Source: Aminobacter sp. HY435
GTDB lineage: Bacteria; Pseudomonadota; Alphaproteobacteria; Rhizobiales; Rhizobiaceae
Direction: 5' to 3'
Length of the DNA: 64,000 nt
Assembly (NCBI RefSeq): GCF_027568395.1
Contig: NZ_JANKZL010000010.1
Span: 124,001 to 188,000, forward strand
The translations under genes were made by a program, and so were the position numbers. Under the pieces are notes generated by a model, which ran no database searches, had not been told where the DNA came from, and saw nothing but the letters and a program-made list of their open reading frames with translations. Positions 1 to 64,000 of the stretch are shown in pieces (the stretch's first letter is position 1; the number at the start of each line of letters is the position of its first letter).

Positions 1-664
1 TGTTGGGATCATCGCCGGCGGCAAGCAGATTGCCGCTTGAATCGAGAACCGTCACGCGCTCGGCGTCGAGGCCGGGCACGGCCGCCGCGACCAGGTGGCG
101 GATGGACATAGCGCTCTTGTCCGCGTCGACGCTGGAGGCACGGATGACGACCGATGCGGAGGGCTGCTGCTCGTCGCGGCGGAAATTGGCGCGCTCGGAC
201 ATTACGATGTGGACGCGAGCGGCCTTGATGCCCTGGATCGATTGGATGGTGCGGGCAATCTCGCCCTCAAGCGCGCGGACGCGGGTGACCTGCTGCATGA
301 AGGAGGTGAGGCCGAGCGATCCGACATTGTCGAACAGTTCGTAGCCGGCATTGGCGCTGGAGGGCAGGCCCTTTTCGGCGAGCAGCATGCGCGCCTGCGC
401 AGTGCTGCCGGCGGGCACAAGAACCGTGGTTCCGTCGGAGGCGACGTCGAAGCCGATGCCGGCTTCGCCAAGCACCATGCCGATCTGGTTGACGTCCGAG
501 CGCTCGAGCCCGACATACAGCGTCTCGTAGGCAGGGCGGTTGAGATACACCGACGCCACCGCCACGACGGCGACGACGAGTGCTGCGATGGCACCAAGGA
601 TCGCAAGCCTGCGCGGACCGAAACTCCGCAAATTGGCGACGACGCTCTGTAGTTGTTCGGGCAC
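1..664 (-). CDS. fliF: Flagellar MS-ring protein FliF, N-terminal part (cut by window edge)
   Basis: FliF forms the MS ring of the flagellar basal body in the inner membrane. About 221 N-terminal residues are present and the frame is still open at base 1. The protein starts at a GTG (664-662) as MPEQLQSVVANLRSFGPRR. A membrane segment rich in A/V/L follows (about residues 20-43), then the conserved start of the YscJ/FliF ring domain (RPAYETLYVGLERSDVNQI). A later segment, RVHIVMSERANFRRDEQQPS, is typical of FliF. The gene lies just downstream of the first flagellin on the same strand, with a terminator hairpin between them. The start codon is an inference from alignment with known FliF N-termini. 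Confidence 0.9.
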   Translation of the reverse strand, partial: MPEQLQSVVANLRSFGPRRLAILGAIAALVVAVVAVASVYLNRPAYETLYVGLERSDVNQIGMVLGEAGIGFDVASDGTTVLVPAGSTAQARMLLAEKGLPSSANAGYELFDNVGSLGLTSFMQQVTRVRALEGEIARTIQSIQGIKAARVHIVMSERANFRRDEQQPSASVVIRASSVDADKSAMSIRHLVAAAVPGLDAERVTVLDSSGNLLAAGDDPN

Positions 665-729
665 GTGCGTAAGCTCCCCGCAATATCTTCCGCCGCGACC
701 CTAGACCTCGAAGCTTGTGCGAAAATGAA

Positions 730-754
730 ATGGCCGCGCACGAGGCGCGGCCAT
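730..754 (-). terminator. Intrinsic terminator of flagellin 1
   Basis: Perfect 10-bp inverted repeat ATGGCCGCGC / GCGCGGCCAT with a 5-nt loop, 32 bases past the flagellin 1 stop. On the minus strand it is followed by TTTCATTTTCG. It separates flagellin 1 from fliF. Confidence 0.75.
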
Positions 755-786
755 TCTGGAAGACTTCCGGACCGGTCGGGTGTCGA

Positions 787-1815
787 TCAGCCCTTGAAGA
801 GCGAAAGAATGTTCTGCGAGTTGGAGTTGGCGATGGACAGCGCCTGGATACCCAGTTGCTGCTGCACCTGGAGTGCCTGCAGGCGGGTCGACTCGCGATC
901 CATGTCGGCATCGACCAACTGGCCAACGCCGCGATCGATGGAGTCCATCAACTTGGAAACGAAGTCCTTTTGCAGGTCGATGCGGGTCTTGGCAGCACCG
1001 AGGATCGTGGCGGCATCGGTCATTTCCGACAGTGCCTTCTCAACCACGTTCAACATCTGCTGAATCTGAATGTCGTTGGAGCCGGTTACCTTGAGGGTGG
1101 TGACAGAGTAGCCATCGGTTGCAGCCACGGTGCCGGCGGTGGCGGCGGTGGCGGCGTTGTCGCGCTTGCCGCTGGTGCCAAGCCGGAGACCATCGAGAAT
1201 GCCCATGTCGACGGCGTCAAACTCTTCGCCGGCATCAAGCACGCCATCGTTGTTTGCATCGGCGAAGCCAGTGTCGAACAGCTTGATCGGCTGAACGTCG
1301 ATGGTGATCTTGCCGAGGGTGACAGTGCCGTTCGATGCGCGATCAAACGACGACACGATGCTCGCGCCATCGTGCTTGCCAGGTGTTGCGTGATCTTTCG
1401 TGTCGACAGCCAGCCAATTGGCACCCGAGAATGTCGCGCCGCCGGCAATGCTCTTCAGCTGTTCCTGGCGCGCCTTGATTTCGGTATCGATCTTGGCCTT
1501 GTCTGCCTCGCTGGCGCCGACCGCCGCGACGAGCTTGAGCTTGATCTCCTCGACCACCGTGAGTGCCTTGTTCATGGCGGTATACGCGGTGTCGACCTTG
1601 CCGGCGCCGAGACCAAGAGCGTCCTGGACCGTGGAGAGCGCCTTGTTGTCGGAGCGCATGGTCGTCGCGATCGACCAGTAGGCAGCGTTGTCGGAGGCCT
1701 CGGCCACGCGGTAGCCGGTGGAGATGCGGCCTTGAGTGGTGTTGAGAGCCTTGTTGGTGGCGCTCAGGCTCTGCAGGGCCGTCATCGCCGAAGCGTTAGT
1801 CATTATGCTGGACAT
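787..1815 (-). CDS. Flagellin 1 (divergent paralogue with an EF-hand-like loop)
   Basis: Structural subunit of the flagellar filament, 342 residues. It has the conserved D0/D1 N-terminus (MSSIMTNASAMTALQSLSAT, NTTQGRISTGYRV) and C-terminus (DSIDRGVGQLVDADM, QVQQQLGIQALSIAN). It is the most divergent of the five paralogues: TGYRV instead of TGFRV, MDRES instead of MNKES, and ending SLFKG. Its variable centre (about residues 140-240) contains DANNDGVLDAGE at residues 186-197, which fits a canonical EF-hand calcium loop. Its 5' region lacks the structured leader shared by the other four. The start has GAGGGGGT upstream. It probably corresponds to the principal flagellin of the order, but that role is inference. 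Confidence 0.95.
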   Translation of the reverse strand: MSSIMTNASAMTALQSLSATNKALNTTQGRISTGYRVAEASDNAAYWSIATTMRSDNKALSTVQDALGLGAGKVDTAYTAMNKALTVVEEIKLKLVAAVGASEADKAKIDTEIKARQEQLKSIAGGATFSGANWLAVDTKDHATPGKHDGASIVSSFDRASNGTVTLGKITIDVQPIKLFDTGFADANNDGVLDAGEEFDAVDMGILDGLRLGTSGKRDNAATAATAGTVAATDGYSVTTLKVTGSNDIQIQQMLNVVEKALSEMTDAATILGAAKTRIDLQKDFVSKLMDSIDRGVGQLVDADMDRESTRLQALQVQQQLGIQALSIANSNSQNILSLFKG

Positions 1816-1909
1816 CTATTGGACCCCCTCTGTCAAATCTCGCGCCTTGCGCGAACCGGTTGCGGCTGCTGTTCGTTCCGCCAACGCGGCAACCGAACCG
1901 TCTTATGCA

Positions 1910-1941
1910 ATGGTTAACCATACCTACGAGAGTATGGTTAA
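1910..1941 (-). promoter_or_regulatory. Inverted repeat with two TTAACCAT-type boxes upstream of flagellin 1
   Basis: TTAACCATAC (1914-1923) and GTATGGTTAA (1932-1941) form a perfect 10-bp inverted repeat with an 8-nt spacer. The ATGGTTAA string also occurs a second time, at 1910-1917. The same octamer lies once upstream of each of the other four flagellin genes, so this is probably a binding site or core element of the flagellin promoters. The cognate protein is unknown from sequence; Rem, the flagellar activator of this order, is a candidate but is not encoded here. Confidence 0.55.
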
Positions 1942-2139
1942 CGGCTGATTAAGAGCGCACTTTGGCCCGCAATAGCTGACGTGCCTGACGACGCAGCGGA
2001 ATCTATGCTGAGGGGAGCTTGCGCGAGGCTATCCAGCGGGCCGCGCGATCACGCAAGTTCAATCATTTAGCTTGATTTGCGCGCCTGGATGGAGGGGGTG
2101 TGGGCGGAGACATCCATCGCTTGCATTAGCTGAAACGCA

Positions 2140-2169
2140 ATCGGGCCGCACCATGCGGTGCGGCCCGAT
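2140..2169 (-). terminator. Intrinsic terminator of flagellin 2
   Basis: Perfect 13-bp stem ATCGGGCCGCACC / GGTGCGGCCCGAT with a 4-nt loop, about 67 bases past the flagellin 2 stop. A short T-containing tract follows on the minus strand. Confidence 0.7.
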
Positions 2170-2236
2170 GCCTGAAATCGGAATGCCTGAGACGGCTCCG
2201 ATCAATGTCGAAAGCCATGCGCTTCCGGAGCGTTCC

Positions 2237-3334
2237 TTAGCCGCGGAACAGCGACAGGATCGACTGCGAATTGCCGTTGGCGATCGACAGGGCCTGGATT
2301 CCGAGCTGCTGCTGGACCTGAAGGGCCTGCAGGCGGGTCGATTCCTTGTTCATGTCGGCGTCGACGAGCTGACCGACGCCACGGTCGATCGAGTCCATCA
2401 GCGAGGAAGTGAACGACTTCTGCAGCTCGATGCGGCTCTTGGCGGCGCCGAGGTTGGTTGCTGCGGTGGTCATTCCCTTGAGCGCGCCTTCGACTTTCGC
2501 CAGCATCGAACCAAGGAAGGCATCGGTCACGCCTGCAGCGGTGATGTCGAGGTTGGCGACCGAAATGCTTGCGATCGTCGTCGCAGTCGCGTCGGCGGCC
2601 GTAGCTGCACCCGTACCAGCCGTAGCAGCCGCGGCATCGGTGCCGCCGCCGGCGACGGAAGCGGCATAAGCCGTGTCGTAGGCGGTCTGTGCAGCGGACG
2701 AACTATAGATTGTCGTCTGACGGTCGAGGATGCCGGCGTTCTTGATGTTGGCCGGGGTGCCCGCGCCGGAATCGTAGAGCTTCAGGCCCTCGACCTTGAT
2801 GTCGATGGTCGAGATCGAAGCGGTGCCCGATGCGTTGCGGTTGAACGCCGACACGATCTTTGCATCGGCCTGTACGCCGGTATTGGCTGCAGCAGCAGCG
2901 CCTGCCGCGTCCTTGTTGGAGGAAACCGACAGGTAGTTTGCGCCCGAGAAGGTGGCGCCGTCGGCGTAGGCCTTGAGCTGGTTCTGCAGCGCCTTGATTT
3001 CGGTCTGGATCTTGGCCTTGTCGGCCGCCGAAGCGCCGTTTGCGGCAACGAGCTTGACCTTGATCTCGTTGAGGGTGTCGATGGCCTTGTTCATGCCGGT
3101 GTAGGCGGTGTCGACCTTCGATGCGCCGAGGCCGAGCGCGTCCTGAACCGTCGAAAGCGCCTTGTTGTCGGAACGCATGGTGGTTGCGATCGACCAGTAG
3201 GCGGCGTTGTCGGACGCTTCGGCGACGCGGAAGCCGGTCGAGATGCGGCCCTGGGTGGTGTTGAGAGACTTGTTGGTTGCAGCAAGGCTCTGCAGTGCGG
3301 TCATTGCTGACGCGTTGGTATTGATGCTGGACAT
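2237..3334 (-). CDS. Flagellin 2
   Basis: Filament subunit, 365 residues. The N-terminal D0/D1 part (MSSINTNASAMTALQSLAAT, ISTGFRVAEASDNAAYWSIA) and the C-terminal part (LQKSFTSSLMDSIDRG, SIANGNSQSILSLFRG) are almost identical to flagellins 3-5. The variable centre is the longest of the set and is Ala/Thr/Gly-rich (about residues 215-270). The gene is monocistronic by appearance, with its own leader and terminator. SD-like AGGGGCG precedes the ATG. Confidence 0.96.
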   Translation of the reverse strand: MSSINTNASAMTALQSLAATNKSLNTTQGRISTGFRVAEASDNAAYWSIATTMRSDNKALSTVQDALGLGASKVDTAYTGMNKAIDTLNEIKVKLVAANGASAADKAKIQTEIKALQNQLKAYADGATFSGANYLSVSSNKDAAGAAAAANTGVQADAKIVSAFNRNASGTASISTIDIKVEGLKLYDSGAGTPANIKNAGILDRQTTIYSSSAAQTAYDTAYAASVAGGGTDAAAATAGTGAATAADATATTIASISVANLDITAAGVTDAFLGSMLAKVEGALKGMTTAATNLGAAKSRIELQKSFTSSLMDSIDRGVGQLVDADMNKESTRLQALQVQQQLGIQALSIANGNSQSILSLFRG

Positions 3335-3436
3335 GGGAATTACGCCCCTAGGAGAATGCGAAATGCAGGGACATACCGGATCGACCGGTATGGCGGAGCG
3401 GCATCATGCCAATGACCTCCATGGGTCACCCGCCAT
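3335..3436 (-). promoter_or_regulatory. Structured 5' leader of flagellin 2
   Basis: Roughly 100 nt directly upstream of the start, nearly identical before flagellins 2-5. It contains ATACCGG (3373-3379) pairing CCGGTAT (3385-3391), and GGCGG (3392-3396) pairing CCGCC (3430-3434). The second stem encloses TGACC (3413-3417)/GGTCA (3424-3428) and the small palindrome GGCATCATGCC (3400-3410). Comparison with flagellin 3 shows compensating changes in two of these stems. Likely a translated-mRNA control element; FlbT, which acts on flagellin leaders in Caulobacter, is a possible partner. Confidence 0.6.
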
Positions 3437-3480
3437 ATGGAACAGTATTGCCGATAGTTGCTACCAAACGTCTAAGCGTT

Positions 3481-3488
3481 ATGGTTAA
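3481..3488 (-). promoter_or_regulatory. TTAACCAT promoter box of flagellin 2
   Basis: TTAACCAT on the minus strand lies 147 bases from the flagellin 2 ATG and is followed at fixed distance by TAG and a GTTTGG-like block. The box is shared with the other flagellin genes at nearly the same distance. Confidence 0.45.
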
Positions 3489-3536
3489 GCTGCCTTAACA
3501 ATTTCAATTTGCTGGAGTCTGTTCGGACAAAGCAAA

Positions 3537-3564
3537 GCTGGCCACATCGTTCGATGCGGCCAGC
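3537..3564 (-). terminator. Intrinsic terminator of flagellin 3
   Basis: Stem GCTGGCCACATCG / CGATGCGGCCAGC (one G-T mismatch) with a TT loop, about 75 bases past the flagellin 3 stop. It is followed on the minus strand by TTTGCTTTGTCC. Confidence 0.7.
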
Positions 3565-3638
3565 CGTTTGAGCAGGAATGTCTGGCGTTCCTGACTTTGA
3601 TGCCAGCCGAAAGCGTAGACCAGCTTTCAGCGCAGGTC

Positions 3639-4559
3639 TTAGCCGCGGAACAGCGACAGGATCGACTGCGAGTTGCCGTTGGCGATCGACAGGGCCTGGA
3701 TACCGAGCTGCTGCTGGACCTGGAGGGCCTGCAGGCGGGTCGATTCCTTGTTCATGTCGGCGTCGACGAGCTGTCCGATACCACGATCGATGGAGTCCAT
3801 CAGGCTCGAGGTGAAGGTCTTCTGCAGGTCGATACGGCTCTTGGCAGCGCCGAGGTCGGTTGCAGCGGTCGTCATTTCCTTGAGAGCAGCTTCAACGCGC
3901 TGCAGGTGCTCGCCAACAACCGCGTCGGTGGTCGCAGCGGTCAGGGCAATTGCGGACACCGCAGAGCCAGCGCCTGCAGCGCCGGTGGCATCGCGCGTCT
4001 TGTCGAGGATACCCTTGTTTGCGCCGACTTCGAACAGCTTGATGTTCTCAACCTTGACGTCGATCGTCGAGATCTTTGCCGTTCCCGATGCATCGCGGGT
4101 GAAGGCAGACACGATCTTGATGTCGGCGGCTGTACCGGCGCCCGAGCTGGTCGAGAGCATGTTGGCGCCCGAGAAGGTCGCGCCATCGGCATAGGCCTTC
4201 AACTGGCTCTGCAGCGCCTGGATTTCGGTGTTGATCTTCTCTTTGTCGGCGCCCGATGCGCCGTTGGCGGCAACGAGCTTGACCTTGATCTCGTTGAGGG
4301 TGTCGATGGCCTTGTTCATGCCGGTGTAGGCGGTGTCGACCTTCGAAGCGCCGAGACCGAGCGCGTCCTGGACCGTCGAAAGCGCCTTGTTGTCGGAACG
4401 CATGGTGGTTGCGATCGACCAGTAGGCGGCATTGTCGGAAGCTTCGGCGACGCGGAAACCGGTCGAGATGCGGCCTTGGGTGGTGTTGAGGGCCTTGTTC
4501 GTCGCAGACAGGGTCTGCAGCGCGGTCATGGCCGATGCGTTGGTGTTGATGCTGGACAT
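3639..4559 (-). CDS. Flagellin 3 (shortest paralogue)
   Basis: Filament subunit, 306 residues. The conserved ends match flagellins 2, 4 and 5 (MSSINTNASAMTALQTLSAT; SIANGNSQSILSLFRG). The central variable part is the shortest of the five, reduced around residues 135-225 (SSGAGTAADIKIVSAF, NIKLFEVGANKGILDKTRD). Monocistronic layout with its own leader and terminator. The paralogues may differ in surface exposure of this centre. Confidence 0.96.
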   Translation of the reverse strand: MSSINTNASAMTALQTLSATNKALNTTQGRISTGFRVAEASDNAAYWSIATTMRSDNKALSTVQDALGLGASKVDTAYTGMNKAIDTLNEIKVKLVAANGASGADKEKINTEIQALQSQLKAYADGATFSGANMLSTSSGAGTAADIKIVSAFTRDASGTAKISTIDVKVENIKLFEVGANKGILDKTRDATGAAGAGSAVSAIALTAATTDAVVGEHLQRVEAALKEMTTAATDLGAAKSRIDLQKTFTSSLMDSIDRGIGQLVDADMNKESTRLQALQVQQQLGIQALSIANGNSQSILSLFRG

Positions 4560-4660
4560 GGGAAAAACGCCCCTAGGAAATGCTTAAATACAGGGACATA
4601 CCGGGCCGGCCGGTATGACGGAGCGGCATCATGCCAATGATCTCTGGGATCACCCGTCAT
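4560..4660 (-). promoter_or_regulatory. Structured 5' leader of flagellin 3 (covariant version)
   Basis: Same architecture as the leaders of flagellins 2, 4 and 5, but with paired substitutions. The outer stem is GACGG (4617-4621)/CCGTC (4654-4658) instead of GGCGG/CCGCC. The inner hairpin is TGATC (4638-4642)/GATCA (4648-4652) instead of TGACC/GGTCA. The first hairpin keeps ATACCGG (4598-4604)/CCGGTAT (4610-4616) while its loop changes. This pattern supports base pairing rather than simple sequence conservation. Confidence 0.65.
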
Positions 4661-4705
4661 GGCCCAGATTGTATTCAATCGCTTACTAATAAATTTCTAA
4701 ATATT

Positions 4706-4713
4706 ATGGTTAA
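4706..4713 (-). promoter_or_regulatory. TTAACCAT promoter box of flagellin 3
   Basis: Minus-strand TTAACCAT, 147 bases from the flagellin 3 ATG. The flanking TAG is kept, but the GTTTGG block seen in flagellins 2, 4 and 5 is diverged. Confidence 0.4.
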
Positions 4714-4806
4714 TCGAAGTTAATCATTTGATTTTTATGATTTTTCCGGAGCGGAGTTCAGCAGCTACCAGCCTTGGCAGGGGTAGGGTTGGGTCCACAA
4801 ATGCAG

Positions 4807-4834
4807 TTGGGCCGCACCTTGCGATGCGGCCCAA
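4807..4834 (-). terminator. Intrinsic terminator of flagellin 4
   Basis: Stem TTGGGCCGCA / TGCGGCCCAA with an 8-nt loop, 25 bases past the flagellin 4 stop. Confidence 0.65.
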
Positions 4835-4858
4835 CCATCTTTCTTGCCCGAACGGGAA

Positions 4859-5863
4859 TTACCGGAACAGCGACAGGATCGACTGCGAGTTGCCGTTGGC
4901 GATCGACAGAGCCTGGATACCGAGCTGCTGCTGGACCTGGAGGGCCTGCAGGCGGGTCGATTCCTTGTTCATGTCGGCGTCGACGAGCTGACCAACGCCA
5001 CGATCGATGGAGTCCATCAGGCTCGAGGTGAAGGTCTTCTGCAGGTCGATGCGGCTCTTGGCTGCACCGAGGTTGGTGGCAGCCGTGGTCATGTCCTTCA
5101 ACGCAGCTTCGACCACACCGAGCATATCGCCGATCTGGGTGTCGCTTGCCGCGGTTGCGCCGCTCGTCAGTGCGAGGGTGGCAACGCTGTAGGTGTCACC
5201 AACCGCGGCAGCCGCGCCAAGCGTCGGCGCCTGGATGTCGGCATCGGCAACACGCACGCCATCGTTTGTCCGCTGCGCATCGAGCAGACCGGCGTGGGCG
5301 TTGTCGGCGGCGCCAGCAACATCGTAGAGCTTGATGTTGTTGACGGCGACATCAATCGTCGAGATCGATGCCGTACCTGCGCCGTTGCGGTTGAACGCCG
5401 AGACGATCTTCACCGGATCGGCGGTGCCGACCGTTGCCGCGGCCGACGAGTCGACGGAGAGCATGTTGCTGCCCGAGAAGGTGGCGCCGTCGGCATAGGC
5501 CTTGAGCTGGTTCTGCAAGGCCTTGATCTCGGTGTCGATCTTGCCCTTGTCGGCCGCCGAAGCGCCGTTTGCGGCAACGAGCTTGACCTTGATCTCGTTG
5601 AGGGTGTCGATGGCCTTGTTCATGCCGGTGTAGGCGGTGTCGACCTTCGAGGCGCCGAGACCGAGAGCGTCCTGGACTGTCGAAAGCGCCTTGTTGTCGG
5701 ATCGCATGGTGGTTGCGATCGACCAGTAGGCGGCATTGTCGGAAGCTTCGGCGACGCGGAAGCCTGTCGAAATGCGGCCCTGGGTGGTGTTGAGAGACTT
5801 GCTGGTTGCGGCAAGGCTCTGCAGCGCGGTCATTGCTGACGCGTTGGTATTTATGCTGGACAT
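4859..5863 (-). CDS. Flagellin 4
   Basis: Filament subunit, 334 residues. D0/D1 ends are nearly identical to flagellins 2, 3 and 5. It ends SILSLFR and so lacks the final glycine of its paralogues. The variable centre (about residues 138-235) includes SSAAATVGTADPVKIVSAF and NNIKLYDVAGAADNAHAG. Own leader, promoter box and terminator. Confidence 0.96.
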   Translation of the reverse strand: MSSINTNASAMTALQSLAATSKSLNTTQGRISTGFRVAEASDNAAYWSIATTMRSDNKALSTVQDALGLGASKVDTAYTGMNKAIDTLNEIKVKLVAANGASAADKGKIDTEIKALQNQLKAYADGATFSGSNMLSVDSSAAATVGTADPVKIVSAFNRNGAGTASISTIDVAVNNIKLYDVAGAADNAHAGLLDAQRTNDGVRVADADIQAPTLGAAAAVGDTYSVATLALTSGATAASDTQIGDMLGVVEAALKDMTTAATNLGAAKSRIDLQKTFTSSLMDSIDRGVGQLVDADMNKESTRLQALQVQQQLGIQALSIANGNSQSILSLFR

Positions 5864-5965
5864 GGGAATTACGCCCCTAGGAAAATGCGAAATGCAGGGA
5901 CATACCGGATCGACCGGTATGGCGGAGCGGCATCATGCCAATGACCCCTCCGGGTCACCCGCCAT
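5864..5965 (-). promoter_or_regulatory. Structured 5' leader of flagellin 4
   Basis: Same element as at flagellin 2. ATACCGG (5902-5908)/CCGGTAT (5914-5920) and GGCGG (5921-5925)/CCGCC (5959-5963) are kept. The inner hairpin is one pair longer here: TGACCC (5942-5947)/GGGTCA (5952-5957). Confidence 0.6.
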
Positions 5966-6008
5966 GCCTGCAACTTCACGCAAAGTTCCTGCCAAACATC
6001 TAAGCAAA

Positions 6009-6016
6009 ATGGTTAA
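6009..6016 (-). promoter_or_regulatory. TTAACCAT promoter box of flagellin 4
   Basis: Minus-strand TTAACCAT, 146 bases from the ATG, followed by TAG and GTTTGGCAGG as at flagellin 5. Confidence 0.45.
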
Positions 6017-6076
6017 TCCAATCAGGTGGTTGGCTGGCTCGACGGATTTCCACAAGCGATATCGCCAAAACGGAAA

Positions 6077-6100
6077 GGGCCGCACCTTGCGGCGCGGCCC
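6077..6100 (-). terminator. Intrinsic terminator of flagellin 5
   Basis: Stem GGGCCGC / GCGGCCC with further partial pairing in the loop, about 44 bases past the flagellin 5 stop. CCGTTTTGG follows on the minus strand. Confidence 0.6.
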
Positions 6101-6143
6101 CAGTCCGATCAACTGCCTGAGACGGCAACTGATGATGCTTATA

Positions 6144-7130
6144 TTAGCCGCGGAACAGCGACAGGATCGACTGCGAGTTGCCGTTGGCGATAGACAGGGC
6201 CTGGATGCCGAGCTGCTGCTGGACCTGAAGGGCCTGCAGGCGGGTCGATTCCTTGTTCATGTCGGCGTCGACGAGCTGTCCGATACCACGATCGATGGAG
6301 TCCATCAGGCTCGAGGTGAAGGTCTTCTGCAGGTCGATGCGGCTCTTGGCGGCGCCGAGATTGGTCGCAGCCGTCGTCATGTCCTTCAGCGCGCTTTCGA
6401 CAACGCCGAGCATCTGGCCAAGCTGCTGGTCGGTTGCAAACAATGTGCCGTCCGTCAGCTTCATTGTTGCGACCTGGAAAGTATCGGCAGCATCATACGT
6501 GCCGAGGGTGACTGCATTCGCAGCGCCTTCGACGCCAGCAGCGGTCCGCTCGGAGTCGAGAATGCCCTTGTTTACGCCAGCTGCAGTGCCGGCTTCGTAC
6601 AACTTGATGTTTTCGACAGTGATGTCGATGGTCGAGATCGAAGCAGCGCCCGATGCGTTGCGGTTGAACGCCGAAACGACCTTGACGTCAGCCGCGGTGG
6701 TTGCCGTGGTGCCGCTGTTGACCGAGAGCATGTTCGAGCCGGAGAAGGTGGCGCCGTCGGCATAGGCCTTGAGCTGGTCCTGGAGTGCCTTCACTTCGGT
6801 CTGGATCTTGGCCTTGTCGGCATCCGAAGCGCCGTTGGCGGCAACGAGCTTGACCTTGATCTCGTTGAGGGTGTCGATGGCCTTGTTCATGCCGGTGTAG
6901 GCGGTGTCGACCTTCGAGGCGCCGAGACCGAGAGCGTCCTGGACCGTCGAGAGCGCCTTGTTGTCGGAACGCATCGTCGTTGCGATCGACCAGTAGGCGG
7001 CGTTGTCGGAGGCTTCAGCGACGCGGAAACCCGTCGAGATGCGGCCCTGGGTGGTGTTGAGAGACTTGTTGGTTGCAGCAAGGCTCTGCAGCGCGGTCAT
7101 TGCTGACGCGTTGGTATTGATGCTGGACAT
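6144..7130 (-). CDS. Flagellin 5
   Basis: Filament subunit, 328 residues when started at the ATG of MSSINTNASAMTALQSLAAT (7130). The open frame extends 37 codons further upstream, but those codons translate the conserved leader and are not expected to be protein. Conserved ends as in flagellins 2-4. The variable centre runs over about residues 138-230 (NSGTTATTAADVKVVSAF, NIKLYEAGTAAGVNKGILD). It is the first flagellin downstream of the fliP operon, with its own promoter region and terminator. Confidence 0.96.
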   Translation of the reverse strand: MSSINTNASAMTALQSLAATNKSLNTTQGRISTGFRVAEASDNAAYWSIATTMRSDNKALSTVQDALGLGASKVDTAYTGMNKAIDTLNEIKVKLVAANGASDADKAKIQTEVKALQDQLKAYADGATFSGSNMLSVNSGTTATTAADVKVVSAFNRNASGAASISTIDITVENIKLYEAGTAAGVNKGILDSERTAAGVEGAANAVTLGTYDAADTFQVATMKLTDGTLFATDQQLGQMLGVVESALKDMTTAATNLGAAKSRIDLQKTFTSSLMDSIDRGIGQLVDADMNKESTRLQALQVQQQLGIQALSIANGNSQSILSLFRG

Positions 7131-7233
7131 GGGAATTACGCCCCTAGGAAAATGCGAAGATACAGGGACATACCGGATCGACCGGTATGGCGGAGCGGCA
7201 TCATGCCAATGACCTCCATGGGTCACCCGCCAT
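7131..7233 (-). promoter_or_regulatory. Structured 5' leader of flagellin 5
   Basis: ATACCGG (7170-7176)/CCGGTAT (7182-7188), GGCGG (7189-7193)/CCGCC (7227-7231) and TGACC (7210-7214)/GGTCA (7221-7225). Same order and spacing as the other three leaders. Confidence 0.6.
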
Positions 7234-7276
7234 GCCTGCAATCTCGCACAAACATCCTGCCAAACACCTAATCGGT

Positions 7277-7284
7277 ATGGTTAA
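7277..7284 (-). promoter_or_regulatory. TTAACCAT promoter box of flagellin 5
   Basis: Minus-strand TTAACCAT, 147 bases from the start codon, followed by TAG and GTTTGGCAGG. Confidence 0.45.
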
Positions 7285-7343
7285 GTGCCGTTAAGGTATT
7301 TGGTCACGGGGTCTTGAGGGACATCCTGATCCAGAAACGAGAA

Positions 7344-7376
7344 CAGCCCCATCTCGATTGACGCGAGATGGGGCTG
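7344..7376 (-). terminator. Terminator of the flgF-fliP operon
   Basis: Perfect 13-bp inverted repeat CAGCCCCATCTCG / CGAGATGGGGCTG with a 7-nt loop, about 54 bases past the fliP stop. TTCTCGTTTCTGG follows on the minus strand. Confidence 0.75.
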
Positions 7377-7429
7377 TCTTCGGAACCGTCTGGATATCCC
7401 CGAAATGTCGGCCGTGGCGTTGTGCTTCG

Positions 7430-8161
7430 CTACGTAAACGATCGCACCAGGCTGCCGACGAGCAGGTTCCAGCCGTCGATGAGGACGAAGAACAGTATCT
7501 TGAACGGCAACGACACCACGGTAGGCGGCAGCATCATCATGCCCATGGCCATGGTGATGGTGGCGACGATGAGGTCGATGACGAGGAACGGCAGGACGAT
7601 CAGGAAGCCGATCTCGAAGCCGCGCCGGATCTCGGAGATCATGAAGGCGGGCACCAGGATGCGCAGATCGACCTTGTCTTCCGACACGGTCTGGCCGCGT
7701 TCGCGGGCGAGGTCGGCGAACAGGTTGAAATCCTTGTCGCGGACGTTGCGCATCATGAAGGTGCGGAACGGATCCGAAATCCGCTCGACGGCCTCGGTCT
7801 GGGTAATCTGGTTGTCCATCAGCGGCTTGACCCCGTTGTTCCAGGCCTGGTCGAAGGTCGGCGCCATGACATAGAAGGTCATGAACAGCGACAGGCTGAT
7901 GAGGATCAGGTTGGCGGGCGTCGACTGCAGGCCGATGCCGGTGCGCAGGATCGAGAAGGCAATGACGAAGCGGGTGAAGCTCGTCACCATGATCAGAAGT
8001 CCGGGCGCCACCGAAAGCACGGTGAGCAGGCCGAACATCTGGATGATGTAGCCGACAGTCGCACCGTTGGCATTGCCAAGAGCGCCGAGGTCAAGTTGTT
8101 GCGCGCCGGCGGGCAGCACGGTGCCGGCCAGAAGGGCAAGAGCGATCAGGTATTTTTTCAT
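7430..8161 (-). CDS. fliP: Flagellar export gate protein FliP
   Basis: Core inner-membrane component of the flagellar type III export gate, 243 residues. It starts MKKYLIALALLAGTVLPAGA (a cleavable signal peptide, as in other FliP), then GLLTVLSVAPGLLIMVTSFT, the family hallmark. A periplasmic domain (FRTFMMRNVRDKDFNLFADL) and C-terminal membrane helices (GFEIGFLIVLPFLVIDLIVA, MMMLPPTVVSLPFK) follow. The ATG at 8161 overlaps the fliL stop by 4 bases (ATGA), which fixes the start. It is the last gene of the long leftward operon. fliQ, fliR and flhA are not in the window. Confidence 0.97.
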   Translation of the reverse strand: MKKYLIALALLAGTVLPAGAQQLDLGALGNANGATVGYIIQMFGLLTVLSVAPGLLIMVTSFTRFVIAFSILRTGIGLQSTPANLILISLSLFMTFYVMAPTFDQAWNNGVKPLMDNQITQTEAVERISDPFRTFMMRNVRDKDFNLFADLARERGQTVSEDKVDLRILVPAFMISEIRRGFEIGFLIVLPFLVIDLIVATITMAMGMMMLPPTVVSLPFKILFFVLIDGWNLLVGSLVRSFT

Positions 8162-8661
8162 TCGAACAGCAACGTTCTGATCAGCACTTCCTTGACGTGT
8201 CCTTCGCTGCGGATGGCGGCGCGTTCGTCGAGGTCGGTCTTGAGGTGGCGGAAGGCGCTGGCGCCCTGGACCTGATGGATCCGGAGCGTGCGCACGAATG
8301 CGAGAAGGTCCTGATGGACACGATCGGCGACCTCCTGCGGCTGGGGTTCGTCCAGCACCAGCGACAGTTCGAGCCGTATCCACATATCGTCCGGCGCGGC
8401 GAGATTGGCGGTGATCGGCGCCAGCTGGACCAGCGTGCCGGCGGCAGCCGGATCGGCGCCGTGTTCGCCGCCACCCTTGGGCGCGTGCGGCTTGGCGGCC
8501 ACCTCGGCTTGCTCGGCCGGCTTGGATTCGCCGTAGAGATAGCCTCCCGACATCCAGCCGCCGCCAATGGCGGCGCCGGTCAGGAGCAGCAGGATGCCGA
8601 TCTGGACGGCCAGCGATGGAGCTGGTTTCTGGGCGACTGGCTGTTGTTCGATCGCTGACAT
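8158..8661 (-). CDS. fliL: Flagellar basal body-associated protein FliL
   Basis: Single-pass inner-membrane protein that associates with the stator and basal body, 167 residues. A cytoplasmic tail is followed by one membrane segment (about residues 18-38, LAVQIGILLLLTGAAIGGGW), a charged linker (KPHAPKGGGEHGADP) and a periplasmic FliL domain (PDDMWIRLELSLVLDEPQPQ, KTDLDERAAIRSEGHVKEVL). Start chosen at MSAIEQ (8661), 10 bases after the flgH stop. Overlaps fliP. Confidence 0.93.
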   Translation of the reverse strand: MSAIEQQPVAQKPAPSLAVQIGILLLLTGAAIGGGWMSGGYLYGESKPAEQAEVAAKPHAPKGGGEHGADPAAAGTLVQLAPITANLAAPDDMWIRLELSLVLDEPQPQEVADRVHQDLLAFVRTLRIHQVQGASAFRHLKTDLDERAAIRSEGHVKEVLIRTLLFE

Positions 8662-8671
8662 GTGGCCGGAC

Positions 8672-9376
8672 CTAGAAGGGGAGGACCTGGTCGAGGAACT
8701 GCGTGCCGTAAGGCGGCTGCTGGACCTCGGAGATGCGGCCTCGGCCGCCATAGGAAATGCGGGCTTCGGCGATGCGTTCGTACGGGATGGTGTTTTCCGG
8801 CCCGATGTCGGACGGCCGCACGATGCCGGCGATGGTCAGCACGCGAAGCTCGGCGTTGACGCGGACTTCCTGCGAGCCGCGGATCATCATGTTGCCGTTG
8901 GGCAGCACCTCGGTGACGACGGCGGCGACCAGCAGGTTGAGCTTTTCGGACCGCGCGGTCGCACCATCGCCGCTGAACTTGGAGTTGGAGTCGATCGTGG
9001 CGTCGGCCGCGCCGCCGGTGCCCGCGCCGTCCCATTCGAGATTGGCGCTCAGGCCAAGGCCGCGCCCGGTGGTGCGATTGCGTTCGGATTCGTTCTTGAA
9101 GCGGGCGCGGTCGTCGATCTCGATCTTGACAGTCAGGATGTCGCCCGACTGGAAGGCACGAGGGTCAGTGAACATACGGCTTTGCTTGTCCTGCCACAGC
9201 GAAAAGCGCTTGGTCGGAGCCGCTGGCGCTTCGGGGTAGCGGTACATGGTCGAACTGCCGTCCTCGATGCCGGACCCGACGGCCGACATCGCTGGCTCCT
9301 TGCCGATATCCTTGACGTTGGAGGCGCAGCCGGCCAGGCTGGCGAGCAGGGCCGCAAGTAGGGCTTTTCTGGTCAT
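8672..9376 (-). CDS. flgH: Flagellar L-ring lipoprotein FlgH
   Basis: Outer-membrane L-ring subunit, 234 residues. The N-terminus MTRKALLAALLASLAGCASN has a lipobox with Cys17 as the lipidation site. Family segments include DKQSRMFTDPRAFQSGDILT, DDRARFKNESERNRTT and NLLVAAVVTEVLPNGNMMIRG. The ATG overlaps the stop of the upstream motE-like gene by 4 bases. Confidence 0.97.
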   Translation of the reverse strand: MTRKALLAALLASLAGCASNVKDIGKEPAMSAVGSGIEDGSSTMYRYPEAPAAPTKRFSLWQDKQSRMFTDPRAFQSGDILTVKIEIDDRARFKNESERNRTTGRGLGLSANLEWDGAGTGGAADATIDSNSKFSGDGATARSEKLNLLVAAVVTEVLPNGNMMIRGSQEVRVNAELRVLTIAGIVRPSDIGPENTIPYERIAEARISYGGRGRISEVQQPPYGTQFLDQVLPF

Positions 9377-9954
9377 GAAGGATCTTCCCGGCGGGACGCG
9401 CTCGCCATGATGCGGGTCAGCTCGGCAGCCGACTTGCTTTCCATTTCATTGAGGATGACGCTGGACTTGCGGGCGTCGAGCTTCATCAGGATGGCGGAAG
9501 CGAGATCCACGTTCATCACCGCAAGGCGTTCGGCGGCGGCGTCCGGCTTCATGCGTGAGTAGATCTGGACGACGCCTTCCTCGGCGCGGGCCAGAAACAC
9601 CTCACGGCGCTTGAGCCAGGTTTCGTACTCGGTCTTACGCTCTTCGAGAAGGGCGATGCGCTTGTCGACCTCGGCCTGGAGTTTCTTCAGCTCTTCAGCC
9701 TGCAGCGCGTAGCGCCGGTCGCGCGCGGCGTCGGCGATGTTCGAGCAGAAACGCTCCACCTCGCTGGGCTCGGCTGCGGCGACTGCCGGCACCTCGCGCT
9801 CGATGATCTGCGCCGGCGAGGCCTGGATGGGCGCCGCTTGCGGTTCGAGCGATGCGCTTTCGGTGCGCGCCGGCCCCGCGCCGATCAGCACGATGGCGAG
9901 CGCCGTTGCCGCGAGCGCATTGCGCTGGATCGTGGGGTTGAGCTTGTTTCCCAT
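9373..9954 (-). CDS. motE: MotE-like periplasmic chaperone (MgtE-N-like coiled-coil protein)
   Basis: 193 residues: a signal or anchor sequence (about residues 12-30), a long charged coiled coil (EELKKLQAEVDKRIALLEER) and an MgtE-intracellular-domain-like C-terminus (MKPDAAAERLAVMNVDLASA, SAAELTRIMASAS). In Sinorhizobium the gene at this position is MotE, a chaperone for the periplasmic motility protein MotC. The position between flgI and flgH and the domain order match. Direct identity with MotE is inference from synteny and layout. Confidence 0.8.
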   Translation of the reverse strand: MGNKLNPTIQRNALAATALAIVLIGAGPARTESASLEPQAAPIQASPAQIIEREVPAVAAAEPSEVERFCSNIADAARDRRYALQAEELKKLQAEVDKRIALLEERKTEYETWLKRREVFLARAEEGVVQIYSRMKPDAAAERLAVMNVDLASAILMKLDARKSSVILNEMESKSAAELTRIMASASRREDPS

Positions 9955-9963
9955 GTTCCCGAC

Positions 9964-11211
9964 CTACTGAACGACCAGTTCGGCCTGCAGAGCGCCTGCC
10001 GACTTGATGCCCTGGAGGATTGCGATGATGCCGTCCGGCTTGACGCCAAGCCGGTTCAGGCCGGCGACCAACGTCTGAAGGTCGGGGCCGTCGAGCATGG
10101 CGAGCTTGGAGCCGGGCTGCTCGGCTTCGATGACAGTGAAGTCCTCGATTGCCGTCTGGCCGCGGGAGAACGGCTCCGGCTGAACGACGCGTGGCTGCTC
10201 GGTGATGCGGACAGTCAGCGTGCCGTGGCTGATGGCGACGCGCGAGATCTTGACCTCGTTACCGATGACGATCGTGCCGGTGCGCTCATCGACGACGACC
10301 TTGGCGGGCGTGTCGGACATGACGACCAGGTTTTCGAGCTCGGCGTAGAAGCGGGCTGTTGAAATGCCTTCGGGCTTGCGGATGACAACAGTGCGCGAAT
10401 CCTGCTCGCCTGCCACGCGCTTGCCGAATCTATGGCGCGAATAATCGTTGATGGCGTCGGCGATGCGGACGGATGTCGAGAAGTCGGCGTTGTAGAGTTG
10501 CAGCGTGAGCACGTTCTCTTCGGCGAAACGAGCCTTGACCTCGCGCTCGACGATTGCGCCGTTGGGCACGCGGCCGGCGGTGGGAGTGCCCTGCGTGACG
10601 CTTTCCGCAGCGCCCTGCGCATTGAAGCCGCCGACCAGGAGAGAACCTTGGGCGACAGCGTAGATTTCGCCGTCCGCGGCCTTCATCGGGGTCATGACCA
10701 GGGTGCCGCCGGCCAGCGACGTCGCATCGCCGAGCGAGGCGACATTGACGTCCATGCGCGCGCCGGCCTGCACGAATGCCGGCAGGTTGGCTGTCACGAT
10801 GACCGCGGCGACATTCTTGGTGCGGGCGCGGCCGTCTTCCGAACCGATGCCGAGATTGTCAAGCATGGCGCGAATCGACTGTTCGGTGAACGGCGAATTG
10901 CGCAGGCTGTCGCCGGAGCCGTTGAGGCCGATGACGAGGCCGTAGCCGACGAGCTGGTTGTCGCGTGCTTCCTGCAGCGAAGCGACGTCCTTGATGCGGA
11001 CGTTGATCAGGTTGGCGCCGTTGAGCGAGGTCAGCCGCGAGCTGTCGGCATAGCCGCCACCGGCAAAGTCGCCCGCGCTGCCACCGGCACCGCCGCCGGC
11101 CTTGCCGCCTTTGGCCGCCAGCTCGGATGCCGGAACACCGTCGGGGCCGTCTGCATAGGCGGTCTGGAGGCCGAGGACGGCGACTGCCGCGAGCACCAGT
11201 CTGCGGATCAT
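9964..11211 (-). CDS. flgI: Flagellar P-ring protein FlgI with Gly-rich N-terminal insertion
   Basis: Periplasmic P-ring subunit, 415 residues. Signal peptide MIRRLVLAAVAVLGLQTAYA. The FlgI body begins at RIKDVASLQEARDNQLVGYG and continues with GLNGSGDSLRNSPFTEQSI and an MTPMKAADGEIYAVAQGSL segment. Between signal peptide and body there is a Gly/Ala/Ser-rich stretch (about residues 30-55, with GGKAGGGAGGSAGDFAGGGY) that most FlgI proteins of about 370 residues lack. The start overlaps the flgA stop by 4 bases, which fixes it. Confidence 0.97.
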   Translation of the reverse strand: MIRRLVLAAVAVLGLQTAYADGPDGVPASELAAKGGKAGGGAGGSAGDFAGGGYADSSRLTSLNGANLINVRIKDVASLQEARDNQLVGYGLVIGLNGSGDSLRNSPFTEQSIRAMLDNLGIGSEDGRARTKNVAAVIVTANLPAFVQAGARMDVNVASLGDATSLAGGTLVMTPMKAADGEIYAVAQGSLLVGGFNAQGAAESVTQGTPTAGRVPNGAIVEREVKARFAEENVLTLQLYNADFSTSVRIADAINDYSRHRFGKRVAGEQDSRTVVIRKPEGISTARFYAELENLVVMSDTPAKVVVDERTGTIVIGNEVKISRVAISHGTLTVRITEQPRVVQPEPFSRGQTAIEDFTVIEAEQPGSKLAMLDGPDLQTLVAGLNRLGVKPDGIIAILQGIKSAGALQAELVVQ

Positions 11212-11684
11212 GTCGCACCCACGTGGATGGAGCCGTCGGCCATGACGACGCCAGAGAAAATCTTGCCGCTGTCGAGGTTGCGCACCTTGACGACATCGCC
11301 GGCCGCGCCGGGTTCCAGGCTGACGGCCGAAGCGGTGATCATCAGGGGGCCTGCCTCGAACACCACCTGTACGGCAGCGCCACGGTCGACCAGCCATGCT
11401 TCGCGCAGCGCACCGGCCGGGACGTAGCGGCCGGGCAGCAGCGTGCGCTTGGCAACCTTGCCGTCGAGCTCGTTGGGCAGGGTCGCGACCGAGTCGGGGC
11501 GAACCTTGCCCGGCTTGAGCGTGACTTCCTTGAGCGCCGACAGCGAGATGGCCTCGCCGGGATAGATGATGCGGTTGGGAACGAGCACAACCTCTTGCGC
11601 CGCCGCCGGGGCAACGGCGCAGAACATGGCAAGCGCAAGCGCTGCCGTGCGAATGGGGGTGGTGAGTGCGTTCCGTGAGCGCAT
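11208..11684 (-). CDS. flgA: Flagellar P-ring assembly chaperone FlgA
   Basis: Periplasmic chaperone for P-ring assembly, 158 residues. Signal peptide up to about residue 29 (APAAAQ), then a SAF-like domain with PNRIIYPGEAISLSALKEVT and KRTLLPGRYVPAGALREAWL, and a C-terminal FlgA domain (VKVRNLDSGKIFSGVVMADG). Located directly before flgI with a 4-base overlap. Confidence 0.95.
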   Translation of the reverse strand: MRSRNALTTPIRTAALALAMFCAVAPAAAQEVVLVPNRIIYPGEAISLSALKEVTLKPGKVRPDSVATLPNELDGKVAKRTLLPGRYVPAGALREAWLVDRGAAVQVVFEAGPLMITASAVSLEPGAAGDVVKVRNLDSGKIFSGVVMADGSIHVGAT

Positions 11685-11690
11685 CGCTTG

Positions 11691-12479
11691 TTACCGAATG
11701 TTCTTGGAGACGACGGCCGCCATTTCGTCGGCCGCCTGGATGACCTTGGAGTTCATCTCGTAAGCGCGCTGCGCCGAGATCAGCTCGGTGATTTCCTTGA
11801 CCGGATCGACGTTCGACGCTTCGAGATAGCCTTGCTTGATGGTGGCATAGCCTGGATCGCCTGGCACGCCGACATTTGCGGCGCCCGAGGCTTCTGTCTC
11901 GGCGAAGAGATTGTCGCCAAGCGGCGCCAGCCCCGCCTCGTTGGCGAAGTTGGCCAACTGAAGCTGGCCTGCCAGCTCGAGTTCGGTTTGACCGGCAAGG
12001 CGCGCAAACACTTGGCCGGAGGCATTGACTGTCACCTCGATTGCATCAGGATTGATGGTAATGCCCGGAGTGACGGCGAATCCTTCGACCGTGACGAGCT
12101 GGCCGGTGGCGTTGGTGTTGAACGAGCCGGCGCGGGTGTAGAGCGTCTGGCCGTCGGCGCCTTCGATCTGGAACCAGCCACGGCCGCTCAAGGCGAGATC
12201 GTACTGGTTGCCGGTGCTGGTCAGGCCACCCTGGACGTGCACGTTGCGGACCGCCGCCGTCTTGACGCCGAGGCCGATGCTGACGCCTTCGGGCACGATT
12301 GCCGCGTTGCCGCGGTTGGGGACGCCCTGCATGCGGTCGACCTGGTAGAGAAGGTCGGAAAACTCGGCCCGCGCGCGCTTGTAGCCGGTCGTGTTGATGT
12401 TCGCGATGTTGTTTGCGATCACTTCAAGATTGGTCTGCTGGGCATTCATGCCCGTGGCGGCGATGGCGAGCGCTTTCAT
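11691..12479 (-). CDS. flgG: Flagellar distal rod protein FlgG
   Basis: Distal rod subunit, 262 residues, the usual length. N-terminal Flg_bb_rod motif ([20 protein letters not shown]), [18 protein letters not shown] typical of FlgG, and the C-terminal block [20 protein letters not shown] ending in a rod/hook-type coiled coil. It lies between fliE and flgA. Confidence 0.97.
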
Positions 12480-12488
12480 CGGTTTTCC

Positions 12489-12800
12489 TCAGATGCCCAT
12501 GCGGCTGACTTCGAGATACGCCGTGACGATCTTGTCGCGGATGGCGATGGCCGCCTGGAGTGCCTGCTCGGCGCTCATCACGGCGTCGACGACTTCGCGG
12601 GTGTCGGCTTTGCCCTGGAGGCCTTCGACAGAAAGCTGTTCGCCCTTGCGCAGGGCGGCGACGGTCTGCGCCGCGGCATCGGAAAGGGCGGCGGCAAAAG
12701 ATGAGCCGACGTCGCCGGTGGCGGCGGGACCTGCCGATGGCAGGATGCTGGTCGGCTTGGTCAGAGCCTGCTGGCTAAGTGGGCTGATGTTGCCGATCAT
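12489..12800 (-). CDS. fliE: Flagellar hook-basal body protein FliE
   Basis: Small adaptor between MS ring and rod, 103 residues from the ATG at 12800. Hallmarks are a central SSFAAALSDAAAQTVAALRKG and the C-terminal VDAVMSAEQALQAAIAIRDK / VTAYLEVSRMGI. The ATG overlaps the flgC stop (TGATG) and has AGGAG 7 bases upstream. A GTG one codon earlier is a less likely start. Confidence 0.93.
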   Translation of the reverse strand: MIGNISPLSQQALTKPTSILPSAGPAATGDVGSSFAAALSDAAAQTVAALRKGEQLSVEGLQGKADTREVVDAVMSAEQALQAAIAIRDKIVTAYLEVSRMGI

Positions 12801-13216
12801 CACTGGCTCCTCATAAGATCTATGGTCATTGAAATAAGATCGCGCGCCTGCTTAACGACTTGCAGGTTGGCTTCGTAGGAACGGTTGGCCTCGGTCATGT
12901 CGGCCATTTCGATCAGCACGTTGACGTTGGGCATCTTGACGTAGCCATTGGCGTCGGCAGCTTCGTTGCCAGGCTGGAATTCCAGCGGGAATGCCGACTC
13001 GTCGCGCCCGATGGCCGCGACCTCGACGGTCGAGCCGCCCGTTGCCCGGTCGAGCTCGGCGGCGAAGCTGATGGTCTTGCGACGGTACGGATCGGCGCCC
13101 GGCGTGCTGCCGGTCGACTGGGCGTTGGCCAAGTTTTCCGAGACAATGCGAAGGCGTTCAGACTGCGCGCCGAGACCGGAACCGGCGACCTTGAGGGCTG
13201 CGACAAGCGGATCCAT
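12800..13216 (-). CDS. flgC: Flagellar proximal rod protein FlgC
   Basis: Proximal rod subunit, 138 residues. N-terminal rod motif ([20 protein letters not shown]), [10 protein letters not shown], and the C-terminal FlgC signature [20 protein letters not shown] / [16 protein letters not shown]. Sits between flgB and fliE. Confidence 0.97.
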
Positions 13217-13221
13217 CTCGT

Positions 13222-13602
13222 TCAGCCCTTGCTGCTCTGCATGATCATGCGGTGAAACGCCTTGATGATTGCGGTGTTGAGCTCGAACGAGCGGCGGACG
13301 TCGCCGGCTTTCATCAGCTCGTCTTCGATCGCGACGGTGTTGTCGGAGGGCAGCACCGAGTGCTTGGGCTCTTCCGGCTTGACGGCGAAGCCCGCGGCGG
13401 TGGCGCCGCCGGTCAGATGGCCCGTCTGCGTCGCCGACATGGCCACCCGCGAGCGATCGAGCACACGCTCGAACGGTTCGATATCATTGGCGCGATAGCC
13501 TGGCGTGTTGGCGTTGGCGACGTTGCCGGCGATGGCCGTCTGGCGGACGGAAAGCCAGCGTGCCTGCTGTGCGGCCAGATCGAACAGGTTGACGGGGTCC
13601 AT
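13222..13602 (-). CDS. flgB: Flagellar proximal rod protein FlgB
   Basis: Proximal rod subunit, 126 residues. N-terminal [20 protein letters not shown] is the rod-protein motif, and the C-terminus [17 protein letters not shown] fits FlgB. Five bases separate its stop from the flgC start. About 160 bases without a gene precede it. Confidence 0.95.
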
Positions 13603-13761
13603 GGAAATCTCCGAGCAGATTTCCGAAGACTAGTTGGCCAGTCTTGCGCGGGCCTTGCCGAGGAGGAGAGGCGGAGATGCCGTTCCGACGGACCTTGCTG
13701 CCACCAACGCGGCGCGCCACGGCGGCGCGTGCGCTGCGCATTGCGATCCGTCCGGACAGGT

Positions 13762-14391
13762 CTAGCGCGCGACCTGCAGCACTTCTTCACGAGAGGTGAC
13801 AATCACCCATTTGCCGTTGCGCTGCTCGATCGAGGCGACCTTGCTGGAATCGGGAAGGGTCGAACCGCGCTGGACGATCCATACGCCGGCATCGTCCTGG
13901 ATCATGGCGCGGCCGTTTGCGACATGCAGCAGGCTGAAGTTGATCTTGGGTCCCGGGAACGGTTGCTCGGCGACGGCGCCGACGCCGGCCTGGTCGTCCT
14001 TGTCGGGGCGCAGCGATCCTGTGGCGAACAGGTCCAGCTTCATCGGGGGAATGTCTTGTGGAGACATCGGCGCGCCGACGCGGTCGATCTGCTGGCCCAT
14101 CGCCAGCGGAATCGGCTGTTCGTTCTGGCCGCCGCCGGAGAACTTCATCGCCCTGATGCCGAATTTGTCCTGGTTGAAGAAAATGTACCAGGGAAACAGC
14201 GCGCAAGTGAGGCCGAGCGCGATGCCCAGGGTGGCGACGACGAGGTCGCCGCGCCGGTCGCGGGTCTCGCGCCGCGGCGTGATGGTCAACGGCTTGCGCT
14301 TCAAGCCGACACGCTGCAGAAGCGTGCGCGGCTTGTCCTGCGTTCCGATCATGTCGAGGAACTCGGCTGCCGGGTCATTCCGCCTGAACAT
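13762..14391 (-). CDS. Conserved flagellar-cluster membrane protein of unknown function
   Basis: 209 residues, not recognised as a named flagellar protein. A cytoplasmic basic N-terminus (RVGLKRKPLTITPRRETRDR) is followed by one or two hydrophobic segments (about residues 48-72, VVATLGIALGLTCALFPWYI) and a soluble part with a C-terminal domain (RAMIQDDAGVWIVQRGSTLP, SIEQRNGKWVIVTSREEVLQ). Its start overlaps the fliI end by 17 bases, so it is co-translated with fliI. An unnamed gene also occurs between fliI and flgB in related rhizobia. A role in export or rod assembly is only a guess from position. Confidence 0.8.
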   Translation of the reverse strand: MFRRNDPAAEFLDMIGTQDKPRTLLQRVGLKRKPLTITPRRETRDRRGDLVVATLGIALGLTCALFPWYIFFNQDKFGIRAMKFSGGGQNEQPIPLAMGQQIDRVGAPMSPQDIPPMKLDLFATGSLRPDKDDQAGVGAVAEQPFPGPKINFSLLHVANGRAMIQDDAGVWIVQRGSTLPDSSKVASIEQRNGKWVIVTSREEVLQVAR

Positions 14392-15775
14392 GTGGTCTTT
14401 CCTTGGCTCTCAGATGGCTGGCGAGGTCGGAGAACGGGTCGAAGGACGGACCATCCGCCGGCGATTGCGCCAACGCCTCGTAGATCGTCGGCACCTGGCG
14501 TACCGCCAGATCGAGTTCGGGATCCGCGCCGGGCTGGTAGGCGCCGAGCAGGCGGATGTCGCGCGTGTCCTCGAAGCGCGAGATCATCGCCTTCAGCTTG
14601 CTGACCAGCAGGCGCTGGTCAGGGCTCCAGGCCTTGCCTGCCAGACGCGAGATGGACGACAGCGGATTGACGGGCGGATAGCGGCCCTGCTCGGCAATCG
14701 AGCGGTCGAGTACGACGTGGCCGTCGAGGATGCCGCGCACGGAATCCGCGACGGGATCGTTGTGATCGTCGCCGTCGACGAGGACCGAAATGATGGCGGT
14801 GATCGAACCTGTGCCCTCCATGCCGGGACCGGCGCGCTCGAGCAGCTTGGGCAGTTCAGTGAAGACCGAGGCCGGATAGCCGCGCGCTACGGGCGGCTCG
14901 CCCGCGCCGATCGCCACTTCGCGCAGGGCATGGGCGAAGCGGGTGATCGAATCCAGAACCAGCAGCACGCGATGGCCCTGGTCGCGGAAGTGCTCGGCGA
15001 CGCGCATGGCGGTGTCGGGAGCACGCCGGCGCATCATGGCGCTTTCGTCCGACGTGGCCACCACCGCCACTGTCTTGGCCATCGCGGCTGCGCCGATGGT
15101 GTCTTCGAGAAATTCGCGGACTTCGCGGCCGCGCTCGCCAATCAGGGCGACGACGACCGTGTCGAAAGCGTCCGCGCCTGCCAACATGGCGAGCAGGGTA
15201 GACTTGCCGACGCCGGAGCCGGCGAAGATGCCCATGCGCTGGCCGAAGCACAGCGGCGTGAAGATGTCGATGACGCGCACGCCGGTCATGAAGCCGGTGT
15301 CGACACGCTGCCGCGACAGTGCCGCGGGCGGCGTGGAGTCCGCGACCTCATGCCTGGCACTGCGGATTAGCGCCGGGCCGTTGTCGATCGGTCGGGCCAG
15401 AGCATCGATGGCCCGGCCGCGCCAGCTTGTATGCGGCGTTATGGTTATGGGCCCGCGCGTGAAGATGGCATCGCCGACGCCTACCTCCTCGCTGCTTTCA
15501 TAGGGCGCGACCAGCACCTCTTCGCGGCTGATCTGGACGATTTCGCCGCGTCGGCTGCGGCCATGGCCAAGATGCTCGACGATGTCGCCGAGACGGGCAT
15601 GCGAGGACAGACCCCTGACCTTGAAGTGGGTCGGGGCGATTTCGGTTATCCGGCCGCCGCGCCGGACCAGTGACTTGTCGTCGGCAAAGCGCTGCTGGAT
15701 ACGCTCCAGTGCGTCCAGCCTGTTGTCGAACGCAGGCAAGTTCTCGTTGCGAATGGCGGGAAGGGGTGCGCTCAC
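14375..15775 (-). CDS. fliI: Flagellar export ATPase FliI
   Basis: ATPase of the flagellar type III export apparatus, 466 residues. Walker A is GSGVGKST (residues 186-193) and Walker B lies in VLLVLDSITRFAHALREV. The conserved GRYPPVNPLSSISRL stretch is the FliI/F1-beta signature near the C-terminal third. The N-terminal part carries the F1-like beta-barrel. Nine bases follow the flgF gene start-to-stop junction, and it overlaps the next gene. The partner FliH is not encoded nearby in this window. Confidence 0.97.
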   Translation of the reverse strand: MSAPLPAIRNENLPAFDNRLDALERIQQRFADDKSLVRRGGRITEIAPTHFKVRGLSSHARLGDIVEHLGHGRSRRGEIVQISREEVLVAPYESSEEVGVGDAIFTRGPITITPHTSWRGRAIDALARPIDNGPALIRSARHEVADSTPPAALSRQRVDTGFMTGVRVIDIFTPLCFGQRMGIFAGSGVGKSTLLAMLAGADAFDTVVVALIGERGREVREFLEDTIGAAAMAKTVAVVATSDESAMMRRRAPDTAMRVAEHFRDQGHRVLLVLDSITRFAHALREVAIGAGEPPVARGYPASVFTELPKLLERAGPGMEGTGSITAIISVLVDGDDHNDPVADSVRGILDGHVVLDRSIAEQGRYPPVNPLSSISRLAGKAWSPDQRLLVSKLKAMISRFEDTRDIRLLGAYQPGADPELDLAVRQVPTIYEALAQSPADGPSFDPFSDLASHLRAKERPHVQAE

Positions 15776-15783
15776 TTATTGGC

Positions 15784-16506
15784 CTACTTCGAGCCGAGCG
15801 TCTTGATTGCGTCGGAGAACGAGGCTTCAGTCTGCCGCATCAGGGCCGCGGTGTTTTCGAAGGCGCGCTGCACCATGATGAGCTTGGTCATCTCCTTGAC
15901 CGGGTTGACGTTCGATTCCTCGATGAAGCCTTGCGCGACGCCGACTTCGATGCGGTCGACGACGGGCAGCGGCGCCGTTGGCGGTACCACGCCCGAGTTG
16001 CCGTAGCGCACGAAGTTGGAACCGGGGTTGAACTCATAGAGACCAAGCGAGGCGACCAGGCGGCCGTCTTGCCGCAAGGTGCCGTCGGGACTTGCCTCGG
16101 GCGGTCCGTTGCGCGGGTCGAGCTGGATCGGCGCGCCGCCGGCGTCGAGCACCGGGTGTCCCTCCAGCGTGACCATCTGGCCTTCCGGGGTCAAGGTGAA
16201 GCGGCCGTCGCGGGTCATGACGATGCCGGCGGGCGTGTCGATGCCGAACCAGGCGTCGCCGCGAATGGCGAAGTCGAAAGGGTTGCCGGTTTGCGTCATG
16301 CCGCCGTGCTGGGTCGACAGGAATGTGTCGCCTGAAGAGGTGAACGACACCGACTTCTGGCCGAGACCGGAAACGACGTCCTCGAATTTCACGCCTGTGG
16401 CGCGGTAGCCCACGGTGGATGAATTGGCGACATTGTCGGCGATGGTGTTGAGCCGCTTTTCAAGCGCAACCTGCGCCGAAAGGGCGACGTAGAGACCGTT
16501 CTGCAT
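15784..16506 (-). CDS. flgF: Flagellar rod protein FlgF
   Basis: Proximal rod subunit, 240 residues. N-terminal MQNGLYVALSAQVALEKRLN and TIADNVANSSTVGYRATGVK are rod-protein motifs. The central FDFAIRGDAWFGIDTPAGIV and C-terminal ESNVNPVKEMTKLIMVQRAF fit FlgF rather than FlgG. First of the series flgF-fliI in the leftward operon, 6 bases after the DUF1217 gene. Confidence 0.94.
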   Translation of the reverse strand: MQNGLYVALSAQVALEKRLNTIADNVANSSTVGYRATGVKFEDVVSGLGQKSVSFTSSGDTFLSTQHGGMTQTGNPFDFAIRGDAWFGIDTPAGIVMTRDGRFTLTPEGQMVTLEGHPVLDAGGAPIQLDPRNGPPEASPDGTLRQDGRLVASLGLYEFNPGSNFVRYGNSGVVPPTAPLPVVDRIEVGVAQGFIEESNVNPVKEMTKLIMVQRAFENTAALMRQTEASFSDAIKTLGSK

Positions 16507-16512
16507 GATGTC

Positions 16513-17634
16513 TCAGAACCTCAGTTTTTGCATCGCAAACATCAGGTCGGTCGATACCCCGTAGGATGTCGGCATGCCGAACAAGATGCCGGCCGATTGT
16601 AGCGCCGGAGATGTGGGATTGTTGATCTCCCAAAGGCTGGTGAAGCGCTTGAGGAATTCGCCGAGCTTCTTTGGGTCGGAGAGGTCGGAAACTTTCAGCT
16701 TCTGTTCGAACAGCTTGACCTGCTTGTCGACGTCAGCCTGTGCAAAGGCTTCCGGGAGCATCAATGCGGTGCGCACGACCTTGGCCAGGGCCGGGTCGGC
16801 AAGCACCTGGTAGAAATTGGAAATGCTCGAAGCCTTGCGTTCGAAATAGAGCGCAAGGCGGACCCCTTCATTTTCCTTGCCGGCATTTTCCTCGAGGGTC
16901 TGCCGAAAGAATTTTTCCGTCGATGGCTTCTGTGCTGCGTTGATGGTGGTGGCGTCGGCGCCGTAGGCTTCGAAATTGAACGCGGTGGCAAATGCAGCAA
17001 AGCGCGTATCGGCCATCTGGTTGGCATAGCTTTTCGGGTCGCGAACACCACCCGCCAAAACCTTCGCCATCATCTCCTTGTTCTCGACAGAACCACCGAG
17101 ACCGTAGGCGTTCATTGCAAAGACGTAGAGCCGGTCGTTGGCAAGAAGCTCTTTGGCGGACTTAATCTTTACGATGTTTTCCTGATAGTATTTGACTTCT
17201 TTCTTCACCGCTTCGGAATTCGGGTCGCCGCCGGCCAGGTTGACAGCCACCAGATACTTGGTCGTGGTCCCCTGTTGGGCTTTGTTGAAGACGGTGGCCT
17301 GGTCCCCGAGCTCCGCGAAGTTGAAGGTTTTGACAAATTCGGCATAGCGCTTGTCAGTCAGCTTGTTGGCGAAGCTGTCGGGATTGGCAATGCCCTCCTT
17401 GAGGGCCTTTTTCATGAACGCCTTGGCGTAGGCCATGTCCTCTAGGCCGTGCGACTTCATCGCGTACTTGAAAAGCCGATCGTTCTTGATGAACTCGTCG
17501 ATGCTTTTCACTTTCGTGATGTTCTTCAGGTAGTACTCGGTTTCGCGCTCGACGATCGGCTGGGCTTCGACCCGGTCAAGGGCCTTGCCAAGGTCCTTCG
17601 CGATCATCTGATAGCTAGTATACGTGTTGAGCAC
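16513..17634 (-). CDS. DUF1217 domain protein of the flagellar cluster
   Basis: 373 residues, soluble, composed of at least two similar units. Unit 1 has ETEYYLKNITKVKSIDEFIK ... DRLFKYAMKSHGLEDMAYAK ... DKRYAEFVKTFNFAELG. Unit 2 has KEVKYYQENIVKIKSAKELL ... DRLYVFAMNAYGLGGSVENK ... DTRFAAFATAFNFEAYG. This is the DUF1217 pattern found next to flagellar genes in this order. I prefer the GTG at 17634 (VLNTYTSYQM), 9 bases after GGAGG, over the TTG two codons upstream, which lies too close to the SD. The function is unknown. It heads the leftward operon and is divergent from motA. Confidence 0.85.
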   Translation of the reverse strand: MLNTYTSYQMIAKDLGKALDRVEAQPIVERETEYYLKNITKVKSIDEFIKNDRLFKYAMKSHGLEDMAYAKAFMKKALKEGIANPDSFANKLTDKRYAEFVKTFNFAELGDQATVFNKAQQGTTTKYLVAVNLAGGDPNSEAVKKEVKYYQENIVKIKSAKELLANDRLYVFAMNAYGLGGSVENKEMMAKVLAGGVRDPKSYANQMADTRFAAFATAFNFEAYGADATTINAAQKPSTEKFFRQTLEENAGKENEGVRLALYFERKASSISNFYQVLADPALAKVVRTALMLPEAFAQADVDKQVKLFEQKLKVSDLSDPKKLGEFLKRFTSLWEINNPTSPALQSAGILFGMPTSYGVSTDLMFAMQKLRF

Positions 17635-17788
17635 GAACAAAGTCCTCCCGCCGCAGGATAGTCGGAGAAGGCTACGCTCGAATCCTTGCGCGAGGCTGAA
17701 TCGATTTTCGACAGTCCTTCAAGCCTCACACAAGGCACGGCGTCTATCTGTGCATGCATATTGCTTTTGAATGCGGAAGGACCTGCTC

Positions 17789-18664
17789 GTGGGCATTCTG
17801 ATCGGACTCGTCGTTACGCTGGGGTGTGTGCTCGGCGGCTTCATGGCGATGGGCGGCCATCTGGACGTGCTCATGCAGCCGTGGGAGCTGGTCATCATCG
17901 GCGGCGCGGCGCTGGGCACATTCCTTGTCGCCAATCCGATGTCGACGGTGAAGGACACCGGCCGCGCCATCATGGAAGGCTTCAAGCAGAAGGTCCCGAA
18001 AGAGCAGAACTACCTGGAGACGCTCGGCGTTCTGCATTCGCTGATGCGGGAGCTGCGCACCAAGACGCGCTCGGAAGTCGAGGCTCATATCGACAATCCC
18101 GAGGAATCGTCGATCTTCCAGTCCTTCCCGACCGTTCTCGCCAATCACGACCTGACGCACTTCATCTGCGACTATTGCCGCATCATCATCATCGGCAACG
18201 CCCGCTCGCATGAGATCGAGGCGCTGATGGACGAAGAGATCCAGACCATCCGCGCCGACAAGCTGAAGCCCTATCATGCGCTGACCGCGGTCGGCGACGG
18301 CCTGCCGGCTCTCGGCATCGTCGCCGCCGTTCTCGGCGTGGTGAAGGCGATGGGCGCACTCGACCAGTCGCCGGAAATCCTGGGCGGGCTGATCGGCGCA
18401 GCGCTGGTCGGTACCTTCCTCGGCATCTTCCTGTCCTATGCGGTGGTCGGGCCGATCGCCACCAAGGTCAAGACGGTGCGCGAGAAGAACAACCGGCTCT
18501 ACATCATCGTCAAGCAGACGCTGCTGGCCTACATGAACGGCTCGCTGCCGCAGGTGGCGATCGAATTCGGCCGCAAGACGATTTCCTCCTACGACCGGCC
18601 ATCCATCGACGCGGTCGAACAAAGCACGCTGAACATCGGCAATATCGAGAAGAAGGCGGCCTGA
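17789..18664 (+). CDS. motA: Flagellar motor stator protein MotA
   Basis: Proton-channel stator subunit, inner membrane, 291 residues from the GTG at 17789. Signature segments are [40 protein letters not shown], and the conserved cytoplasmic-to-membrane block [20 protein letters not shown] with its proline. An ATG six codons upstream (17771) is possible, but it has no SD, whereas GGAAGG lies 8 bases before the GTG. The GTG start also gives the usual MotA N-terminus. motB is not adjacent. Confidence 0.95.
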
Positions 18665-18700
18665 ACCGATGCAGGACGCTGAACAAGGGCATCGCAAGTC

Positions 18701-19636
18701 ATGAATATCACCGCAAGCCCTGCGGAACCGCGCGACCTGGTCATCGAACGCCTGCTGGGCGACACCGGCGAGCCAGCCAAGGTGCATTCGGCCGCCCGCC
18801 GGCTGGCGGAGCGGTCTGCGCCGCTGATCGCCAAGTACCTGACGGAAATGCTGCCCGAGCAGGTCTTTGTCGAGGTGGCGGACGTCAAGCTTGCGCGCAT
18901 GGCGGACGCCAAGGCGGGCAAGGCCAACCAGGCCATGACCGTCGCCATAACCATGGCCTCGCCCGACGGGCTGGTGATGACGCTCGACCCGCAGGCAATC
19001 GCAATCCTCGTGCATCTGATGTTCGGCGGCGACGCCAACCGCGACGTGGCGCCGCTCGACCGCGACCTTTCGTCGATCGAGATGGGCGTATCTACGCTTG
19101 TGCTGCAGGAAGTCGCGCGCGCCATGAACGCCCAGGGCCCGGATGGCGGCCTCGGCGTCAAGCTGCCGGTCGGCGAAGCGACGACCGGTACGGTGATGAA
19201 GAAGCATGTGTTCCGCGACGGTCCTTCGGCGCGCATCACGCTGACGATCGCCACCGCCGTTTCGCGCGGCATGCTGACACTGACGCTGCCGCAGCGCATC
19301 CTGATCGAGGACCGGCGCGTCAAGGCCGAAGAAGAGGCAAACGCCGTGCCGACGACTGAATGGCGTTCGCGCTTTTCGGACGAGGTGATGCGTTCAACGG
19401 TTCGCCTCGAGGCATCCATGCCGCTCGGAAGAATGACGCTTGGCGACCTTACGGGCCTCGCTCTCGGCCAGGTGATCGAGCTTGCGGAAAACGCACAGAC
19501 CAATGCCGTCATCGCGGCGCGTGGAAAGACGCTGTTTGCCTGCGAGTTCGGCAAGCTTGGCCAGAATTACACCGTGCGCATCCGGCGTCCGTTCGACGCC
19601 ACCGAAGAAACAATTGAAGGCATCGTCGCCGGCTGA
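18701..19636 (+). CDS. fliM: Flagellar motor switch protein FliM
   Basis: C-ring switch subunit, 311 residues, shorter and more divergent than enterobacterial FliM as usual in rhizobia. The middle domain contains FGGDANRDVAPLDRDLSSIE. The C-terminal SpoA-type domain has EASMPLGRMTLGDLTGLALG and FACEFGKLGQNYTVRIRRPF. The N-terminal CheY-binding motif is not obvious. Lies in the rightward operon between motA and fliN. Confidence 0.9.
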   Translation: MNITASPAEPRDLVIERLLGDTGEPAKVHSAARRLAERSAPLIAKYLTEMLPEQVFVEVADVKLARMADAKAGKANQAMTVAITMASPDGLVMTLDPQAIAILVHLMFGGDANRDVAPLDRDLSSIEMGVSTLVLQEVARAMNAQGPDGGLGVKLPVGEATTGTVMKKHVFRDGPSARITLTIATAVSRGMLTLTLPQRILIEDRRVKAEEEANAVPTTEWRSRFSDEVMRSTVRLEASMPLGRMTLGDLTGLALGQVIELAENAQTNAVIAARGKTLFACEFGKLGQNYTVRIRRPFDATEETIEGIVAG

Positions 19637-19684
19637 ACGACACGCGTCGCCCGAGACTTCGACCGACAGAACTGGAGAGTACCG

Positions 19685-20083
19685 ATGAGCAAGGCCCAGC
19701 CCAAAGCCGAGATCGAAAAGCCCGAAGCCGAAGTCGAGGACGATCAGCTCAACCGCGCCATCGAAGAACTTCGCGGCGTCCTGAGCGAAGAGGAGAAGCG
19801 TCCGGAGGCGATGCGCGCGGCCGCCGCCGCCGGCAACAGCGTCATCCTCGATATCCCGGTCGAGGTCCAGATCGTGCTCGGCAGCACCGAGATGCCGGTC
19901 TCCGACCTGATGACCCTGCAGAAGGGCTCGACTGTCGCGCTTGACCGCCGTATCGGTGAGCCGGTGGACGTCGTCGTCAACGGTCGCCGCATCGCGCGCG
20001 GCGAAATCACCGTGCTTGAAAACGATCCGTCGCGTTTCGGCATCCGCCTGACTGAAATCGTAGCGGCCGCCAAGAAGTCCTGA
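19685..20083 (+). CDS. fliN: Flagellar motor switch protein FliN
   Basis: C-ring subunit, 132 residues. An acidic disordered N-terminus (about 45 residues) precedes a SpoA domain: VILDIPVEVQIVLGSTEMPV, LMTLQKGSTVALDRRIGEPV, DVVVNGRRIARGEITVLEND and FGIRLTEI. GGAGAG lies just upstream of the ATG. Confidence 0.95.
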   Translation: MSKAQPKAEIEKPEAEVEDDQLNRAIEELRGVLSEEEKRPEAMRAAAAAGNSVILDIPVEVQIVLGSTEMPVSDLMTLQKGSTVALDRRIGEPVDVVVNGRRIARGEITVLENDPSRFGIRLTEIVAAAKKS

Positions 20084-20125
20084 GGACCCCAACTTGCTTA
20101 CCCATCGTTCTAGAAAGGCCTCCGC

Positions 20126-21142
20126 ATGACCACGTCGCTGGCGTCGCTGACGCGGCCGCAGAAGGCCGCGGCCATTTTGGTGGCGATGGGCAAACCCTCG
20201 GCCAGCCGGCTGCTGAAGTTCTTCAAGCAGGAAGAGCTGAAGGCGCTGATCGAAGGCGCCCGATTGCTGCGGACCATTCCCCAGGCCGATCTTGAGCGCA
20301 TCGTCGCGGAGTTCGAGGCCGAGTTCACCGAAGGCGCGGGCCTGCTCGATTCCGCCGACAAGATGGACACCATCCTCAACGAGTCGCTTACGCCCGAAGA
20401 AATGGACGCCCTGATGGGCAAGGGCGAGCCGGTGGTCAAGAAGGACGTCACGCCTCCGGTGTGGCCGCAACTCGAAAAACTCGACCCGGCGCAGATCGGC
20501 ACGTTCCTCGTCAATGAACATCCGCAGACCGCAGCGATGATCCTGTCGAACCTGGCGCCGAACTACGCGGCAAGCGTGGTCCTGACCATGGACAAGCCGG
20601 TGCGCAGCGAGATCATCAAGCGCATGATGGAACTGTCGAAGGTTCCGGAGGCCGCAACCAGGATGGTCGAGAACCAGATCCGCGCGCATGTGCTTTCCGA
20701 AGGCGCCCAGAAAGACACATCGATCGGGCAGACGCGCGTGGCCAGCGTGCTCAACGAACTCGACAAGTCGCAGCTCGAGGAGGTGATGAGCGACCTCAGG
20801 GAGGTCGGCATGGCCGATCTTGACGCCATTCGCGCCCGGCTGTTTTCGTTCGACGACGTTCCCGCGATGTCGCAGAAGGCGCGCGTTGCGCTGTTCGACG
20901 GACTTTCGAGCGAACTCATCACGCTCGCCCTTCGCGGCACGCCGCTGCCGCTTGCCGAGGCCGTCCTCTCGTCGATTGGCGCGCGCACCCGCCGCATGAT
21001 CGAATCCGAATTGAGCCAGGGGTCGGAAGGCATACTTCCGGCCGATATTCTGGGCGCGCGCAAGACCATTGCTTCGACCGCGCTCAGGATGTCCAGGGAG
21101 GGCCTGCTCGAGTTGCCATCGGCGCAGAACGCCGCAGCCTGA
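20126..21142 (+). CDS. fliG: Flagellar motor switch protein FliG
   Basis: C-ring torque-generating subunit, 338 residues, normal length. The EHPQ motif (residues 131-134, in LVNEHPQTAAMILSNL) and the C-terminal torque helix region (VASVLNELDKSQLEEVMSDL, LDAIRARLFSFDDVP) are present. Rightward operon between fliN and flhB. Confidence 0.95.
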   Translation: MTTSLASLTRPQKAAAILVAMGKPSASRLLKFFKQEELKALIEGARLLRTIPQADLERIVAEFEAEFTEGAGLLDSADKMDTILNESLTPEEMDALMGKGEPVVKKDVTPPVWPQLEKLDPAQIGTFLVNEHPQTAAMILSNLAPNYAASVVLTMDKPVRSEIIKRMMELSKVPEAATRMVENQIRAHVLSEGAQKDTSIGQTRVASVLNELDKSQLEEVMSDLREVGMADLDAIRARLFSFDDVPAMSQKARVALFDGLSSELITLALRGTPLPLAEAVLSSIGARTRRMIESELSQGSEGILPADILGARKTIASTALRMSREGLLELPSAQNAAA

Positions 21143-21163
21143 CGTCGGGACGGTCGCTGAGCG

Positions 21164-22237
21164 ATGTCGGAAGACAAAGACTCAAAAACAGAAGAAGCCA
21201 CGGAGAAGAAGATCCGTGACACCATCGAGAAGGGCAAACTGCCGGTCTCGAAGGAAATCGCGATCTTCACCTCGTTCCTGGCCATCCTTGTCTATGCCGT
21301 CTTCTTCGCCGGCAATTCGATCGCCGAACTGGGCGTGTTCCTGTCCAATTTCCTGGAGAAACCGGAAGCTTGGCCGTTGGGCACCGAGCGTGACGTGATC
21401 GAGCTCTACCGCTCGGTGATGATCGAGATCGGCCGCGCGGTCGTCAGCCTGTTCCTGATGCTGGTCGTCGCCGGCATCGGAGCCTCCATTTTCCAGAACA
21501 TGCCGCAATTTGTCGGCGAACGCATCCGCCCGCAGGCCTCTCGCATCTCGCTGATGGGGGGCTGGAAGCGCATGTTCGGGGCGCAGGGGTTCGCGGAGTT
21601 CCTGAAGTCGCTGGCCAAGCTCTGCTTCGTCGTCCTGGTGCTCGTCCTGGTGTTGTCGGACGCCCACCGCAGCCTGCTTGCCGGCATGATCACCAACCCG
21701 ATCGCGTTTGGCGAGGTCATCCGCGGAGCAGCCGTCGACATCCTTGTTTCGATCGTCTTCGTCATGGCGGCGATCGCAGTCGCCGACCTTGTCTGGTCCC
21801 GGTTCCATTGGCGCCAGGAGCAGAGGATGACCAAGCAGGAGGTCAAGGACGAGCTCAAGCAGTCGGAAGGCGACCCGATCGTCAAGTCACGTCTGCGCTC
21901 GATCGCGCGCGACCGTGCGCGCCAGCGGATGATGACGGCGGTGCCGAAGGCGACGCTGGTGATCGCCAACCCGACCCATTTCGCCATCGCCCTGCGTTAT
22001 GTGCGCGAGGAAAACGCAGCCCCCGTCGTGGTCGCCAAAGGCCAGGATCTGGTTGCGCTCAAGATCCGCGAAATCGCCGAGGCCAACTCGATTCCGGTGT
22101 TCGAGGACGTGGCGCTCGCCCGCTCCATGTACAAGCAAGTTTCGGTGGATAGTGTGATCCCACCTCAGTTCTATCAGGCGGTCGCCGAACTCGTACGCAT
22201 CGTTTACGGAAATAAGGGTCAACGCAGGACATCATGA
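21164..22237 (+). CDS. flhB: Flagellar export apparatus protein FlhB
   Basis: Export gate subunit that switches substrate specificity, 357 residues. Four membrane segments lie between about residues 32 and 215. The cytoplasmic domain contains the autocleavage site NPTH (residues 269-272, in LVIANPTHFAIALRY). The N-terminus SKTEEATEKKIRDTIEKGKL is typical. Its end overlaps the start of the next small gene by 4 bases. Confidence 0.97.
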   Translation: MSEDKDSKTEEATEKKIRDTIEKGKLPVSKEIAIFTSFLAILVYAVFFAGNSIAELGVFLSNFLEKPEAWPLGTERDVIELYRSVMIEIGRAVVSLFLMLVVAGIGASIFQNMPQFVGERIRPQASRISLMGGWKRMFGAQGFAEFLKSLAKLCFVVLVLVLVLSDAHRSLLAGMITNPIAFGEVIRGAAVDILVSIVFVMAAIAVADLVWSRFHWRQEQRMTKQEVKDELKQSEGDPIVKSRLRSIARDRARQRMMTAVPKATLVIANPTHFAIALRYVREENAAPVVVAKGQDLVALKIREIAEANSIPVFEDVALARSMYKQVSVDSVIPPQFYQAVAELVRIVYGNKGQRRTS

Positions 22238-22677
22238 ATCCTCAGCCACACGCCTCGTCCCGGGAAGTGATAGTAGCAACCGCCATACAGCCTGTGGTGC
22301 GGGAATTGCGTTTGGTCGACATTGCCGACTACATAGCTTTTATCCGTCTCGAGCATTTCGCCTGCCTGGCCGATCTGGTCGATTCAGCGGCCGAACTCTA
22401 CTTCATGCCTGGCGCGTTGCGCCTGGGGCTGGGTGGCGAGGCGCATGTCTGCTGGACCGGAAATCCGCGGATCGTACTGGACCTGGAGCTTCGCCCGGAA
22501 GGCGCGGTGATCTATTTCCAGCTGTCATTGACCGACAGCAGCGCCTCGGTCGAGGTGCACTATGTTTCGTTCGAAAAGCCCCATGCCGAGCCGGAGAAGA
22601 ACACCGAATATCTGGCAGCCGCCATCCAGCACGCGATGATCCGGCAGCCCGGAACACCCCAGGCCAAGGCCGCCTGA
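22234..22677 (+). CDS. Small protein translationally coupled to flhB, unknown function
   Basis: 147 residues, no recognised domain, no signal or membrane segment. Central region FACLADLVDSAAELYFMPGA and CWTGNPRIVLDLELRPEGAV suggests a small soluble alpha/beta protein. The ATG overlaps the flhB stop (ATGA). It ends exactly where the convergent visR gene ends (22677/22678). An unnamed gene is also found between flhB and visR in related rhizobia, so it is probably a conserved accessory of the motility regulon. Confidence 0.8.
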   Translation: MNPQPHASSREVIVATAIQPVVRELRLVDIADYIAFIRLEHFACLADLVDSAAELYFMPGALRLGLGGEAHVCWTGNPRIVLDLELRPEGAVIYFQLSLTDSSASVEVHYVSFEKPHAEPEKNTEYLAAAIQHAMIRQPGTPQAKAA

Positions 22678-23412
22678 CTAGTCGATCAAACCCATGCGCA
22701 GGGCCTTGGCCACCGCATGCATGCGGTTGACGGCATTGAGCTTCTGGGTGGTCTGGGTGAGGTACTGATTGGCGGTATGGACCGACAGCTTGAGAAGCTT
22801 GGCGATCTCTTCGCTGGTGTAGCCGCGCGAGGTCAGCTTCAGGCACTCGATTTCGCGGCGCGACATTTGCGGCAGGTTGCCGTCACCGGCCGCGCCGAGG
22901 CGGGAGACCACGTCGAAGAGCGCAAAACAACGACCGTGAAGGTCGTGCAGGGAGGCCGGATCGGGCGCCAGCTCGGCCCCGCCAAAGACAAAGATGCCGA
23001 CCTGCCCGCGGTCGGTGTAGACGGGAAAGGCGATGCCGCGGCTCCCGGTTTCGGAGCTTGCCAGGCGGTTCGTCCAGGTGAGCATGGCAAAGCCGTCCTC
23101 ATCGCCATCGACCCACCAGCAAGGCGCGGTCGAAAGGCGGGCATGGCGCACCAGCTGCTCACCAAGGCCACCGCTCAACAAGTGTGCTGTGGTTTGTGGG
23201 CCGCTTGGGAAATTGCTGTCGAACAGAGGGGTCAACTGATCGCCCTGGGTTGAGGCGCCGACCAGGCAAAGCGCGAAGTCGCGCGCGCCAAGATCGATGG
23301 CCATCCAGCGGCAGCGGCGGGCAGCGTCTTGAAGGCTCACCGCGATGCCGTGGGCGGCCGCTTGCGTGTCCTGCGCAATCGATCCGGATGGCTTTCGCTG
23401 GACGCTGGTCAA
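22678..23412 (-). CDS. visR: LuxR-type motility master regulator VisR
   Basis: With VisN it forms the global activator at the top of the rhizobial flagellar hierarchy. It has 244 residues from a TTG start (23412) that overlaps the visN stop as TTGA. No ATG gives a sensible length, so translation is probably coupled to visN. The ligand/autoinducer-like N-terminal domain (ARDFALCLVGASTQGDQLTP) is followed by a C-terminal LuxR helix-turn-helix (MSRREIECLKLTSRGYTSEE, IAKLLKLSVHTANQYLTQTT). Assignment as VisR rather than VisN follows the known gene order. Confidence 0.9.
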   Translation of the reverse strand: MTSVQRKPSGSIAQDTQAAAHGIAVSLQDAARRCRWMAIDLGARDFALCLVGASTQGDQLTPLFDSNFPSGPQTTAHLLSGGLGEQLVRHARLSTAPCWWVDGDEDGFAMLTWTNRLASSETGSRGIAFPVYTDRGQVGIFVFGGAELAPDPASLHDLHGRCFALFDVVSRLGAAGDGNLPQMSRREIECLKLTSRGYTSEEIAKLLKLSVHTANQYLTQTTQKLNAVNRMHAVAKALRMGLID

Positions 23413-24284
23413 ATGATGCCGCTCCTGATTGCGGTCGCAATCGCCATGGCGCGATTGGAGGCCGACAGTTTCTGGATCGCATGCGTGATGTAGCTGTTGA
23501 CCGTGTTGGACGACACGCCGAGGATCAGGGCCACCTCGTCGGTGGTCTTGCCTTCGGACACCCAGAACAGGCATTCGCGCTCGCGATCCGACAGCGGGTC
23601 CTTGAGCGTCGCAGCGGCCAGGATGCCCTGCGCCTGCGAGAGGGCATAGCAGCACTCGAGCTGGGCACGCGGCATCACCGCCGGATCGATCTGCCCGGCT
23701 TCGGCGGCGGAAAACAGCGCGAACAGGCGCTGGCGACCGACATGCAGCCGCAAGGCGAAGATTTCAGCATGGCCGAGCACGTCGAGCAGGCGCGCTTCCT
23801 CGCCGCCGAGAAGCGCGGGTGCCTGGGAAGCGACCAGTCCCTGCGGACGCGCGCCGGGCGCGCTGGCAAACGGGCTCTGCGCCAGGCTTGCGATGAGGGC
23901 GTGACCGGCGATCTGGATCGCGTCGTAGATCCAGTTCGAGGCGATGATCTGAAGGCTGTCGCGATCCTGGTCCTGCGAGATGGCCACCAGCATGTAGCCG
24001 TCGGCGCAGATTTCGTCGGTCAGGCCCATGAAGAAAGCGGTGAGATCGCTGCGCGAAGTGAGCCTTGCTGCGACGGTGGACTGTTCGTTGCGGGCTGCCA
24101 GAGCGTTCATTGCGATGCTTGCCGGAATCCAGTTGAGGCCGGAAAAGGCTGGTGCCTCGACCGGGTCGAAAACGCTTTGACTTGGACGATAGGAACTCGA
24201 CGCAGATGCCAGGGCATCCATCGGCCGAATCCGTGCTGGTCGCGCGAAGCCTGACGCGCTCTCCACCGAGAATATCCTCGGCAT
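23409..24284 (-). CDS. visN: LuxR-type motility master regulator VisN
   Basis: Partner of VisR, up to 291 residues. C-terminal LuxR-type DNA-binding domain: LSDRERECLFWVSEGKTTDE, VALILGVSSNTVNSYITHAI. The N-terminal sensory part includes FFMGLTDEICADGYMLVAIS. The start is uncertain. The ATG at 24284 gives a longer N-terminus than expected, and internal ATGs at 24221 and 24110 are alternatives, none with a strong SD. First gene of the visNR operon. Confidence 0.9.
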   Translation of the reverse strand: MPRIFSVESASGFARPARIRPMDALASASSSYRPSQSVFDPVEAPAFSGLNWIPASIAMNALAARNEQSTVAARLTSRSDLTAFFMGLTDEICADGYMLVAISQDQDRDSLQIIASNWIYDAIQIAGHALIASLAQSPFASAPGARPQGLVASQAPALLGGEEARLLDVLGHAEIFALRLHVGRQRLFALFSAAEAGQIDPAVMPRAQLECCYALSQAQGILAAATLKDPLSDRERECLFWVSEGKTTDEVALILGVSSNTVNSYITHAIQKLSASNRAMAIATAIRSGII

Positions 24285-24519
24285 TTCAGAGAGTTGGTGG
24301 TTCGCCGCGCCCCCCGTGGACCGGCTGATTCGGGTTCAATCTAACCTCTCGCGAATCGCTCCGCAAACAGAATTGACAAAAAGTTAATTCAGAGTCCTTC
24401 GGCAGACTCAGGGCATGATCGGGGGCCTGCGCAAATGTGGGAAAAATGCGATGCGGGATCGCCATTGATCAGGTTGGGCAAACAGCTTAACGCTGCGGCA
24501 TTTGCGCGGGAGATTTTCA

Positions 24520-25704
24520 ATGAGCGACCAGTTTCAGGAAGTAACCTCCGTTTCGTGGTTCGGCCGGATCAAGCGGTCGGTGGGGGGCGTTCTGGTTGGG
24601 CTCATTGTGGTCGTGGCGATGGTTGTGGTGCTGTTCTGGAACGAGGGCAGGGCGGTGACAACCGCGCGCTCGCTAGCCGAGGGGGCGAGTGCGGTGGTTT
24701 CCGTGCCTGCCGATACCGTCGACCCCGCCAACGAAGGCAGGCTGATCCACGTCAGCGGCGCGGTCACCGCGTCTGTCGGGCTGGTCGATGAAGATTTCGG
24801 CGTTTCGGCGCATGGCGTGCGCCTGGTCCGCGAAGTCGAGATGTATCAATGGGTCGAAGACTCCAAATCGGAAACGACCACCAAGATGGGCGGCGGAGAG
24901 GAAACCGTCACCACCTACAGCTATTCCAAGGAATGGCGGGACCGGCCGATCAATTCGGCCGAGTTCAAGCAGCCATCCGGACATGAAAACCCGTCGATGG
25001 AGATAGACGGGCGGTCGTTTCAGATCCCCGAAGGCAAGCTCTCTGCATTCACGCTGGACCAGTCGGTGCTGGACATGATCGGCAATTCCGAGAAGTTCGC
25101 GATTACCTCCGCCCAGGCAGCCGACGTCGAGGCGGCCTATCAGGGCACCGGACGGTTGAGCGTGACCAATGGCGGGATATTCCTTGGCGCAAATCCGAGC
25201 GCTGCCGCTGTCGGCGACTACCGCATCAGCTACCTGCTCGTTCCCCTGGGAGACATCAGCATCGTCGGCAAGCAGGCCGGATCAGGCTTCACCGGCTACC
25301 AGACCGTTGCCGGCGACGAGTTGCTGATGGTTGATGCGGGCATGGTTCCGGCGGCCGAAATGTTTGCCGAGGCGGTCCGCGGCAACACCATCATCACCTG
25401 GGTCTTGCGCATCGTATGCCTGCTGCTGCTGGCGTTCGGTTTCAGCCTGTTGCTGGGGCCGTTCGGGGTGCTCGCCGATGTCATTCCATCAGTTGGATCG
25501 ATCGTGCGCATGGGCACGGGGCTGGTCGCCTTCGCGCTGGCTCTGCTTGTCGGAAGCGTGACCATCGCCTTCGCCTGGTTCTGGTACCGGCCGGTTCTGG
25601 CGCTGGGAATCCTGGCTGCTGGGCTCGCGCTTTCATTCCTGCTGACCCGAATGGGCAAGCGCAAGGCGGCAGCCGCCGCACCCAGCGCGGGCGCGGCGGC
25701 CTGA
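24520..25704 (+). CDS. TMEM43/LUMA family membrane protein
   Basis: 394 residues from the ATG at 24520, which has GGGAG 8 bases upstream. One N-terminal membrane segment (about residues 19-42, SVGGVLVGLIVVVAMVVVLF, ending WNEGRA) is followed by a large non-cytoplasmic domain (ETVTTYSYSKEWRDRPINSA) and three C-terminal membrane helices (about residues 288-380, WVLRIVCLLLLAFGFSLLLG). WNEGRA and YSYSKEW are typical of the TMEM43 family, first described in animals but widespread in bacteria. The function in bacteria is unknown. Monocistronic, and not obviously tied to its neighbours. Confidence 0.85.
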   Translation: MSDQFQEVTSVSWFGRIKRSVGGVLVGLIVVVAMVVVLFWNEGRAVTTARSLAEGASAVVSVPADTVDPANEGRLIHVSGAVTASVGLVDEDFGVSAHGVRLVREVEMYQWVEDSKSETTTKMGGGEETVTTYSYSKEWRDRPINSAEFKQPSGHENPSMEIDGRSFQIPEGKLSAFTLDQSVLDMIGNSEKFAITSAQAADVEAAYQGTGRLSVTNGGIFLGANPSAAAVGDYRISYLLVPLGDISIVGKQAGSGFTGYQTVAGDELLMVDAGMVPAAEMFAEAVRGNTIITWVLRIVCLLLLAFGFSLLLGPFGVLADVIPSVGSIVRMGTGLVAFALALLVGSVTIAFAWFWYRPVLALGILAAGLALSFLLTRMGKRKAAAAAPSAGAAA

Positions 25705-25708
25705 AGGG

Positions 25709-26740
25709 TCAGCGACCCTCGAAGCCGGTGAGCACGCCGACGGCGTTGACGCCGATCTCGTCGACGGCGTAGCCGCCTTCCATGACGAACAGACTGGGCA
25801 GGCCGAGCCTGGCGATGCGAGCGCCGATCTTCGGGTAGTCGGCACTGGTCAGCTTGAAATGGCTGATCGGATCCTTCTCGAAGGTGTCGACGCCGAGCGA
25901 AACCACGACGACATCGGGTGCGTAGGCGGCGAGCTTCCGACAGGCGTCCTCGAGTGCCTCGCTCCATTTGTCGAAGGCGGTGCCGAAGGGCATCGGATAG
26001 TTGATGTTGAAGCCTTCGCCTTCTCCCGCACCGTGTTCGTCGGCGTGGCCGAGGAAAAACGGATACTCGGTCATCGGGTCGCCGTGCAGGTTGATGACCT
26101 GGACGTCGGCGCGCGAATAAAAGATCTCCTGCGTGCCGTTGCCATGATGGTAGTCGACGTCGAGGACGGCGACACGCCTGGCGCCCTGGTCGCGGAACCA
26201 TTGGGCGGCGACCGCAGCGTTGTTGATGAAGCAGTAGCCGCCCATGAAGGCAGCACCGGCATGGTGGCCCGGCGGGCGGCAGAGCGCGAAGGCGGCGCGT
26301 TCGCCGGCCTTGACGATCCGGGCCGCGGTCAGCGCCACGTCATAGGACGATTTGATCGCCTCCCAGGTGCCCTTCACGAAGCTCGCGCCGCCGTCGAAGG
26401 AATAGTAGCCGAGCAGCGCCTCGATGGTCTGCGGGCGGACGTCGGAGCGCAGGCCGCGTGTCGGCCAGGCGAAGGGGATGGCCGAGCCGGTCTTGCCGGC
26501 GGCTTCCCATTGCGGCCAGACGGTCGGCAGGAAATCGATGTAGTCGGCCGTATGTACGCGCTTGGCGGCCGTGAGATCGTGGACCTCTGGCGCCAGGATA
26601 TCCCCCAGCTTCTGATTTTCGATCCGTGCCTTGATGATCTCGGCACGCGAGGGTTTTTCGAAGCCGGGCACGATGGCGCCGGCGACAAGCTCCATCTGGC
26701 CACTGTGGCCGGCGTGAAGCGGCGAAAAGACTGTCTTCAT
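25709..26740 (-). CDS. Acetylpolyamine aminohydrolase (histone deacetylase superfamily)
   Basis: Zn-dependent deacetylase of the HDAC-like fold, 343 residues. Active-site signatures are present: LCRPPGHHAG (tandem His), DVDYHHGNGTQEIFYSRADV (metal-binding Asp/His) and VVVSLGVDTFEKDPISHF. The N-terminus MKTVFSPLHAGHSGQMELVAG and length match bacterial acetylpolyamine amidohydrolases. The ATG at 26740 overlaps the stop of the upstream TetR gene. The nearby PotABCD-like transporter supports a role in removing acetyl groups from imported acetylpolyamines. The substrate is inferred. Confidence 0.88.
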   Translation of the reverse strand: MKTVFSPLHAGHSGQMELVAGAIVPGFEKPSRAEIIKARIENQKLGDILAPEVHDLTAAKRVHTADYIDFLPTVWPQWEAAGKTGSAIPFAWPTRGLRSDVRPQTIEALLGYYSFDGGASFVKGTWEAIKSSYDVALTAARIVKAGERAAFALCRPPGHHAGAAFMGGYCFINNAAVAAQWFRDQGARRVAVLDVDYHHGNGTQEIFYSRADVQVINLHGDPMTEYPFFLGHADEHGAGEGEGFNINYPMPFGTAFDKWSEALEDACRKLAAYAPDVVVVSLGVDTFEKDPISHFKLTSADYPKIGARIARLGLPSLFVMEGGYAVDEIGVNAVGVLTGFEGR

Positions 26741-27447
26741 GAAAATCCTTCCTGGTTCTGGTTGAGGTCGAGATAGGGATCGACGAGGGCGAGCCACATG
26801 GTCTTGGCGTCGTCCTGAATGAGATCGAAAGCCTGGCGGTCGCGCTTCAGCCCGACAAGGCGGCAGACGTGGCCGACTTCCATCATCACCACGCCGAGCC
26901 GGCTGGCGATGTCGTCCTCAAGGGCCGGGTTCACATGCTGCAGCCAGGCTGCATAGAGGGCGATGATCTGCTCGTCATATTCGTTCTGGATCGGCCGGAG
27001 GTCAGGATTTCCGGTGATCGCCTCGATGACCGGCATCAGGCTGGCGTTGTCGAGATAGAGCCTGGAGGTGTCTATGAAGAGCTTGTCTACCTCCCGCTGG
27101 AATTCGTCACGATTGGTCGGACGAGGCGCTGCGATGCGCCTTGCGATCACCTCGGGAAAGGCGCCTAGCCAGCGCCGGGCGAGGTCGAGCAGGATCGCTT
27201 CCTTGTTGGGGAAGTATTGATAGACAGAGCCGACGGACAGGCCGGCGCGCTGAGCTATGGCAAGGGTCGTCGGGGCCTTGGTTCCCTGTTCCCGCGTCAA
27301 GGTCAGGGCGGCATCGAGAATTCTCTCGACCACCTTGCTCGACCGATCCTGCCGCGGCTGCTTGCGCGGACTAAGCGCTGTCGTGGTCTTGCTGGTGAGA
27401 CTGCGATTCACGGAATGAACTTCTCGCTCCCTGCTCGTCGCCAACAT
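26737..27447 (-). CDS. TetR/AcrR family transcriptional regulator
   Basis: About 236 residues from the ATG at 27447. The N-terminal helix-turn-helix is clear: VERILDAALTLTREQGTKAP, LAIAQRAGLSVGSVYQYFPN, KEAILLDLARRW. The C-terminal ligand-binding domain ends NQNQEGFS. The start is uncertain: a GTG at 27414 and an upstream TTG (27498) also fit, none with a good SD. It overlaps the deacetylase gene by 4 bases and is divergent from the amidohydrolase/transporter genes, the usual layout for a local repressor. Confidence 0.88.
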   Translation of the reverse strand: MLATSREREVHSVNRSLTSKTTTALSPRKQPRQDRSSKVVERILDAALTLTREQGTKAPTTLAIAQRAGLSVGSVYQYFPNKEAILLDLARRWLGAFPEVIARRIAAPRPTNRDEFQREVDKLFIDTSRLYLDNASLMPVIEAITGNPDLRPIQNEYDEQIIALYAAWLQHVNPALEDDIASRLGVVMMEVGHVCRLVGLKRDRQAFDLIQDDAKTMWLALVDPYLDLNQNQEGFS

Positions 27448-27491
27448 ACACGAGAGGTGCCCTCCACAACGCCTCCGGAAAATCGCGCATA

Positions 27492-27521
27492 TTGACAAAC
27501 GCGAATAAACAGTCGCATTTT
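27492..27521 (+). promoter_or_regulatory. Possible promoter in the TetR/amidohydrolase divergent region
   Basis: TTGACA at 27492-27497 with CATTTT at 27516-27521 (18-bp spacing). The -35 is consensus and the -10 is weak. It points toward the amidohydrolase gene and lies upstream of the tetR start. Confidence 0.25.
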
Positions 27522-27671
27522 TTCTCTGCGCTGTCTTTAGGGAAACTAAGGCGAGTTCCGGAGGCGGCGGGCCGGCTTCAAGCTACCTCCCGATCATGTC
27601 CTTCCACATGGGAGGGTGACCTGCGGGAAGCGGTTCGGACGGTCTTGGTCAGTCAAAAGCGCGGAGTCGCG

Positions 27672-29351
27672 ATGTCTGTCACGGAAATGGTTCGCAGTGC
27701 CGATCTGATCGTCATCAACGGCCGTGTGCTGACCATGGACGCGGCTCACCCCGACGCGGAAGCAGTGGCCATCAAGGACGGCCTGATTGCCGCGGTCGGC
27801 GACAACGCCACCATCGAAAGCTTGCGCGGCCCCGGAACAAAGGTGGTCGACGCACACGGAGGTTCGGTGGTTCCGGGCTTCATCGAAGCGCACATGCATC
27901 TGTTTTCCGGCGCTGCCGAGCTTGCGCACCTGCAACTCGCGGGCGTGCATGGCTTCGAGGCCCTGCGAAAGGCGGTGCAGGCCTACGCGGCGGCTCGTCC
28001 CAGCCAGCGCATGCTCGTCGCCCAGGGCGCCGATTACACAATCCTCGGCAGCGAGCGCGTAACGCGGCATCACCTCGATGCGATGCTGCCAGACCGGGCG
28101 TTCCTGATGGCTGCGCCCGACCATCACACTTACTGGGCCAACACGCGGGCGCTGGAAATGGCCGGCGTGTTGCACGGGCGCGAACTGACGCCCGGCAACG
28201 AGATCGTCATGGGCGCCGATGGCCTGGCCGAAGGCGAACTGCGCGAAAACGAGGCGTTCAACCCTGTGCTCAAGCTGGCGGGCGAGGGGCGTGTCCGGCT
28301 TGGCCTGTCGACTGGCGGCGAGCCAGACCCGATGCCCTCGGCAGAGGAACGCGCCGGCGATCGTGCCATCATGCGCCGTGGCCTCGACTGGTGCGCGCGC
28401 CACGGCATCACCTCGATCCAGAACATGGACGGCAACTACTACCAACTCGAACTCCTGTCGGAGATCGAGGCCGAGGGCGGGCTGATCTGCCGGGTGCAGG
28501 TGCCGTTCCACTACAAGAACTTCATGACAATCGACATGCTCGACAAGGCTTCAGCCATGGCCGAGCGCTACGACGGCGAGTGGTTGTCGTCCGGCCTGGT
28601 CAAGCTGTTCTACGACGGCGTGCTCGATTCCTGGACGGCCGTCATGATCGAGCCCTATGCCGACCGGCCGGACTGGGTCGGCGAGCCGCTGTTCTCGCCG
28701 GAGGAGTTCAAGCGACTGGCCGTCGAGATCGATCGGCGCGGCCTGCAGATCGCCGTGCATTCGATCGGCGACGGAGCGACGCGTGCCGTGCTTGACGGCT
28801 ACGAGGCAGCGCAAGTGACCAATGGCAAACGCGACAGCCGCCACCGGGTGGAGCATGTCGAGCTGACGACCGAACGTGACATCAGGCGCTTTGTCGATCT
28901 CGGCGTGATCGCCTCGATGCAGCCGCCGCATCCGCCCGGCGCAATGAGCTTCCCGCTCGAGCCTACCGTGTCGCGCATCGGCCGCGAGCGCTGGGCCTAT
29001 GCCTATCCGACGCGCAGCCTGATCGAGGCTGGCGCGCATGTCGTGTTCGCATCCGACTGGCCGGTGGCGCCGATCGACCCGATTGCGGGCATGCAGGCGG
29101 CGATGCTGCGCAAGCCCTGGGCAGACGACATGCCGGACCAGAGCGTTTCGCTGCACCAGGCGCTGTCGGGGTACACGCTTGAGGGTGCCTATGCCGAGTT
29201 CAAGGAGAACACGAAAGGCGCCATCAAGCCGGGCTATTTCGGCGATCTCGTGGTGTTGTCAGCCGATGTCGAGGCGACCGATCCGGTCGCCCTGCACGAG
29301 GTGCGGCCCGTGACAACCATTTGCGGAGGGCGGGTGACCTACCAGGCGTGA
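27672..29351 (+). CDS. Amidohydrolase family 3 protein (YtcJ-like)
   Basis: 559 residues from the ATG at 27672 (GCGGAG upstream). Typical amidohydrolase-3 layout: SADLIVINGRVLTMDAAHPD at the N-terminus, the metal-binding HxH in GFIEAHMHLFSGAAE, QIAVHSIGDGATRAVLDGYE, RVEHVEL, and the late metal/substrate site FASDWPVAPIDPIAGMQAAM. No signal peptide. It hydrolyses a C-N bond of an unknown substrate. It precedes a polyamine-type transporter, so an imported amide or acylated amine is plausible. A long upstream open extension has no SD and is not favoured. Confidence 0.88.
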   Translation: MSVTEMVRSADLIVINGRVLTMDAAHPDAEAVAIKDGLIAAVGDNATIESLRGPGTKVVDAHGGSVVPGFIEAHMHLFSGAAELAHLQLAGVHGFEALRKAVQAYAAARPSQRMLVAQGADYTILGSERVTRHHLDAMLPDRAFLMAAPDHHTYWANTRALEMAGVLHGRELTPGNEIVMGADGLAEGELRENEAFNPVLKLAGEGRVRLGLSTGGEPDPMPSAEERAGDRAIMRRGLDWCARHGITSIQNMDGNYYQLELLSEIEAEGGLICRVQVPFHYKNFMTIDMLDKASAMAERYDGEWLSSGLVKLFYDGVLDSWTAVMIEPYADRPDWVGEPLFSPEEFKRLAVEIDRRGLQIAVHSIGDGATRAVLDGYEAAQVTNGKRDSRHRVEHVELTTERDIRRFVDLGVIASMQPPHPPGAMSFPLEPTVSRIGRERWAYAYPTRSLIEAGAHVVFASDWPVAPIDPIAGMQAAMLRKPWADDMPDQSVSLHQALSGYTLEGAYAEFKENTKGAIKPGYFGDLVVLSADVEATDPVALHEVRPVTTICGGRVTYQA

Positions 29352-29464
29352 GCCGCATGGCAAGCGCCTGACGACATGACTGCGAGCCGTTGTTGCCAAG
29401 CCTGGTGGCATGTGGTGACAATCGAAACGGGGAAAAAAGTTCCACCGCAAAGGTGGACGAAACG

Positions 29465-30571
29465 ATGGGGCGTTGCGTGCCGGAAACACCGGGTAGGAAT
29501 GCGATCGAGGTTCGCGGGGTTCGCAAGGTATTCGGAACGGGAGAGGCGCAAGTCGCGGCGCTCGACACCGTCTCGGTTTCAATTAGGGAGAACGAGTTCT
29601 TCACGCTGCTCGGACCGTCCGGCTGCGGCAAGACCACGCTGCTCAGGCTGATCGCCGGTTTCGACTTCCCCTCGGAAGGCGAGATCATGCTCTACGGGCA
29701 GGACATCGCGCCGCTGCCGCCATTCAAGCGGCCGGTCAATACGGTGTTCCAGTCCTATGCGCTGTTTCCGCATATGACGGTGGCGCAGAACATCGCGTTC
29801 GGCCTGGAGATGCTGGGCAAGCCGCGCGCCGACATCGACGACCGGGTCAACGAGATGCTCAGGCTCGTGCGTATGGAAAAGCTCGCCCAGCGCCGCACCA
29901 GCCAGATTTCGGGCGGCCAGCAGCAGCGCGTGGCGCTCGCCCGCGCGCTGGCGCCGCAGCCCAAGGTGCTGCTGCTCGATGAGCCGCTGTCGGCGCTCGA
30001 CTACAAGCTGCGCAAGGAAATGCAGATCGAGCTCAAGCGCCTGCAGCATGAGACAGGCATCACCTTCATCTTCGTCACCCACGACCAGGAAGAAGCGCTG
30101 ACCATGTCCGATCGCATCGCGGTGATGTCGTCGGGCAAGATCCTGCAGGTCGGAACGCCGCGCGACATCTATGATCGGCCAGCCGAGCGTTTTGTCGCCG
30201 ATTTCATCGGCGAGACCAATTTCCTCGACGCCAGGATCGACAGCCTGGACGGCGGCAAGGCGACGGTGACGCTCAAGTCAGGCGCAACGATCGCCGCGAC
30301 GGTCGCCGAAGGCTTCAAGCCCGACGGCGAGGCCACAGTCGTGATCCGGCCGGAGCATGCCAAGGCCGTCAAAGGCTCCGGCGACATATCCGGCATCGTC
30401 GAGAACGTCGTCTATTTCGGCACCGACACGCATGTTCACATCCGGCTCGACGACAATGAGCTGTTCACCGTGCGCCAGCAGAACACGCGCGGCGGCGGCT
30501 TGAGTTTCGAACGCGGCGAGCGCGTCGGTGTCGTCATCGGCGACAACGCGGCCCAGATACTCAAGGATTGA
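29465..30571 (+). CDS. Spermidine/putrescine-type ABC transporter ATP-binding protein (PotA-like)
   Basis: 368 residues from the ATG at 29465 (AAGGTGGA upstream). Walker [10 protein letters not shown], signature [15 protein letters not shown], Walker [13 protein letters not shown], the H-loop in [20 protein letters not shown], and a C-terminal TOBE domain ([27 protein letters not shown]). [20 protein letters not shown] is typical of the PotA/FbpC group. It forms an importer with the next three genes. Confidence 0.93.
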
Positions 30572-30574
30572 GCC

Positions 30575-31495
30575 ATGGCGACCGCAGCCGAAATCGAACG
30601 GCAGGCCGAAGCGCGCGACGTCCGAAACCGCTGGTTCCTGTCTGCTCCGGCACTGATCATCATCTTCCTGGCCGCATCCGGCCCGTTGCTGATCGTGCTG
30701 GTCTATTCGTTCCTGACGCCGGGTCCTTACGGAGACGTGGTCTGGAAGTTCTCGACCGAAGGCTGGGTCTCGGTCTTCCTGGAGCGGGACATCTTCGATG
30801 ACACGCTGTCTTTCGCCAGCGCCCACCTGACCATCTTCTGGCGCTCGCTGAAGCTCGCCATCATGGCCACCGTGCTGACGCTGATCTTCGGTTTTCCGAC
30901 GGCCTATTTCATCGCCACGCGGTCCGAGCGGACGCGCGACATCTGGCTGTTCTTGATCACCATTCCGTTCTGGACGAACCTGCTCATCCGCACTTTTGCG
31001 GTGCTGCAGGTGATCCGCAACGAAGGCATCCTCAACACCGGCCTGATCAGGCTTGGCATCATCGATCAGCCGATCCAGATGCTCTACACCGACTTCGCCA
31101 TCATGGTCGGCATGACCTATGTCTACCTGCCGCTGATGGTTCTGCCGCTCTATGCCAGCATGGAAAAGCTCGACTTCCGGCTCGTCGAGGCCGGCTACGA
31201 CCTCTACGCCTCGCGCTGGCAGGTGCTGCGCCGGATCATCTTCCCGCTGGTCCGGCCCGGCGTCATCGCCGGCTCGATCCTGGTGTTCATTCCGGCCATC
31301 GGCGCCTATGTCACGCCAAGCGTGCTGGGCGGTGGCAAGAACCTGATGTTCGCCAACCTGATCGAGCTGCAGTTCGGGCAAGGCCGCAACTGGCCGCTCG
31401 GTGCCGCACTTTCGATCACGGTGATGGCGATCGTCATGGTGGCGCTGCTGGTCTATGTCCGCAACACCTCCAGCTCGGAGGTGCGTCATGGCTAA
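30575..31495 (+). CDS. Polyamine-type ABC transporter permease (PotB-like)
   Basis: 306 residues, about six membrane helices. The first is FLSAPALIIIFLAASGPLLI. The EAA loop is present in LDFRLVEAGYDLYASRWQVL. The C-terminal half has GVIAGSILVFIPAIGAYVTP, a PotB hallmark. Starts 3 bases after the ATPase gene and overlaps the next permease by 8 bases. Confidence 0.93.
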   Translation: MATAAEIERQAEARDVRNRWFLSAPALIIIFLAASGPLLIVLVYSFLTPGPYGDVVWKFSTEGWVSVFLERDIFDDTLSFASAHLTIFWRSLKLAIMATVLTLIFGFPTAYFIATRSERTRDIWLFLITIPFWTNLLIRTFAVLQVIRNEGILNTGLIRLGIIDQPIQMLYTDFAIMVGMTYVYLPLMVLPLYASMEKLDFRLVEAGYDLYASRWQVLRRIIFPLVRPGVIAGSILVFIPAIGAYVTPSVLGGGKNLMFANLIELQFGQGRNWPLGAALSITVMAIVMVALLVYVRNTSSSEVRHG

Positions 31496-32288
31496 GCGGT
31501 TCTCGATCCGGCAGCAGACCGGTTTCACCACGATCGCCGCGGCTTGCTTCGTGCTGCTCTACGTGCCGATTGCGGTGCTGGTGGCCTACGCTTTCAACGA
31601 GTCGACCTCGGTCTCGGAATGGGGCGGCTTTTCACTGCGCTGGTTTGCGGCCGCCTGGAACAACGACCAGGTGATCGAAGCGTCGCTGCGGTCGCTAAGG
31701 ATCGCTTCGTCGGCGGCGATCATCGCGACCGGGGCCGCGACGATGGCCGCGCTGGCGACGACGAGGACGCGGCCGTTCCGCGGCCTGACGTTCCAGTACG
31801 CCTTCATCAACCAGCCGCTGATGGTGCCGGAGATCGTCACCGGCGTGGCGCTGCTGATCTTCTTCGCGCAGATCAAGATCGCCACCGGCTATTCCGGTCT
31901 CGGCTACCTGATTGCGGCGCACACGGCGTTCTGCATCCCCTTCGCCTATCTGCCGATCCGGGCGCGGCTCGAAAACATGGACCTGACGCTGGAGCGGGCG
32001 GCGGCCGATCTCTACGCCACGCCGTGGAAGGCGTTCCGGCGGGTCACGCTGCCGCTGTTGTGGCCGGGCATCATCGCCGGCCTGATGCTGGCCTTCGTCA
32101 TCTCGCTCGACGACGTGGTCATCACCGAATTCGTCAAGTCGGGCGGACAGGACACCTTGCCGACCTACATGCTGGGCCAGATCCGCCGCGGCATCACGCC
32201 GGAGGTCAACGCGATATCGACCGTATTCCTGCTCTTGTCGGTCGTCATCGTCACGCTGTTCTTCTTCATGAGCAGGAAACGGGATTAA
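31488..32288 (+). CDS. Polyamine-type ABC transporter permease (PotC-like)
   Basis: 266 residues from the ATG at 31488 (MAKRFSIRQQTGFTTIAAAC), inside the end of the potB-like gene. Hallmarks are YVPIAVLVAYAFNESTSVSE, the EAA loop in LTLERAAADLYATPWKAFRR, and GLMLAFVISLDDVVITEFVK, a very typical PotC segment. Confidence 0.93.
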   Translation: MAKRFSIRQQTGFTTIAAACFVLLYVPIAVLVAYAFNESTSVSEWGGFSLRWFAAAWNNDQVIEASLRSLRIASSAAIIATGAATMAALATTRTRPFRGLTFQYAFINQPLMVPEIVTGVALLIFFAQIKIATGYSGLGYLIAAHTAFCIPFAYLPIRARLENMDLTLERAAADLYATPWKAFRRVTLPLLWPGIIAGLMLAFVISLDDVVITEFVKSGGQDTLPTYMLGQIRRGITPEVNAISTVFLLLSVVIVTLFFFMSRKRD

Positions 32289-32302
32289 TCAACGGGAGTG
32301 CA

Positions 32303-33340
32303 ATGATGAACCTGAAATCCATGTCGACGGCCGTTGGCCTGGCGTTGCTGGCCTCGACCAGCCTCGCCTCGGCGGAAGGCGCGCTGAACATCTACAACTG
32401 GGGCAACTACATCAGCCCCGACATGATCAAGAAGTTCGAGAAGCAGTTTGACGTCAAGGTGACGGTCACCGACTACGACTCGAACGACACCGCGCTCGCC
32501 AAGGTGCGCCAGGGCGGCCACGGCTTCGACGTAGCCATGCCGTCGCAGACCTACATTCCGATCTGGATCCAGGAAGGCCTTCTGCTCGAAACCCGTCCCG
32601 ACCAGATGGAGAACTTCAAGAACGTCATGCCGGAATGGAAGGACCCTGCGTTCGACCAGGGTCGCCACTACAGCGTGCCATGGGCGCTGGGTACGGTTGG
32701 CGTCGGCGTCAACACCGACGTCTACAAGGGCGACATCAACACCTGGAAGATCGTCTTCGACACGCCGGAAGAGCTGAAGGGCAAGGTCAACGTCGTTCCG
32801 GAAATGAACGACGTCATGCATGCGGCGCTGAAATATGTCGGCGCGCCGCAATGCTCGGGCGACAAGGAAGTGCTGAAGAAGGTTCGCGACGTGCTCGTCG
32901 CTGCCAAGCCGAACTGGATCGCCATGGAATACAACACCATCGAAAAGATGGGCGCCGGCGACTTCAAGGCGACCAGCGACTGGAACGGCTCGGTGCTGCG
33001 CCAGCGCCTGGCTAATCCGGCGATCCACTACGGCTATCCGGTTGAAGGCTTCCAGTTCTGGAGCGACAATGTGGTCGTGCTCAAGGACGCGAAAAACGTC
33101 GAGAACGCCAAGCTGTTCCAGAACTTCATGATGGACCCGGAAAACGCGGCCATGAACTCGGCTTTCCACCGCTACGCCAACGGCATTTCCGGTTCGGAGA
33201 AGTTCATGCCGGCCGACATGACGTCGGCGCCTGAAGTGGTCGTGCCGGAAGAGTTCAAGAAGAACGGCGAGATCCTGGAGACCTGCGCGCCGGAAGTGCA
33301 GCAGCTCTACACCAAGATCTGGACCGAACTCCAGAAGTAA
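32303..33340 (+). CDS. Polyamine-type ABC transporter periplasmic binding protein (PotD-like)
   Basis: 345 residues from the ATG at 32303, with GGGAG upstream. Signal peptide up to about residue 24 (LASTSLASA). Mature domain begins EGALNIYNWGNYISPDMIKK, a PotD/PotF hallmark, followed by VTDYDSNDTALAKVRQGGHG, VPWALGTVGVGVNTDVYKGD and the C-terminal KIWTEL. Completes the transporter. The exact ligand (putrescine, spermidine or an acetylated or related amine) cannot be read from sequence. Confidence 0.93.
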   Translation: MMNLKSMSTAVGLALLASTSLASAEGALNIYNWGNYISPDMIKKFEKQFDVKVTVTDYDSNDTALAKVRQGGHGFDVAMPSQTYIPIWIQEGLLLETRPDQMENFKNVMPEWKDPAFDQGRHYSVPWALGTVGVGVNTDVYKGDINTWKIVFDTPEELKGKVNVVPEMNDVMHAALKYVGAPQCSGDKEVLKKVRDVLVAAKPNWIAMEYNTIEKMGAGDFKATSDWNGSVLRQRLANPAIHYGYPVEGFQFWSDNVVVLKDAKNVENAKLFQNFMMDPENAAMNSAFHRYANGISGSEKFMPADMTSAPEVVVPEEFKKNGEILETCAPEVQQLYTKIWTELQK

Positions 33341-33450
33341 GCTCCTGCGGGGCCGGCGCCTGGCGGCGGCCCCGCTTCCACCGCCATGTCTTCATACCGC
33401 AACAGCGATGCACTGCCGCCGATCATGCAGGGGTGCCGCCCGGGCTGCGA

Positions 33451-33552
33451 ATGGTGACCGTGAAACTGTCGACCTGGCCGGACTTCATCTCGGTTCCCTA
33501 TTCGGCGGCGACCCTGAAAGCCATCCACGCGATCGCGGCGGCGTTAGCCTGA
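33451..33552 (+). pseudogene. Remnant of the C-terminus of a beta-lactamase-family hydrolase
   Basis: The frame reads MVTVKLSTWPDFISVPYSAA followed by a short helix-like end (LKAIHAIAAALA) and a stop. It aligns with the end of the intact hydrolase just downstream (VVIAKMSSQRLPVDDP... VAFFEALC), which is the pattern VVxxKxSSWP...AIxAI of this family. No catalytic domain precedes it. It looks like what is left of a decayed paralogue. The alternative is a chance short frame in the intergenic region. Confidence 0.4.
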
Positions 33553-33581
33553 AACTCCCAAATCAACAGCAAGGACAGGTC

Positions 33582-34760
33582 ATGACTTCACCCACTGCCT
33601 TCGAGGGCACCTTCGGCTTTGCCCGAAAGGATGTGGCGCTTGGCAACTGGCGCGAGCGGCCGTTCAACAGCTGGTCCTTCCAGAACGTGTCGGAGCTGGT
33701 GCCGAGCGCACGGATCGCGGCGCGCGAAGGCAACCTCGAGGCAGCAGCCGTCGACATGGGCGGGCTGCTTGGCGAGACGGTCGCCATCAACGGGACCGGC
33801 GAAACGGTAGCTGGCTTCCTGCAGCGCTCGTCGACGGATGCGATTTCGGTGATGAAGGGCGGCCGGTTCATCGGCGACTGGTTTGCGCCGACGATGAAGT
33901 CCGATGCGCGTCACATCGTCTTTTCCATTTCGAAGTCGCTGACGGCAATCCTCGCAGGGGCGCTGGAAGGCGAGGGCAAGCTTGATCCCAATGCGCCGGT
34001 GACGGACTACGTGCCCGAGGCGGCCGGTTCGGTCTATGGCAACGCCAGGGTGCGGCATGTGCTCGACATGACTGTCAGCCTCGACTTCGAGGAGGCTTAC
34101 CTCGATCCCGAAAGCGCCTTTGCCCGCTACCGTCGGGCGACGCTGTGGAATCCCGGCGGCGGGTCGGAATCGCTTGCCGAATTCATTGTCTCGCTGGGGC
34201 AGCTGGGCGAGCCGCACGGGCAGACCTTCCGCTATCGTTCGCCCAACTCCGACCTGCTCGGCATCATCGTCGAGCGCGCCGCCGGCCAGCGCTACGCTCA
34301 GTTGATGTCGGAAAAGCTGTGGCGTCCGCTCGGCGCCAAGGGCGACGGCTTCGTCACCGTCGACAGGCAAGGCACGGCGCGGGCTGCCGGCGGCGTGTCG
34401 GTTGCGGTGCGCGATCTCGCCCGCGTCGGCGAGATGATGCGGCAGGGCGGCACCGCCGATGGCGACCGCATCGTGCCGCAGGCGTGGGTCGACGATACCG
34501 TCAATGGCGGCGATGCCGCGGCCTGGCAGCGCGGCACGATGACCAATCTGTTCGCGCAGGGGCGCTATCGCAACAAGTGGTACCAGAGCGCCAACAAGAG
34601 CGGCGCCTACTGCGGCATAGGCATCCACGGCCAGTGGATCTATGTCGATCCGAAAGCCGAGGTCGTGATCGCCAAGATGTCGTCGCAGCGCTTGCCGGTG
34701 GACGACCCGCTCGACCTCGACAACGTCGCCTTCTTCGAAGCGCTCTGCGAGAGGGTGTAG
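33582..34760 (+). CDS. Serine hydrolase, beta-lactamase (class C-like) family
   Basis: 392 residues from the ATG at 33582 (AAGGACAGG upstream). The catalytic SxxK is SISK in HIVFSISKSLTAILAGALEG. The second motif is FRYRSPNSDLLGIIVERAAG, with the Tyr/Asn pair. The C-terminus has GIHGQWIYVDPKAEVVIAKM. No signal peptide. The pattern fits 6-aminohexanoate-dimer hydrolase/esterase-type enzymes more than true beta-lactamases. With the amidohydrolase and deacetylase nearby it may act on an amide-linked compound; this is inference. Confidence 0.87.
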   Translation: MTSPTAFEGTFGFARKDVALGNWRERPFNSWSFQNVSELVPSARIAAREGNLEAAAVDMGGLLGETVAINGTGETVAGFLQRSSTDAISVMKGGRFIGDWFAPTMKSDARHIVFSISKSLTAILAGALEGEGKLDPNAPVTDYVPEAAGSVYGNARVRHVLDMTVSLDFEEAYLDPESAFARYRRATLWNPGGGSESLAEFIVSLGQLGEPHGQTFRYRSPNSDLLGIIVERAAGQRYAQLMSEKLWRPLGAKGDGFVTVDRQGTARAAGGVSVAVRDLARVGEMMRQGGTADGDRIVPQAWVDDTVNGGDAAAWQRGTMTNLFAQGRYRNKWYQSANKSGAYCGIGIHGQWIYVDPKAEVVIAKMSSQRLPVDDPLDLDNVAFFEALCERV

Positions 34761-34800
34761 CGCCCGCAAGCGCTCGTAGGGAGGTTGCGCCGAAGCGCCT

Positions 34801-35787
34801 TCAGGCGATCTCCCTCAGCATATGGTCGTGCAGCAGCTGTGCCGTCGGAGATAGCGTGCGGCCGCGCGCGGTGATCAGGCTGTAGGGCTGGACGTTGATC
34901 TCGAAGGCGATCGGCAGGATCTCGATCGCGCCGGCCAAGCCGTTCTCGCTGTTGACGAAATTGGCGACGTCAGTGGCGATGGGCGCGATCGCGTCCGACT
35001 GCGCCACCATGACGAGTGTCAGCAACAGAGACGTCGTGTTGAGAATACGGTCGGGCATGCGCACGTTGCGGCTCACGAAGATGCCTTGCACGGTCTGGCG
35101 CAGCAACGAACCGCCGGGCTGGAACACCCAGTCGAACTCCGCCAGCTGTTCGAGATCGACGGTCCCGCTGCCGGCCAGGGGGTGGCCACGCCGCACGATC
35201 AGGCAGGCCTTCTCGATGCCGATGATGCGGCTGTCGAACAGGCGTGGATCGAGGTCGTCGGGCACGCGGGCAATGATGAAGTCGTGGCGCGAGGCCAGCA
35301 GCTCGCGCGCCAGCACCGCGCTGGTCTCCACCTGTACGCTGATCTCGACGCGGGGATAGCGCTCGCGGATCTTGCGGATCGCCGGCACCGCCAGTTCGAT
35401 GGCCGGCGCGGTCACGGCACCCATCGTCACCGAACCTCCCTTGCCGGACTTGAGGTCCGATATCTCGCGGTCGACCTGCTGCATCTCCAGCAGGATGGAA
35501 CGGCCGCGGCGGGCAAGGGCCGCACCATAGGTCGTCAGCTTGATGCCGCGCGGCAGGCGTTCGCAAAGCTGCACCCCAAGGATGCCCTCGATCTCGGAGA
35601 TCATGCGCGAGGCTGCCGGCTGCGACATGTTCATGACCTGGGCGGCGGCGCTGATCTGGCCATGATCCTCGAGCGCCACGACCATGCGCATGTGCCGGAG
35701 CTTGAGGCCGCCGCGCAGCAGCGTTTCACTTTCGCTCAGCCGGACATGCGTGCCTGTCGCCCTGACGTCGATTGGTATGTCGACCAT
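34801..35787 (-). CDS. gbpR: LysR family regulator GbpR
   Basis: 328 residues from the ATG at 35787, with GGGAGG 9 bases upstream. N-terminal LysR HTH: LKLRHMRMVVALEDHGQISA, QVMNMSQPAASRMISEIEG. The C-terminal effector domain covers about residues 105-320. It is divergent from chvE. In Agrobacterium the galactose-binding-protein regulator GbpR sits at this position and controls chvE in response to sugars, and the N-terminus before the HTH is also extended as here. An inverted repeat at 35830-35847 is a likely operator. Confidence 0.88.
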   Translation of the reverse strand: MVDIPIDVRATGTHVRLSESETLLRGGLKLRHMRMVVALEDHGQISAAAQVMNMSQPAASRMISEIEGILGVQLCERLPRGIKLTTYGAALARRGRSILLEMQQVDREISDLKSGKGGSVTMGAVTAPAIELAVPAIRKIRERYPRVEISVQVETSAVLARELLASRHDFIIARVPDDLDPRLFDSRIIGIEKACLIVRRGHPLAGSGTVDLEQLAEFDWVFQPGGSLLRQTVQGIFVSRNVRMPDRILNTTSLLLTLVMVAQSDAIAPIATDVANFVNSENGLAGAIEILPIAFEINVQPYSLITARGRTLSPTAQLLHDHMLREIA

Positions 35788-35829
35788 GGACCTACGCCTC
35801 CCAAGCCTGTCCTGCCGCGCCATAAGTGA

Positions 35830-35847
35830 CATATCGGAAATGATATG
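35830..35847. promoter_or_regulatory. Likely GbpR operator
   Basis: CATATC-GGAAAT-GATATG, an 18-bp perfect inverted repeat with 6-bp arms, in the gbpR-chvE divergent region, 43 bases upstream of the gbpR ATG. It matches the T-N11-A dyad form used by LysR regulators. Confidence 0.5.
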
Positions 35848-36074
35848 AGAACTGCCGAAAATTGCATTTGACTGTTATGGCTTCCTCCGCGAGGTTGTTG
35901 GCGTCGCGGGTTCGATGCAAGCCAGAAAGGTTTGTCCATCGAGCGGAGGAAACGCAGGGCTCGCGGCCTTTTTGGGAGGAAGTCACGCAATTCTGGCTTT
36001 GCCGCGCCGTTCATGGCGGGGCCACGCGCGAGCGAATGCCTTTGCGCGCCGGCACTTCACAAGGGAGAGAGAAG

Positions 36075-37142
36075 GTGAAGATCATCAAGACGTTCGTCGC
36101 CGCACTTGCGGTGAGCCTTGCAGCCATGTCCTACCAGGCGCATGCCCAGGACAAGGGCGCCGTCGGCATCGCCATGCCAACCAAGTCCTCGCTGCGCTGG
36201 ATCAGCGACGGCAATGAGCTGAAGGCGGCTCTGGAAGCCAAGGGCTACACTGTCGACCTGCAGTATGCGGAAGACGATATCCCCAACCAGCTGGCCCAGA
36301 TCGAAAACATGGTCACCAAGGGCGCCAAGGCGCTGGTGGTCGCCTCGATTGACGGCACGACCCTGAGCGATGTCCTGCAGAAGGCACATGACAGCGGCGC
36401 GACCGTGATCGCCTATGACCGCCTCATCCGCCAGAGCCCGAATGTCGACTACTACACCACCTTCGACAACTTCAAGGTTGGCGTGCAGCAGGCAGACTCG
36501 CTGCTCAAGGGCCTTGGCTATCCTGAAAAGCCGGGACCGTTCAACATCGAGCTGTTCGGCGGTTCGCCCGACGACAACAATGCCTTCTTCTTCTACGACG
36601 GCGCAATGTCGGTGCTGCAGCCGCTGATCGACAAGGGCGTCCTTGTCGTGAAATCCGGCCAGATGGGCATGGAAAAGGTCGGCACGCTGCGCTGGGATGC
36701 GGCGGTGGCGCAGGCGCGCATGGACAACATCCTGTCGGCCAACTATTCCGACGGCACCCGCGTCGATGCGGTGCTCGCACCCTATGACGGCCTGTCGCGC
36801 GGCATCATCTCGTCGCTGCGCGGCGTCGGCTACGGTTCGGCCGAACAGCCATGGCCGATCATTTCGGGCCAGGACGCCGAAGTGCCCTCGGTCAAGGCGA
36901 TCATCGCCGGCGAGCAGTATTCGACGGTGTTCAAGGACACCCGCGAACTGGCCAAGGTGACCGCCAACCTGGTCGACACCGCTCTCACCGGTGGCAAGCC
37001 GGAGATCAACGACGAAAAGACCTACAACAACGGCGTCAAGGTGGTTCCGTCCTACCTGCTGGAGCCGGTGTCGGTCGACAAGTCGAACTACGAGGACATC
37101 GTGGTGAAGTCCGGCTACATCAAGGCTGAAGACCTGAAGTAG
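36075..37142 (+). CDS. chvE: Multiple sugar-binding periplasmic protein ChvE
   Basis: 355 residues from a GTG at 36075 (GGGAGAGAGAAG upstream). Signal peptide ends about residue 25 (YQAHA). Mature part begins [20 protein letters not shown], characteristic of ChvE, with [40 protein letters not shown] and [20 protein letters not shown]. Periplasmic receptor for galactose, glucose, arabinose and related sugars. It feeds the GguAB transporter, and in Agrobacterium also signals to VirA. Confidence 0.95.
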
Positions 37143-37322
37143 GCGAAACGCCTCTCCGCTCCGACCCTTCCTCCGAACGACGCCAAGTGCGTCCAGCGCG
37201 CCGCCCGAAAGGCCGGCGCCAGGGGAAGGGGCGGGCGGGGGCGGGGCGTTTTCTTCTCTCCAGAAGTGCGGCAGACTGCTTGACGCGTCGGTTGCCCTCA
37301 CCTTGCCGGATCGAGTGATCGG
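37143..37322 (+). promoter_or_regulatory. chvE-gguA intergenic hairpins (possible processing or attenuation site)
   Basis: 180 bases without a gene. AGGCG/CGCCT (37141-37153) overlaps the chvE stop, and GCGCCG (37198-37203) can pair with CGGCGC (37214-37219). A G-rich run and TTTTCTTCTC follow at about 37248. Such hairpins often protect the binding-protein mRNA so that it exceeds the membrane components. No classic terminator is evident. Confidence 0.3.
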
Positions 37323-38864
37323 ATGACGGATAAGACAATCCTCGAGATGCGCGACATCACCAAGACGTTTCCGGGCGTCAAGGCGCTGTCGAACGTCAAC
37401 CTGAATGTCAGGGAAGGTGAGATCCATGCCATCGTCGGCGAAAACGGCGCAGGCAAGTCGACCCTGATGAAGGTGCTTTCGGGCGTCTATCCGGTCGGCA
37501 CCTACGATGGCGAAATCCGCTACGACGGCAATGAGTGCCGCTTCGCCGGCATCCACGACAGCGAGCGCGTCGGCATCGTCATCATTCACCAGGAGCTGGC
37601 CCTGGTGCCGCTGCTGTCGATCGCCGAAAATATCTTCCTCGGCAACGAGCAGGCACGTTTCGGCATCATCGACTGGAACCTCGCGCGCAAGCGAGCCTCC
37701 GAACTGCTCAGGAAAGTCGGCCTGCGCGAGAACCCTGACACGCTGATCACCAATATCGGCACCGGCAAGCAGCAGCTCGTCGAAATCGCCAAGGCGCTGG
37801 CCAAGGAGGTCAAGCTCCTGATCCTCGACGAGCCGACCGCCAGCCTGTCGGAAAAGGACAGCGCGGCCCTGCTCGACCTGTTGCTCGAGTTCAAGCGCCA
37901 GGGCATGACCTCGATCCTGATTTCGCACAAGCTCAACGAGATCAAGAAGGTCGCCGATCGCGTCACCGTCATCCGCGACGGCCAGACCATCGAGACGATG
38001 GACAAGGCCGATGTCAGCGAAGACCGCATCATCACCTCGATGGTCGGCCGCACGATGGACGACCGCTATCCTTCGCGCACGCCCAGTGTCGGCGAGACCA
38101 TCTTCGAGGTGAAGAACTGGTCGGTGCACCATCCGCTGCACCCCGAGCGCCAGGTCATCAAGGGCATCAACCTCAAGGTCGGCAAGGGCGAGGTTGTCGG
38201 TATCGCCGGGCTCATGGGCGCAGGCCGGACGGAATTTGCCATGAGCGTGTTCGGCAGGACCTATGGCACCAACATCAGCGGCGAGGTGTGGCTGCACGGC
38301 AAGAAGACCGATACGTCGACCGTGCGCAAGGCGGTGGCGAGCGGGCTCGCTTACGCCACCGAGGACCGCAAGGTCTACGGGCTCAACCTGATCGACCACA
38401 TCAAGCACAATGTGAGCATCGCCAACCTGCCCGGCGTGTCGTCGCGGTCCGGCGTCATCGACGACATGAAGGAGCTCAATGTCGCCAATGAGTACCGCCG
38501 CAAGACCAACATCCGCTCCTCATCCGTCTATCAGGTCGCGGGCAATCTCTCCGGCGGCAACCAGCAGAAGGTCGTGCTGTCGAAGTGGCTGTTCGCCAAT
38601 CCGGACGTGCTGATCCTGGACGAGCCGACCCGCGGCATCGACGTCGGCGCCAAGTACGAGATCTATACCATCATCAACCGGCTCGCGGACGAAGGCAGGG
38701 GCATCCTCGTCATCTCCTCCGAGATGCCGGAACTGCTCGGCATCTGCGACCGGATCTATGTCCTGAGCGAAGGCCGCATCGTGGGCGAGCTCGCCGGTCA
38801 CGAGGCGAACCAGGAAAAGATCATGCGGGCGATCGTGCGCGGCGAAGAGAGGGGAGCATCATGA
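37323..38864 (+). CDS. gguA: Multiple-sugar ABC transporter ATP-binding protein GguA
   Basis: 513 residues, two fused nucleotide-binding domains (CUT2/sugar type). The N-terminal domain has Walker [10 protein letters not shown] and [20 protein letters not shown]. The C-terminal domain has a degenerate Walker A (GLMGAGRTE), as usual in this family, and the signature [16 protein letters not shown] with [18 protein letters not shown]. Works with ChvE and GguB. Confidence 0.95.
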
Positions 38865-40117
38865 GCACCGAAACCGCCGGAACCAGCACGGACGCCGCCA
38901 AGGCATCGGCGCGCGACGCGCTGAAGGAGAACCTGCGCCAGTACGGCCTCGTGCTCACCCTCATCGCCATCATGGCGTTTTTCGGGGTGATGACCAATGG
39001 CGTGCTGTTCCTGCCGGTCAACCTGACCAACGTGGTGCTGCAGAATTCCTACATCGTGGTGATGGCGCTGGGCATGCTGCTGGTCATCGTTGCCGGCCAT
39101 ATCGACCTGTCGGTCGGCTCGGTCGCCGGCTTTGTCGGCGCGGTGGCCGCGGTCCTGATGGTCGATGTCGGACTCAATCCCCTGCTCGCGGCGATCTGCT
39201 GCATTGCGGTGGGAGCGGTCATCGGCGGCGCCCAGGGCTACTTCATCGCCTATATGAAGATCCCGTCCTTCATCGTCACCCTGGCTGGCATGCTGGTGTT
39301 TAAGGGCCTCTTGTTGTGGCTGCTCGGCGGCCGTTCGGTCGGTCCGTTCCCGGCCGAATTCCAGTTGCTCAGCGCTGGTTTCATCCCCGACGTCGTCGGC
39401 CGCTGGGTCATCGTCGCGCCGCAGCTCAATGCGGCAGGCGCCGCCATTCCCAACACCGGACTGTCGCTGCACACCACGACCTTGCTGATCGGCATCCTGA
39501 GCGTGGCGGCCATGCTCTATTTCGCCCTGAGAAGCCGCTGGAACCGCGAAAGCCACGGCTATGAGGCAGAGCCGTTCGCCCTGTTTGCAGTCAAGAACCT
39601 GATGATCGGCGCGATCATCCTGTTCTTGATGTTCAAGTTCGCCTCCTACAAGGGCCTGCCAAACGTGCTGATCGTGATGGGCGTCCTGGTGGCACTGTTC
39701 GTCTTCATCACCAAGCGGACGACGCTCGGCCGACGCATCTACGCGATGGGCGGCAACGAGAAGGCGGCCAAGCTTTCCGGCATCCAGACCGAGCGGCTGA
39801 CCTTCCTGATCTTCGTCATCATGGGCATGCTGGCGGCGCTGGCTGGACTGATCTACGCCGCTCGGCTCAACCAGGCGACGCCCAAGGCTGGCGCCGGCAT
39901 GGAGCTCGACGTCATTGCGGCGGTGTTCGTCGGCGGCGCGTCCGCGATGGGCGGCGTCGGCGAGGTGGCGGGTGCCGTGATCGGCGCCTTCATCATGGGC
40001 GTGATGAACAACGGCATGGGCTTGATGGGCATCAACATCGACTGGCAGCAGGTCATCAAGGGCCTGGTGCTGCTCGGGGCGGTGGCCTTCGATCTCTACA
40101 ACAAGAAGAAGTCATAG
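38861..40117 (+). CDS. gguB: Multiple-sugar ABC transporter permease GguB
   Basis: 418 residues from the ATG at 38861, overlapping the gguA stop (ATGA) with GGGGAG upstream. About ten membrane helices. [20 protein letters not shown] and [20 protein letters not shown] are hallmarks of CUT2 sugar permeases (RbsC/MmsB type). The central loop with [20 protein letters not shown] is longer than in RbsC, as in xylose-type permeases. Confidence 0.94.
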
Positions 40118-40276
40118 GTCGCGGGGAGCGCGGCCGACTGCGGGCCGGGAGGACGGCGCGCATTCACCACGACGAGAAGCTGGACGTGCGGCGACATATG
40201 GGCGTCGCGCTGCGAGGAAGGTTTTCGCCGACTGGCGCTGACGTGGCGGCCGCGGCGAGACGAAAGGAGTGCCAAG

Positions 40277-41272
40277 ATGCTGATGTCCCAGATTGTCTCT
40301 GCCGACGGCAAGGGCCGAGTTGCGGTGCGCGAGGGCGAGGTGGCGCGGCTGGTCAACGACGCCAAGTCGATCTACGCGCTGGCGCTTGAGGCGGTGCGTG
40401 CCGGGACCTCGCTTGCCACTGTCGTCGCCGACCGCGGCCTTGGCGACGCGATAGACCTTGTCGCAGCGCACAGGTCCGGACAGTTGCTTTCGCCGGTCCG
40501 CCATCCCGATCCGGCGCATCTGCACCTCACCGGCACGGGGCTTACGCATCTCGGTTCGGCCGCGACACGCGATGCCATGCACAAGAAGCTTGACGCCGAA
40601 GGCGAACAGCAACTGACCGACTCGATGAAGATGTTCCGCATGGGGCTCGAGGGCGGCAAGCCTGGGCGCGGGCAGGCGGGCGTGCAGCCGGAATGGTTCT
40701 ACAAGGGCAACGGCAACATGGTCGTCGATCCCGGCAAGCCGCTGGTGTCGCCGCATTTCGCGCTCGACGCCGGCGAGGAGCCGGAGATTGCAGGCGTCTA
40801 TCTCGTCGGTGACGACGGCACGCCCTACCGCATCGGCTTTGCGCTGGCGAACGAGTTTTCCGACCACGTGACAGAACGCATCAACTATCTCTATCTCGCC
40901 CATTCGAAGCTGCGCAACGCCTCATTCGGCCCGGAAATCCTTGTCGGCGAACTGCCTGCCGATGTCAGGGGAACCTCGCGCATCACCCGTGCCGGCAAGA
41001 CGGTCTGGGAAAAGCCGTTCCTGTCGGGCGAGGCCAACATGTCCCATACCATCGCCAATCTCGAACACCACCATTTCAAGTATGGCGTGTTCCGGCAGCC
41101 CGGCGACGTCCATGTGCACATGTTCGGCACGGCAACACTATCATTCGGCGACGGTGTGAAGGCCGAGCCGGGCGACGTGTTCGAGATCGAAGCGGCAAAT
41201 TTCGGCCTGCCTCTGCGGAACCCGCTCAAGCTGGCGCGGGCCACCGCGCCTGTCGCGGTCAGGGCACTGTAG
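40277..41272 (+). CDS. gguC: GguC / AraD1 family sugar-acid enzyme
   Basis: 331 residues with a fumarylacetoacetate-hydrolase-like fold in the C-terminal half: PEWFYKGNGNMVVDPGKPLV, EEPEIAGVYLVGDDGTPYRI, FALANEFSDHVTERINYLYL, SFGPEILVG. It matches GguC, which lies third in the chvE-gguABC cluster of Agrobacterium, and the AraD1 group implicated in dehydration of keto-deoxy sugar acids. A sugar oxidation role fits the adjacent dehydrogenase and mutarotase. The exact reaction is not shown by the sequence. Confidence 0.88.
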   Translation: MLMSQIVSADGKGRVAVREGEVARLVNDAKSIYALALEAVRAGTSLATVVADRGLGDAIDLVAAHRSGQLLSPVRHPDPAHLHLTGTGLTHLGSAATRDAMHKKLDAEGEQQLTDSMKMFRMGLEGGKPGRGQAGVQPEWFYKGNGNMVVDPGKPLVSPHFALDAGEEPEIAGVYLVGDDGTPYRIGFALANEFSDHVTERINYLYLAHSKLRNASFGPEILVGELPADVRGTSRITRAGKTVWEKPFLSGEANMSHTIANLEHHHFKYGVFRQPGDVHVHMFGTATLSFGDGVKAEPGDVFEIEAANFGLPLRNPLKLARATAPVAVRAL

Positions 41273-41281
41273 GAGGGACAC

Positions 41282-42046
41282 ATGACTGGATTGGGCATCT
41301 ATCCGAGCCTGGCCGGCATGCCGGTCCTCGTCTCCGGCGGCGCCAGCGGCATCGGCGAAGCACTGGTCAGGGCCTTCGCAGGGCAGGGCGCGAAAGTCGG
41401 TTTCGTCGACCTCGCCCAGGCCGAAGGCGATGCGCTCGCCGGCGAGCTTGCGGCTGCCGGGCATGCGGTTGCGTTCCGGGCCTGCGACATCACCGATATC
41501 GAAGCGTACCGCAGGGCCATTGCAGAGATCGAAACAGCGCATGGGGCGACGCTGGCGCTCGTCAACAATGCCGCCAACGACATGCGCCACGATTGGCGCG
41601 ATGTCACGCCGGAGTATTTCGACAGCCGCGTGGCGGTGAACTTGCGCCACAGCTTCTTCGCCACCCAGGCAGTGGGTCCGGGCATGATCGCGGCAGGCCG
41701 GGGCTCGATCGTCAATCTCGGCTCGATCGGCTGGATGAAGGCCTCGGGCGGCTATCCTGTCTATGCGTCGTCGAAAGCTGCGGTCCACGGCATGACGCGA
41801 TCATTCGCCCGCGACCTTGGCAAGTACGGCATCCGCGTCAACACGCTGGTGCCCGGCTGGGTGATGACGAAGCGCCAGCTCGACCTCTGGGTCGACGATG
41901 CCGCGAACGCCGCGATCGACAAGGCGCAATGCCTGTCCGAACGGATCATGCCCGACGACATCGCGCGCATGGCGCTGTTTCTCGCCGCCGACGATTCCAG
42001 GATGTGCACGGCGCAGAATTTCGTCGTCGACGGCGGCTGGGTGTAG
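41282..42046 (+). CDS. SDR family oxidoreductase, probable aldose dehydrogenase
   Basis: 254 residues. The NAD(P)-binding glycine motif is SGGASGIGEALVRAF. NNAANDMRH corresponds to the NNAA/NNAG motif. The catalytic set is Ser in NLGSIGW and Tyr/Lys in YASSKAAVHG. C-terminal RVNTLVPGWVMT and FVVDGGW are standard. It starts 9 bases after gguC. Given the sugar transporter, GguC and aldose 1-epimerase, oxidation of the imported aldose to a lactone is likely. Confidence 0.88.
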   Translation: MTGLGIYPSLAGMPVLVSGGASGIGEALVRAFAGQGAKVGFVDLAQAEGDALAGELAAAGHAVAFRACDITDIEAYRRAIAEIETAHGATLALVNNAANDMRHDWRDVTPEYFDSRVAVNLRHSFFATQAVGPGMIAAGRGSIVNLGSIGWMKASGGYPVYASSKAAVHGMTRSFARDLGKYGIRVNTLVPGWVMTKRQLDLWVDDAANAAIDKAQCLSERIMPDDIARMALFLAADDSRMCTAQNFVVDGGWV

Positions 42047-42049
42047 CGC

Positions 42050-43069
42050 CTACTCGACCATCGAGAAGCGATATTCGGTGACCTGCGAGTAGATCTCGTC
42101 GGGCCGCAGAACTGCGCCCGGAAAATGCGGGTGGTGGATGGCGTCGGGGAAGCGCTGAGGCTCGAGGCAAAGCGCGCCATGGCGCGCGGGTGCGATGCCG
42201 CCGCGCAAGGGCGGGGCAACCGGCAGGAAGGCACCGTCATAGAATTGCAGTCCGGGCTCGGTCGTCCAGAGGTCGAGCCGGATGCCGGACAGCGGGCCCT
42301 CGAGCCGCGCGGCATGCCATGGCTCCGGTGCCGGCTGCATGGCGAGCACCCAGTTGTGGTCATAGGGGCTGTGCGCATCATCCGCCGCGTTGCGGACCGG
42401 GCGAAGCTCGCGAAAATCGAACGGCGTGCCGTCGACGGCAGGCACCTTGCCGGTCGGGATGTTGTGCTCGTCGACCGGCGTGTAGGCCTCGGCGGCGATC
42501 TTGAGACGGTGGTCGAGGATGGAACCGCCGCCGTCGAGGTTGAAATAGGCATGGGCGGCGAGGTTGACCAGTGTCGGGGCATCGGCGCGGGCGCCGAGCG
42601 CGATGCGGAGGCGGCCTTGGTCGAGAGCATAGCGGCAGGTGGCAATGACCTTGCCGGGGTAACCCTGGTCGCCGTCCTGCGAGATCAGTGCCAGCAGGAC
42701 CGAACTGTCGCCGGCGTCGACGACGAGCCAGTTGCGGCGGAAGAACCCGTCGCTGCCGCCATGGAGATGCGTGCGGCCGGCTTCGTTGAGGTCGAGCTGG
42801 AATGTCTGCCCGTCGAGCTCGAAGCTGCCGCCGGCGATGCGGTTGGCGCAGCGCCCGGCGATGGCGCCGAAATAGCCGCCATGGCTGAGATAGCCGTCGA
42901 GATCGTCGAAGCCGAGGATGACCGAGCGCGGGCCGTCAGGCGTGGCGACGACGAGATCGGCAAGTGTCGCGCCGAAGGTGAGGACCCTGGCCTCGATGCC
43001 CTCGGCGGCGATGTCGATCGCCTGCACCACCGTGCCGTCGGGCATTCGACCGAATTCGCTGATCGGCAT
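42050..43069 (-). CDS. Aldose 1-epimerase (galactose mutarotase)
   Basis: 339 residues. Interconverts alpha and beta anomers of aldoses. Typical motifs: LTFGATLADLVVATPDGPRS, GAIAGRCANRIAGGSFELDG, HLHGGSDGFFRRNW, NLAAHAYFNLDG (catalytic His), and YDHNWVL. The catalytic Glu region is LCLEPQRFPDAIHHP. Convergent with the SDR gene, with 3 bases between them. Confidence 0.93.
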   Translation of the reverse strand: MPISEFGRMPDGTVVQAIDIAAEGIEARVLTFGATLADLVVATPDGPRSVILGFDDLDGYLSHGGYFGAIAGRCANRIAGGSFELDGQTFQLDLNEAGRTHLHGGSDGFFRRNWLVVDAGDSSVLLALISQDGDQGYPGKVIATCRYALDQGRLRIALGARADAPTLVNLAAHAYFNLDGGGSILDHRLKIAAEAYTPVDEHNIPTGKVPAVDGTPFDFRELRPVRNAADDAHSPYDHNWVLAMQPAPEPWHAARLEGPLSGIRLDLWTTEPGLQFYDGAFLPVAPPLRGGIAPARHGALCLEPQRFPDAIHHPHFPGAVLRPDEIYSQVTEYRFSMVE

Positions 43070-43438
43070 TGTCGTTCGCTCCGCGCGGCCCTCTCGCCCC
43101 GCGCAGAGTCCCGCAAACCGCCACGATTCTCAAGCGGCTTTTGCCAAGCCCCTTTGCGCACCGGAATGGAACCGCAGCGCGGCCAGGTGTCAGGCGGCGA
43201 GCCAGGCTCTCGAGCTTGACCGAGGGGGTGGCCAGCGCTCCGTGTTCATGGGCGCTGCGCCAGGCCTCCAGGCGGGCGCAATCGCCGGCGGCGATCATGT
43301 CAGGATCGGCGGTGCGAAGACACGCAGGTGCCATTGCTGAGCACCAGGGAATGACAGATTCCAGATTGACTATTCCGGGCTGCGAGTGGATTGGAACGGA
43401 AATATCGATGCTAGTCGCCCGCGGAGGAGAAATTCGGC
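43070..43438. other. 369-bp stretch without a recognised gene
   Basis: Upstream sequence shared by the leftward mutarotase and the rightward IolI-like gene. I recognise no coding remnant. Short frames on both strands have no family signature. GGAGGAG before 43439 is the ribosome binding site of the next gene, and TTGACT at 43365-43370 is a possible -35. Confidence 0.5.
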
Positions 43439-44254
43439 ATGACCAGCAAGCTCACATTCGCGCTGAACCATATGGTGGCTCCCGGGCTGAAGCCTGCGGC
43501 GTTCTTTGCGCTCTGCCGGCAGCTCGGTCTGAGCGATGTTGAAATCCGCAACGATCTCGCCGGCAACGCCATCATCGACGGTACGCCGGCCGCCGCCATC
43601 AAGGCGCAGGCTGCGGAAAATGGAATATCCATTGCAAGCATCAACGCGTTGCAGCGCTTCAACGCATGGAACGCCGTGCGCGAGGCTGAGGCGATCGAGC
43701 TTGCCAATTATGCCCGCGACGTGGGTGCGAAGGCCCTGGTGCTGGTGCCGGTCAATGACGGCACCGGGCAGGCCGATGCTGAGCGCCAGCGCAATCTCAG
43801 GACGGCGCTGACGGCGCTCAGGGCAATCCTCGGCGACTGCGGCGTGCGCGGCCTGGTCGAGCCGCTCGGCTTCGAGATCTGCTCGCTGCGCTCCAAGCGC
43901 GAGGCGGCCGAGGCCATCGAAGATATCGGCGGCGCGGCCACGTTCCGCCTGGTGCACGACACGTTCCACCACCATCTCGCTGGCGAACCTGACATCTTCC
44001 CCGGCATGACCGGGCTGGTGCATATTTCGGGCGTCGACGATCCCACTGTTGCGGTACCCGACATGCGCGACCCGCACCGCGTGCTGGTCGACGCGGCCGA
44101 CTGCCTCGACAATGTCGGCCAGATCCGGGCGCTGGTCGCGGGCGGCTACCAGGGGCTGCTGTCGTTCGAGCCGTTCTCGCCTGTCGTCCAGAAGCTGACC
44201 GACCCGCGCAAGTCGCTTGTAGAGAGCATCGCGTTCGTCCGCGACCGTGTCTGA
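43439..44254 (+). CDS. IolI-like TIM-barrel inosose isomerase / sugar-phosphate isomerase
   Basis: 271 residues, xylose-isomerase-like TIM barrel. FALNHMVAPGLKPAAFFALC, LSDVEIRNDLAGN, INALQRFNAWN, LVEPLGFEICSLRSK (Glu metal ligand), LVHDTFHHHLAGE (Asp/His ligands) and LVHISGVDD match the IolI family that interconverts inososes. Its place next to inositol transport and catabolism genes supports this. A hydroxypyruvate-isomerase-like activity is the alternative. GGAGGAG precedes the ATG. Confidence 0.82.
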   Translation: MTSKLTFALNHMVAPGLKPAAFFALCRQLGLSDVEIRNDLAGNAIIDGTPAAAIKAQAAENGISIASINALQRFNAWNAVREAEAIELANYARDVGAKALVLVPVNDGTGQADAERQRNLRTALTALRAILGDCGVRGLVEPLGFEICSLRSKREAAEAIEDIGGAATFRLVHDTFHHHLAGEPDIFPGMTGLVHISGVDDPTVAVPDMRDPHRVLVDAADCLDNVGQIRALVAGGYQGLLSFEPFSPVVQKLTDPRKSLVESIAFVRDRV

Positions 44255-44362
44255 GGCGGCAGGCGCCCTGCCGTCGTGCCAAGCCGCTCCACGCCGTCCG
44301 GCCGCAACCAGGCGGCGCGTTGATATCCACCCAAAGATTGATCCATGGCGATGGAATGTCTC

Positions 44363-44398
44363 TTGACGTTCGCCCGAAATATGGAATAAACATTTCAT
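44363..44398 (+). promoter_or_regulatory. Promoter with IolR-type operator upstream of the inositol ABC transporter
   Basis: TTGACG (44363-44368) is a possible -35. ATGGAAT (44381-44387) - AAAC - ATTTCAT (44392-44398) is a near-perfect dyad covering the expected -10 position. Its core GGAA-N6-TTTC (44383-44396) differs by one base from the GGAA-N6-TTCC site before iolC. Overlap with the -10 suits repression. Confidence 0.5.
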
Positions 44399-44573
44399 AA
44401 ATAAAAGGCACGGCCCGAACATTCTGAATTTGGACCGGCATCGGGAAACGGGTGGCGTATCTTGCATCGCGGAGGAGCGATGGCGTCCCTCGTAGAGACG
44501 GGCCCGCGGCGCGACCGGCGGGCTTCCGGCACATCGGGGTGCAGCCGGGCACCATTGTTGGAGGAGAGTGAAC

Positions 44574-45512
44574 ATGAGGAAATTCCTGCTCGGCGTTGCC
44601 ATGACCGCGCTGATGTCCGGCACTGCGTTTGCCGGCGACATCGGCGTCAGCATGGCCAATTCGGACACCTTCCTGACCGTCCTGCGCAAGGGTATCGAGA
44701 AGTCGGCGGCCGACGCCAGCCAGCCGGTTGTCATCGAAATCGCCGATGACGACGTCAACAAGCAGCTCAGCCAGGTCCAGAACTTCATCGCCGCCAAGGT
44801 CGACGCCATTATCGTCAACCCTGTCGATACCTCGGCCACCGCGCCGATGACCAAGCTCGCCACCGATGCCGGTATTCCGATCGTCTACGTCAACCGCGAA
44901 CCGATCGACGTTGGTGCGCTGGGCGCCAAGGGTGCCTTCGTCGGCTCGAACGAAGTCGATTCCGGCACGCTGGAGACCAAGGAAGTCTGCCGCATCCTCA
45001 AGGAAGCCGGCAAGACCGAAGCCGGCATCCTGATCATGGTCGGCGACCTTGCCAACCAGGCCGCCGTGATGCGCACCAAGGACATTCATGACGTCAACGC
45101 CGGCAGCGAATGCGGCGTCAAGCTGAATGTCATCGATGAACAGACCGCCGGCTGGGATCCGGTCAAGGCCCAGGACCTGATGACCAACTGGATCGCTGCT
45201 GGCCACAAGCCGGACGCCGTCATCTCCAACAACGACAACATGGCCATCGGCGCCATCAACGCCATGAAGGCGGCCGGTTGGGACATGAAGGACGTGATCG
45301 TCGCCGGTGTTGACGCCACCCAGGAGGCGCTCGCCTACATGAAGGCCGGGGACCTCGACGTGACCGTGTTCCAGAACGCTGCGGCACAGGGCGGCGGTGC
45401 AGTCGACACGGCCATGAAGCTCGCCAAGGGCGAAGCCGTGACGTCGCCTGTGTGGGTGCCGTTCGAGCTGGTGACCCCGGCGAACATGGACCAGTACACG
45501 ACCAAGAACTGA
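44574..45512 (+). CDS. Sugar/inositol ABC transporter periplasmic binding protein
   Basis: 312 residues from the ATG at 44574 (GAGGAG upstream; a GTG two codons earlier is less likely). Signal peptide ends about residue 20 (SGTAFAG). Mature RbsB-type domain: DIGVSMANSDTFLTVLRKGI, VDAIIVNPVDTSATAPMTKL, PIVYVNREPIDV, DAVISNNDNMAIGAINAMKA. Placement directly before iolG and the other iol genes argues for myo-inositol (IbpA-type) as ligand. This is context, not sequence proof. Confidence 0.9.
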   Translation: MRKFLLGVAMTALMSGTAFAGDIGVSMANSDTFLTVLRKGIEKSAADASQPVVIEIADDDVNKQLSQVQNFIAAKVDAIIVNPVDTSATAPMTKLATDAGIPIVYVNREPIDVGALGAKGAFVGSNEVDSGTLETKEVCRILKEAGKTEAGILIMVGDLANQAAVMRTKDIHDVNAGSECGVKLNVIDEQTAGWDPVKAQDLMTNWIAAGHKPDAVISNNDNMAIGAINAMKAAGWDMKDVIVAGVDATQEALAYMKAGDLDVTVFQNAAAQGGGAVDTAMKLAKGEAVTSPVWVPFELVTPANMDQYTTKN

Positions 45513-45607
45513 TATGATCTGACCAATGCGCCGTCGGCCAACGGCGGCGCATTTCCCCACAAGGACCATGCCCGCACGACATCCGGGTCGGCCTGGGAGG
45601 ACCAATC

Positions 45608-47146
45608 ATGCAAAACACCGGCACGATGGAAGCGGCGCCTGCGGGAGGTGCCGCGGTGGACGGCGGCTATCTTCTCGAAGTCGAAAACGTCCGCAAGGAA
45701 TTTCCTGGTGTCGTCGCCCTCGACAACGTCCAGCTGCGCCTGAGGCGCGGCAGCGTGCACGCGCTGATGGGCGAGAACGGTGCTGGCAAGTCGACGCTGA
45801 TGAAAATCGTCGCCGGCATCTACACGCCCGACACCGGCACCTTCAAGCTGCGCGGCGAGGACATCCGCCTCAAGGGGCCGCTCGATGCGCTTGAGCACGG
45901 CATCGCCATGATCCACCAGGAACTCAACCTGATGGCGCCGATGACGGTGGCCGAGAACATCTGGATCCGCCGCGAACCGCTGACCCGTCTCGGCTTTGTC
46001 GACCATGGCGAAATGCGACGCAGGACGGCCGAGCTTTTCAAGCGTCTCAACATCGACATCGATCCGGACGTCGAGGTGGGCACGCTTTCGGTCGCCAGCC
46101 GCCAGATGGTCGAGATCGCCAAGGCGGTGTCTTATGAATCCGACGTTCTGATCATGGACGAGCCGACATCGGCGCTGACCGAGCGCGAGGTCGACCACCT
46201 GTTCACCATCATCCGGGCGCTGCGCGCCCAGGGCAAAGGCATCATCTACATCACCCACAAGATGAACGAGTTGTTCGAGATCGCCGACGAGTGTTCGGTG
46301 TTCCGGGACGGCAAGTACATCGCCACCAAGGCCTCTACCGAGGTGACCCGCGACGACATCATCCGCATGATGGTGGGCCGCGAGATCACCCAGATGTTCC
46401 CCAAGCAAGAGGTGCCGATCGGCGACGTCGTGCTGTCGGTGAAGGGGCTGACGCTGAAGGGCGTGTTCTCGGACGTCTCTTTCGATGTGCGTTCTGGCGA
46501 AATCCTTGGCATCGCCGGCCTCGTCGGCTCGGGCCGTTCGAACATCGCCGAGACCGTGTTCGGGGTGACGCCGGCCGACGCCGGCACGATCGATCTGTTC
46601 GGCAAGCGCGTGCGCATAGACAGCCCGTCGACGGCCATGAAATATGGCATGGCGTTCCTGACCGAAGACCGCAAGGAAACCGGCTGCTTCCTGTTGCTCG
46701 ACATCCAGGAGAACACCCAGATGGCGGTGCTGCAGTCGGGCTACGTCAAGAACGGCTTCGTGCAACAGAAGCAGCTTGGCAAGGATTCGGTCGAGATCAG
46801 CCAGGCACTGAGGGTGAAGACCCCCGACATGGCCGAGCCGATCATCAACCTGTCCGGCGGCAACCAGCAGAAGGTGCTGATCGCGCGCTGGCTTCTGACC
46901 AAGCCGAAAATCCTCATCCTTGACGAGCCGACGCGCGGCATCGACGTCGGCGCCAAGGCAGAAATCCATCGCCTGATCTCGAAGCTCGCAGGCCAGGGCG
47001 TGGCGGTCATCATGATCTCGTCGGAAATGCCCGAGGTTCTGGGCATGAGCGACCGCATCATGGTGGTGCACGAGGGCCGCGTCACCGGCTTCCTCGACCG
47101 CGCCGAGGCCAGCCAGGTCAAGATCATGGAACTCGCGTCGCACTGA
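45608..47146 (+). CDS. Sugar/inositol ABC transporter ATP-binding protein
   Basis: 512 residues, two nucleotide-binding domains of the CUT2 family. N-domain: [18 protein letters not shown], Walker [31 protein letters not shown]-domain: degenerate [61 protein letters not shown]. Likely the IatA partner of the preceding binding protein, 95 bases downstream of it. Confidence 0.93.
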
Positions 47147-47174
47147 CGCCAATCAGCTCAAGGGTGGAAGAACC

Positions 47175-48218
47175 ATGTCGACGAACGAGATTGCGGGAGC
47201 CGCAAACCCCATCGGAAGCAAGAAGCGCCTGCCGCCAGAGGTTTCGATCCTGGGCGTGCTGATCGGCATCGCCATCGTCTTCGAGATTCTCGGCTGGATA
47301 TTCGTCGGCGACAGCTTCCTCGCCAACAAGCAGCGCCTGTCGATCATCATCCTGCAGGTGTCGGTGATCGGCATCATCGCCGTCGGGGTGACCCAGGTCA
47401 TCATCACCGCCGGCGTCGACCTGTCCTCCGGCTCGGTCGTCGGCCTCGCCGCCATGGTCGCGGCAAGCTTGGCGCAGACATCGGCCAATCCGCGCGCTGT
47501 CTATCCTTCGCTGACCGACATGTCGCCGATCTGGGCGATCCTGGCCGGCCTTGCCGTCGGCCTGATTGCAGGCACCATCAACGGTTCGCTGATCGCCCGA
47601 ACCAAGATACCACCCTTCATCGCCACGCTCGGCATGATGGTGTCGGCGCGCGGCCTCGCCAAGTGGTACACATTGGGCCAGCCGGTGGCGCTACTGGACG
47701 ACAGCTTCACCTGGTTCGGCAGAAGCTTCAACATCCTCGGCTTTCCGCTGCCATTGCCGGTCATCGTCTTCCTGCTCGTCGCCGTCGTCTGCCACATCGC
47801 CTTGACCTATACCCGCTACGGCAAGTTCACCTATGCGATCGGCGCCAACCCGCAAGCGGCGCGCGTCTCCGGCATCAACATCGGCGGCCACCTGATCAAG
47901 GTCTATGCCATCGCCGGGCTGCTTTCGGGCCTGGCAGGGGTGATGACCGCTGCGCGCGCGGCCTCCGGCCAGCCGGGCATGGGCGTTGCCTACGAACTCG
48001 ACGCGATTGCTGCGGCGGTCATCGGCGGCACCTCGCTGTCGGGCGGCGTCGGACGCATCACCGGCACGGTGATCGGCACGATCATCCTGGGTGTGCTGAC
48101 TTCGGGCTTCACCTTCCTCAAGGTCGGCGCCTACTATCAGGAAATCATCAAGGGCATGATCATCGTGGCGGCCGTGATCATCGACCAGCACCGCCAGAAC
48201 AAGCGCAAGAAGGCTTGA
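47175..48218 (+). CDS. Sugar/inositol ABC transporter permease
   Basis: 347 residues, about nine membrane helices. IIAVGVTQVIITAGVDLSSG and IPPFIATLGMMVSARGLAKW are permease signatures of the CUT2 family, and the C-terminal AAAVIGGTSLSGGVGRITGT is conserved. Starts 28 bases after the ATPase gene. The protein ends in a basic tail (DQHRQNKRKKA). Confidence 0.93.
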   Translation: MSTNEIAGAANPIGSKKRLPPEVSILGVLIGIAIVFEILGWIFVGDSFLANKQRLSIIILQVSVIGIIAVGVTQVIITAGVDLSSGSVVGLAAMVAASLAQTSANPRAVYPSLTDMSPIWAILAGLAVGLIAGTINGSLIARTKIPPFIATLGMMVSARGLAKWYTLGQPVALLDDSFTWFGRSFNILGFPLPLPVIVFLLVAVVCHIALTYTRYGKFTYAIGANPQAARVSGINIGGHLIKVYAIAGLLSGLAGVMTAARAASGQPGMGVAYELDAIAAAVIGGTSLSGGVGRITGTVIGTIILGVLTSGFTFLKVGAYYQEIIKGMIIVAAVIIDQHRQNKRKKA

Positions 48219-48228
48219 GAGGTCTTTG

Positions 48229-48275
48229 GACATGATCTCATCCGAAAACCGGTTTCCACTTTTCGGGATCATGTC
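48229..48275. repeat. Palindromic intergenic repeat of the Rhizobiales type
   Basis: Terminal GACATGATC and GATCATGTC are exact inverted repeats. Inside are CCGAAAA (48242-48248) and TTTTCGG (48260-48266) around ACCGGTTTCC. This sequence type is common between genes in Mesorhizobium, Brucella and relatives. It lies 11 bases after the permease stop and can fold in RNA, so it may act as a 3' stabiliser of the transporter mRNA. Confidence 0.65.
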
Positions 48276-48283
48276 AGAATCGG

Positions 48284-48310
48284 GCCGCCCGGCACCCGTC
48301 GGCGGGCGGC
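48284..48310 (+). terminator. GC-rich hairpin between the transporter and iolG
   Basis: GCCGCCCG / CGGGCGGC stem (8 bp) with an 11-nt loop and no T-run. A weak or partial terminator, or a processing stem. Confidence 0.35.
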
Positions 48311-48371
48311 TCCATCGCTACAGATCAAGATTGCAGGCCCGGACGGCGCGGGCCAGGGAAATGAGGTTGTC

Positions 48372-49361
48372 ATGACAGTTCGGTTCGGTGTCCTGGGCGC
48401 AGGCCGCATCGGCAAGGTCCACGCCAAGGCCGTGGCCTCCAATCCGCAGGCAAAGCTGGTGGCGGTGGCCGATGCCTTCGAAAAGGCGGCCAGCGATCTT
48501 GCCGGTGCCTATGGCTGCGAGGTGCGTTCCATCGAGCAGATCGAGAAGGCATCTGACATCGACGCGGTGGTGATCTGTACGCCGACCGACACGCACGCCG
48601 ACCTGATCGAGCGCTTCGTGCTCGCCGGCAAGGCGGTGTTCTGCGAAAAGCCGATCGATCTCGACGCCAAGCGCGTCGAACAGTGCCTTGCGGTGGTCGA
48701 AAAGGCCGGCGGCACGCTGATGGTTGGCTTCAACCGGCGCTTTGACCCGCATTTCGCCGCCGTGCGCAAGGCGATCGACGACGGCGCCATCGGCAAGGTC
48801 GAGCAGGTGGTGATCACCTCGCGCGATCCCGGCGCGCCGCCGGCGGAATACATCACGCGTTCGGGCGGCATCTTCCGCGACATGACCATCCATGATTTCG
48901 ACATGGCGCGCTTCCTGCTCGGCGCCGAGCCGGTGGCCGTGACGGCGACCGCCTCGGTGCTGGTTGACAAGAAGATCGGCGAGCTCGGCGATTTCGACAG
49001 CGTCAGCGTCATCCTGGAGACAGCAGCCGGCCAGCAATGCGTCATCACCAATTCGCGCCGCGCCACCTATGGCTACGACCAGCGCATCGAGGTGCATGGC
49101 TCGGACGGCATGGTGGCAGCGGAAAACCAGCGCGCGGTGTCGATCGAGGTCGCCAACGCCATGGGCTACACGCGCCCGCCGCTGCACGACTTCTTCATGA
49201 CGCGCTACACCGAAGCCTATGCCGCCGAGATCGCCGCCTTCATCGCCTCGGTGACCAAGGGCGCCAAGATCTCGCCCGACGGCAAGGACGGCCTGATGGC
49301 GCTGAAGCTTGCGGATGCGGCGCTGAAATCGGCCAAGGAAGGCAAGACCGTACGGCTCTAG
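48372..49361 (+). CDS. iolG: Inositol 2-dehydrogenase IolG
   Basis: 329 residues, Gfo/Idh/MocA family. NAD-binding GVLGAGRIGKVHAKAVASNP, the CEKPID lysine motif, MVGFNRRFDPHF, and the catalytic block GGIFRDMTIHDFDMARFLLG with Asp and His. Oxidises myo-inositol to 2-keto-myo-inositol, the first step of the pathway. It follows the transporter genes and precedes iolC. Confidence 0.94.
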   Translation: MTVRFGVLGAGRIGKVHAKAVASNPQAKLVAVADAFEKAASDLAGAYGCEVRSIEQIEKASDIDAVVICTPTDTHADLIERFVLAGKAVFCEKPIDLDAKRVEQCLAVVEKAGGTLMVGFNRRFDPHFAAVRKAIDDGAIGKVEQVVITSRDPGAPPAEYITRSGGIFRDMTIHDFDMARFLLGAEPVAVTATASVLVDKKIGELGDFDSVSVILETAAGQQCVITNSRRATYGYDQRIEVHGSDGMVAAENQRAVSIEVANAMGYTRPPLHDFFMTRYTEAYAAEIAAFIASVTKGAKISPDGKDGLMALKLADAALKSAKEGKTVRL

Positions 49362-49425
49362 GCCAGCGGGCGGACAGTCGCCTCGGGGCAACTGGCCTTG
49401 GGGCGCACAGTCACAAGCTGTCGAT

Positions 49426-49439
49426 GGAATAAAAATTCC
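49426..49439 (+). promoter_or_regulatory. IolR-type operator upstream of iolC, site 1
   Basis: GGAA-TAAAAA-TTCC, an exact GGAA-N6-TTCC dyad (GGAAT-AAAA-ATTCC), 93 bases before the iolC ATG. As I recall, this is the motif assigned to the RpiR-type repressor IolR in Sinorhizobium. Confidence 0.6.
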
Positions 49440-49454
49440 TGATGACTGGAAACT

Positions 49455-49468
49455 GGAATTGAAATTGC
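49455..49468 (+). promoter_or_regulatory. IolR-type operator upstream of iolC, site 2 (imperfect)
   Basis: GGAA-TTGAAA-TTGC, one mismatch to GGAA-N6-TTCC, 29 bases centre-to-centre from site 1. Could allow cooperative binding. Confidence 0.35.
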
Positions 49469-49531
49469 ATTGTGCGGCCTGCTAACTGATCTGCGGGCAG
49501 GCCGGCGCGGCGGAGCGACCGGGAGGACAGA

Positions 49532-51460
49532 ATGACCGACCCCAAGAACCAGCCTACACTCGACGTCATCACCATCGGGCGCGCGTCGGTCGATCTCTAC
49601 GGCCAACAGACCGGATCGCGGCTGGAGGACGTGGCGTCCTTCGCCAAGTCGGTCGGTGGCTGCCCCGCCAACATCGCCATCGGCACGGCACGGCTGGGGC
49701 TGCGCTCGGCGCTTTTGACCCGCGTCGGCGACGAGCATATGGGCCGCTACATCCGCGAACAGATGCTGCGCGAAGGCGTGTCCGATGGCGGCATCGTCAC
49801 CGACAAGGAGCGGCTGACGGCGTTGGTGCTTTTGTCGGTCGAAAACGACAAGACATTTCCGCTGATCTTCTACCGCGAAAACTGCGCCGACATGGCGCTG
49901 TCGGAAGCCGACATCGCCCCTGATTTCATCCGTTCGGCGCGGGCCATCGTCGTCACCGGCACGCATTTCTCCCGGCCCGGCACCGATGCCGCCCAGCGCA
50001 AGGCGATGAAGCTGATCAAGCAGGCCGGCGGCAAGGTGGTCTTCGACATCGACTACCGCCCGAACCTCTGGGGCCTTGCCGGCCACGCTGCCGGCGAAAG
50101 CCGCTACATCGCATCGGATGCCGTTTCCAACCACCTCAAGGGCGTGCTGGCCGACTGCGACCTGATTGTCGGCACCGAGGAAGAGGTGATGATAGCCTCC
50201 GGCGAGAGCGAGTTGCTCGACGCTCTGAAGACCATCCGTTCGCTGTCCAAGGCGACCATCGTGCTCAAGCGCGGGCCGATGGGCTGCATCGTCTATGACG
50301 GGGCGATTTCCGACGATCTCGAGGCCGGCATCGTCGGCAAGGGCTTTCCGATCGAGGTCTACAACGTGCTCGGCGCTGGCGACGCCTTCATGTCGGGTTT
50401 CCTGCGTGGCTGGCTCGGCGGCGAGAGCCTGGCGACATCGGCGACCTGGGCCAATGCCTGCGGCGCCTTTGCGGTGTCGCGCCTGCTCTGCTCGCCGGAG
50501 ATCCCGACCTTCGACGAACTGCAGTTCTTCCTCAGGAACGGCAGCAAGGAACGCGCCCTGCGCAAGGACGAGGCGATCAACCATGTGCATTGGGCGACGA
50601 CGCGTCGCCACGAGATCCCCTCGATGATGGCGCTCGCCTGCGACCACCGCATCCAGCTGGAAGACATCGCCGCCCGCACTGGTGCCGATCACCAGCGCGT
50701 CCGCGACTTCAAGGTGCTGGCGGTGAAGGCCGCCGCCAAGGTGGCCAACGGCCGCGACGGCTATGGCATGCTGATCGACGAGAAGTTCGGCCGCGAGGCG
50801 ATGTTCGAATTTGCCCGCCATCCGTTTTCGTGGATGGGGCGGCCGGTGGAACTGCCGGGCTCGCGTCCGCTGCGTTTCGAGTTCTCGCAGGACATCGGCT
50901 CGCAACTGGTGGAGTGGCCGGTCGAGCATTGCATCAAGTGCCTGTGCTTCTACCACCCCGACGATCCGGCCGAACTCAAGGCCGAGCAGCAGCAGAAGCT
51001 GCGCACCCTGTTCGAGGCGGCGCGGAAGGTCGGCCGTGAACTGCTGATCGAGATCATCGCCGGCAAGCACGGCAAGCTCGACGAAAACACCATTCCGCGC
51101 GCGCTGGAGGAGCTCTACGCGCTCGGCATCAAGCCGGACTGGTGGAAGCTCGAGCCGCAGGCTTCGGCCGCCGCCTGGAAGAAGATCGAGGCGGTCATCA
51201 ATGCCAACGACCCCTATTGCCGCGGCGTGGTGCTGCTCGGGCTGGAGGCTCCGCTGGCCGAACTCGAAGTGGCCTTCGCCGCGACGTCGGATGCATCGGT
51301 GGTCAAGGGTTTCGCGGTTGGCCGCAGCATCTTCGCCCATGCGGCGGAGCAGTGGCTGGGCGGCAAGATGACGGACCAAGCTGCGGTTGACGACATGGCC
51401 CAGCGTTTCGAACAGCTGACCAAGGCATGGCTTGCGGCACGGGACCGTCGGGCGGCATAA
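49532..51460 (+). CDS. iolC: Bifunctional 5-dehydro-2-deoxygluconokinase / DUF2090 aldolase-like protein (IolC fusion)
   Basis: 642 residues, two domains. Residues about 1-325 are a PfkB-type sugar kinase: DVITIGRASVDLYGQQTGSR, GGCPANIAIGTARLGLRSAL, and the catalytic VLGAGDAFMSGFLRGWLGGE. Residues about 345-635 are a DUF2090 domain (HEIPSMMALACDHRIQLEDI, KVANGRDGYGMLIDEKFG), a class-I-aldolase-like fold. The kinase phosphorylates 5-dehydro-2-deoxygluconate, and the second domain is thought to cleave the product in place of a separate IolJ. No iolJ is seen here, which fits. Confidence 0.93.
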   Translation: MTDPKNQPTLDVITIGRASVDLYGQQTGSRLEDVASFAKSVGGCPANIAIGTARLGLRSALLTRVGDEHMGRYIREQMLREGVSDGGIVTDKERLTALVLLSVENDKTFPLIFYRENCADMALSEADIAPDFIRSARAIVVTGTHFSRPGTDAAQRKAMKLIKQAGGKVVFDIDYRPNLWGLAGHAAGESRYIASDAVSNHLKGVLADCDLIVGTEEEVMIASGESELLDALKTIRSLSKATIVLKRGPMGCIVYDGAISDDLEAGIVGKGFPIEVYNVLGAGDAFMSGFLRGWLGGESLATSATWANACGAFAVSRLLCSPEIPTFDELQFFLRNGSKERALRKDEAINHVHWATTRRHEIPSMMALACDHRIQLEDIAARTGADHQRVRDFKVLAVKAAAKVANGRDGYGMLIDEKFGREAMFEFARHPFSWMGRPVELPGSRPLRFEFSQDIGSQLVEWPVEHCIKCLCFYHPDDPAELKAEQQQKLRTLFEAARKVGRELLIEIIAGKHGKLDENTIPRALEELYALGIKPDWWKLEPQASAAAWKKIEAVINANDPYCRGVVLLGLEAPLAELEVAFAATSDASVVKGFAVGRSIFAHAAEQWLGGKMTDQAAVDDMAQRFEQLTKAWLAARDRRAA

Positions 51461-51506
51461 ACAGACAGCCGAGGCAGATGCGCCGCTGAAGCGGGAGGAG
51501 AAGACG

Positions 51507-53357
51507 ATGACCAAGACCGTTCGCCTGACAATGGCGCAGGCGCTGACGCGCTACCTGACGCGGCAGATGACAGTGATCGACGGCAAGATGGTGCCGCTGT
51601 TCGGTGGCGTCTGGGCGATCTTCGGCCATGGCAACGTCGCCGGTCTCGGCGAGGCGCTCTACCAGGTGCGCGAGGAATTGCCGACCTATCGCGCCCACAA
51701 CGAGCAGGCGATGGCGCATGCCGCGATTGCTTACGCCAAGACCAACTTCCGCCAGCGCATGATGGCGGCGACCAGCTCCATCGGACCCGGCGCGGTCAAC
51801 ATGGTGACGGCGGCGGCACTCGCCCACGTCAATCGCCTGCCGGTGTTGCTACTGCCCGGCGACGTGTTTGCCAACCGCGTGCCCGATCCGGTCTTGCAGC
51901 AGGTCGAGGATTTCGGTGATGGCACGGTATCAGTCAATGACTGCTTCCGTCCGGTGTCGCGCTATTTCGACCGCATCACCCGTCCCGAGCAGATTGTTCC
52001 GGCGCTGGCGCGCGCCATGCAGGTGCTGACCGACCCGGCCGAGTGCGGGCCGGTGACGCTATCGCTGTGCCAGGACGTGCAGGCCGAGGCCTATGACTAT
52101 CCCGAGAGCTTCTTTGCCGAGCGCGTGTGGACGCCGCGCCGGCCACGTCCGGACCGCGACGAACTCGCGACCGCGGCCGATGTGCTGAAGGCGGCAAGGA
52201 AGCCGCTGATCGTGGCGGGCGGCGGCGTGCTCTATTCCGGCGCATCGGAAGAACTCGACCGCTTCGTCCAGGCCACAGGCATTCCGGTCTGTGAGACGCA
52301 GGGCGGCAAGTCGGCGTTGACCGACGAGCATGGGCTCAACATGGCCGCCGTCGGCGTCACCGGTACTTCGGCGGCCAACCGGCTCGCCGAGGAGGCCGAC
52401 GTGGTGCTGGCGATCGGCACGCGGCTGCAGGATTTCACCACGGGCTCGTGGGCGCTGTTCAAGAATGCGGGCAAGACCATCATCGGCCTCAACGTGCAGC
52501 CCTTCGACGCCGGCAAGCATCGAGCATTGCCTTTGGTGGCGGATGCACGGGAAGGGCTCGTCGAATTAGGTGCCGCGATATCAGGCCACAAGGCGCCGGC
52601 GTCCTGGACCGAGAACGCCAGGGCAGGCAAGGCCGAGTGGCGCAAGGCTGCGGCCAAGGTGACGGCGGCGACAAACGCGGCACTGCCGTCAGATGCGCAG
52701 GTGATCGGCGCGGTGCAGCGCACGCTTGGCAGCGACGTCATCGTGCTGCATGCAGCCGGTGGCCTTCCGGGCGAGATGCACAAGCTGTGGCAGGCGGGCG
52801 GGCCCGGTTCCTATCATTCCGAATACGGCTTCTCGTGCATGGGCTACGAGATCGCGGGCGGGCTGGGCGCCAAGATGGCACGGCCGGACAAGGAGGTTGT
52901 CGTCATGATCGGCGACGGCTCCTACCTGATGCTCAACTCGGAGATCGCCACGTCCGTCATGCTGGGCCTCAAGCTCACCATCGTGCTGCTCGACAACAGG
53001 GGCTATGGCTGCATCAACCGGCTGCAGATGGCGACCGGCGGCGCCAACTTCAACAATCTGCTGCGCGACAGCCGCCATGAAGTGCTGCCTGATATCGACT
53101 TCGTCGCGCATGCGAAAAGCCTGGGTGCCAATGCCGAGAAGGCGGCGTCGATCGCCGATTTCGAGGCGGCACTCGACCGGGCGCGCAAGAGCAACCGGAC
53201 GACGGTGGTGCTGATCGATACCGACCCGCTGATCTCGACCGGCGAGGGTGGACACTGGTGGGACGTCGCCGTGCCCGAGGTGAGCGCGCGCGCCCAGGTG
53301 ACTGCCGCGCGCAAGGGTTATGAGGAAAAGCTGAAGTTGCAGCGGGTTGGGGACTGA
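51507..53357 (+). CDS. iolD: 3D-(3,5/4)-trihydroxycyclohexane-1,2-dione acylhydrolase IolD
   Basis: 616 residues from the ATG at 51507 (GGGAGGAG upstream). Thiamine-diphosphate enzyme that opens the cyclohexane-dione ring. N-terminal PYR domain (GHGNVAGLGEALYQVREELP, NEQAMAHAAIAYAK with the catalytic Glu) and C-terminal PP domain with the ThDP motif GDGSYLMLNSEIATSVML and the family-typical NRGYGCINRLQMATGGANFN. Second gene of the iolCDE-B operon. Confidence 0.95.
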   Translation: MTKTVRLTMAQALTRYLTRQMTVIDGKMVPLFGGVWAIFGHGNVAGLGEALYQVREELPTYRAHNEQAMAHAAIAYAKTNFRQRMMAATSSIGPGAVNMVTAAALAHVNRLPVLLLPGDVFANRVPDPVLQQVEDFGDGTVSVNDCFRPVSRYFDRITRPEQIVPALARAMQVLTDPAECGPVTLSLCQDVQAEAYDYPESFFAERVWTPRRPRPDRDELATAADVLKAARKPLIVAGGGVLYSGASEELDRFVQATGIPVCETQGGKSALTDEHGLNMAAVGVTGTSAANRLAEEADVVLAIGTRLQDFTTGSWALFKNAGKTIIGLNVQPFDAGKHRALPLVADAREGLVELGAAISGHKAPASWTENARAGKAEWRKAAAKVTAATNAALPSDAQVIGAVQRTLGSDVIVLHAAGGLPGEMHKLWQAGGPGSYHSEYGFSCMGYEIAGGLGAKMARPDKEVVVMIGDGSYLMLNSEIATSVMLGLKLTIVLLDNRGYGCINRLQMATGGANFNNLLRDSRHEVLPDIDFVAHAKSLGANAEKAASIADFEAALDRARKSNRTTVVLIDTDPLISTGEGGHWWDVAVPEVSARAQVTAARKGYEEKLKLQRVGD

Positions 53358-53404
53358 GGATTGGGCTTTTGAGGTTGGCGCTGCTCCCGCTTGAAGCGTT
53401 TGCG

Positions 53405-53570
53405 CTGCCCCTCACTGTCCTGCCGGACATCTCTCCCCGTTGACGGGGAGAGACACGCTGTCCGCAATGATTTCGCTAACCGGCAACGCTGAAAGTGATA
53501 GCGGCGACGGCGATGACAGCCACTCTCTCCCCGTTTACGGGGAGAGATGTCCGGCAGGACAGTGAGGGGC
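53405..53570. repeat. Long inverted repeat with 36-bp perfect arms
   Basis: Left arm 53405-53440 and right arm 53535-53570 are exact inverted copies (36 bp) beginning CTGCCCCTCACTGTCC. Each arm also borders its own hairpin CTCTCCCCGT / ACGGGGAGAG (53431-53452 and 53523-53544). The 94 bases between the arms are not repeated. Such elements are common between genes in Mesorhizobium. Confidence 0.85.
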
Positions 53571-53641
53571 AGCATCAACGCCTCAAGCAGGAACGGCGTT
53601 ACCTCAGCTGACACGGGGCGGCGCAAAGGTTCAGCGCGAAG

Positions 53642-53730
53642 CGACGGGGGTGGGGGTGCCCGGCGTCGCGCTCTTTCATCATTACCCCCATCCGCGCCTG
53701 CGGCGCGACCTCCCCACAAGGGGGAGGTAA
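53642..53730. repeat. Second intergenic repeat element with hairpins
   Basis: Contains TGGGGGT (53651-53657) and its complement ACCCCCA (53684-53690), then GCGCC/GGCGC, and the hairpin CCTCCCC-ACAAG-GGGGAGG (53709-53727). This arrangement is another frequent Rhizobiales intergenic element. It ends 18 bases before the iolE start codon. Confidence 0.65.
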
Positions 53731-53747
53731 AAAGCTGGAGAATTGAA

Positions 53748-54665
53748 GTGAAAGCCAAACTGGGCATGTCCCCCATCGCGTGGTGGAACGACGATCTTGC
53801 GGAACTGAGCGATGACGTGTCGCTGGAGGAATGCCTTCGGCAGTCGCGCACGGCCGGCTTCACCGGCATGGAGCAGGGGCGACGTTTCCCGAGCACGCCG
53901 GAGGAGATGCTGCCGATCCTGAAAAAGGCCGACGTGACTTTGTGCGGCGGCTGGTTTTCCGGCACGCTGGTCAATGAGGATCTTTCGGCCAACAAGGACC
54001 GCATCCAGCCGATGATCGAGCTGTTCAAGGCGGTCGACGCACCCTGCATCGTCTATGGCGAGGTCGGCCGCTCGATCCAGGGCGACCGCTCGAAGCCGCT
54101 GGCGGGCAAGGCTGTGCTGTCCGACGACGAGATGAAGGCCTATGCCCGCAAGCTGACCACGTTCGGAGAATGGTGCGCCGGGCAGGGCATGCCGCTGTCC
54201 TACCATCACCACATGGCTGCGGTGGTGCAGTTCGAGCATGAGCTCGACGCCTTCATGAAGCATTCGGGCGAGGGCATCCCGCTGTTGCTCGACGCCGGTC
54301 ATCTCGCCTTTGCCGGCGGCGATGTGCTGCGCGCAATCGACAACCACCACAAGCGCATCAGCCATGTGCATGTGAAGGACGTGCGCATGGACGTCATCAA
54401 GGCGCTCGACTGGACCAGGCAGTCGTTCCTCGACGCGGTGGCGCTCGGCGCTTTTACCGTGCCCGGCGACGGGTCGCTCGACTTCGGCGCGATCGTGCAG
54501 AAATTCGCCGACCATGGCTATGAGGGCTGGTTCGTCGTCGAGGCCGAGCAGGATCCGAGGAAAAATCCGCCGCTGAAAATGGCTGAGGTCGGCCATGCCG
54601 AGCTGATGCGGGTGATGACCGCGGCCGGCTACACCGTTGAGACCCAAGGTTTTCCGAATGCTTGA
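53748..54665 (+). CDS. iolE: Inosose dehydratase IolE
   Basis: 305 residues from a GTG at 53748 (GGAG 7 bases upstream). TIM-barrel enzyme that dehydrates 2-keto-myo-inositol. Hallmarks: KLGMSPIAWWNDDLAELSDD, GFTGMEQGRRFP, LCGGWFSGTLVNEDLSANKD, PLSYHHHMAAVVQ (metal and active-site His), LLLDAGHLAFAGGD, HVHVKDVRMDV. Complete, normal length, no ATG near the N-terminus. Confidence 0.95.
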   Translation: MKAKLGMSPIAWWNDDLAELSDDVSLEECLRQSRTAGFTGMEQGRRFPSTPEEMLPILKKADVTLCGGWFSGTLVNEDLSANKDRIQPMIELFKAVDAPCIVYGEVGRSIQGDRSKPLAGKAVLSDDEMKAYARKLTTFGEWCAGQGMPLSYHHHMAAVVQFEHELDAFMKHSGEGIPLLLDAGHLAFAGGDVLRAIDNHHKRISHVHVKDVRMDVIKALDWTRQSFLDAVALGAFTVPGDGSLDFGAIVQKFADHGYEGWFVVEAEQDPRKNPPLKMAEVGHAELMRVMTAAGYTVETQGFPNA

Positions 54666-54725
54666 GCGCAGGGTCCTTGCCGGTTACGATCCGTGGATGT
54701 TGATCGGCGAGACAGCGAGCATTTG

Positions 54726-54929
54726 ATGCAGGACCAGAACCATCCGTTCCTTCGCCCGTTGTGGAGGCGCATAGCGCTGGTCGGCTTCTGCGCTGCCTGG
54801 TCGATCTTCGAGTTCGCCACCGGATCGGCCTTCTGGGGCACGCTCGCAGGCGGCATGGCGGCGCTCGGTGCCTACCAGTTCCTCATCGCCTACAAGCCCG
54901 GCGACGACGCCGCCACCGACAAGGAGTGA
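54726..54929 (+). CDS. Small membrane protein in the iol operon (DUF3329-like)
   Basis: 67 residues from the ATG at 54726 (a GTG at 54693 would add 11 residues). Sequence MQDQNHPFLRPLWRRIALVG precedes a membrane segment (about residues 16-34) and a second hydrophobic stretch (AFWGTLAGGMAALGAYQFL), then an acidic tail. It resembles the short DUF3329 proteins of this order. Function unknown. It sits between iolE and iolB, with 4 bases before the iolB start. Confidence 0.75.
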   Translation: MQDQNHPFLRPLWRRIALVGFCAAWSIFEFATGSAFWGTLAGGMAALGAYQFLIAYKPGDDAATDKE

Positions 54930-54933
54930 CGAG

Positions 54934-55746
54934 ATGTCGAAACTGCTGATCAAGCCGAAGCACGGTACCGGCCGGGTGACGCATGTCACGCCCGAAAGTG
55001 CCGGGTGGACCTATGTCGGCTTCGACCTGCACAGGCTTGAACCGGGCGATACCTATGGCGACTGGTCTGCCGATCGCGAAACCTGCCTTGTGCTGGTTTC
55101 AGGCAAGGCGCATGTGCGGGTCGGCGAAGACGACTTGGGAACGCTGGGCGAGCGCATGTCGCCCTTCGAGGGCAAGCCATGGTCGGTCTACGTGCCGGCG
55201 GGCGGCGACTGGTCTGTCAGGGCCGAAACCGATCTGGAGTTGGCAATATGCAGCGCGCCTGGTCTCGGCGGCAACCTGCCGGTGCGGGTGATCGGCCCCG
55301 ACGACGTGCAGCAGGAGACGCGCGGCAAGGGCTCCAACACGCGCTACGTCACCAACATCCTGCCGGAAGGGGAGCCTGCGGATTCGCTGCTGGTGGTCGA
55401 GGTGATCACGCCCGGCGGCAACACGTCGAGCTATCCGCCGCACAAGCACGACGAGGACAACCTTCCCGCTGAATCGCTGCTGGAGGAGACCTACTATCAC
55501 CGGCTCAACCCGCCGCAGGGCTTCGCCTTCCAGCGCGTCTATACCGAGTTCAACGATGCCGGCCATCGCGAGATCGACGAGGCGATGGCGGTGGAGGACG
55601 GCGATGTGACGCTGGTACCCAAGGGCTATCACCCGTGCGCGACCTGCCACGGCTACGACCTCTACTATCTCAACGTCATGGCCGGGCCGAAGCGGACCTG
55701 GAAATTCCACAATGCCAAAGAGCATGAGTGGCTGCTGAAGGCATGA
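54934..55746 (+). CDS. iolB: 5-deoxy-glucuronate isomerase IolB
   Basis: 270 residues from the ATG at 54934 (AAGGAG upstream). Bicupin enzyme converting 5-deoxyglucuronate to 5-dehydro-2-deoxygluconate. Motifs: GWTYVGFDLHRLEPGDTYGD, SYPPHKHDEDNLPAESLLEE (metal His/Glu), ETYYHRLNPPQGFAFQRVYT, HPCATCHGYDLYYLNVMAGP. Last gene of the operon. Confidence 0.95.
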   Translation: MSKLLIKPKHGTGRVTHVTPESAGWTYVGFDLHRLEPGDTYGDWSADRETCLVLVSGKAHVRVGEDDLGTLGERMSPFEGKPWSVYVPAGGDWSVRAETDLELAICSAPGLGGNLPVRVIGPDDVQQETRGKGSNTRYVTNILPEGEPADSLLVVEVITPGGNTSSYPPHKHDEDNLPAESLLEETYYHRLNPPQGFAFQRVYTEFNDAGHREIDEAMAVEDGDVTLVPKGYHPCATCHGYDLYYLNVMAGPKRTWKFHNAKEHEWLLKA

Positions 55747-55757
55747 GTTGCCGTTGC

Positions 55758-55776
55758 TGCCGCGTGGCCCGCGGCA
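55758..55776. terminator. Hairpin between convergent iolB and the TPR/GNAT gene
   Basis: TGCCGCG / CGCGGCA with a 5-nt loop in the 54-base gap between convergent genes. No T-run, so a weak bidirectional terminator at best. Confidence 0.35.
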
Positions 55777-55800
55777 CGGTCGTGTACAGCATTCATCTGA

Positions 55801-57420
55801 TCAGTATGCCATTGTGGACATGGCCGCCGGCACCGGGGCAGGGTTCAGCCTGATGTAGCTCGGCTTTGCCTGCTGCTTCAGCCGCTTGAGCATGGCGTCG
55901 GCCTTCAGGTGCAACGTGCTGTCGCGAGGCGCGAGCTGCAAATCCTCCAACAGCCCCGACAGCGCGTCGATGGCGGCATTGCGCCGGTCAAGTGCTGCTA
56001 GGCTCTTGGCCAGCGCGAACCGTGCCGGGGCGTAATCCGGCGCAAGCGCGAGCGTCTGCAAGAACGCATCCTCTGCTTCGATATGGCGAGACAGCGCCTG
56101 CAGTTCCATCCCGACCCGGAACCAAGTTTTCCATGAGTTGGGCGCGATTTCTGCCAGCGTCTCGAATTGGCCCAGAGCGCCACGATGATTGCCCTTGAAG
56201 GACAGAAGCTGTCCGAAACCGTAGAGTGCGCGCGCATGCTGCGGGTCGGTTGCGAGGATCTGGCGATAGCCGCTATCGGCCTGCGCCAGTTCGCCTTTTT
56301 GATGGCTGCGGCTGACCTCCGCGAAGACATCATTGAGGCAGCGCGGATCGAGCCGGTCGCCGACATTTCGGCCGCTCTTGGTGTGGATCATGGCGCAATC
56401 GACGCGGCTCTCACTCACGCCGAAGGCGAGTTTGTATGGCTCGTCACCGCGCAGGAAGTCGTAGGTGGTGAAGCCGTTCTCGATGGCGAGCCTGATGCAG
56501 TGGCCGTGGAGGATCAGGCCGACCGGAATCGAGCTGACCGTTTCGTCGCGGCCCGCCATGAAAAACAGCAGCGCCTTCTTCACCGGGTCGACGAAAATGG
56601 CGAGTGCACCGAGCAGTCGTTCGCCTTGCCACAGCATCGGCAGGTAGAGCGTGCCATGGCGATAGCTCTCGCGCAGTACGCGGCGATTGTTGACCAGGAT
56701 CGACTGCAGCCGGTCGCCTTTTCTGGCGCCCCATTTGATGCGCCAGAGGTCAAGCAGCATGTCGATATCGCGCTCGTAGGTCGCAGGTTCGGCCCGACCG
56801 ATGCGCAATTCGCCCGCGTCCACCTTGCGCAGGAAGCGGCGCAGCTTTTGTCGCGTGTTGGCACTCAGCACGGTATCGAGGTAACTGTCGAACGTATCCG
56901 GCAGGGTCGCGGCGAAGCAGCGGCAGTTGTTGACGTTGTCGACCGCGTTGACGCGACTGAACTCGCGCATCTCGAAGGTTTCCCGCGAAAATTGGCCGAT
57001 GAAGGCGAAGATGCGCTCGCGCGACATCCGCAGGTTTTCGAGATTTAGCCTGGACCAGCCCATTTGCGCGACGTGTCGGCCAAACGCCTGCAGCGCCGCG
57101 ATGGCGTGCTCCGGAGCGCAGATCGCGCCGGTGTAATCGGCGGCGTTGTTCCCGGCCATGTTGATCTCATTGATGTAGAGACCGGAGCTCTTGTTGATGC
57201 GGGTACGCAACCGCAGCGGCATCAGCGCGACATAGGGGGAGCCGGTCTCGCCGGCGCGGGCCGCAAGCACAAACCAGGCGCCCGCGTATGAGCGCATGTA
57301 GGGAACAAGCCAGTTCCAGGAGATGAACAACTGGGCTTCGGGGTCCTCGGCGTAGAGCCGGTCCCAGTCCCCATGCAGCTTTTCCAGCTGTTCGCGATCG
57401 GTGATGACGTCGATGTGCAT
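55801..57420 (-). CDS. GNAT/BioF2-like acyltransferase with C-terminal TPR repeats
   Basis: 539 residues from the ATG at 57420, with GAGGGGGG 5 bases upstream (an ATG six codons earlier is less likely). Residues about 1-355 resemble the BioF2-like/FemAB-type acetyltransferase domain: NWLVPYMRSYAGAWFVLAAR, LLGALAIFVDPVKKALLFFM, NGFTTYDFLRGDEPYKLAFG. Residues about 370-500 form TPR helices (DSGYRQILATDPQHARALYG, APDYAPARFALAKSLAALDR). It is 31 bases downstream of the membrane fusion protein, on the same strand, so it probably belongs to the secretion operon. A role in modifying a secreted protein or polysaccharide is speculation. Confidence 0.8.
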   Translation of the reverse strand: MHIDVITDREQLEKLHGDWDRLYAEDPEAQLFISWNWLVPYMRSYAGAWFVLAARAGETGSPYVALMPLRLRTRINKSSGLYINEINMAGNNAADYTGAICAPEHAIAALQAFGRHVAQMGWSRLNLENLRMSRERIFAFIGQFSRETFEMREFSRVNAVDNVNNCRCFAATLPDTFDSYLDTVLSANTRQKLRRFLRKVDAGELRIGRAEPATYERDIDMLLDLWRIKWGARKGDRLQSILVNNRRVLRESYRHGTLYLPMLWQGERLLGALAIFVDPVKKALLFFMAGRDETVSSIPVGLILHGHCIRLAIENGFTTYDFLRGDEPYKLAFGVSESRVDCAMIHTKSGRNVGDRLDPRCLNDVFAEVSRSHQKGELAQADSGYRQILATDPQHARALYGFGQLLSFKGNHRGALGQFETLAEIAPNSWKTWFRVGMELQALSRHIEAEDAFLQTLALAPDYAPARFALAKSLAALDRRNAAIDALSGLLEDLQLAPRDSTLHLKADAMLKRLKQQAKPSYIRLNPAPVPAAMSTMAY

Positions 57421-57451
57421 CTGTGCCCCCCTCGGCATGGCCTGTTTCCTC

Positions 57452-58789
57452 TCATCTCTCCATGAATGCCCGTGACATGCTGTCAGCGATCGGCTTGGTC
57501 AGGTATCTGAAGAACGTCCGCTCCTCGGTCTGCACCAGCACCTCCGCTGGCATGCCCGGCGTTGGCGTAAAATTGTGGACGCGGGTGATCTGGCTGGCAG
57601 GCAAGCTGATGCGCGCGACATAGACTTCGCGCGCCACCGGCCCCGACGTGTCCGGCAGCGCATCGGCCGAAACGTAAATCACCTGGCCGTCAAGCACCGG
57701 CGTGGTGCGCCGGTTGAGCGCGGTCAGCCGGACTGTCGCGTTCTGGCCGACGCGGACATTGTCGATGTCGGTGCGTGAAATCAGTGTCTCTATGACCAGC
57801 GGAACGTCCGAGGGCAGGATTTCGACGATCGGCTTGCCGCTTTCGATCACGCCGCCTGCCGTGTGATAATACATCCGTACAATGGTGCCTGCGACGGGTG
57901 CGTTGATCGTCACGCGGTTGAGCACGCTTTTGGCCTGGCGCAATTGCTCGCGGATCGTGTCGAGATCGCCTTCCAGACCCTGCAATTGCTCGAGCGCAGT
58001 CTGCTTGTAGGCCTCGGTGGTCTGGTCGATCTGTTGCTCAAGCTTGATGATCTCGGCGCCGGTCTCGGAAACTTCCGCCGCCAGCCGCCCGATCTGGCCC
58101 TCGGCATCGGCCATGGCCCGCTGGATCGCCTTGATTTCGGTCGCTCTCAGCAAACCTTTGGCAAGCAGGGCCTTCTTGCCCGTGTATTCCTCCTGCATCA
58201 GGGCAAGCTGCCGCTGCACGGCGTCGTGCTGTTGCTGGTAGCCGTCGGCGCGGTAGCGGAAGGCAGCGATGTTCTGCTGAAGCAAGCCGATCTCACTTTG
58301 CAGCTTGCTGCGCGCTGCATCGAAGTTCAGTTGCTGGCCCTCGATGATCGGCTTGATCTCGGGGTCATTCATGTTGTCCATGACGTCCTTTGGATAGGAA
58401 ATCTCCGAAGCCTGGGCAACTTCGGCTGTCAGCCGGGCGGCAATCGCGTCAAGTCGTATCTGGCGCAGGAAAAGCTGTTGTTCAGCGGCTTTCGCAGCAG
58501 TTTCATCCAGCCGGACCAGGGGTTGATTGACACTGACGTGATCGCCTTCGCTGACCAGCAGTTCCTTGATGATGCCGCCTTCGAGGTGCTGGATCACCTT
58601 GTTCTGACCCGAGGCAACGAAGGAACCCTGCGCAATGATTGCTGCGGCAAGGGGGGCGGTAAAGGCCCAGGTGCCGAACCCACCGAAAGTAAGCGCGATC
58701 AGCAACAGGCCGACCTTCGTTTGCTTGCCTATCGAGCGTGGCACGTCCGAGTACCATTCGAGATCGTGGACTTTGGCGATGTCGCTCAT
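57452..58789 (-). CDS. Type I secretion membrane fusion protein (HlyD family)
   Basis: 445 residues. Cytoplasmic N-tail, one membrane helix (about residues 25-50, VGLLLIALTFGGFGTWAFTA), biotinyl-lipoyl half (SGQNKVIQHLEGGIIKELLV), long coiled-coil hairpin (about residues 100-290), second lipoyl half (TINAPVAGTIVRMYYHTAGG) and beta-barrel (LISRTDIDNVRVGQNATVRL). The IQHLEGGIIKEL motif is diagnostic for PrtE/HlyD-type MFPs. It bridges the ABC exporter to an outer-membrane TolC. No tolC is seen here. Starts 9 bases after the ABC gene. Confidence 0.94.
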   Translation of the reverse strand: MSDIAKVHDLEWYSDVPRSIGKQTKVGLLLIALTFGGFGTWAFTAPLAAAIIAQGSFVASGQNKVIQHLEGGIIKELLVSEGDHVSVNQPLVRLDETAAKAAEQQLFLRQIRLDAIAARLTAEVAQASEISYPKDVMDNMNDPEIKPIIEGQQLNFDAARSKLQSEIGLLQQNIAAFRYRADGYQQQHDAVQRQLALMQEEYTGKKALLAKGLLRATEIKAIQRAMADAEGQIGRLAAEVSETGAEIIKLEQQIDQTTEAYKQTALEQLQGLEGDLDTIREQLRQAKSVLNRVTINAPVAGTIVRMYYHTAGGVIESGKPIVEILPSDVPLVIETLISRTDIDNVRVGQNATVRLTALNRRTTPVLDGQVIYVSADALPDTSGPVAREVYVARISLPASQITRVHNFTPTPGMPAEVLVQTEERTFFRYLTKPIADSMSRAFMER

Positions 58790-58798
58790 TGTGTCCGC

Positions 58799-61348
58799 CT
58801 ATGGAATCTGATGGCCGAAGGAGCCGCCTTCGATGCTGAGACCGCGCTGCGCCAGCGCCTGGAGAACGTCCTGCCGCTGCCCGAACAAGGCGACGGTTCC
58901 GTTGACCAGAAGCAGGATCTTGTCGACGCTCTGCAAAAGCGCGGGGCGTTGCGTAATGGTGATGACGGTGATCTTGTTGGCTTTGGCATGCTGAAGCGCG
59001 CGGGCAAGGGCCGCGTCGCCGGCCGCGTCGAGATTTGAATTCGGCTCGTCCAGAACCACCATGCGCGGATTGCCGAAGAAGGCGCGGGCAAGCGCGATGC
59101 GCTGTTTCTGGCCACCGGACAGCGGCGCGCCATCGGCGGCAACGAGCGTCTCGTAACCGTGCGGCAAAGTGGCGATCATTTCGTGCACGTCCGCCAGTTG
59201 CGCCGCCTCGTATATCTGGGCGTCGGTGGCGTCCTCGCGCATGCGGCCGATGTTTGCCTTGATCGATGCCGGGAACAGCTGGACGTCCTGGGGTAGGTAG
59301 CCGATGTTCTCGCCGAATTGACGCTGATCCCAGTTGCGCAGGTCCATCAGGTCCAGGCGGACATTGCCGGAAGTCGGCAGGATCGATCCGACCAACATCT
59401 TGCCGAGCGTCGTCTTGCCAGCTCCCGAGTTGCCGATGACGGCGAGGGAATCTCCTGGGGCGAGTGCAAATGTGATGCCGTTGAGGACAACACGCTTGGT
59501 GCCCTGGGGCACGAAAAGCAGCCGTTCCACGTCCAGTCTGCCCTCGGGGCGCGGCAGGTTGAGCCGTTCGAAATTGAGCGGCGAGGTCTGCAGGAGGCTC
59601 GCAATCCGGTCATAGGCGGCACGCGATTGGATAACCTGGTTCCAGCCTTCGATAGCCCCTTCGATGGGGCCAAGCGCGCGACTGGCAATGATCGAGGCAG
59701 CAATCACCATACCGCCGCTGAGATGGCCTTCGAGCGCCAGGTGCGCGCCCCAGCCGAGCATCGCGACCTGCGTCAGCAGGCGAGTTGCCTTGGATGTCGC
59801 GGAGAATGCGATATTACGGTCCTGGGCAATGACCTGCGCGCGCAACGAACTCGCCGTATCCTTGCCCCAGATGCGCACCGCCTCCGGGATCATCGCCAGA
59901 GCATTGATGATCTGCGAATTCCGCGACATCGAGTCGAGATGCAGGTTTGCCTTGCTCTGATGGCTGTTGGCCTCGCTGAAGGGAGCCGCGGTCGAACGCT
60001 GGTTAATGATCGTGATGACCAGCAGGATCAGCGAGGTGGTGATGACGATGAAGCCGAGATGCGGATGCACCAGGAAAACGGCCAGGACGAACAGCGGCGC
60101 CAGGGGCGCGTCGAGCAGGGTCAGCAGCGTTCCCGAAACCAGAAATGAGCGAAGTTGCTGCAGGTCGCTCAGCGTCTGGTACTCGCGACCGTTGCTGTGC
60201 AGCGATGCGCGCGCCGCGGCACTGAGGATCGGCGCGCCCAGCTGCGCTGCGACCTCGACGGCCGTGCGCATGAGGATGATGCGGCGGATGGCGTCGAATG
60301 TCGTTTGCAGCAGCACGGCGCCAACGATGACGATCGTCAGCATGATCAACGTGTCGAGCGATCGGCTGGTCAGGACACGGTCGGATATCTGGAAGAGGTA
60401 AAGGGGGATTGCGAGCACGAGAACGTTGCTGGCCAGCGTAAACAGCATCACGACAAGCAGGTTGCGCTTGACGGCCTTGAGTCCGTTTTTCAGCGAAGCG
60501 GAGAAGTCGACAGGCCCGAGACGCTTGTGGAAGATGCCGCCACCACCCCCCCCGCCGCCGCCACCACCGCCGCCATCGTCGACGCCGCCGCCGGTGGGGC
60601 CGTTGGTGTCAGGCAATTTTTCCTTGGCCTTGATCGGGCCGTTGTCGGCTTCGATGATCTTGCCGACCGGGACGGACTTGTCCTTCATCTCGGCTTTTGT
60701 CGGCTCCTGGGGATCGGCAACCCGCATGTCCGGGCGCGCCGTCGCCTCCGCCGCCGATGACGCGGCCGTCGCGGGATTGGCCGTCGTGGAGGGCGGCGTA
60801 GGCTCGTCCTCGGCATGACTGGCGACTGGTGGCGTTTCGGGAGCCGCGCGGTGGCTGGCATGCCGCCGCTCTGCAGGCTCGGCGCCGCCCTGCAGCGCCG
60901 ACTCGGCACGCTGCGCCGGTATCGGGCTTTCCGGAGGGATGATCAGAGGCTCAGGATTGGCCGCGCGAGGTGTCGGCTGGGGCTGGGCTGCTGGTGGCTC
61001 GATAGGTGTGGGGGCAGCCGGAAGAGCCTGTGCAGTTGGCCGATCCTTGGGCGTCGGCGGACCCGAGAAGGGTTGCGGTGCTATCTGGTCGTCTTGCGCG
61101 GCCGGCCGCCTGACTTGTGGCTCGTCCGCGGCTGCGTCGCGCAATTCGCCGACAACGTTGTCGATGTAGCGCTCCAACCGGTCGAGTGCCTTTTCCTGGG
61201 GCGCTACGGCTTTGGAAAGCCTGGCTTGCGGGCTCTGGCGTGCTTCCGTCTGGCGCGGATGTGACCCTGTCGGCGACCGGTCATCGCTGTCGACGTTTTC
61301 CGGTATGTTCTGGAACTCACCCCAGCCATGATCCCGATCGTCAGTCAT
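58799..61348 (-). CDS. Type I secretion ABC transporter (PrtD-like) with long disordered N-terminus
   Basis: 849 residues, whereas PrtD-type exporters have about 560-600. Residues 1 to about 275 are Pro/Ala/Glu-rich and apparently disordered, ending in a run of 14 glycines at about 257-270 preceded by GGGVDDG. Residues about 290-560 are the membrane domain (VVMLFTLASNVLVLAIPLYL), starting after FSASLKNGLKAVKRN. The nucleotide-binding domain has Walker A GNSGAGKTT (about 637-645), LSGGQKQRIALARA and Walker B MVVLDEPNSNLD. NPRMVVLDEPNSNLD and GYLPQDVQLFPASIKANI are PrtD-like. No C39 peptidase domain. The extension may recruit substrate or dock to a partner. Confidence 0.93.
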   Translation of the reverse strand: MTDDRDHGWGEFQNIPENVDSDDRSPTGSHPRQTEARQSPQARLSKAVAPQEKALDRLERYIDNVVGELRDAAADEPQVRRPAAQDDQIAPQPFSGPPTPKDRPTAQALPAAPTPIEPPAAQPQPTPRAANPEPLIIPPESPIPAQRAESALQGGAEPAERRHASHRAAPETPPVASHAEDEPTPPSTTANPATAASSAAEATARPDMRVADPQEPTKAEMKDKSVPVGKIIEADNGPIKAKEKLPDTNGPTGGGVDDGGGGGGGGGGGGGIFHKRLGPVDFSASLKNGLKAVKRNLLVVMLFTLASNVLVLAIPLYLFQISDRVLTSRSLDTLIMLTIVIVGAVLLQTTFDAIRRIILMRTAVEVAAQLGAPILSAAARASLHSNGREYQTLSDLQQLRSFLVSGTLLTLLDAPLAPLFVLAVFLVHPHLGFIVITTSLILLVITIINQRSTAAPFSEANSHQSKANLHLDSMSRNSQIINALAMIPEAVRIWGKDTASSLRAQVIAQDRNIAFSATSKATRLLTQVAMLGWGAHLALEGHLSGGMVIAASIIASRALGPIEGAIEGWNQVIQSRAAYDRIASLLQTSPLNFERLNLPRPEGRLDVERLLFVPQGTKRVVLNGITFALAPGDSLAVIGNSGAGKTTLGKMLVGSILPTSGNVRLDLMDLRNWDQRQFGENIGYLPQDVQLFPASIKANIGRMREDATDAQIYEAAQLADVHEMIATLPHGYETLVAADGAPLSGGQKQRIALARAFFGNPRMVVLDEPNSNLDAAGDAALARALQHAKANKITVITITQRPALLQSVDKILLLVNGTVALFGQRQDVLQALAQRGLSIEGGSFGHQIP

Positions 61349-61369
61349 CTTTCCGTCCCTCCGACCGGC

Positions 61370-63400
61370 TCAGCCGAGCATGTGCTGCATGACGTCAGCC
61401 GATCCGGAATCGGCGGGTTGCGGAGCGATATGAGGATCCTGCTGCGCGGTACCGTCCGCTTCGGTATCGTCGCCGAGAAACGCGACTGCCTCGCTGACGA
61501 GGATGTCGGGGTTCTGCGCGCCCAGGTCAGGTGTGCTGGGCACAAGCTCAGCCTGGATCAGAACCTCGTCCGAATAGGTGTCGCCGCCGACATAGACCTT
61601 GGCTGCGGGGTCGACGTCCACGATTGTGGCATAGTTGACAAGTTGGTTGTCGCCGGTGGCGATTGTCCAATCCGCCTCGGGATTTGCCAGCACCTGGTTC
61701 ATCGCCAGCGCCACCTGGTCGCTGTCGCCGACGACGGTGGTCTGCTTGATGTATTGCAGATTGTAGATGTCGCCGGAGATGTACAGCACCCGCAACATGC
61801 CGGTGCCGGCGAATGCGGGGTCGTCCAGAATCGATTGGGGCAATTCGTGCTTGCCGCCAGCCAGGTTTGCCGCCGCCGTGTTGTAGCCGTCCGGCAACGG
61901 GTCACTCGTCGTGGTGCCGACGTTGATGATTGCGGCCTGGTTCCACAGCAGGTTGCCCTGGGTCGAGACCGAACCTTCGCCGGATGTTTCGAAACCTGAA
62001 AGCGCGCCGATCGTATCGTTGTCGAGCAGCAGGTTGAGTTGATGAATGATGCTGGCATCGTAGACGTTGCCGCCGACGATGATCAGGTCGTAGTAGTTGC
62101 CAAGCTCATTCAGGTCGACGCTGTTGTAGGCGGTGTTGTCGCCGGTCGAAACGACCGATTGCACGCCTGAAGAGGACGCAATGCAGACGTCGTTGTCGGA
62201 CATGAAGGCATACTGGTTGATCCAGTTCATGATGATGAGGTCGCCCGAGATTTCGGTCACGACGTAGAAGGCCGGGAAGCCGGCGGTAGGGTCGACAGGC
62301 GCATCATCCGCCGATGGGTCGATGTGCTTGAACATGGCAATGTTGAAGCTCTGGTCGGCATCGCCGCCGGCGCCAAAAGGCCATCCGCCAACGGCTGAGC
62401 TGACGCTGTCGGCGTCGCAGGTGCCGTTGATCTGAACGATCGCGTTCAACGAAATCTGGTTGCCCATCACGGCCATGACCTGGGCCTGGACACTTTCGCC
62501 AATCACCACCGCGTTGTTGATGACGGTGTTGCCGCCTGTCGTGACCTCGACGCTGCTGCTGACCATGCCGTTGCCCCAGCCTTCCATGAAGTCGCTGGAC
62601 TCGGGTGATGTATCGATGTCGAGCGGACCGTCCGGTCCTGGCTGGTCTTCGCTGTGGTCCTTGAGGTAGTCGACATGGTCCTTAAGCTGAGGCGTATCGG
62701 CTTCGTCAATAAGCTGGCCGTTGAAATAGGTGCCTTCGAGCACCTCGCCCTTGATGGAAAAGATGTCGGCGCCGTCGTGGGCGTCGGGATCGAAACTGCC
62801 GAAACGCTCCGCGGCCGTGGTCACAAAGGTCGCCATGTCCTCTGTCGTCCCAGGCAACACCAGATCGTCTATCGGCGAAATATCCGCCGCCGCCTGCCGC
62901 ATGTCGCTCAAAGGCGTGTCGTCGGCGGGAAGCGGCGTGAACTTCAGCCCGCTTCCGCCAAAGCCGACATAGTCGTCGTCCGAAAGCCGGATTTCCTGGT
63001 TGATGATGGCCACTATGGAGCCAGGTGGCTCAATTTGAGGCAGCACCATGCCGCCGGAACCTGATGTGCCCGCGATCTGGTGACCGTCAGGATAGAGATG
63101 GGGACCCTTGAGGTTCGGAATGTCGGGAGGAGTGAACGATACTTTCGACCAGACGGTGATCTGTTCGATTTCCGGCCTCACGCCGATATAGCGAACGCTC
63201 GGATCGAAGTCTTCGAGGGTGTGGGGTGCGTCGAACTTGGCCGAACTGGTCTCATGCTCGGGGAGTTGCTCGTCGGCCTTCTGTTGGGCTTTGAACTCGT
63301 AGTAGGCCTGCTTGAGGCGGGCCTCCTCACTCGCCATTTCGAACAGTCCGATAAAGTGCGTGATCGCCTCTGTGACCTTGTCGAAATACCCAACATACAT
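61370..63400 (-). CDS. Acidic repeat protein, candidate type I secretion substrate or accessory
   Basis: 676 residues, acidic, no signal peptide, no RTX nonapeptides. A non-repetitive N-terminal third (about 1-275) precedes a region of alternating motifs. The A type (GGNTVINNAVVIGES at 289; TGDNTAYNSVDLN at 419; QGNLLWNQAAIINVG at 481; TGDNQLVNYATIVDVD at 582) alternates with the B type (SGDLIIMNWINQYAFMSDND at 385; GGNVYDASIIHQLNLLLDND at 443; SGDIYNLQYIKQTTVVGDSD at 542; GGDTYSDEVLIQAEL at 605). This suggests beta-solenoid-like repeats. Start fixed by CGGAGG 7 bases upstream of the ATG. It is 21 bases from the ABC gene. RefSeq-type names for relatives would be type I secretion protein; the function is unknown. 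Confidence 0.8.
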   Translation of the reverse strand: MYVGYFDKVTEAITHFIGLFEMASEEARLKQAYYEFKAQQKADEQLPEHETSSAKFDAPHTLEDFDPSVRYIGVRPEIEQITVWSKVSFTPPDIPNLKGPHLYPDGHQIAGTSGSGGMVLPQIEPPGSIVAIINQEIRLSDDDYVGFGGSGLKFTPLPADDTPLSDMRQAAADISPIDDLVLPGTTEDMATFVTTAAERFGSFDPDAHDGADIFSIKGEVLEGTYFNGQLIDEADTPQLKDHVDYLKDHSEDQPGPDGPLDIDTSPESSDFMEGWGNGMVSSSVEVTTGGNTVINNAVVIGESVQAQVMAVMGNQISLNAIVQINGTCDADSVSSAVGGWPFGAGGDADQSFNIAMFKHIDPSADDAPVDPTAGFPAFYVVTEISGDLIIMNWINQYAFMSDNDVCIASSSGVQSVVSTGDNTAYNSVDLNELGNYYDLIIVGGNVYDASIIHQLNLLLDNDTIGALSGFETSGEGSVSTQGNLLWNQAAIINVGTTTSDPLPDGYNTAAANLAGGKHELPQSILDDPAFAGTGMLRVLYISGDIYNLQYIKQTTVVGDSDQVALAMNQVLANPEADWTIATGDNQLVNYATIVDVDPAAKVYVGGDTYSDEVLIQAELVPSTPDLGAQNPDILVSEAVAFLGDDTEADGTAQQDPHIAPQPADSGSADVMQHMLG

Positions 63401-63465
63401 TGAAGTGCCTCCGCCCGGAGTTCAGGCGCGGTGAGGCTTTTTGGTGCTCCACCGGCCATGGAAAA

Positions 63466-63492
63466 GACTGCGCGGGGGTTACCCGCGCAGTC
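63466..63492 (-). terminator. Terminator after the glycine-rich gene
   Basis: GACTGCGCGGG / CCCGCGCAGTC (11-bp stem, short loop) followed on the minus strand by TTTTCC. It lies between the glycine-rich gene and the 676-residue gene and could partly terminate transcription before the export genes. Confidence 0.7.
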
Positions 63493-63499
63493 CAGCTTG

Positions 63500-63526
63500 C
63501 CTGGCTTCGCGCGAGGCGAAGCCAGG
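63500..63526 (-). terminator. Hairpin directly after the glycine-rich stop codon
   Basis: CCTGGCTTCGC / GCGAAGCCAGG perfect 11-bp stem with a 5-nt loop, 11 bases after the stop at 63538. It stands in tandem with the terminator at 63466-63492 and may stabilise the upstream mRNA. Confidence 0.55.
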
Positions 63527-63537
63527 GTGGTTGCCGG

Positions 63538-64000
63538 CTAGGTGTTGCTGTGGTCGCTGCCGTCTTCGCCAGCAAGCGTGTGGGTATAGCTGCCGCCGAC
63601 CACGGTCATGTCGACCGTGTTGCCTTGCAGGTTGGCGCCCATCACGATCTGCTGGTTGAACGCGCTGGTGTCGATAACGGCGTCGGCGCTGGAGTGGCTC
63701 TCGCCGGTGACATAACCGTCGTCACCATTGTGCGATCCCCACATTCCACCGGCCCCGCCGGCTCCGCCAGCGCCGCCCCAGATGTCGCCCAACGAGGCGC
63801 TGCCGCCGCCGCCTGTAGCTCCCGCGGCGCCGCCGGTAGCATTTCCGCCTTCGCCATCCGCCCAGGCACCGCTGAGCGAATTGCCACCGTCGCCGTCACC
63901 ATAGGCCCAGGCAGCGCCGCCTGTGCTTCCGCCGCCGGTTGCTGCGCCGCTCGTGGCCGAGCCGCCAGTACCGGAACCGCCGCCGCCGCTGCCGCCGCCA
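63538..64000 (-). CDS. Glycine-rich secreted-type protein, C-terminal part (cut by window edge)
   Basis: At least 153 residues, open through base 64000. The upstream part is very rich in Gly, Ala, Ser and Thr with short acidic/aromatic inserts (AAWAYGDGDGGNSLSGAWAD, GDIWGGAGGAGGAGGMWGSH). The C-terminal 50 residues are different: SAFNQQIVMGANLQGNTVDM then TVVGGSYTHTLAGEDGSDHS. The NQQIVMGANLQ stretch resembles the A/B repeats of the neighbouring 676-residue protein. It has the composition of a surface or extracellular protein and stands first in the secretion locus, so it is probably an exported substrate. Any true start lies beyond the window. Confidence 0.75.
   Translation of the reverse strand, partial: GGGSGGGGSGTGGSATSGAATGGGSTGGAAWAYGDGDGGNSLSGAWADGEGGNATGGAAGATGGGGSASLGDIWGGAGGAGGAGGMWGSHNGDDGYVTGESHSSADAVIDTSAFNQQIVMGANLQGNTVDMTVVGGSYTHTLAGEDGSDHSNT

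Follow-up and report, generated by a model that had tools for sequence, protein, structure and literature searches.

Four flagellin genes of Aminobacter sp. HY435 are preceded by copies of one structured RNA leader, and we consider it fairly probable that this leader controls how the filament proteins of the lateral (Rhizobiaceae-type) flagellum are translated, with the lateral-type FlbT as its probable reader. Such a leader would probably time the production of the filament proteins, and it may serve as the docking site of FlbT. The DNA analysed, hereafter the window, is a stretch of 64,000 nt (assembly GCF_027568395.1, contig NZ_JANKZL010000010.1, positions 124,001-188,000), in which the relevant features are:

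3335..3440, minus strand: leader RNA of flagellin 2 (core 3373-3440; 76.8 bits with the broad model)
4560..4664, minus strand: leader RNA of flagellin 3, a divergent copy bearing two compensatory pairs (core 4598-4664; 75.7 bits)
5864..5969, minus strand: leader RNA of flagellin 4 (core 5902-5969; 77.3 bits)
7131..7237, minus strand: leader RNA of flagellin 5 (core 7170-7237; 78.1 bits)
2237..3334, minus strand: flagellin 2 gene, downstream of its leader (Flagellin_N and Flagellin_C)
3639..4559, minus strand: flagellin 3 gene, downstream of its leader
4859..5863, minus strand: flagellin 4 gene, downstream of its leader
6144..7130, minus strand: flagellin 5 gene, downstream of its leader (start set at the ATG at 7130)
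787..1815, minus strand: flagellin 1 gene, the contrast case without the leader element

The four leaders lie on the minus strand immediately upstream of ATG codons at 3334, 4559, 5863 and 7130, and their aligned columns have a mean identity of 92%. For flagellin 5 the list of open reading frames starts at a TTG at 7241, and it is the ATG at 7130 that aligns with the other flagellins. When the window was searched with the broad model and filters off, the four copies scored 75.7-78.1 bits and the next best place 15.3 bits; the region before flagellin 1 reached 8.9 bits (E 2.7). These four copies alone exceed the thresholds used in the whole Aminobacter genome. The description in the earlier note of a common fold before flagellins 2-5, and of its absence from flagellin 1, is thus borne out. 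The same holds for the paired changes reported there for flagellin 3 (G-C to A-T in ATGGCGG/CCGCCAT and C-G to T-A in TGACC/GGTCA) and, in the leader alignment, for the retention of ATACCGG/CCGGTAT around a loop altered in that copy. That note gave no strand for the leaders, and the outer end it set, 3436, is where helix P1 begins.

The fold comprises the following elements: 1) P1, which closes a three-way junction with P2, a stem with a variable loop, and P3. 2) P3 itself, a near-invariant GGCAUGANGCC hairpin. 3) P4, a CCGG-loop-CCGG hairpin on the 3' side of the junction. 4) P5, the terminal stem in most members, which pairs the presumed ribosome-binding site. In the leader of flagellin 2 they are placed thus:

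3436-3430 with 3396-3390, minus strand: P1
3429-3424 with 3417-3412, minus strand: P2
3410-3400, minus strand: P3 hairpin, GGCAUGAUGCC
3389-3375, minus strand: P4
3374-3367 with 3349-3342, minus strand: P5, whose 3349-3342 side contains the AGGGG ribosome-binding site

From the window alone the case for an RNA structure is thin. The minimum free energies of the four leaders are no better than those of shuffled sequences (z-scores -0.56 to -1.40), the predicted pairing probability is low for P4 of the flagellin 3 leader (0.09) and near 0.5 for P1, P3 and P5 of the flagellin 4 leader, and only two of the 30 pairs covary among the four copies, both through one paralogue. The covariation of paralogues at two stems, put forward earlier as good evidence, was therefore not so for the four leaders by themselves, but became so once homologues were added. 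Among 47 matches, 25 of the 30 pairs changed on both sides (shuffled mean 6.2). In a further set, which includes two doubtful matches, L093 and L119, double-change cells numbered 310 against 90.2 in shuffles. G-U combinations outnumber A-C, 63 to 24. In a structure-blind alignment of 163 sequences, from which L093 and L119 were excluded, 10 of the 2701 pairs tested were significant at E<0.05 under a phylogeny-aware null; nine of them match pairs of P1, P2 or P4 in register, and the tenth is a P2 pair shifted by one base. An independent set, picked by a P3/P4 pattern while ignoring P1 and P2 and likewise aligned blind to structure, yielded four pairs at E<0.01, all within P1, P2 and P4. Pairs were scored by a G-test with average-product correction, and the null was simulated on a FastTree tree; this null differs from that of R-scape. 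Significant covariation with more homologues had been set beforehand as the test of the structure, and at the level of comparative sequence analysis the homologues settle it; a functional structured 5' UTR is hence strongly supported. Of the 112 P3 hairpins readable across the order, 67 are identical and 38 differ at a single position. L093 and L119 are present in these counts, in the reading-frame counts and in alignment A7, which lies behind model R3.

The same comparison bears on the proposal that the similarity reflects recent duplication of the four paralogues or else the conservation of a short peptide, encoded by an AUGAUG... open frame, instead of an RNA. The 92% likeness of the four copies, and an open frame MMPLRHTGRSGMS... 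that spans the Aminobacter leaders, would fit it; but in many relatives that frame is broken by stops or frame shifts, and the helices covary across the order, so that it is refuted as a full account and we assign it next to no probability. A transcription attenuator with a leader peptide was likewise rejected, since the upstream frame is interrupted by stops and frame shifts among relatives and is not conserved.

A role in translation, one of the two functions suggested in the earlier note, gains anatomical support from P5, a fifth stem absent from that note. Its strands read UGUCCC...GGGACA or GGGGC, and the presumed ribosome-binding site within it lies about 10 nt upstream of the ATG. With the doubtful matches L093 and L119 left out, a strong P5 stem was present in 103 of 144 clustered leaders, against 12.7 expected. 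GTCC follows P4 in 106 of the 144, 102 of which have a stem with a score of at least 5; among the 38 without GTCC, 16 still have some stem. A stem over the ribosome-binding site is thus the rule except in the Rhizobium-type group, in which the usual P5 is absent and P1-P4 are kept.

We propose that flagellin would be poorly translated, and its mRNA perhaps unstable, while P5 is closed, despite ongoing transcription. The lateral-type FlbT would recognise the invariant P3/junction region and favour a free ribosome-binding site, whereby flagellin output would be tied to FlbT activity. Through the common leader the four flagellins would respond as a group, to which relatives add chemoreceptors, with flagellin 1 escaping. 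P5 could also act by itself, tuning translation or mRNA stability or serving as a thermometer, with P1-P4 merely protective and no partner involved. The pairing of the ribosome-binding site in most members agrees with this, and stable structure at the 5' end generally protects an mRNA; yet a mere protective stem needs no such conservation as that of P3 across the order, and part of the family keeps P1-P4 without P5, which makes the self-acting element improbable. The proposed leader resembles ribosome-binding-site sequestering leaders, such as those of ribosomal proteins, in that P5 pairs this site with an upstream segment, but differs from them in having its own fold, its own gene set and a protein partner presumed to come from the flagellar cluster.

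The leader has no match among the Rfam families, those of riboswitches included. This weighs against a small-molecule riboswitch, for instance one sensing c-di-GMP, although a multi-stem junction with an invariant core before motility genes (flagellins and chemoreceptors) is what such an RNA might look like. Moreover, of the two flagellar systems in the same cell the element accompanies a single one, although a cell-wide ligand could act on both, and we regard a riboswitch as very improbable. The closest known counterpart is flg-Rhizobiales (RF01736, Weinberg 2010), also a cis-regulatory candidate RNA at flagellar genes of the same order. Identity with it was rejected: the window has no match at its gathering cut-off of 55 bits, none of the 199 genomes of the family exceeds that score, and neither model matches the other's elements. 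As a positive control, the RF01736 model exceeded its cut-off in 6 of another 30 genomes, at sites distinct from our element. RF01736 consists of three stem-loops with UUGGGAGA-type loops before the flg operon, which the Aminobacter leaders lack; at two loci inspected by eye it precedes a flgF-like gene, unlike our element, which precedes flagellins, and in five of the six genomes it shares a contig with a subpolar-type FlbT, 10-23 kb away.

Following the course suggested in the earlier note, a covariance model built from the four leaders was searched more widely. It matched in 107 of the 199 genomes of the family, and the core model extended the element to 15 families of the order. On reading, most matches lay upstream of flagellins, directly before the start codon, some upstream of chemoreceptors, and a few were false (L108, L121, L123, L124 and L125 at the order level, with L093 and L119 doubtful). 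In Bradyrhizobium diazoefficiens strain SZCCT0423 the element precedes all three flagellins in the stretch read; Aminobacter and Mesorhizobium have further flagellins, similar to flagellin 1, without it. No true copy was found outside the Hyphomicrobiales in a class sample of 289 genomes searched with strict filters, in which the membership of Caulobacter is unconfirmed. Spread beyond the order was also considered for 10 further genomes with 11 weak places (E 1.4e-4 to 0.009), and rejected, none lying before a recognisable flagellin.

Descriptions of FlbT as a post-transcriptional regulator of flagellin go back to 2000, the year in which Anderson and Gober reportedly showed an FlbT-regulated flagellin 5' UTR in Caulobacter crescentus. 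According to the passages cited here, FlbT binds a flagellin 5' UTR in Caulobacter (PMC3930126), where its activity depends on flagellin export (PMC7591256); in B. diazoefficiens it induces LafA1 and LafA2, both lateral flagellins, at the level of translation (PMC8429497), and for Brucella it is proposed or described that FlbT activates the synthesis of flagellin (PMC4347634, PMC9812332). The role assigned to it is thus repression in one group and activation in another, and in the part cited, a 2015 review (PMC4347634) leaves its RNA motif blank in a table and calls its mechanism unresolved. Caulobacter resembles our case, as far as these passages go, in post-transcriptional leader control, the presence of FlbT and the joint control of several paralogous flagellins, but there FlbT represses or promotes decay. 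LafA1/LafA2 and Brucella FliC are closer, being of the lateral-type lineage with FlbT described as an activator, although the cited passages give no RNA structure or binding motif for them. Because FlbT represses in Caulobacter and no true copy of the element was found outside the order in the class sample, the element appears dispensable for FlbT function in general.

The Aminobacter genome encodes FlbT (E 3.8e-40), with a lateral-type gene about 15 kb from the leaders. By comparison of two listings by eye, FlbT is present in 95 of 99 genomes with the element; three of the remaining four (L108, L123 and L093) are false or doubtful element matches, and in the fourth, G308, a genome of 86% completeness, a true element precedes a flagellin. 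A tree of 93 FlbT genes from 69 genomes, hand-picked and not random (125 columns, two long branches), splits into two clades with support of 100/100. All 38 FlbT genes within 60 kb of an element belong to clade I, that of the lateral-type flagella as distinguished from subpolar systems (PMC6406911, in the part cited), and none to clade II. Three apparent exceptions to this association all had the element before a flagellin on inspection. Of four further genomes with two FlbT genes seemingly lacking it, G541 and G506 proved to have it; G387 and G312, which are of element families, showed no true element, and the tree does not include their FlbT copies. Seven weak matches (E 0.0024-0.099) came from the 23 genomes whose FlbT is of clade II only, and none of the seven precedes a flagellin.

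Since the element tracks one FlbT clade, the earlier choice of FlbT as first candidate is strengthened, if by correlation. The main confounder is co-inheritance of the whole lateral flagellar cluster: as FlbT is inherited with it, the association does not single out FlbT. The RNA might instead control translation through another product of that cluster or some general factor acting on RNA, for instance FlaF, an sRNA or an RNase. As the element and clade I co-occur within the lateral system, any gene of the cluster would correlate equally with the element; against this, FlbT is the protein to which the cited passages ascribe both an action on flagellin 5' UTRs (PMC3930126, PMC4347634) and the translational induction of lateral flagellins (PMC8429497). 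A reader other than FlbT is accordingly unlikely in our judgment, though more plausible than a self-acting element.

Neither searches with a predicted model nor sequence profile searches found a structural relative marking FlbT as RNA-binding. Its N-terminus, for which a resemblance to CsrA had been considered, gave no PDB match at E<=0.001 with the predicted model (mean pLDDT 93.8), no CsrA among the best 50 of 133 structure matches and none by sequence profile, and this resemblance was therefore dropped.

A more specific reading, which we advance tentatively from the sequence comparisons, is that the element constitutes the RNA receptor of the lateral-type FlbT, uniting flagellins and chemoreceptors in one RNA family. 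FlbT would then be an activator that opens the ribosome-binding site, not a repressor of the Caulobacter type, and flagellin 1 and like genes without the element would be exempt from its control, perhaps of a checkpoint type. With a defined RNA that covaries and follows one FlbT clade, the FlbT question becomes open to direct bench test. The element further provides a sequence marker for lateral-type flagellins, and flags chemoreceptors possibly made under the same control as flagellins. The chemoreceptors that carry it include haem-globin receptors.

The window carries five consecutive flagellin genes on the minus strand, and the approximately 105 nt 5' of flagellins 2, 3, 4 and 5 are near-copies of each other, with 92% mean column identity. 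In a model search with filters off these four leaders score 75.7-78.1 bits. The earlier note held that flagellin 1 lacks the element and that the flagellin 3 leader differs from the others by paired changes; both observations stand, as the flagellin 1 leader reaches only 8.9 bits (E = 2.7, filters off) and the paired differences are present in the alignment. The window by itself offers only weak evidence for structure, because the four leaders contain two compensatory pairs, both in one paralogue, and their folding energies have z-scores of just -0.56 to -1.40. Their shared fold is 1.2 to 7.1 kcal/mol less stable than the minimum, and pairing probability is high for most of its helices (P1-P5); it is low for P4 of flagellin 3 (0.09) and about 0.5 for P1, P3 and P5 of flagellin 4. 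Upstream of all five flagellins lies a TTAACCAT box and, after it, a TTAGA-like or TAAGAC motif (e.g. window 3460-3500, minus strand), which may be a shared promoter or regulator site. Further features of the flagellar region are:

726-782, minus strand: intergenic GC-rich hairpin, then a T-rich stretch
4799-4846, minus strand: intergenic GC-rich hairpin, then a T-rich stretch
6067-6134, minus strand: intergenic GC-rich hairpin, then a T-rich stretch
16513-17640, minus strand: DUF1217 protein of the flagellar cluster, the domain being matched in two stretches

The hairpins, which give sub-threshold matches to the Rfam sRNAs BjrC68 and SorX, are probably intrinsic terminators.

In the leader, P1 (AUGGCGG/CCGCCAU in Aminobacter sp. 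HY435 itself) closes a junction that contains P2, with a loop of variable length and sequence, and the hairpin P3 (GGCA-UGA-UGCC). Among 112 P3 hairpins (115 aligned matches minus two without the searched motif and one truncated), 67 are identical, 38 have one difference and 7 have more. P4 (CCGG-loop-CCGG) is directly followed in most leaders by UGUCCC, which complements GGGACA or GGGGC some 10 nt upstream of the ATG to form P5. The flagellin ATG was recognised in 194 of 224 rows, which clustering reduced to 144 leaders; a strong P5 stem is found in 103 of these, compared with 12.7 expected from shuffling, and compensatory variants such as UGUUCC/GGAACA exist. GTCC follows P4 in 106 of the 144, and in 102 of these the stem scores 5 or higher; the 38 leaders without it, 16 of which reach this score, include a Rhizobium-type group without the usual P5. 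In that group (loci L038, L041, L043, L024 and relatives) GGTAC(G)AGTACC-like letters stand directly 5' of the flagellin ATG.

Covariation was evaluated on model-based and then on structure-blind alignments. When 47 matches were aligned by the model, 25 of 30 pairs vary at both positions, against a mean of 6.2 after shuffling; 95.8% of cells are paired, and sliding the partners abolishes this. With 115 matches there are 310 double-change cells against 90.2 in shuffled data, P2 being paired in only 75.5% of cells, partly from slipped alignment. Model-based alignments are biased towards structure, and we therefore re-aligned the matches with structure-blind MAFFT, keeping 216 of the 226 rows of two match alignments (A7 and A8) on length and quality, clustering at 90% to 163 sequences, and testing each of the 2701 column pairs against tree-based simulations. 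Ten pairs reach E<0.05: five belong to P1, three to P2 and one to P4, and the tenth is a P2 pair in a slipped register. As this set had been gathered partly by a structural model, the test was repeated on 97 sequences (77 after clustering) collected only by a P3/P4 pattern that places no demand on P1 or P2. At E<0.01 this yields four pairs: the outer pair of P4, two from P2 and one from P1. Another P1 pair and another P2 pair rank next but are non-significant (E 0.16 and 0.32). G-U pairs outnumber A-C mismatches in the P1, P2 and P4 helices of this set by 63 to 24 (P1 36/8, P2 23/11, outer P4 pair 4/5), and the larger set gives 118 to 69, an excess expected of an RNA read on the gene strand.

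A covariance model built on the four leaders (R1), as proposed by the earlier note for a search of the order Hyphomicrobiales, matched 107 of 199 genomes of the Rhizobiaceae (E<=0.001, strict filters). A core model that omits the final stem (R2) matched 99 of the 397 genomes sampled from the order (E<=0.01). DNA was read for part of these matches; on this reading the order-level matches L108, L121, L123, L124 and L125 were false and L093 and L119 doubtful, and after their removal matches in 15 families are left. In a class sample of 289 genomes, ten further genomes gave weak matches, none with the element before a flagellin. An exact scan of named genomes for the P3/P4 pattern found at least 117 stretches. 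The 80 of these listed include Mesorhizobium, Bradyrhizobium, Sinorhizobium, Ensifer, Aminobacter, Microvirga, Bosea, Hyphomicrobium, Methylosinus, Xanthobacter, Pannonibacter, Roseibium and Agrobacterium, as well as metagenome bins titled Hyphomicrobiales, Rhizobiaceae, Beijerinckiaceae, Methylocystaceae or Proteobacteria. Closest to the window among these 80 is Aminobacter aganoensis (L291), with four flagellins bearing the element and one without; the flagellins of Bradyrhizobium diazoefficiens SZCCT0423 also bear it. Neither the window leaders nor the elements of 20 additional loci have a match in Rfam, and no description of this RNA was seen in the open-access full texts searched. Our claim of novelty extends to Rfam and these searches only; the element is a new RNA family of a known kind, the structured mRNA leader for translation control.

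By an automatic test, 79 of 97 pattern matches with flanks precede a flagellin-like N-terminus, and by eye the remaining 18 include at least four more flagellins (L293, L305, L315, L319). Ten non-flagellin genes scanned against Pfam comprise six protoglobin-MCPs, one HAMP-MCP, and a histidine kinase, an ABC transporter and an Hpt protein, the last three of which may reflect chance or real association. The order-level set adds elements before two protoglobin-MCPs and three other MCPs. Chemoreceptors of this protoglobin (haem oxygen-sensor) type with the flagellin leader element occur in several genera (L249, L251, L274, L301, L309, L310, L117, L057).

The candidate reader of the element is the flagellin regulator FlbT, encoded in Aminobacter sp. 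HY435 by one gene approximately 15 kb from flagellin 2, outside the window. Comparing two result lists by eye, FlbT is found in 95 of the 99 genomes with an R2 match, and in 93 of 94 once G211, G260, G273, G533 and G265, whose matches were judged false or doubtful, are dropped; the single exception, G308, is 86% complete and has a true element in front of a flagellin. A tree of 93 of the 98 FlbT matches (five fragments or weak matches left out) from 69 non-randomly chosen genomes, built on 125 columns with a warning of few columns and long branches, has two fully supported clades. All 38 FlbT genes within 60 kb of an element (actual maximum 32 kb) fall in the first, along with five of unknown linkage and three from seemingly element-free genomes. 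More sensitive searches revealed that these three also have a flagellin preceded by the element (E-values 2.5e-8, 5.2e-4 and 0.0019); its distance from FlbT is 9 and 13 kb in two of them, and in the third it lies on another contig. The second clade (clade II) consists of 28 from element-free genomes, 18 second copies distant from the element and a single unknown. In the 23 genomes with second-clade FlbT only, seven weak matches were read (E 0.0024-0.099), none before a flagellin. From taxonomy and copy number we infer that the element-linked clade is the lateral type.

Copy number goes with the element in families f11, f34 and f44, where the element occurs in 24 of 24 genomes with at least two FlbT copies and in none of 29 with one. 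Outside these families the match is less clean. In f41 seven of ten two-FlbT genomes were matched by R2, the other three (G518, G574, G541) being positive in more sensitive searches, and none of nine one-FlbT genomes has the element. In f35 six of nine two-FlbT genomes bear it; both copies of the element-free G551 and G562 belong to clade II, a renewed search of G387 was negative, and the sole one-FlbT match (G273, L124) is false. In f42 the element was found in G411 at first search and in G389 and G506 later, a later search of G312 gave only a false match, and two one-FlbT genomes bear the element. Two-FlbT genomes of f6, f20, f43 and f49 gave no R2 match, and renewed searches of G496, G349, G217, G297, G343 and G282 found no element before a flagellin; the second FlbT match is weak or partial in G496, G217 and G343, those in which it was inspected.

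At the level of sequence, these comparisons show a conserved RNA that is tied to the lateral-type flagellar system and has a stem covering the presumed ribosome-binding site. The element is almost certainly a structured translation-control leader, and FlbT is a reasonably likely reader of it. Published work describes binding of a flagellin 5' UTR by Caulobacter FlbT (PMC3930126), with the flagellin paralogue FljJ as FlbT partner and export relieving repression (PMC7591256), a proposed activator role for Brucella FlbT (PMC4347634; PMC9812332), and translational induction of the lateral flagellins of B. diazoefficiens by FlbT (PMC8429497). In the mechanism we propose, a lateral-type FlbT would read P3 and the junction and would free the ribosome-binding site. 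By analogy with Caulobacter FljJ, the element-free flagellin could be an exempt, checkpoint-type flagellin. Flagellins lacking the element are seen in Aminobacter sp. HY435, other Aminobacter and several Mesorhizobium, and account for 13 of 101 flagellins in the pattern loci, which were chosen for having an element. One per row lacks it in window 787-1815 (flagellin 1), L291 (5321), L287 (7002), L246, L247, L253, L259 and L311.

The flg-Rhizobiales RNA (RF01736) exceeds its cut-off in six Bradyrhizobium-like genomes (L066-L071 at 1501), where it precedes a flgF-like gene in the loci read; a subpolar-type FlbT copy lies on the same contig in five of the six. At an element-bearing locus, L324, a downstream frame (5577-7109, minus strand) encodes a repetitive protein, MSSITTSLTTTQIAGLSTTALTALTTTDIAAL..., of 511 aa in the stretch read.
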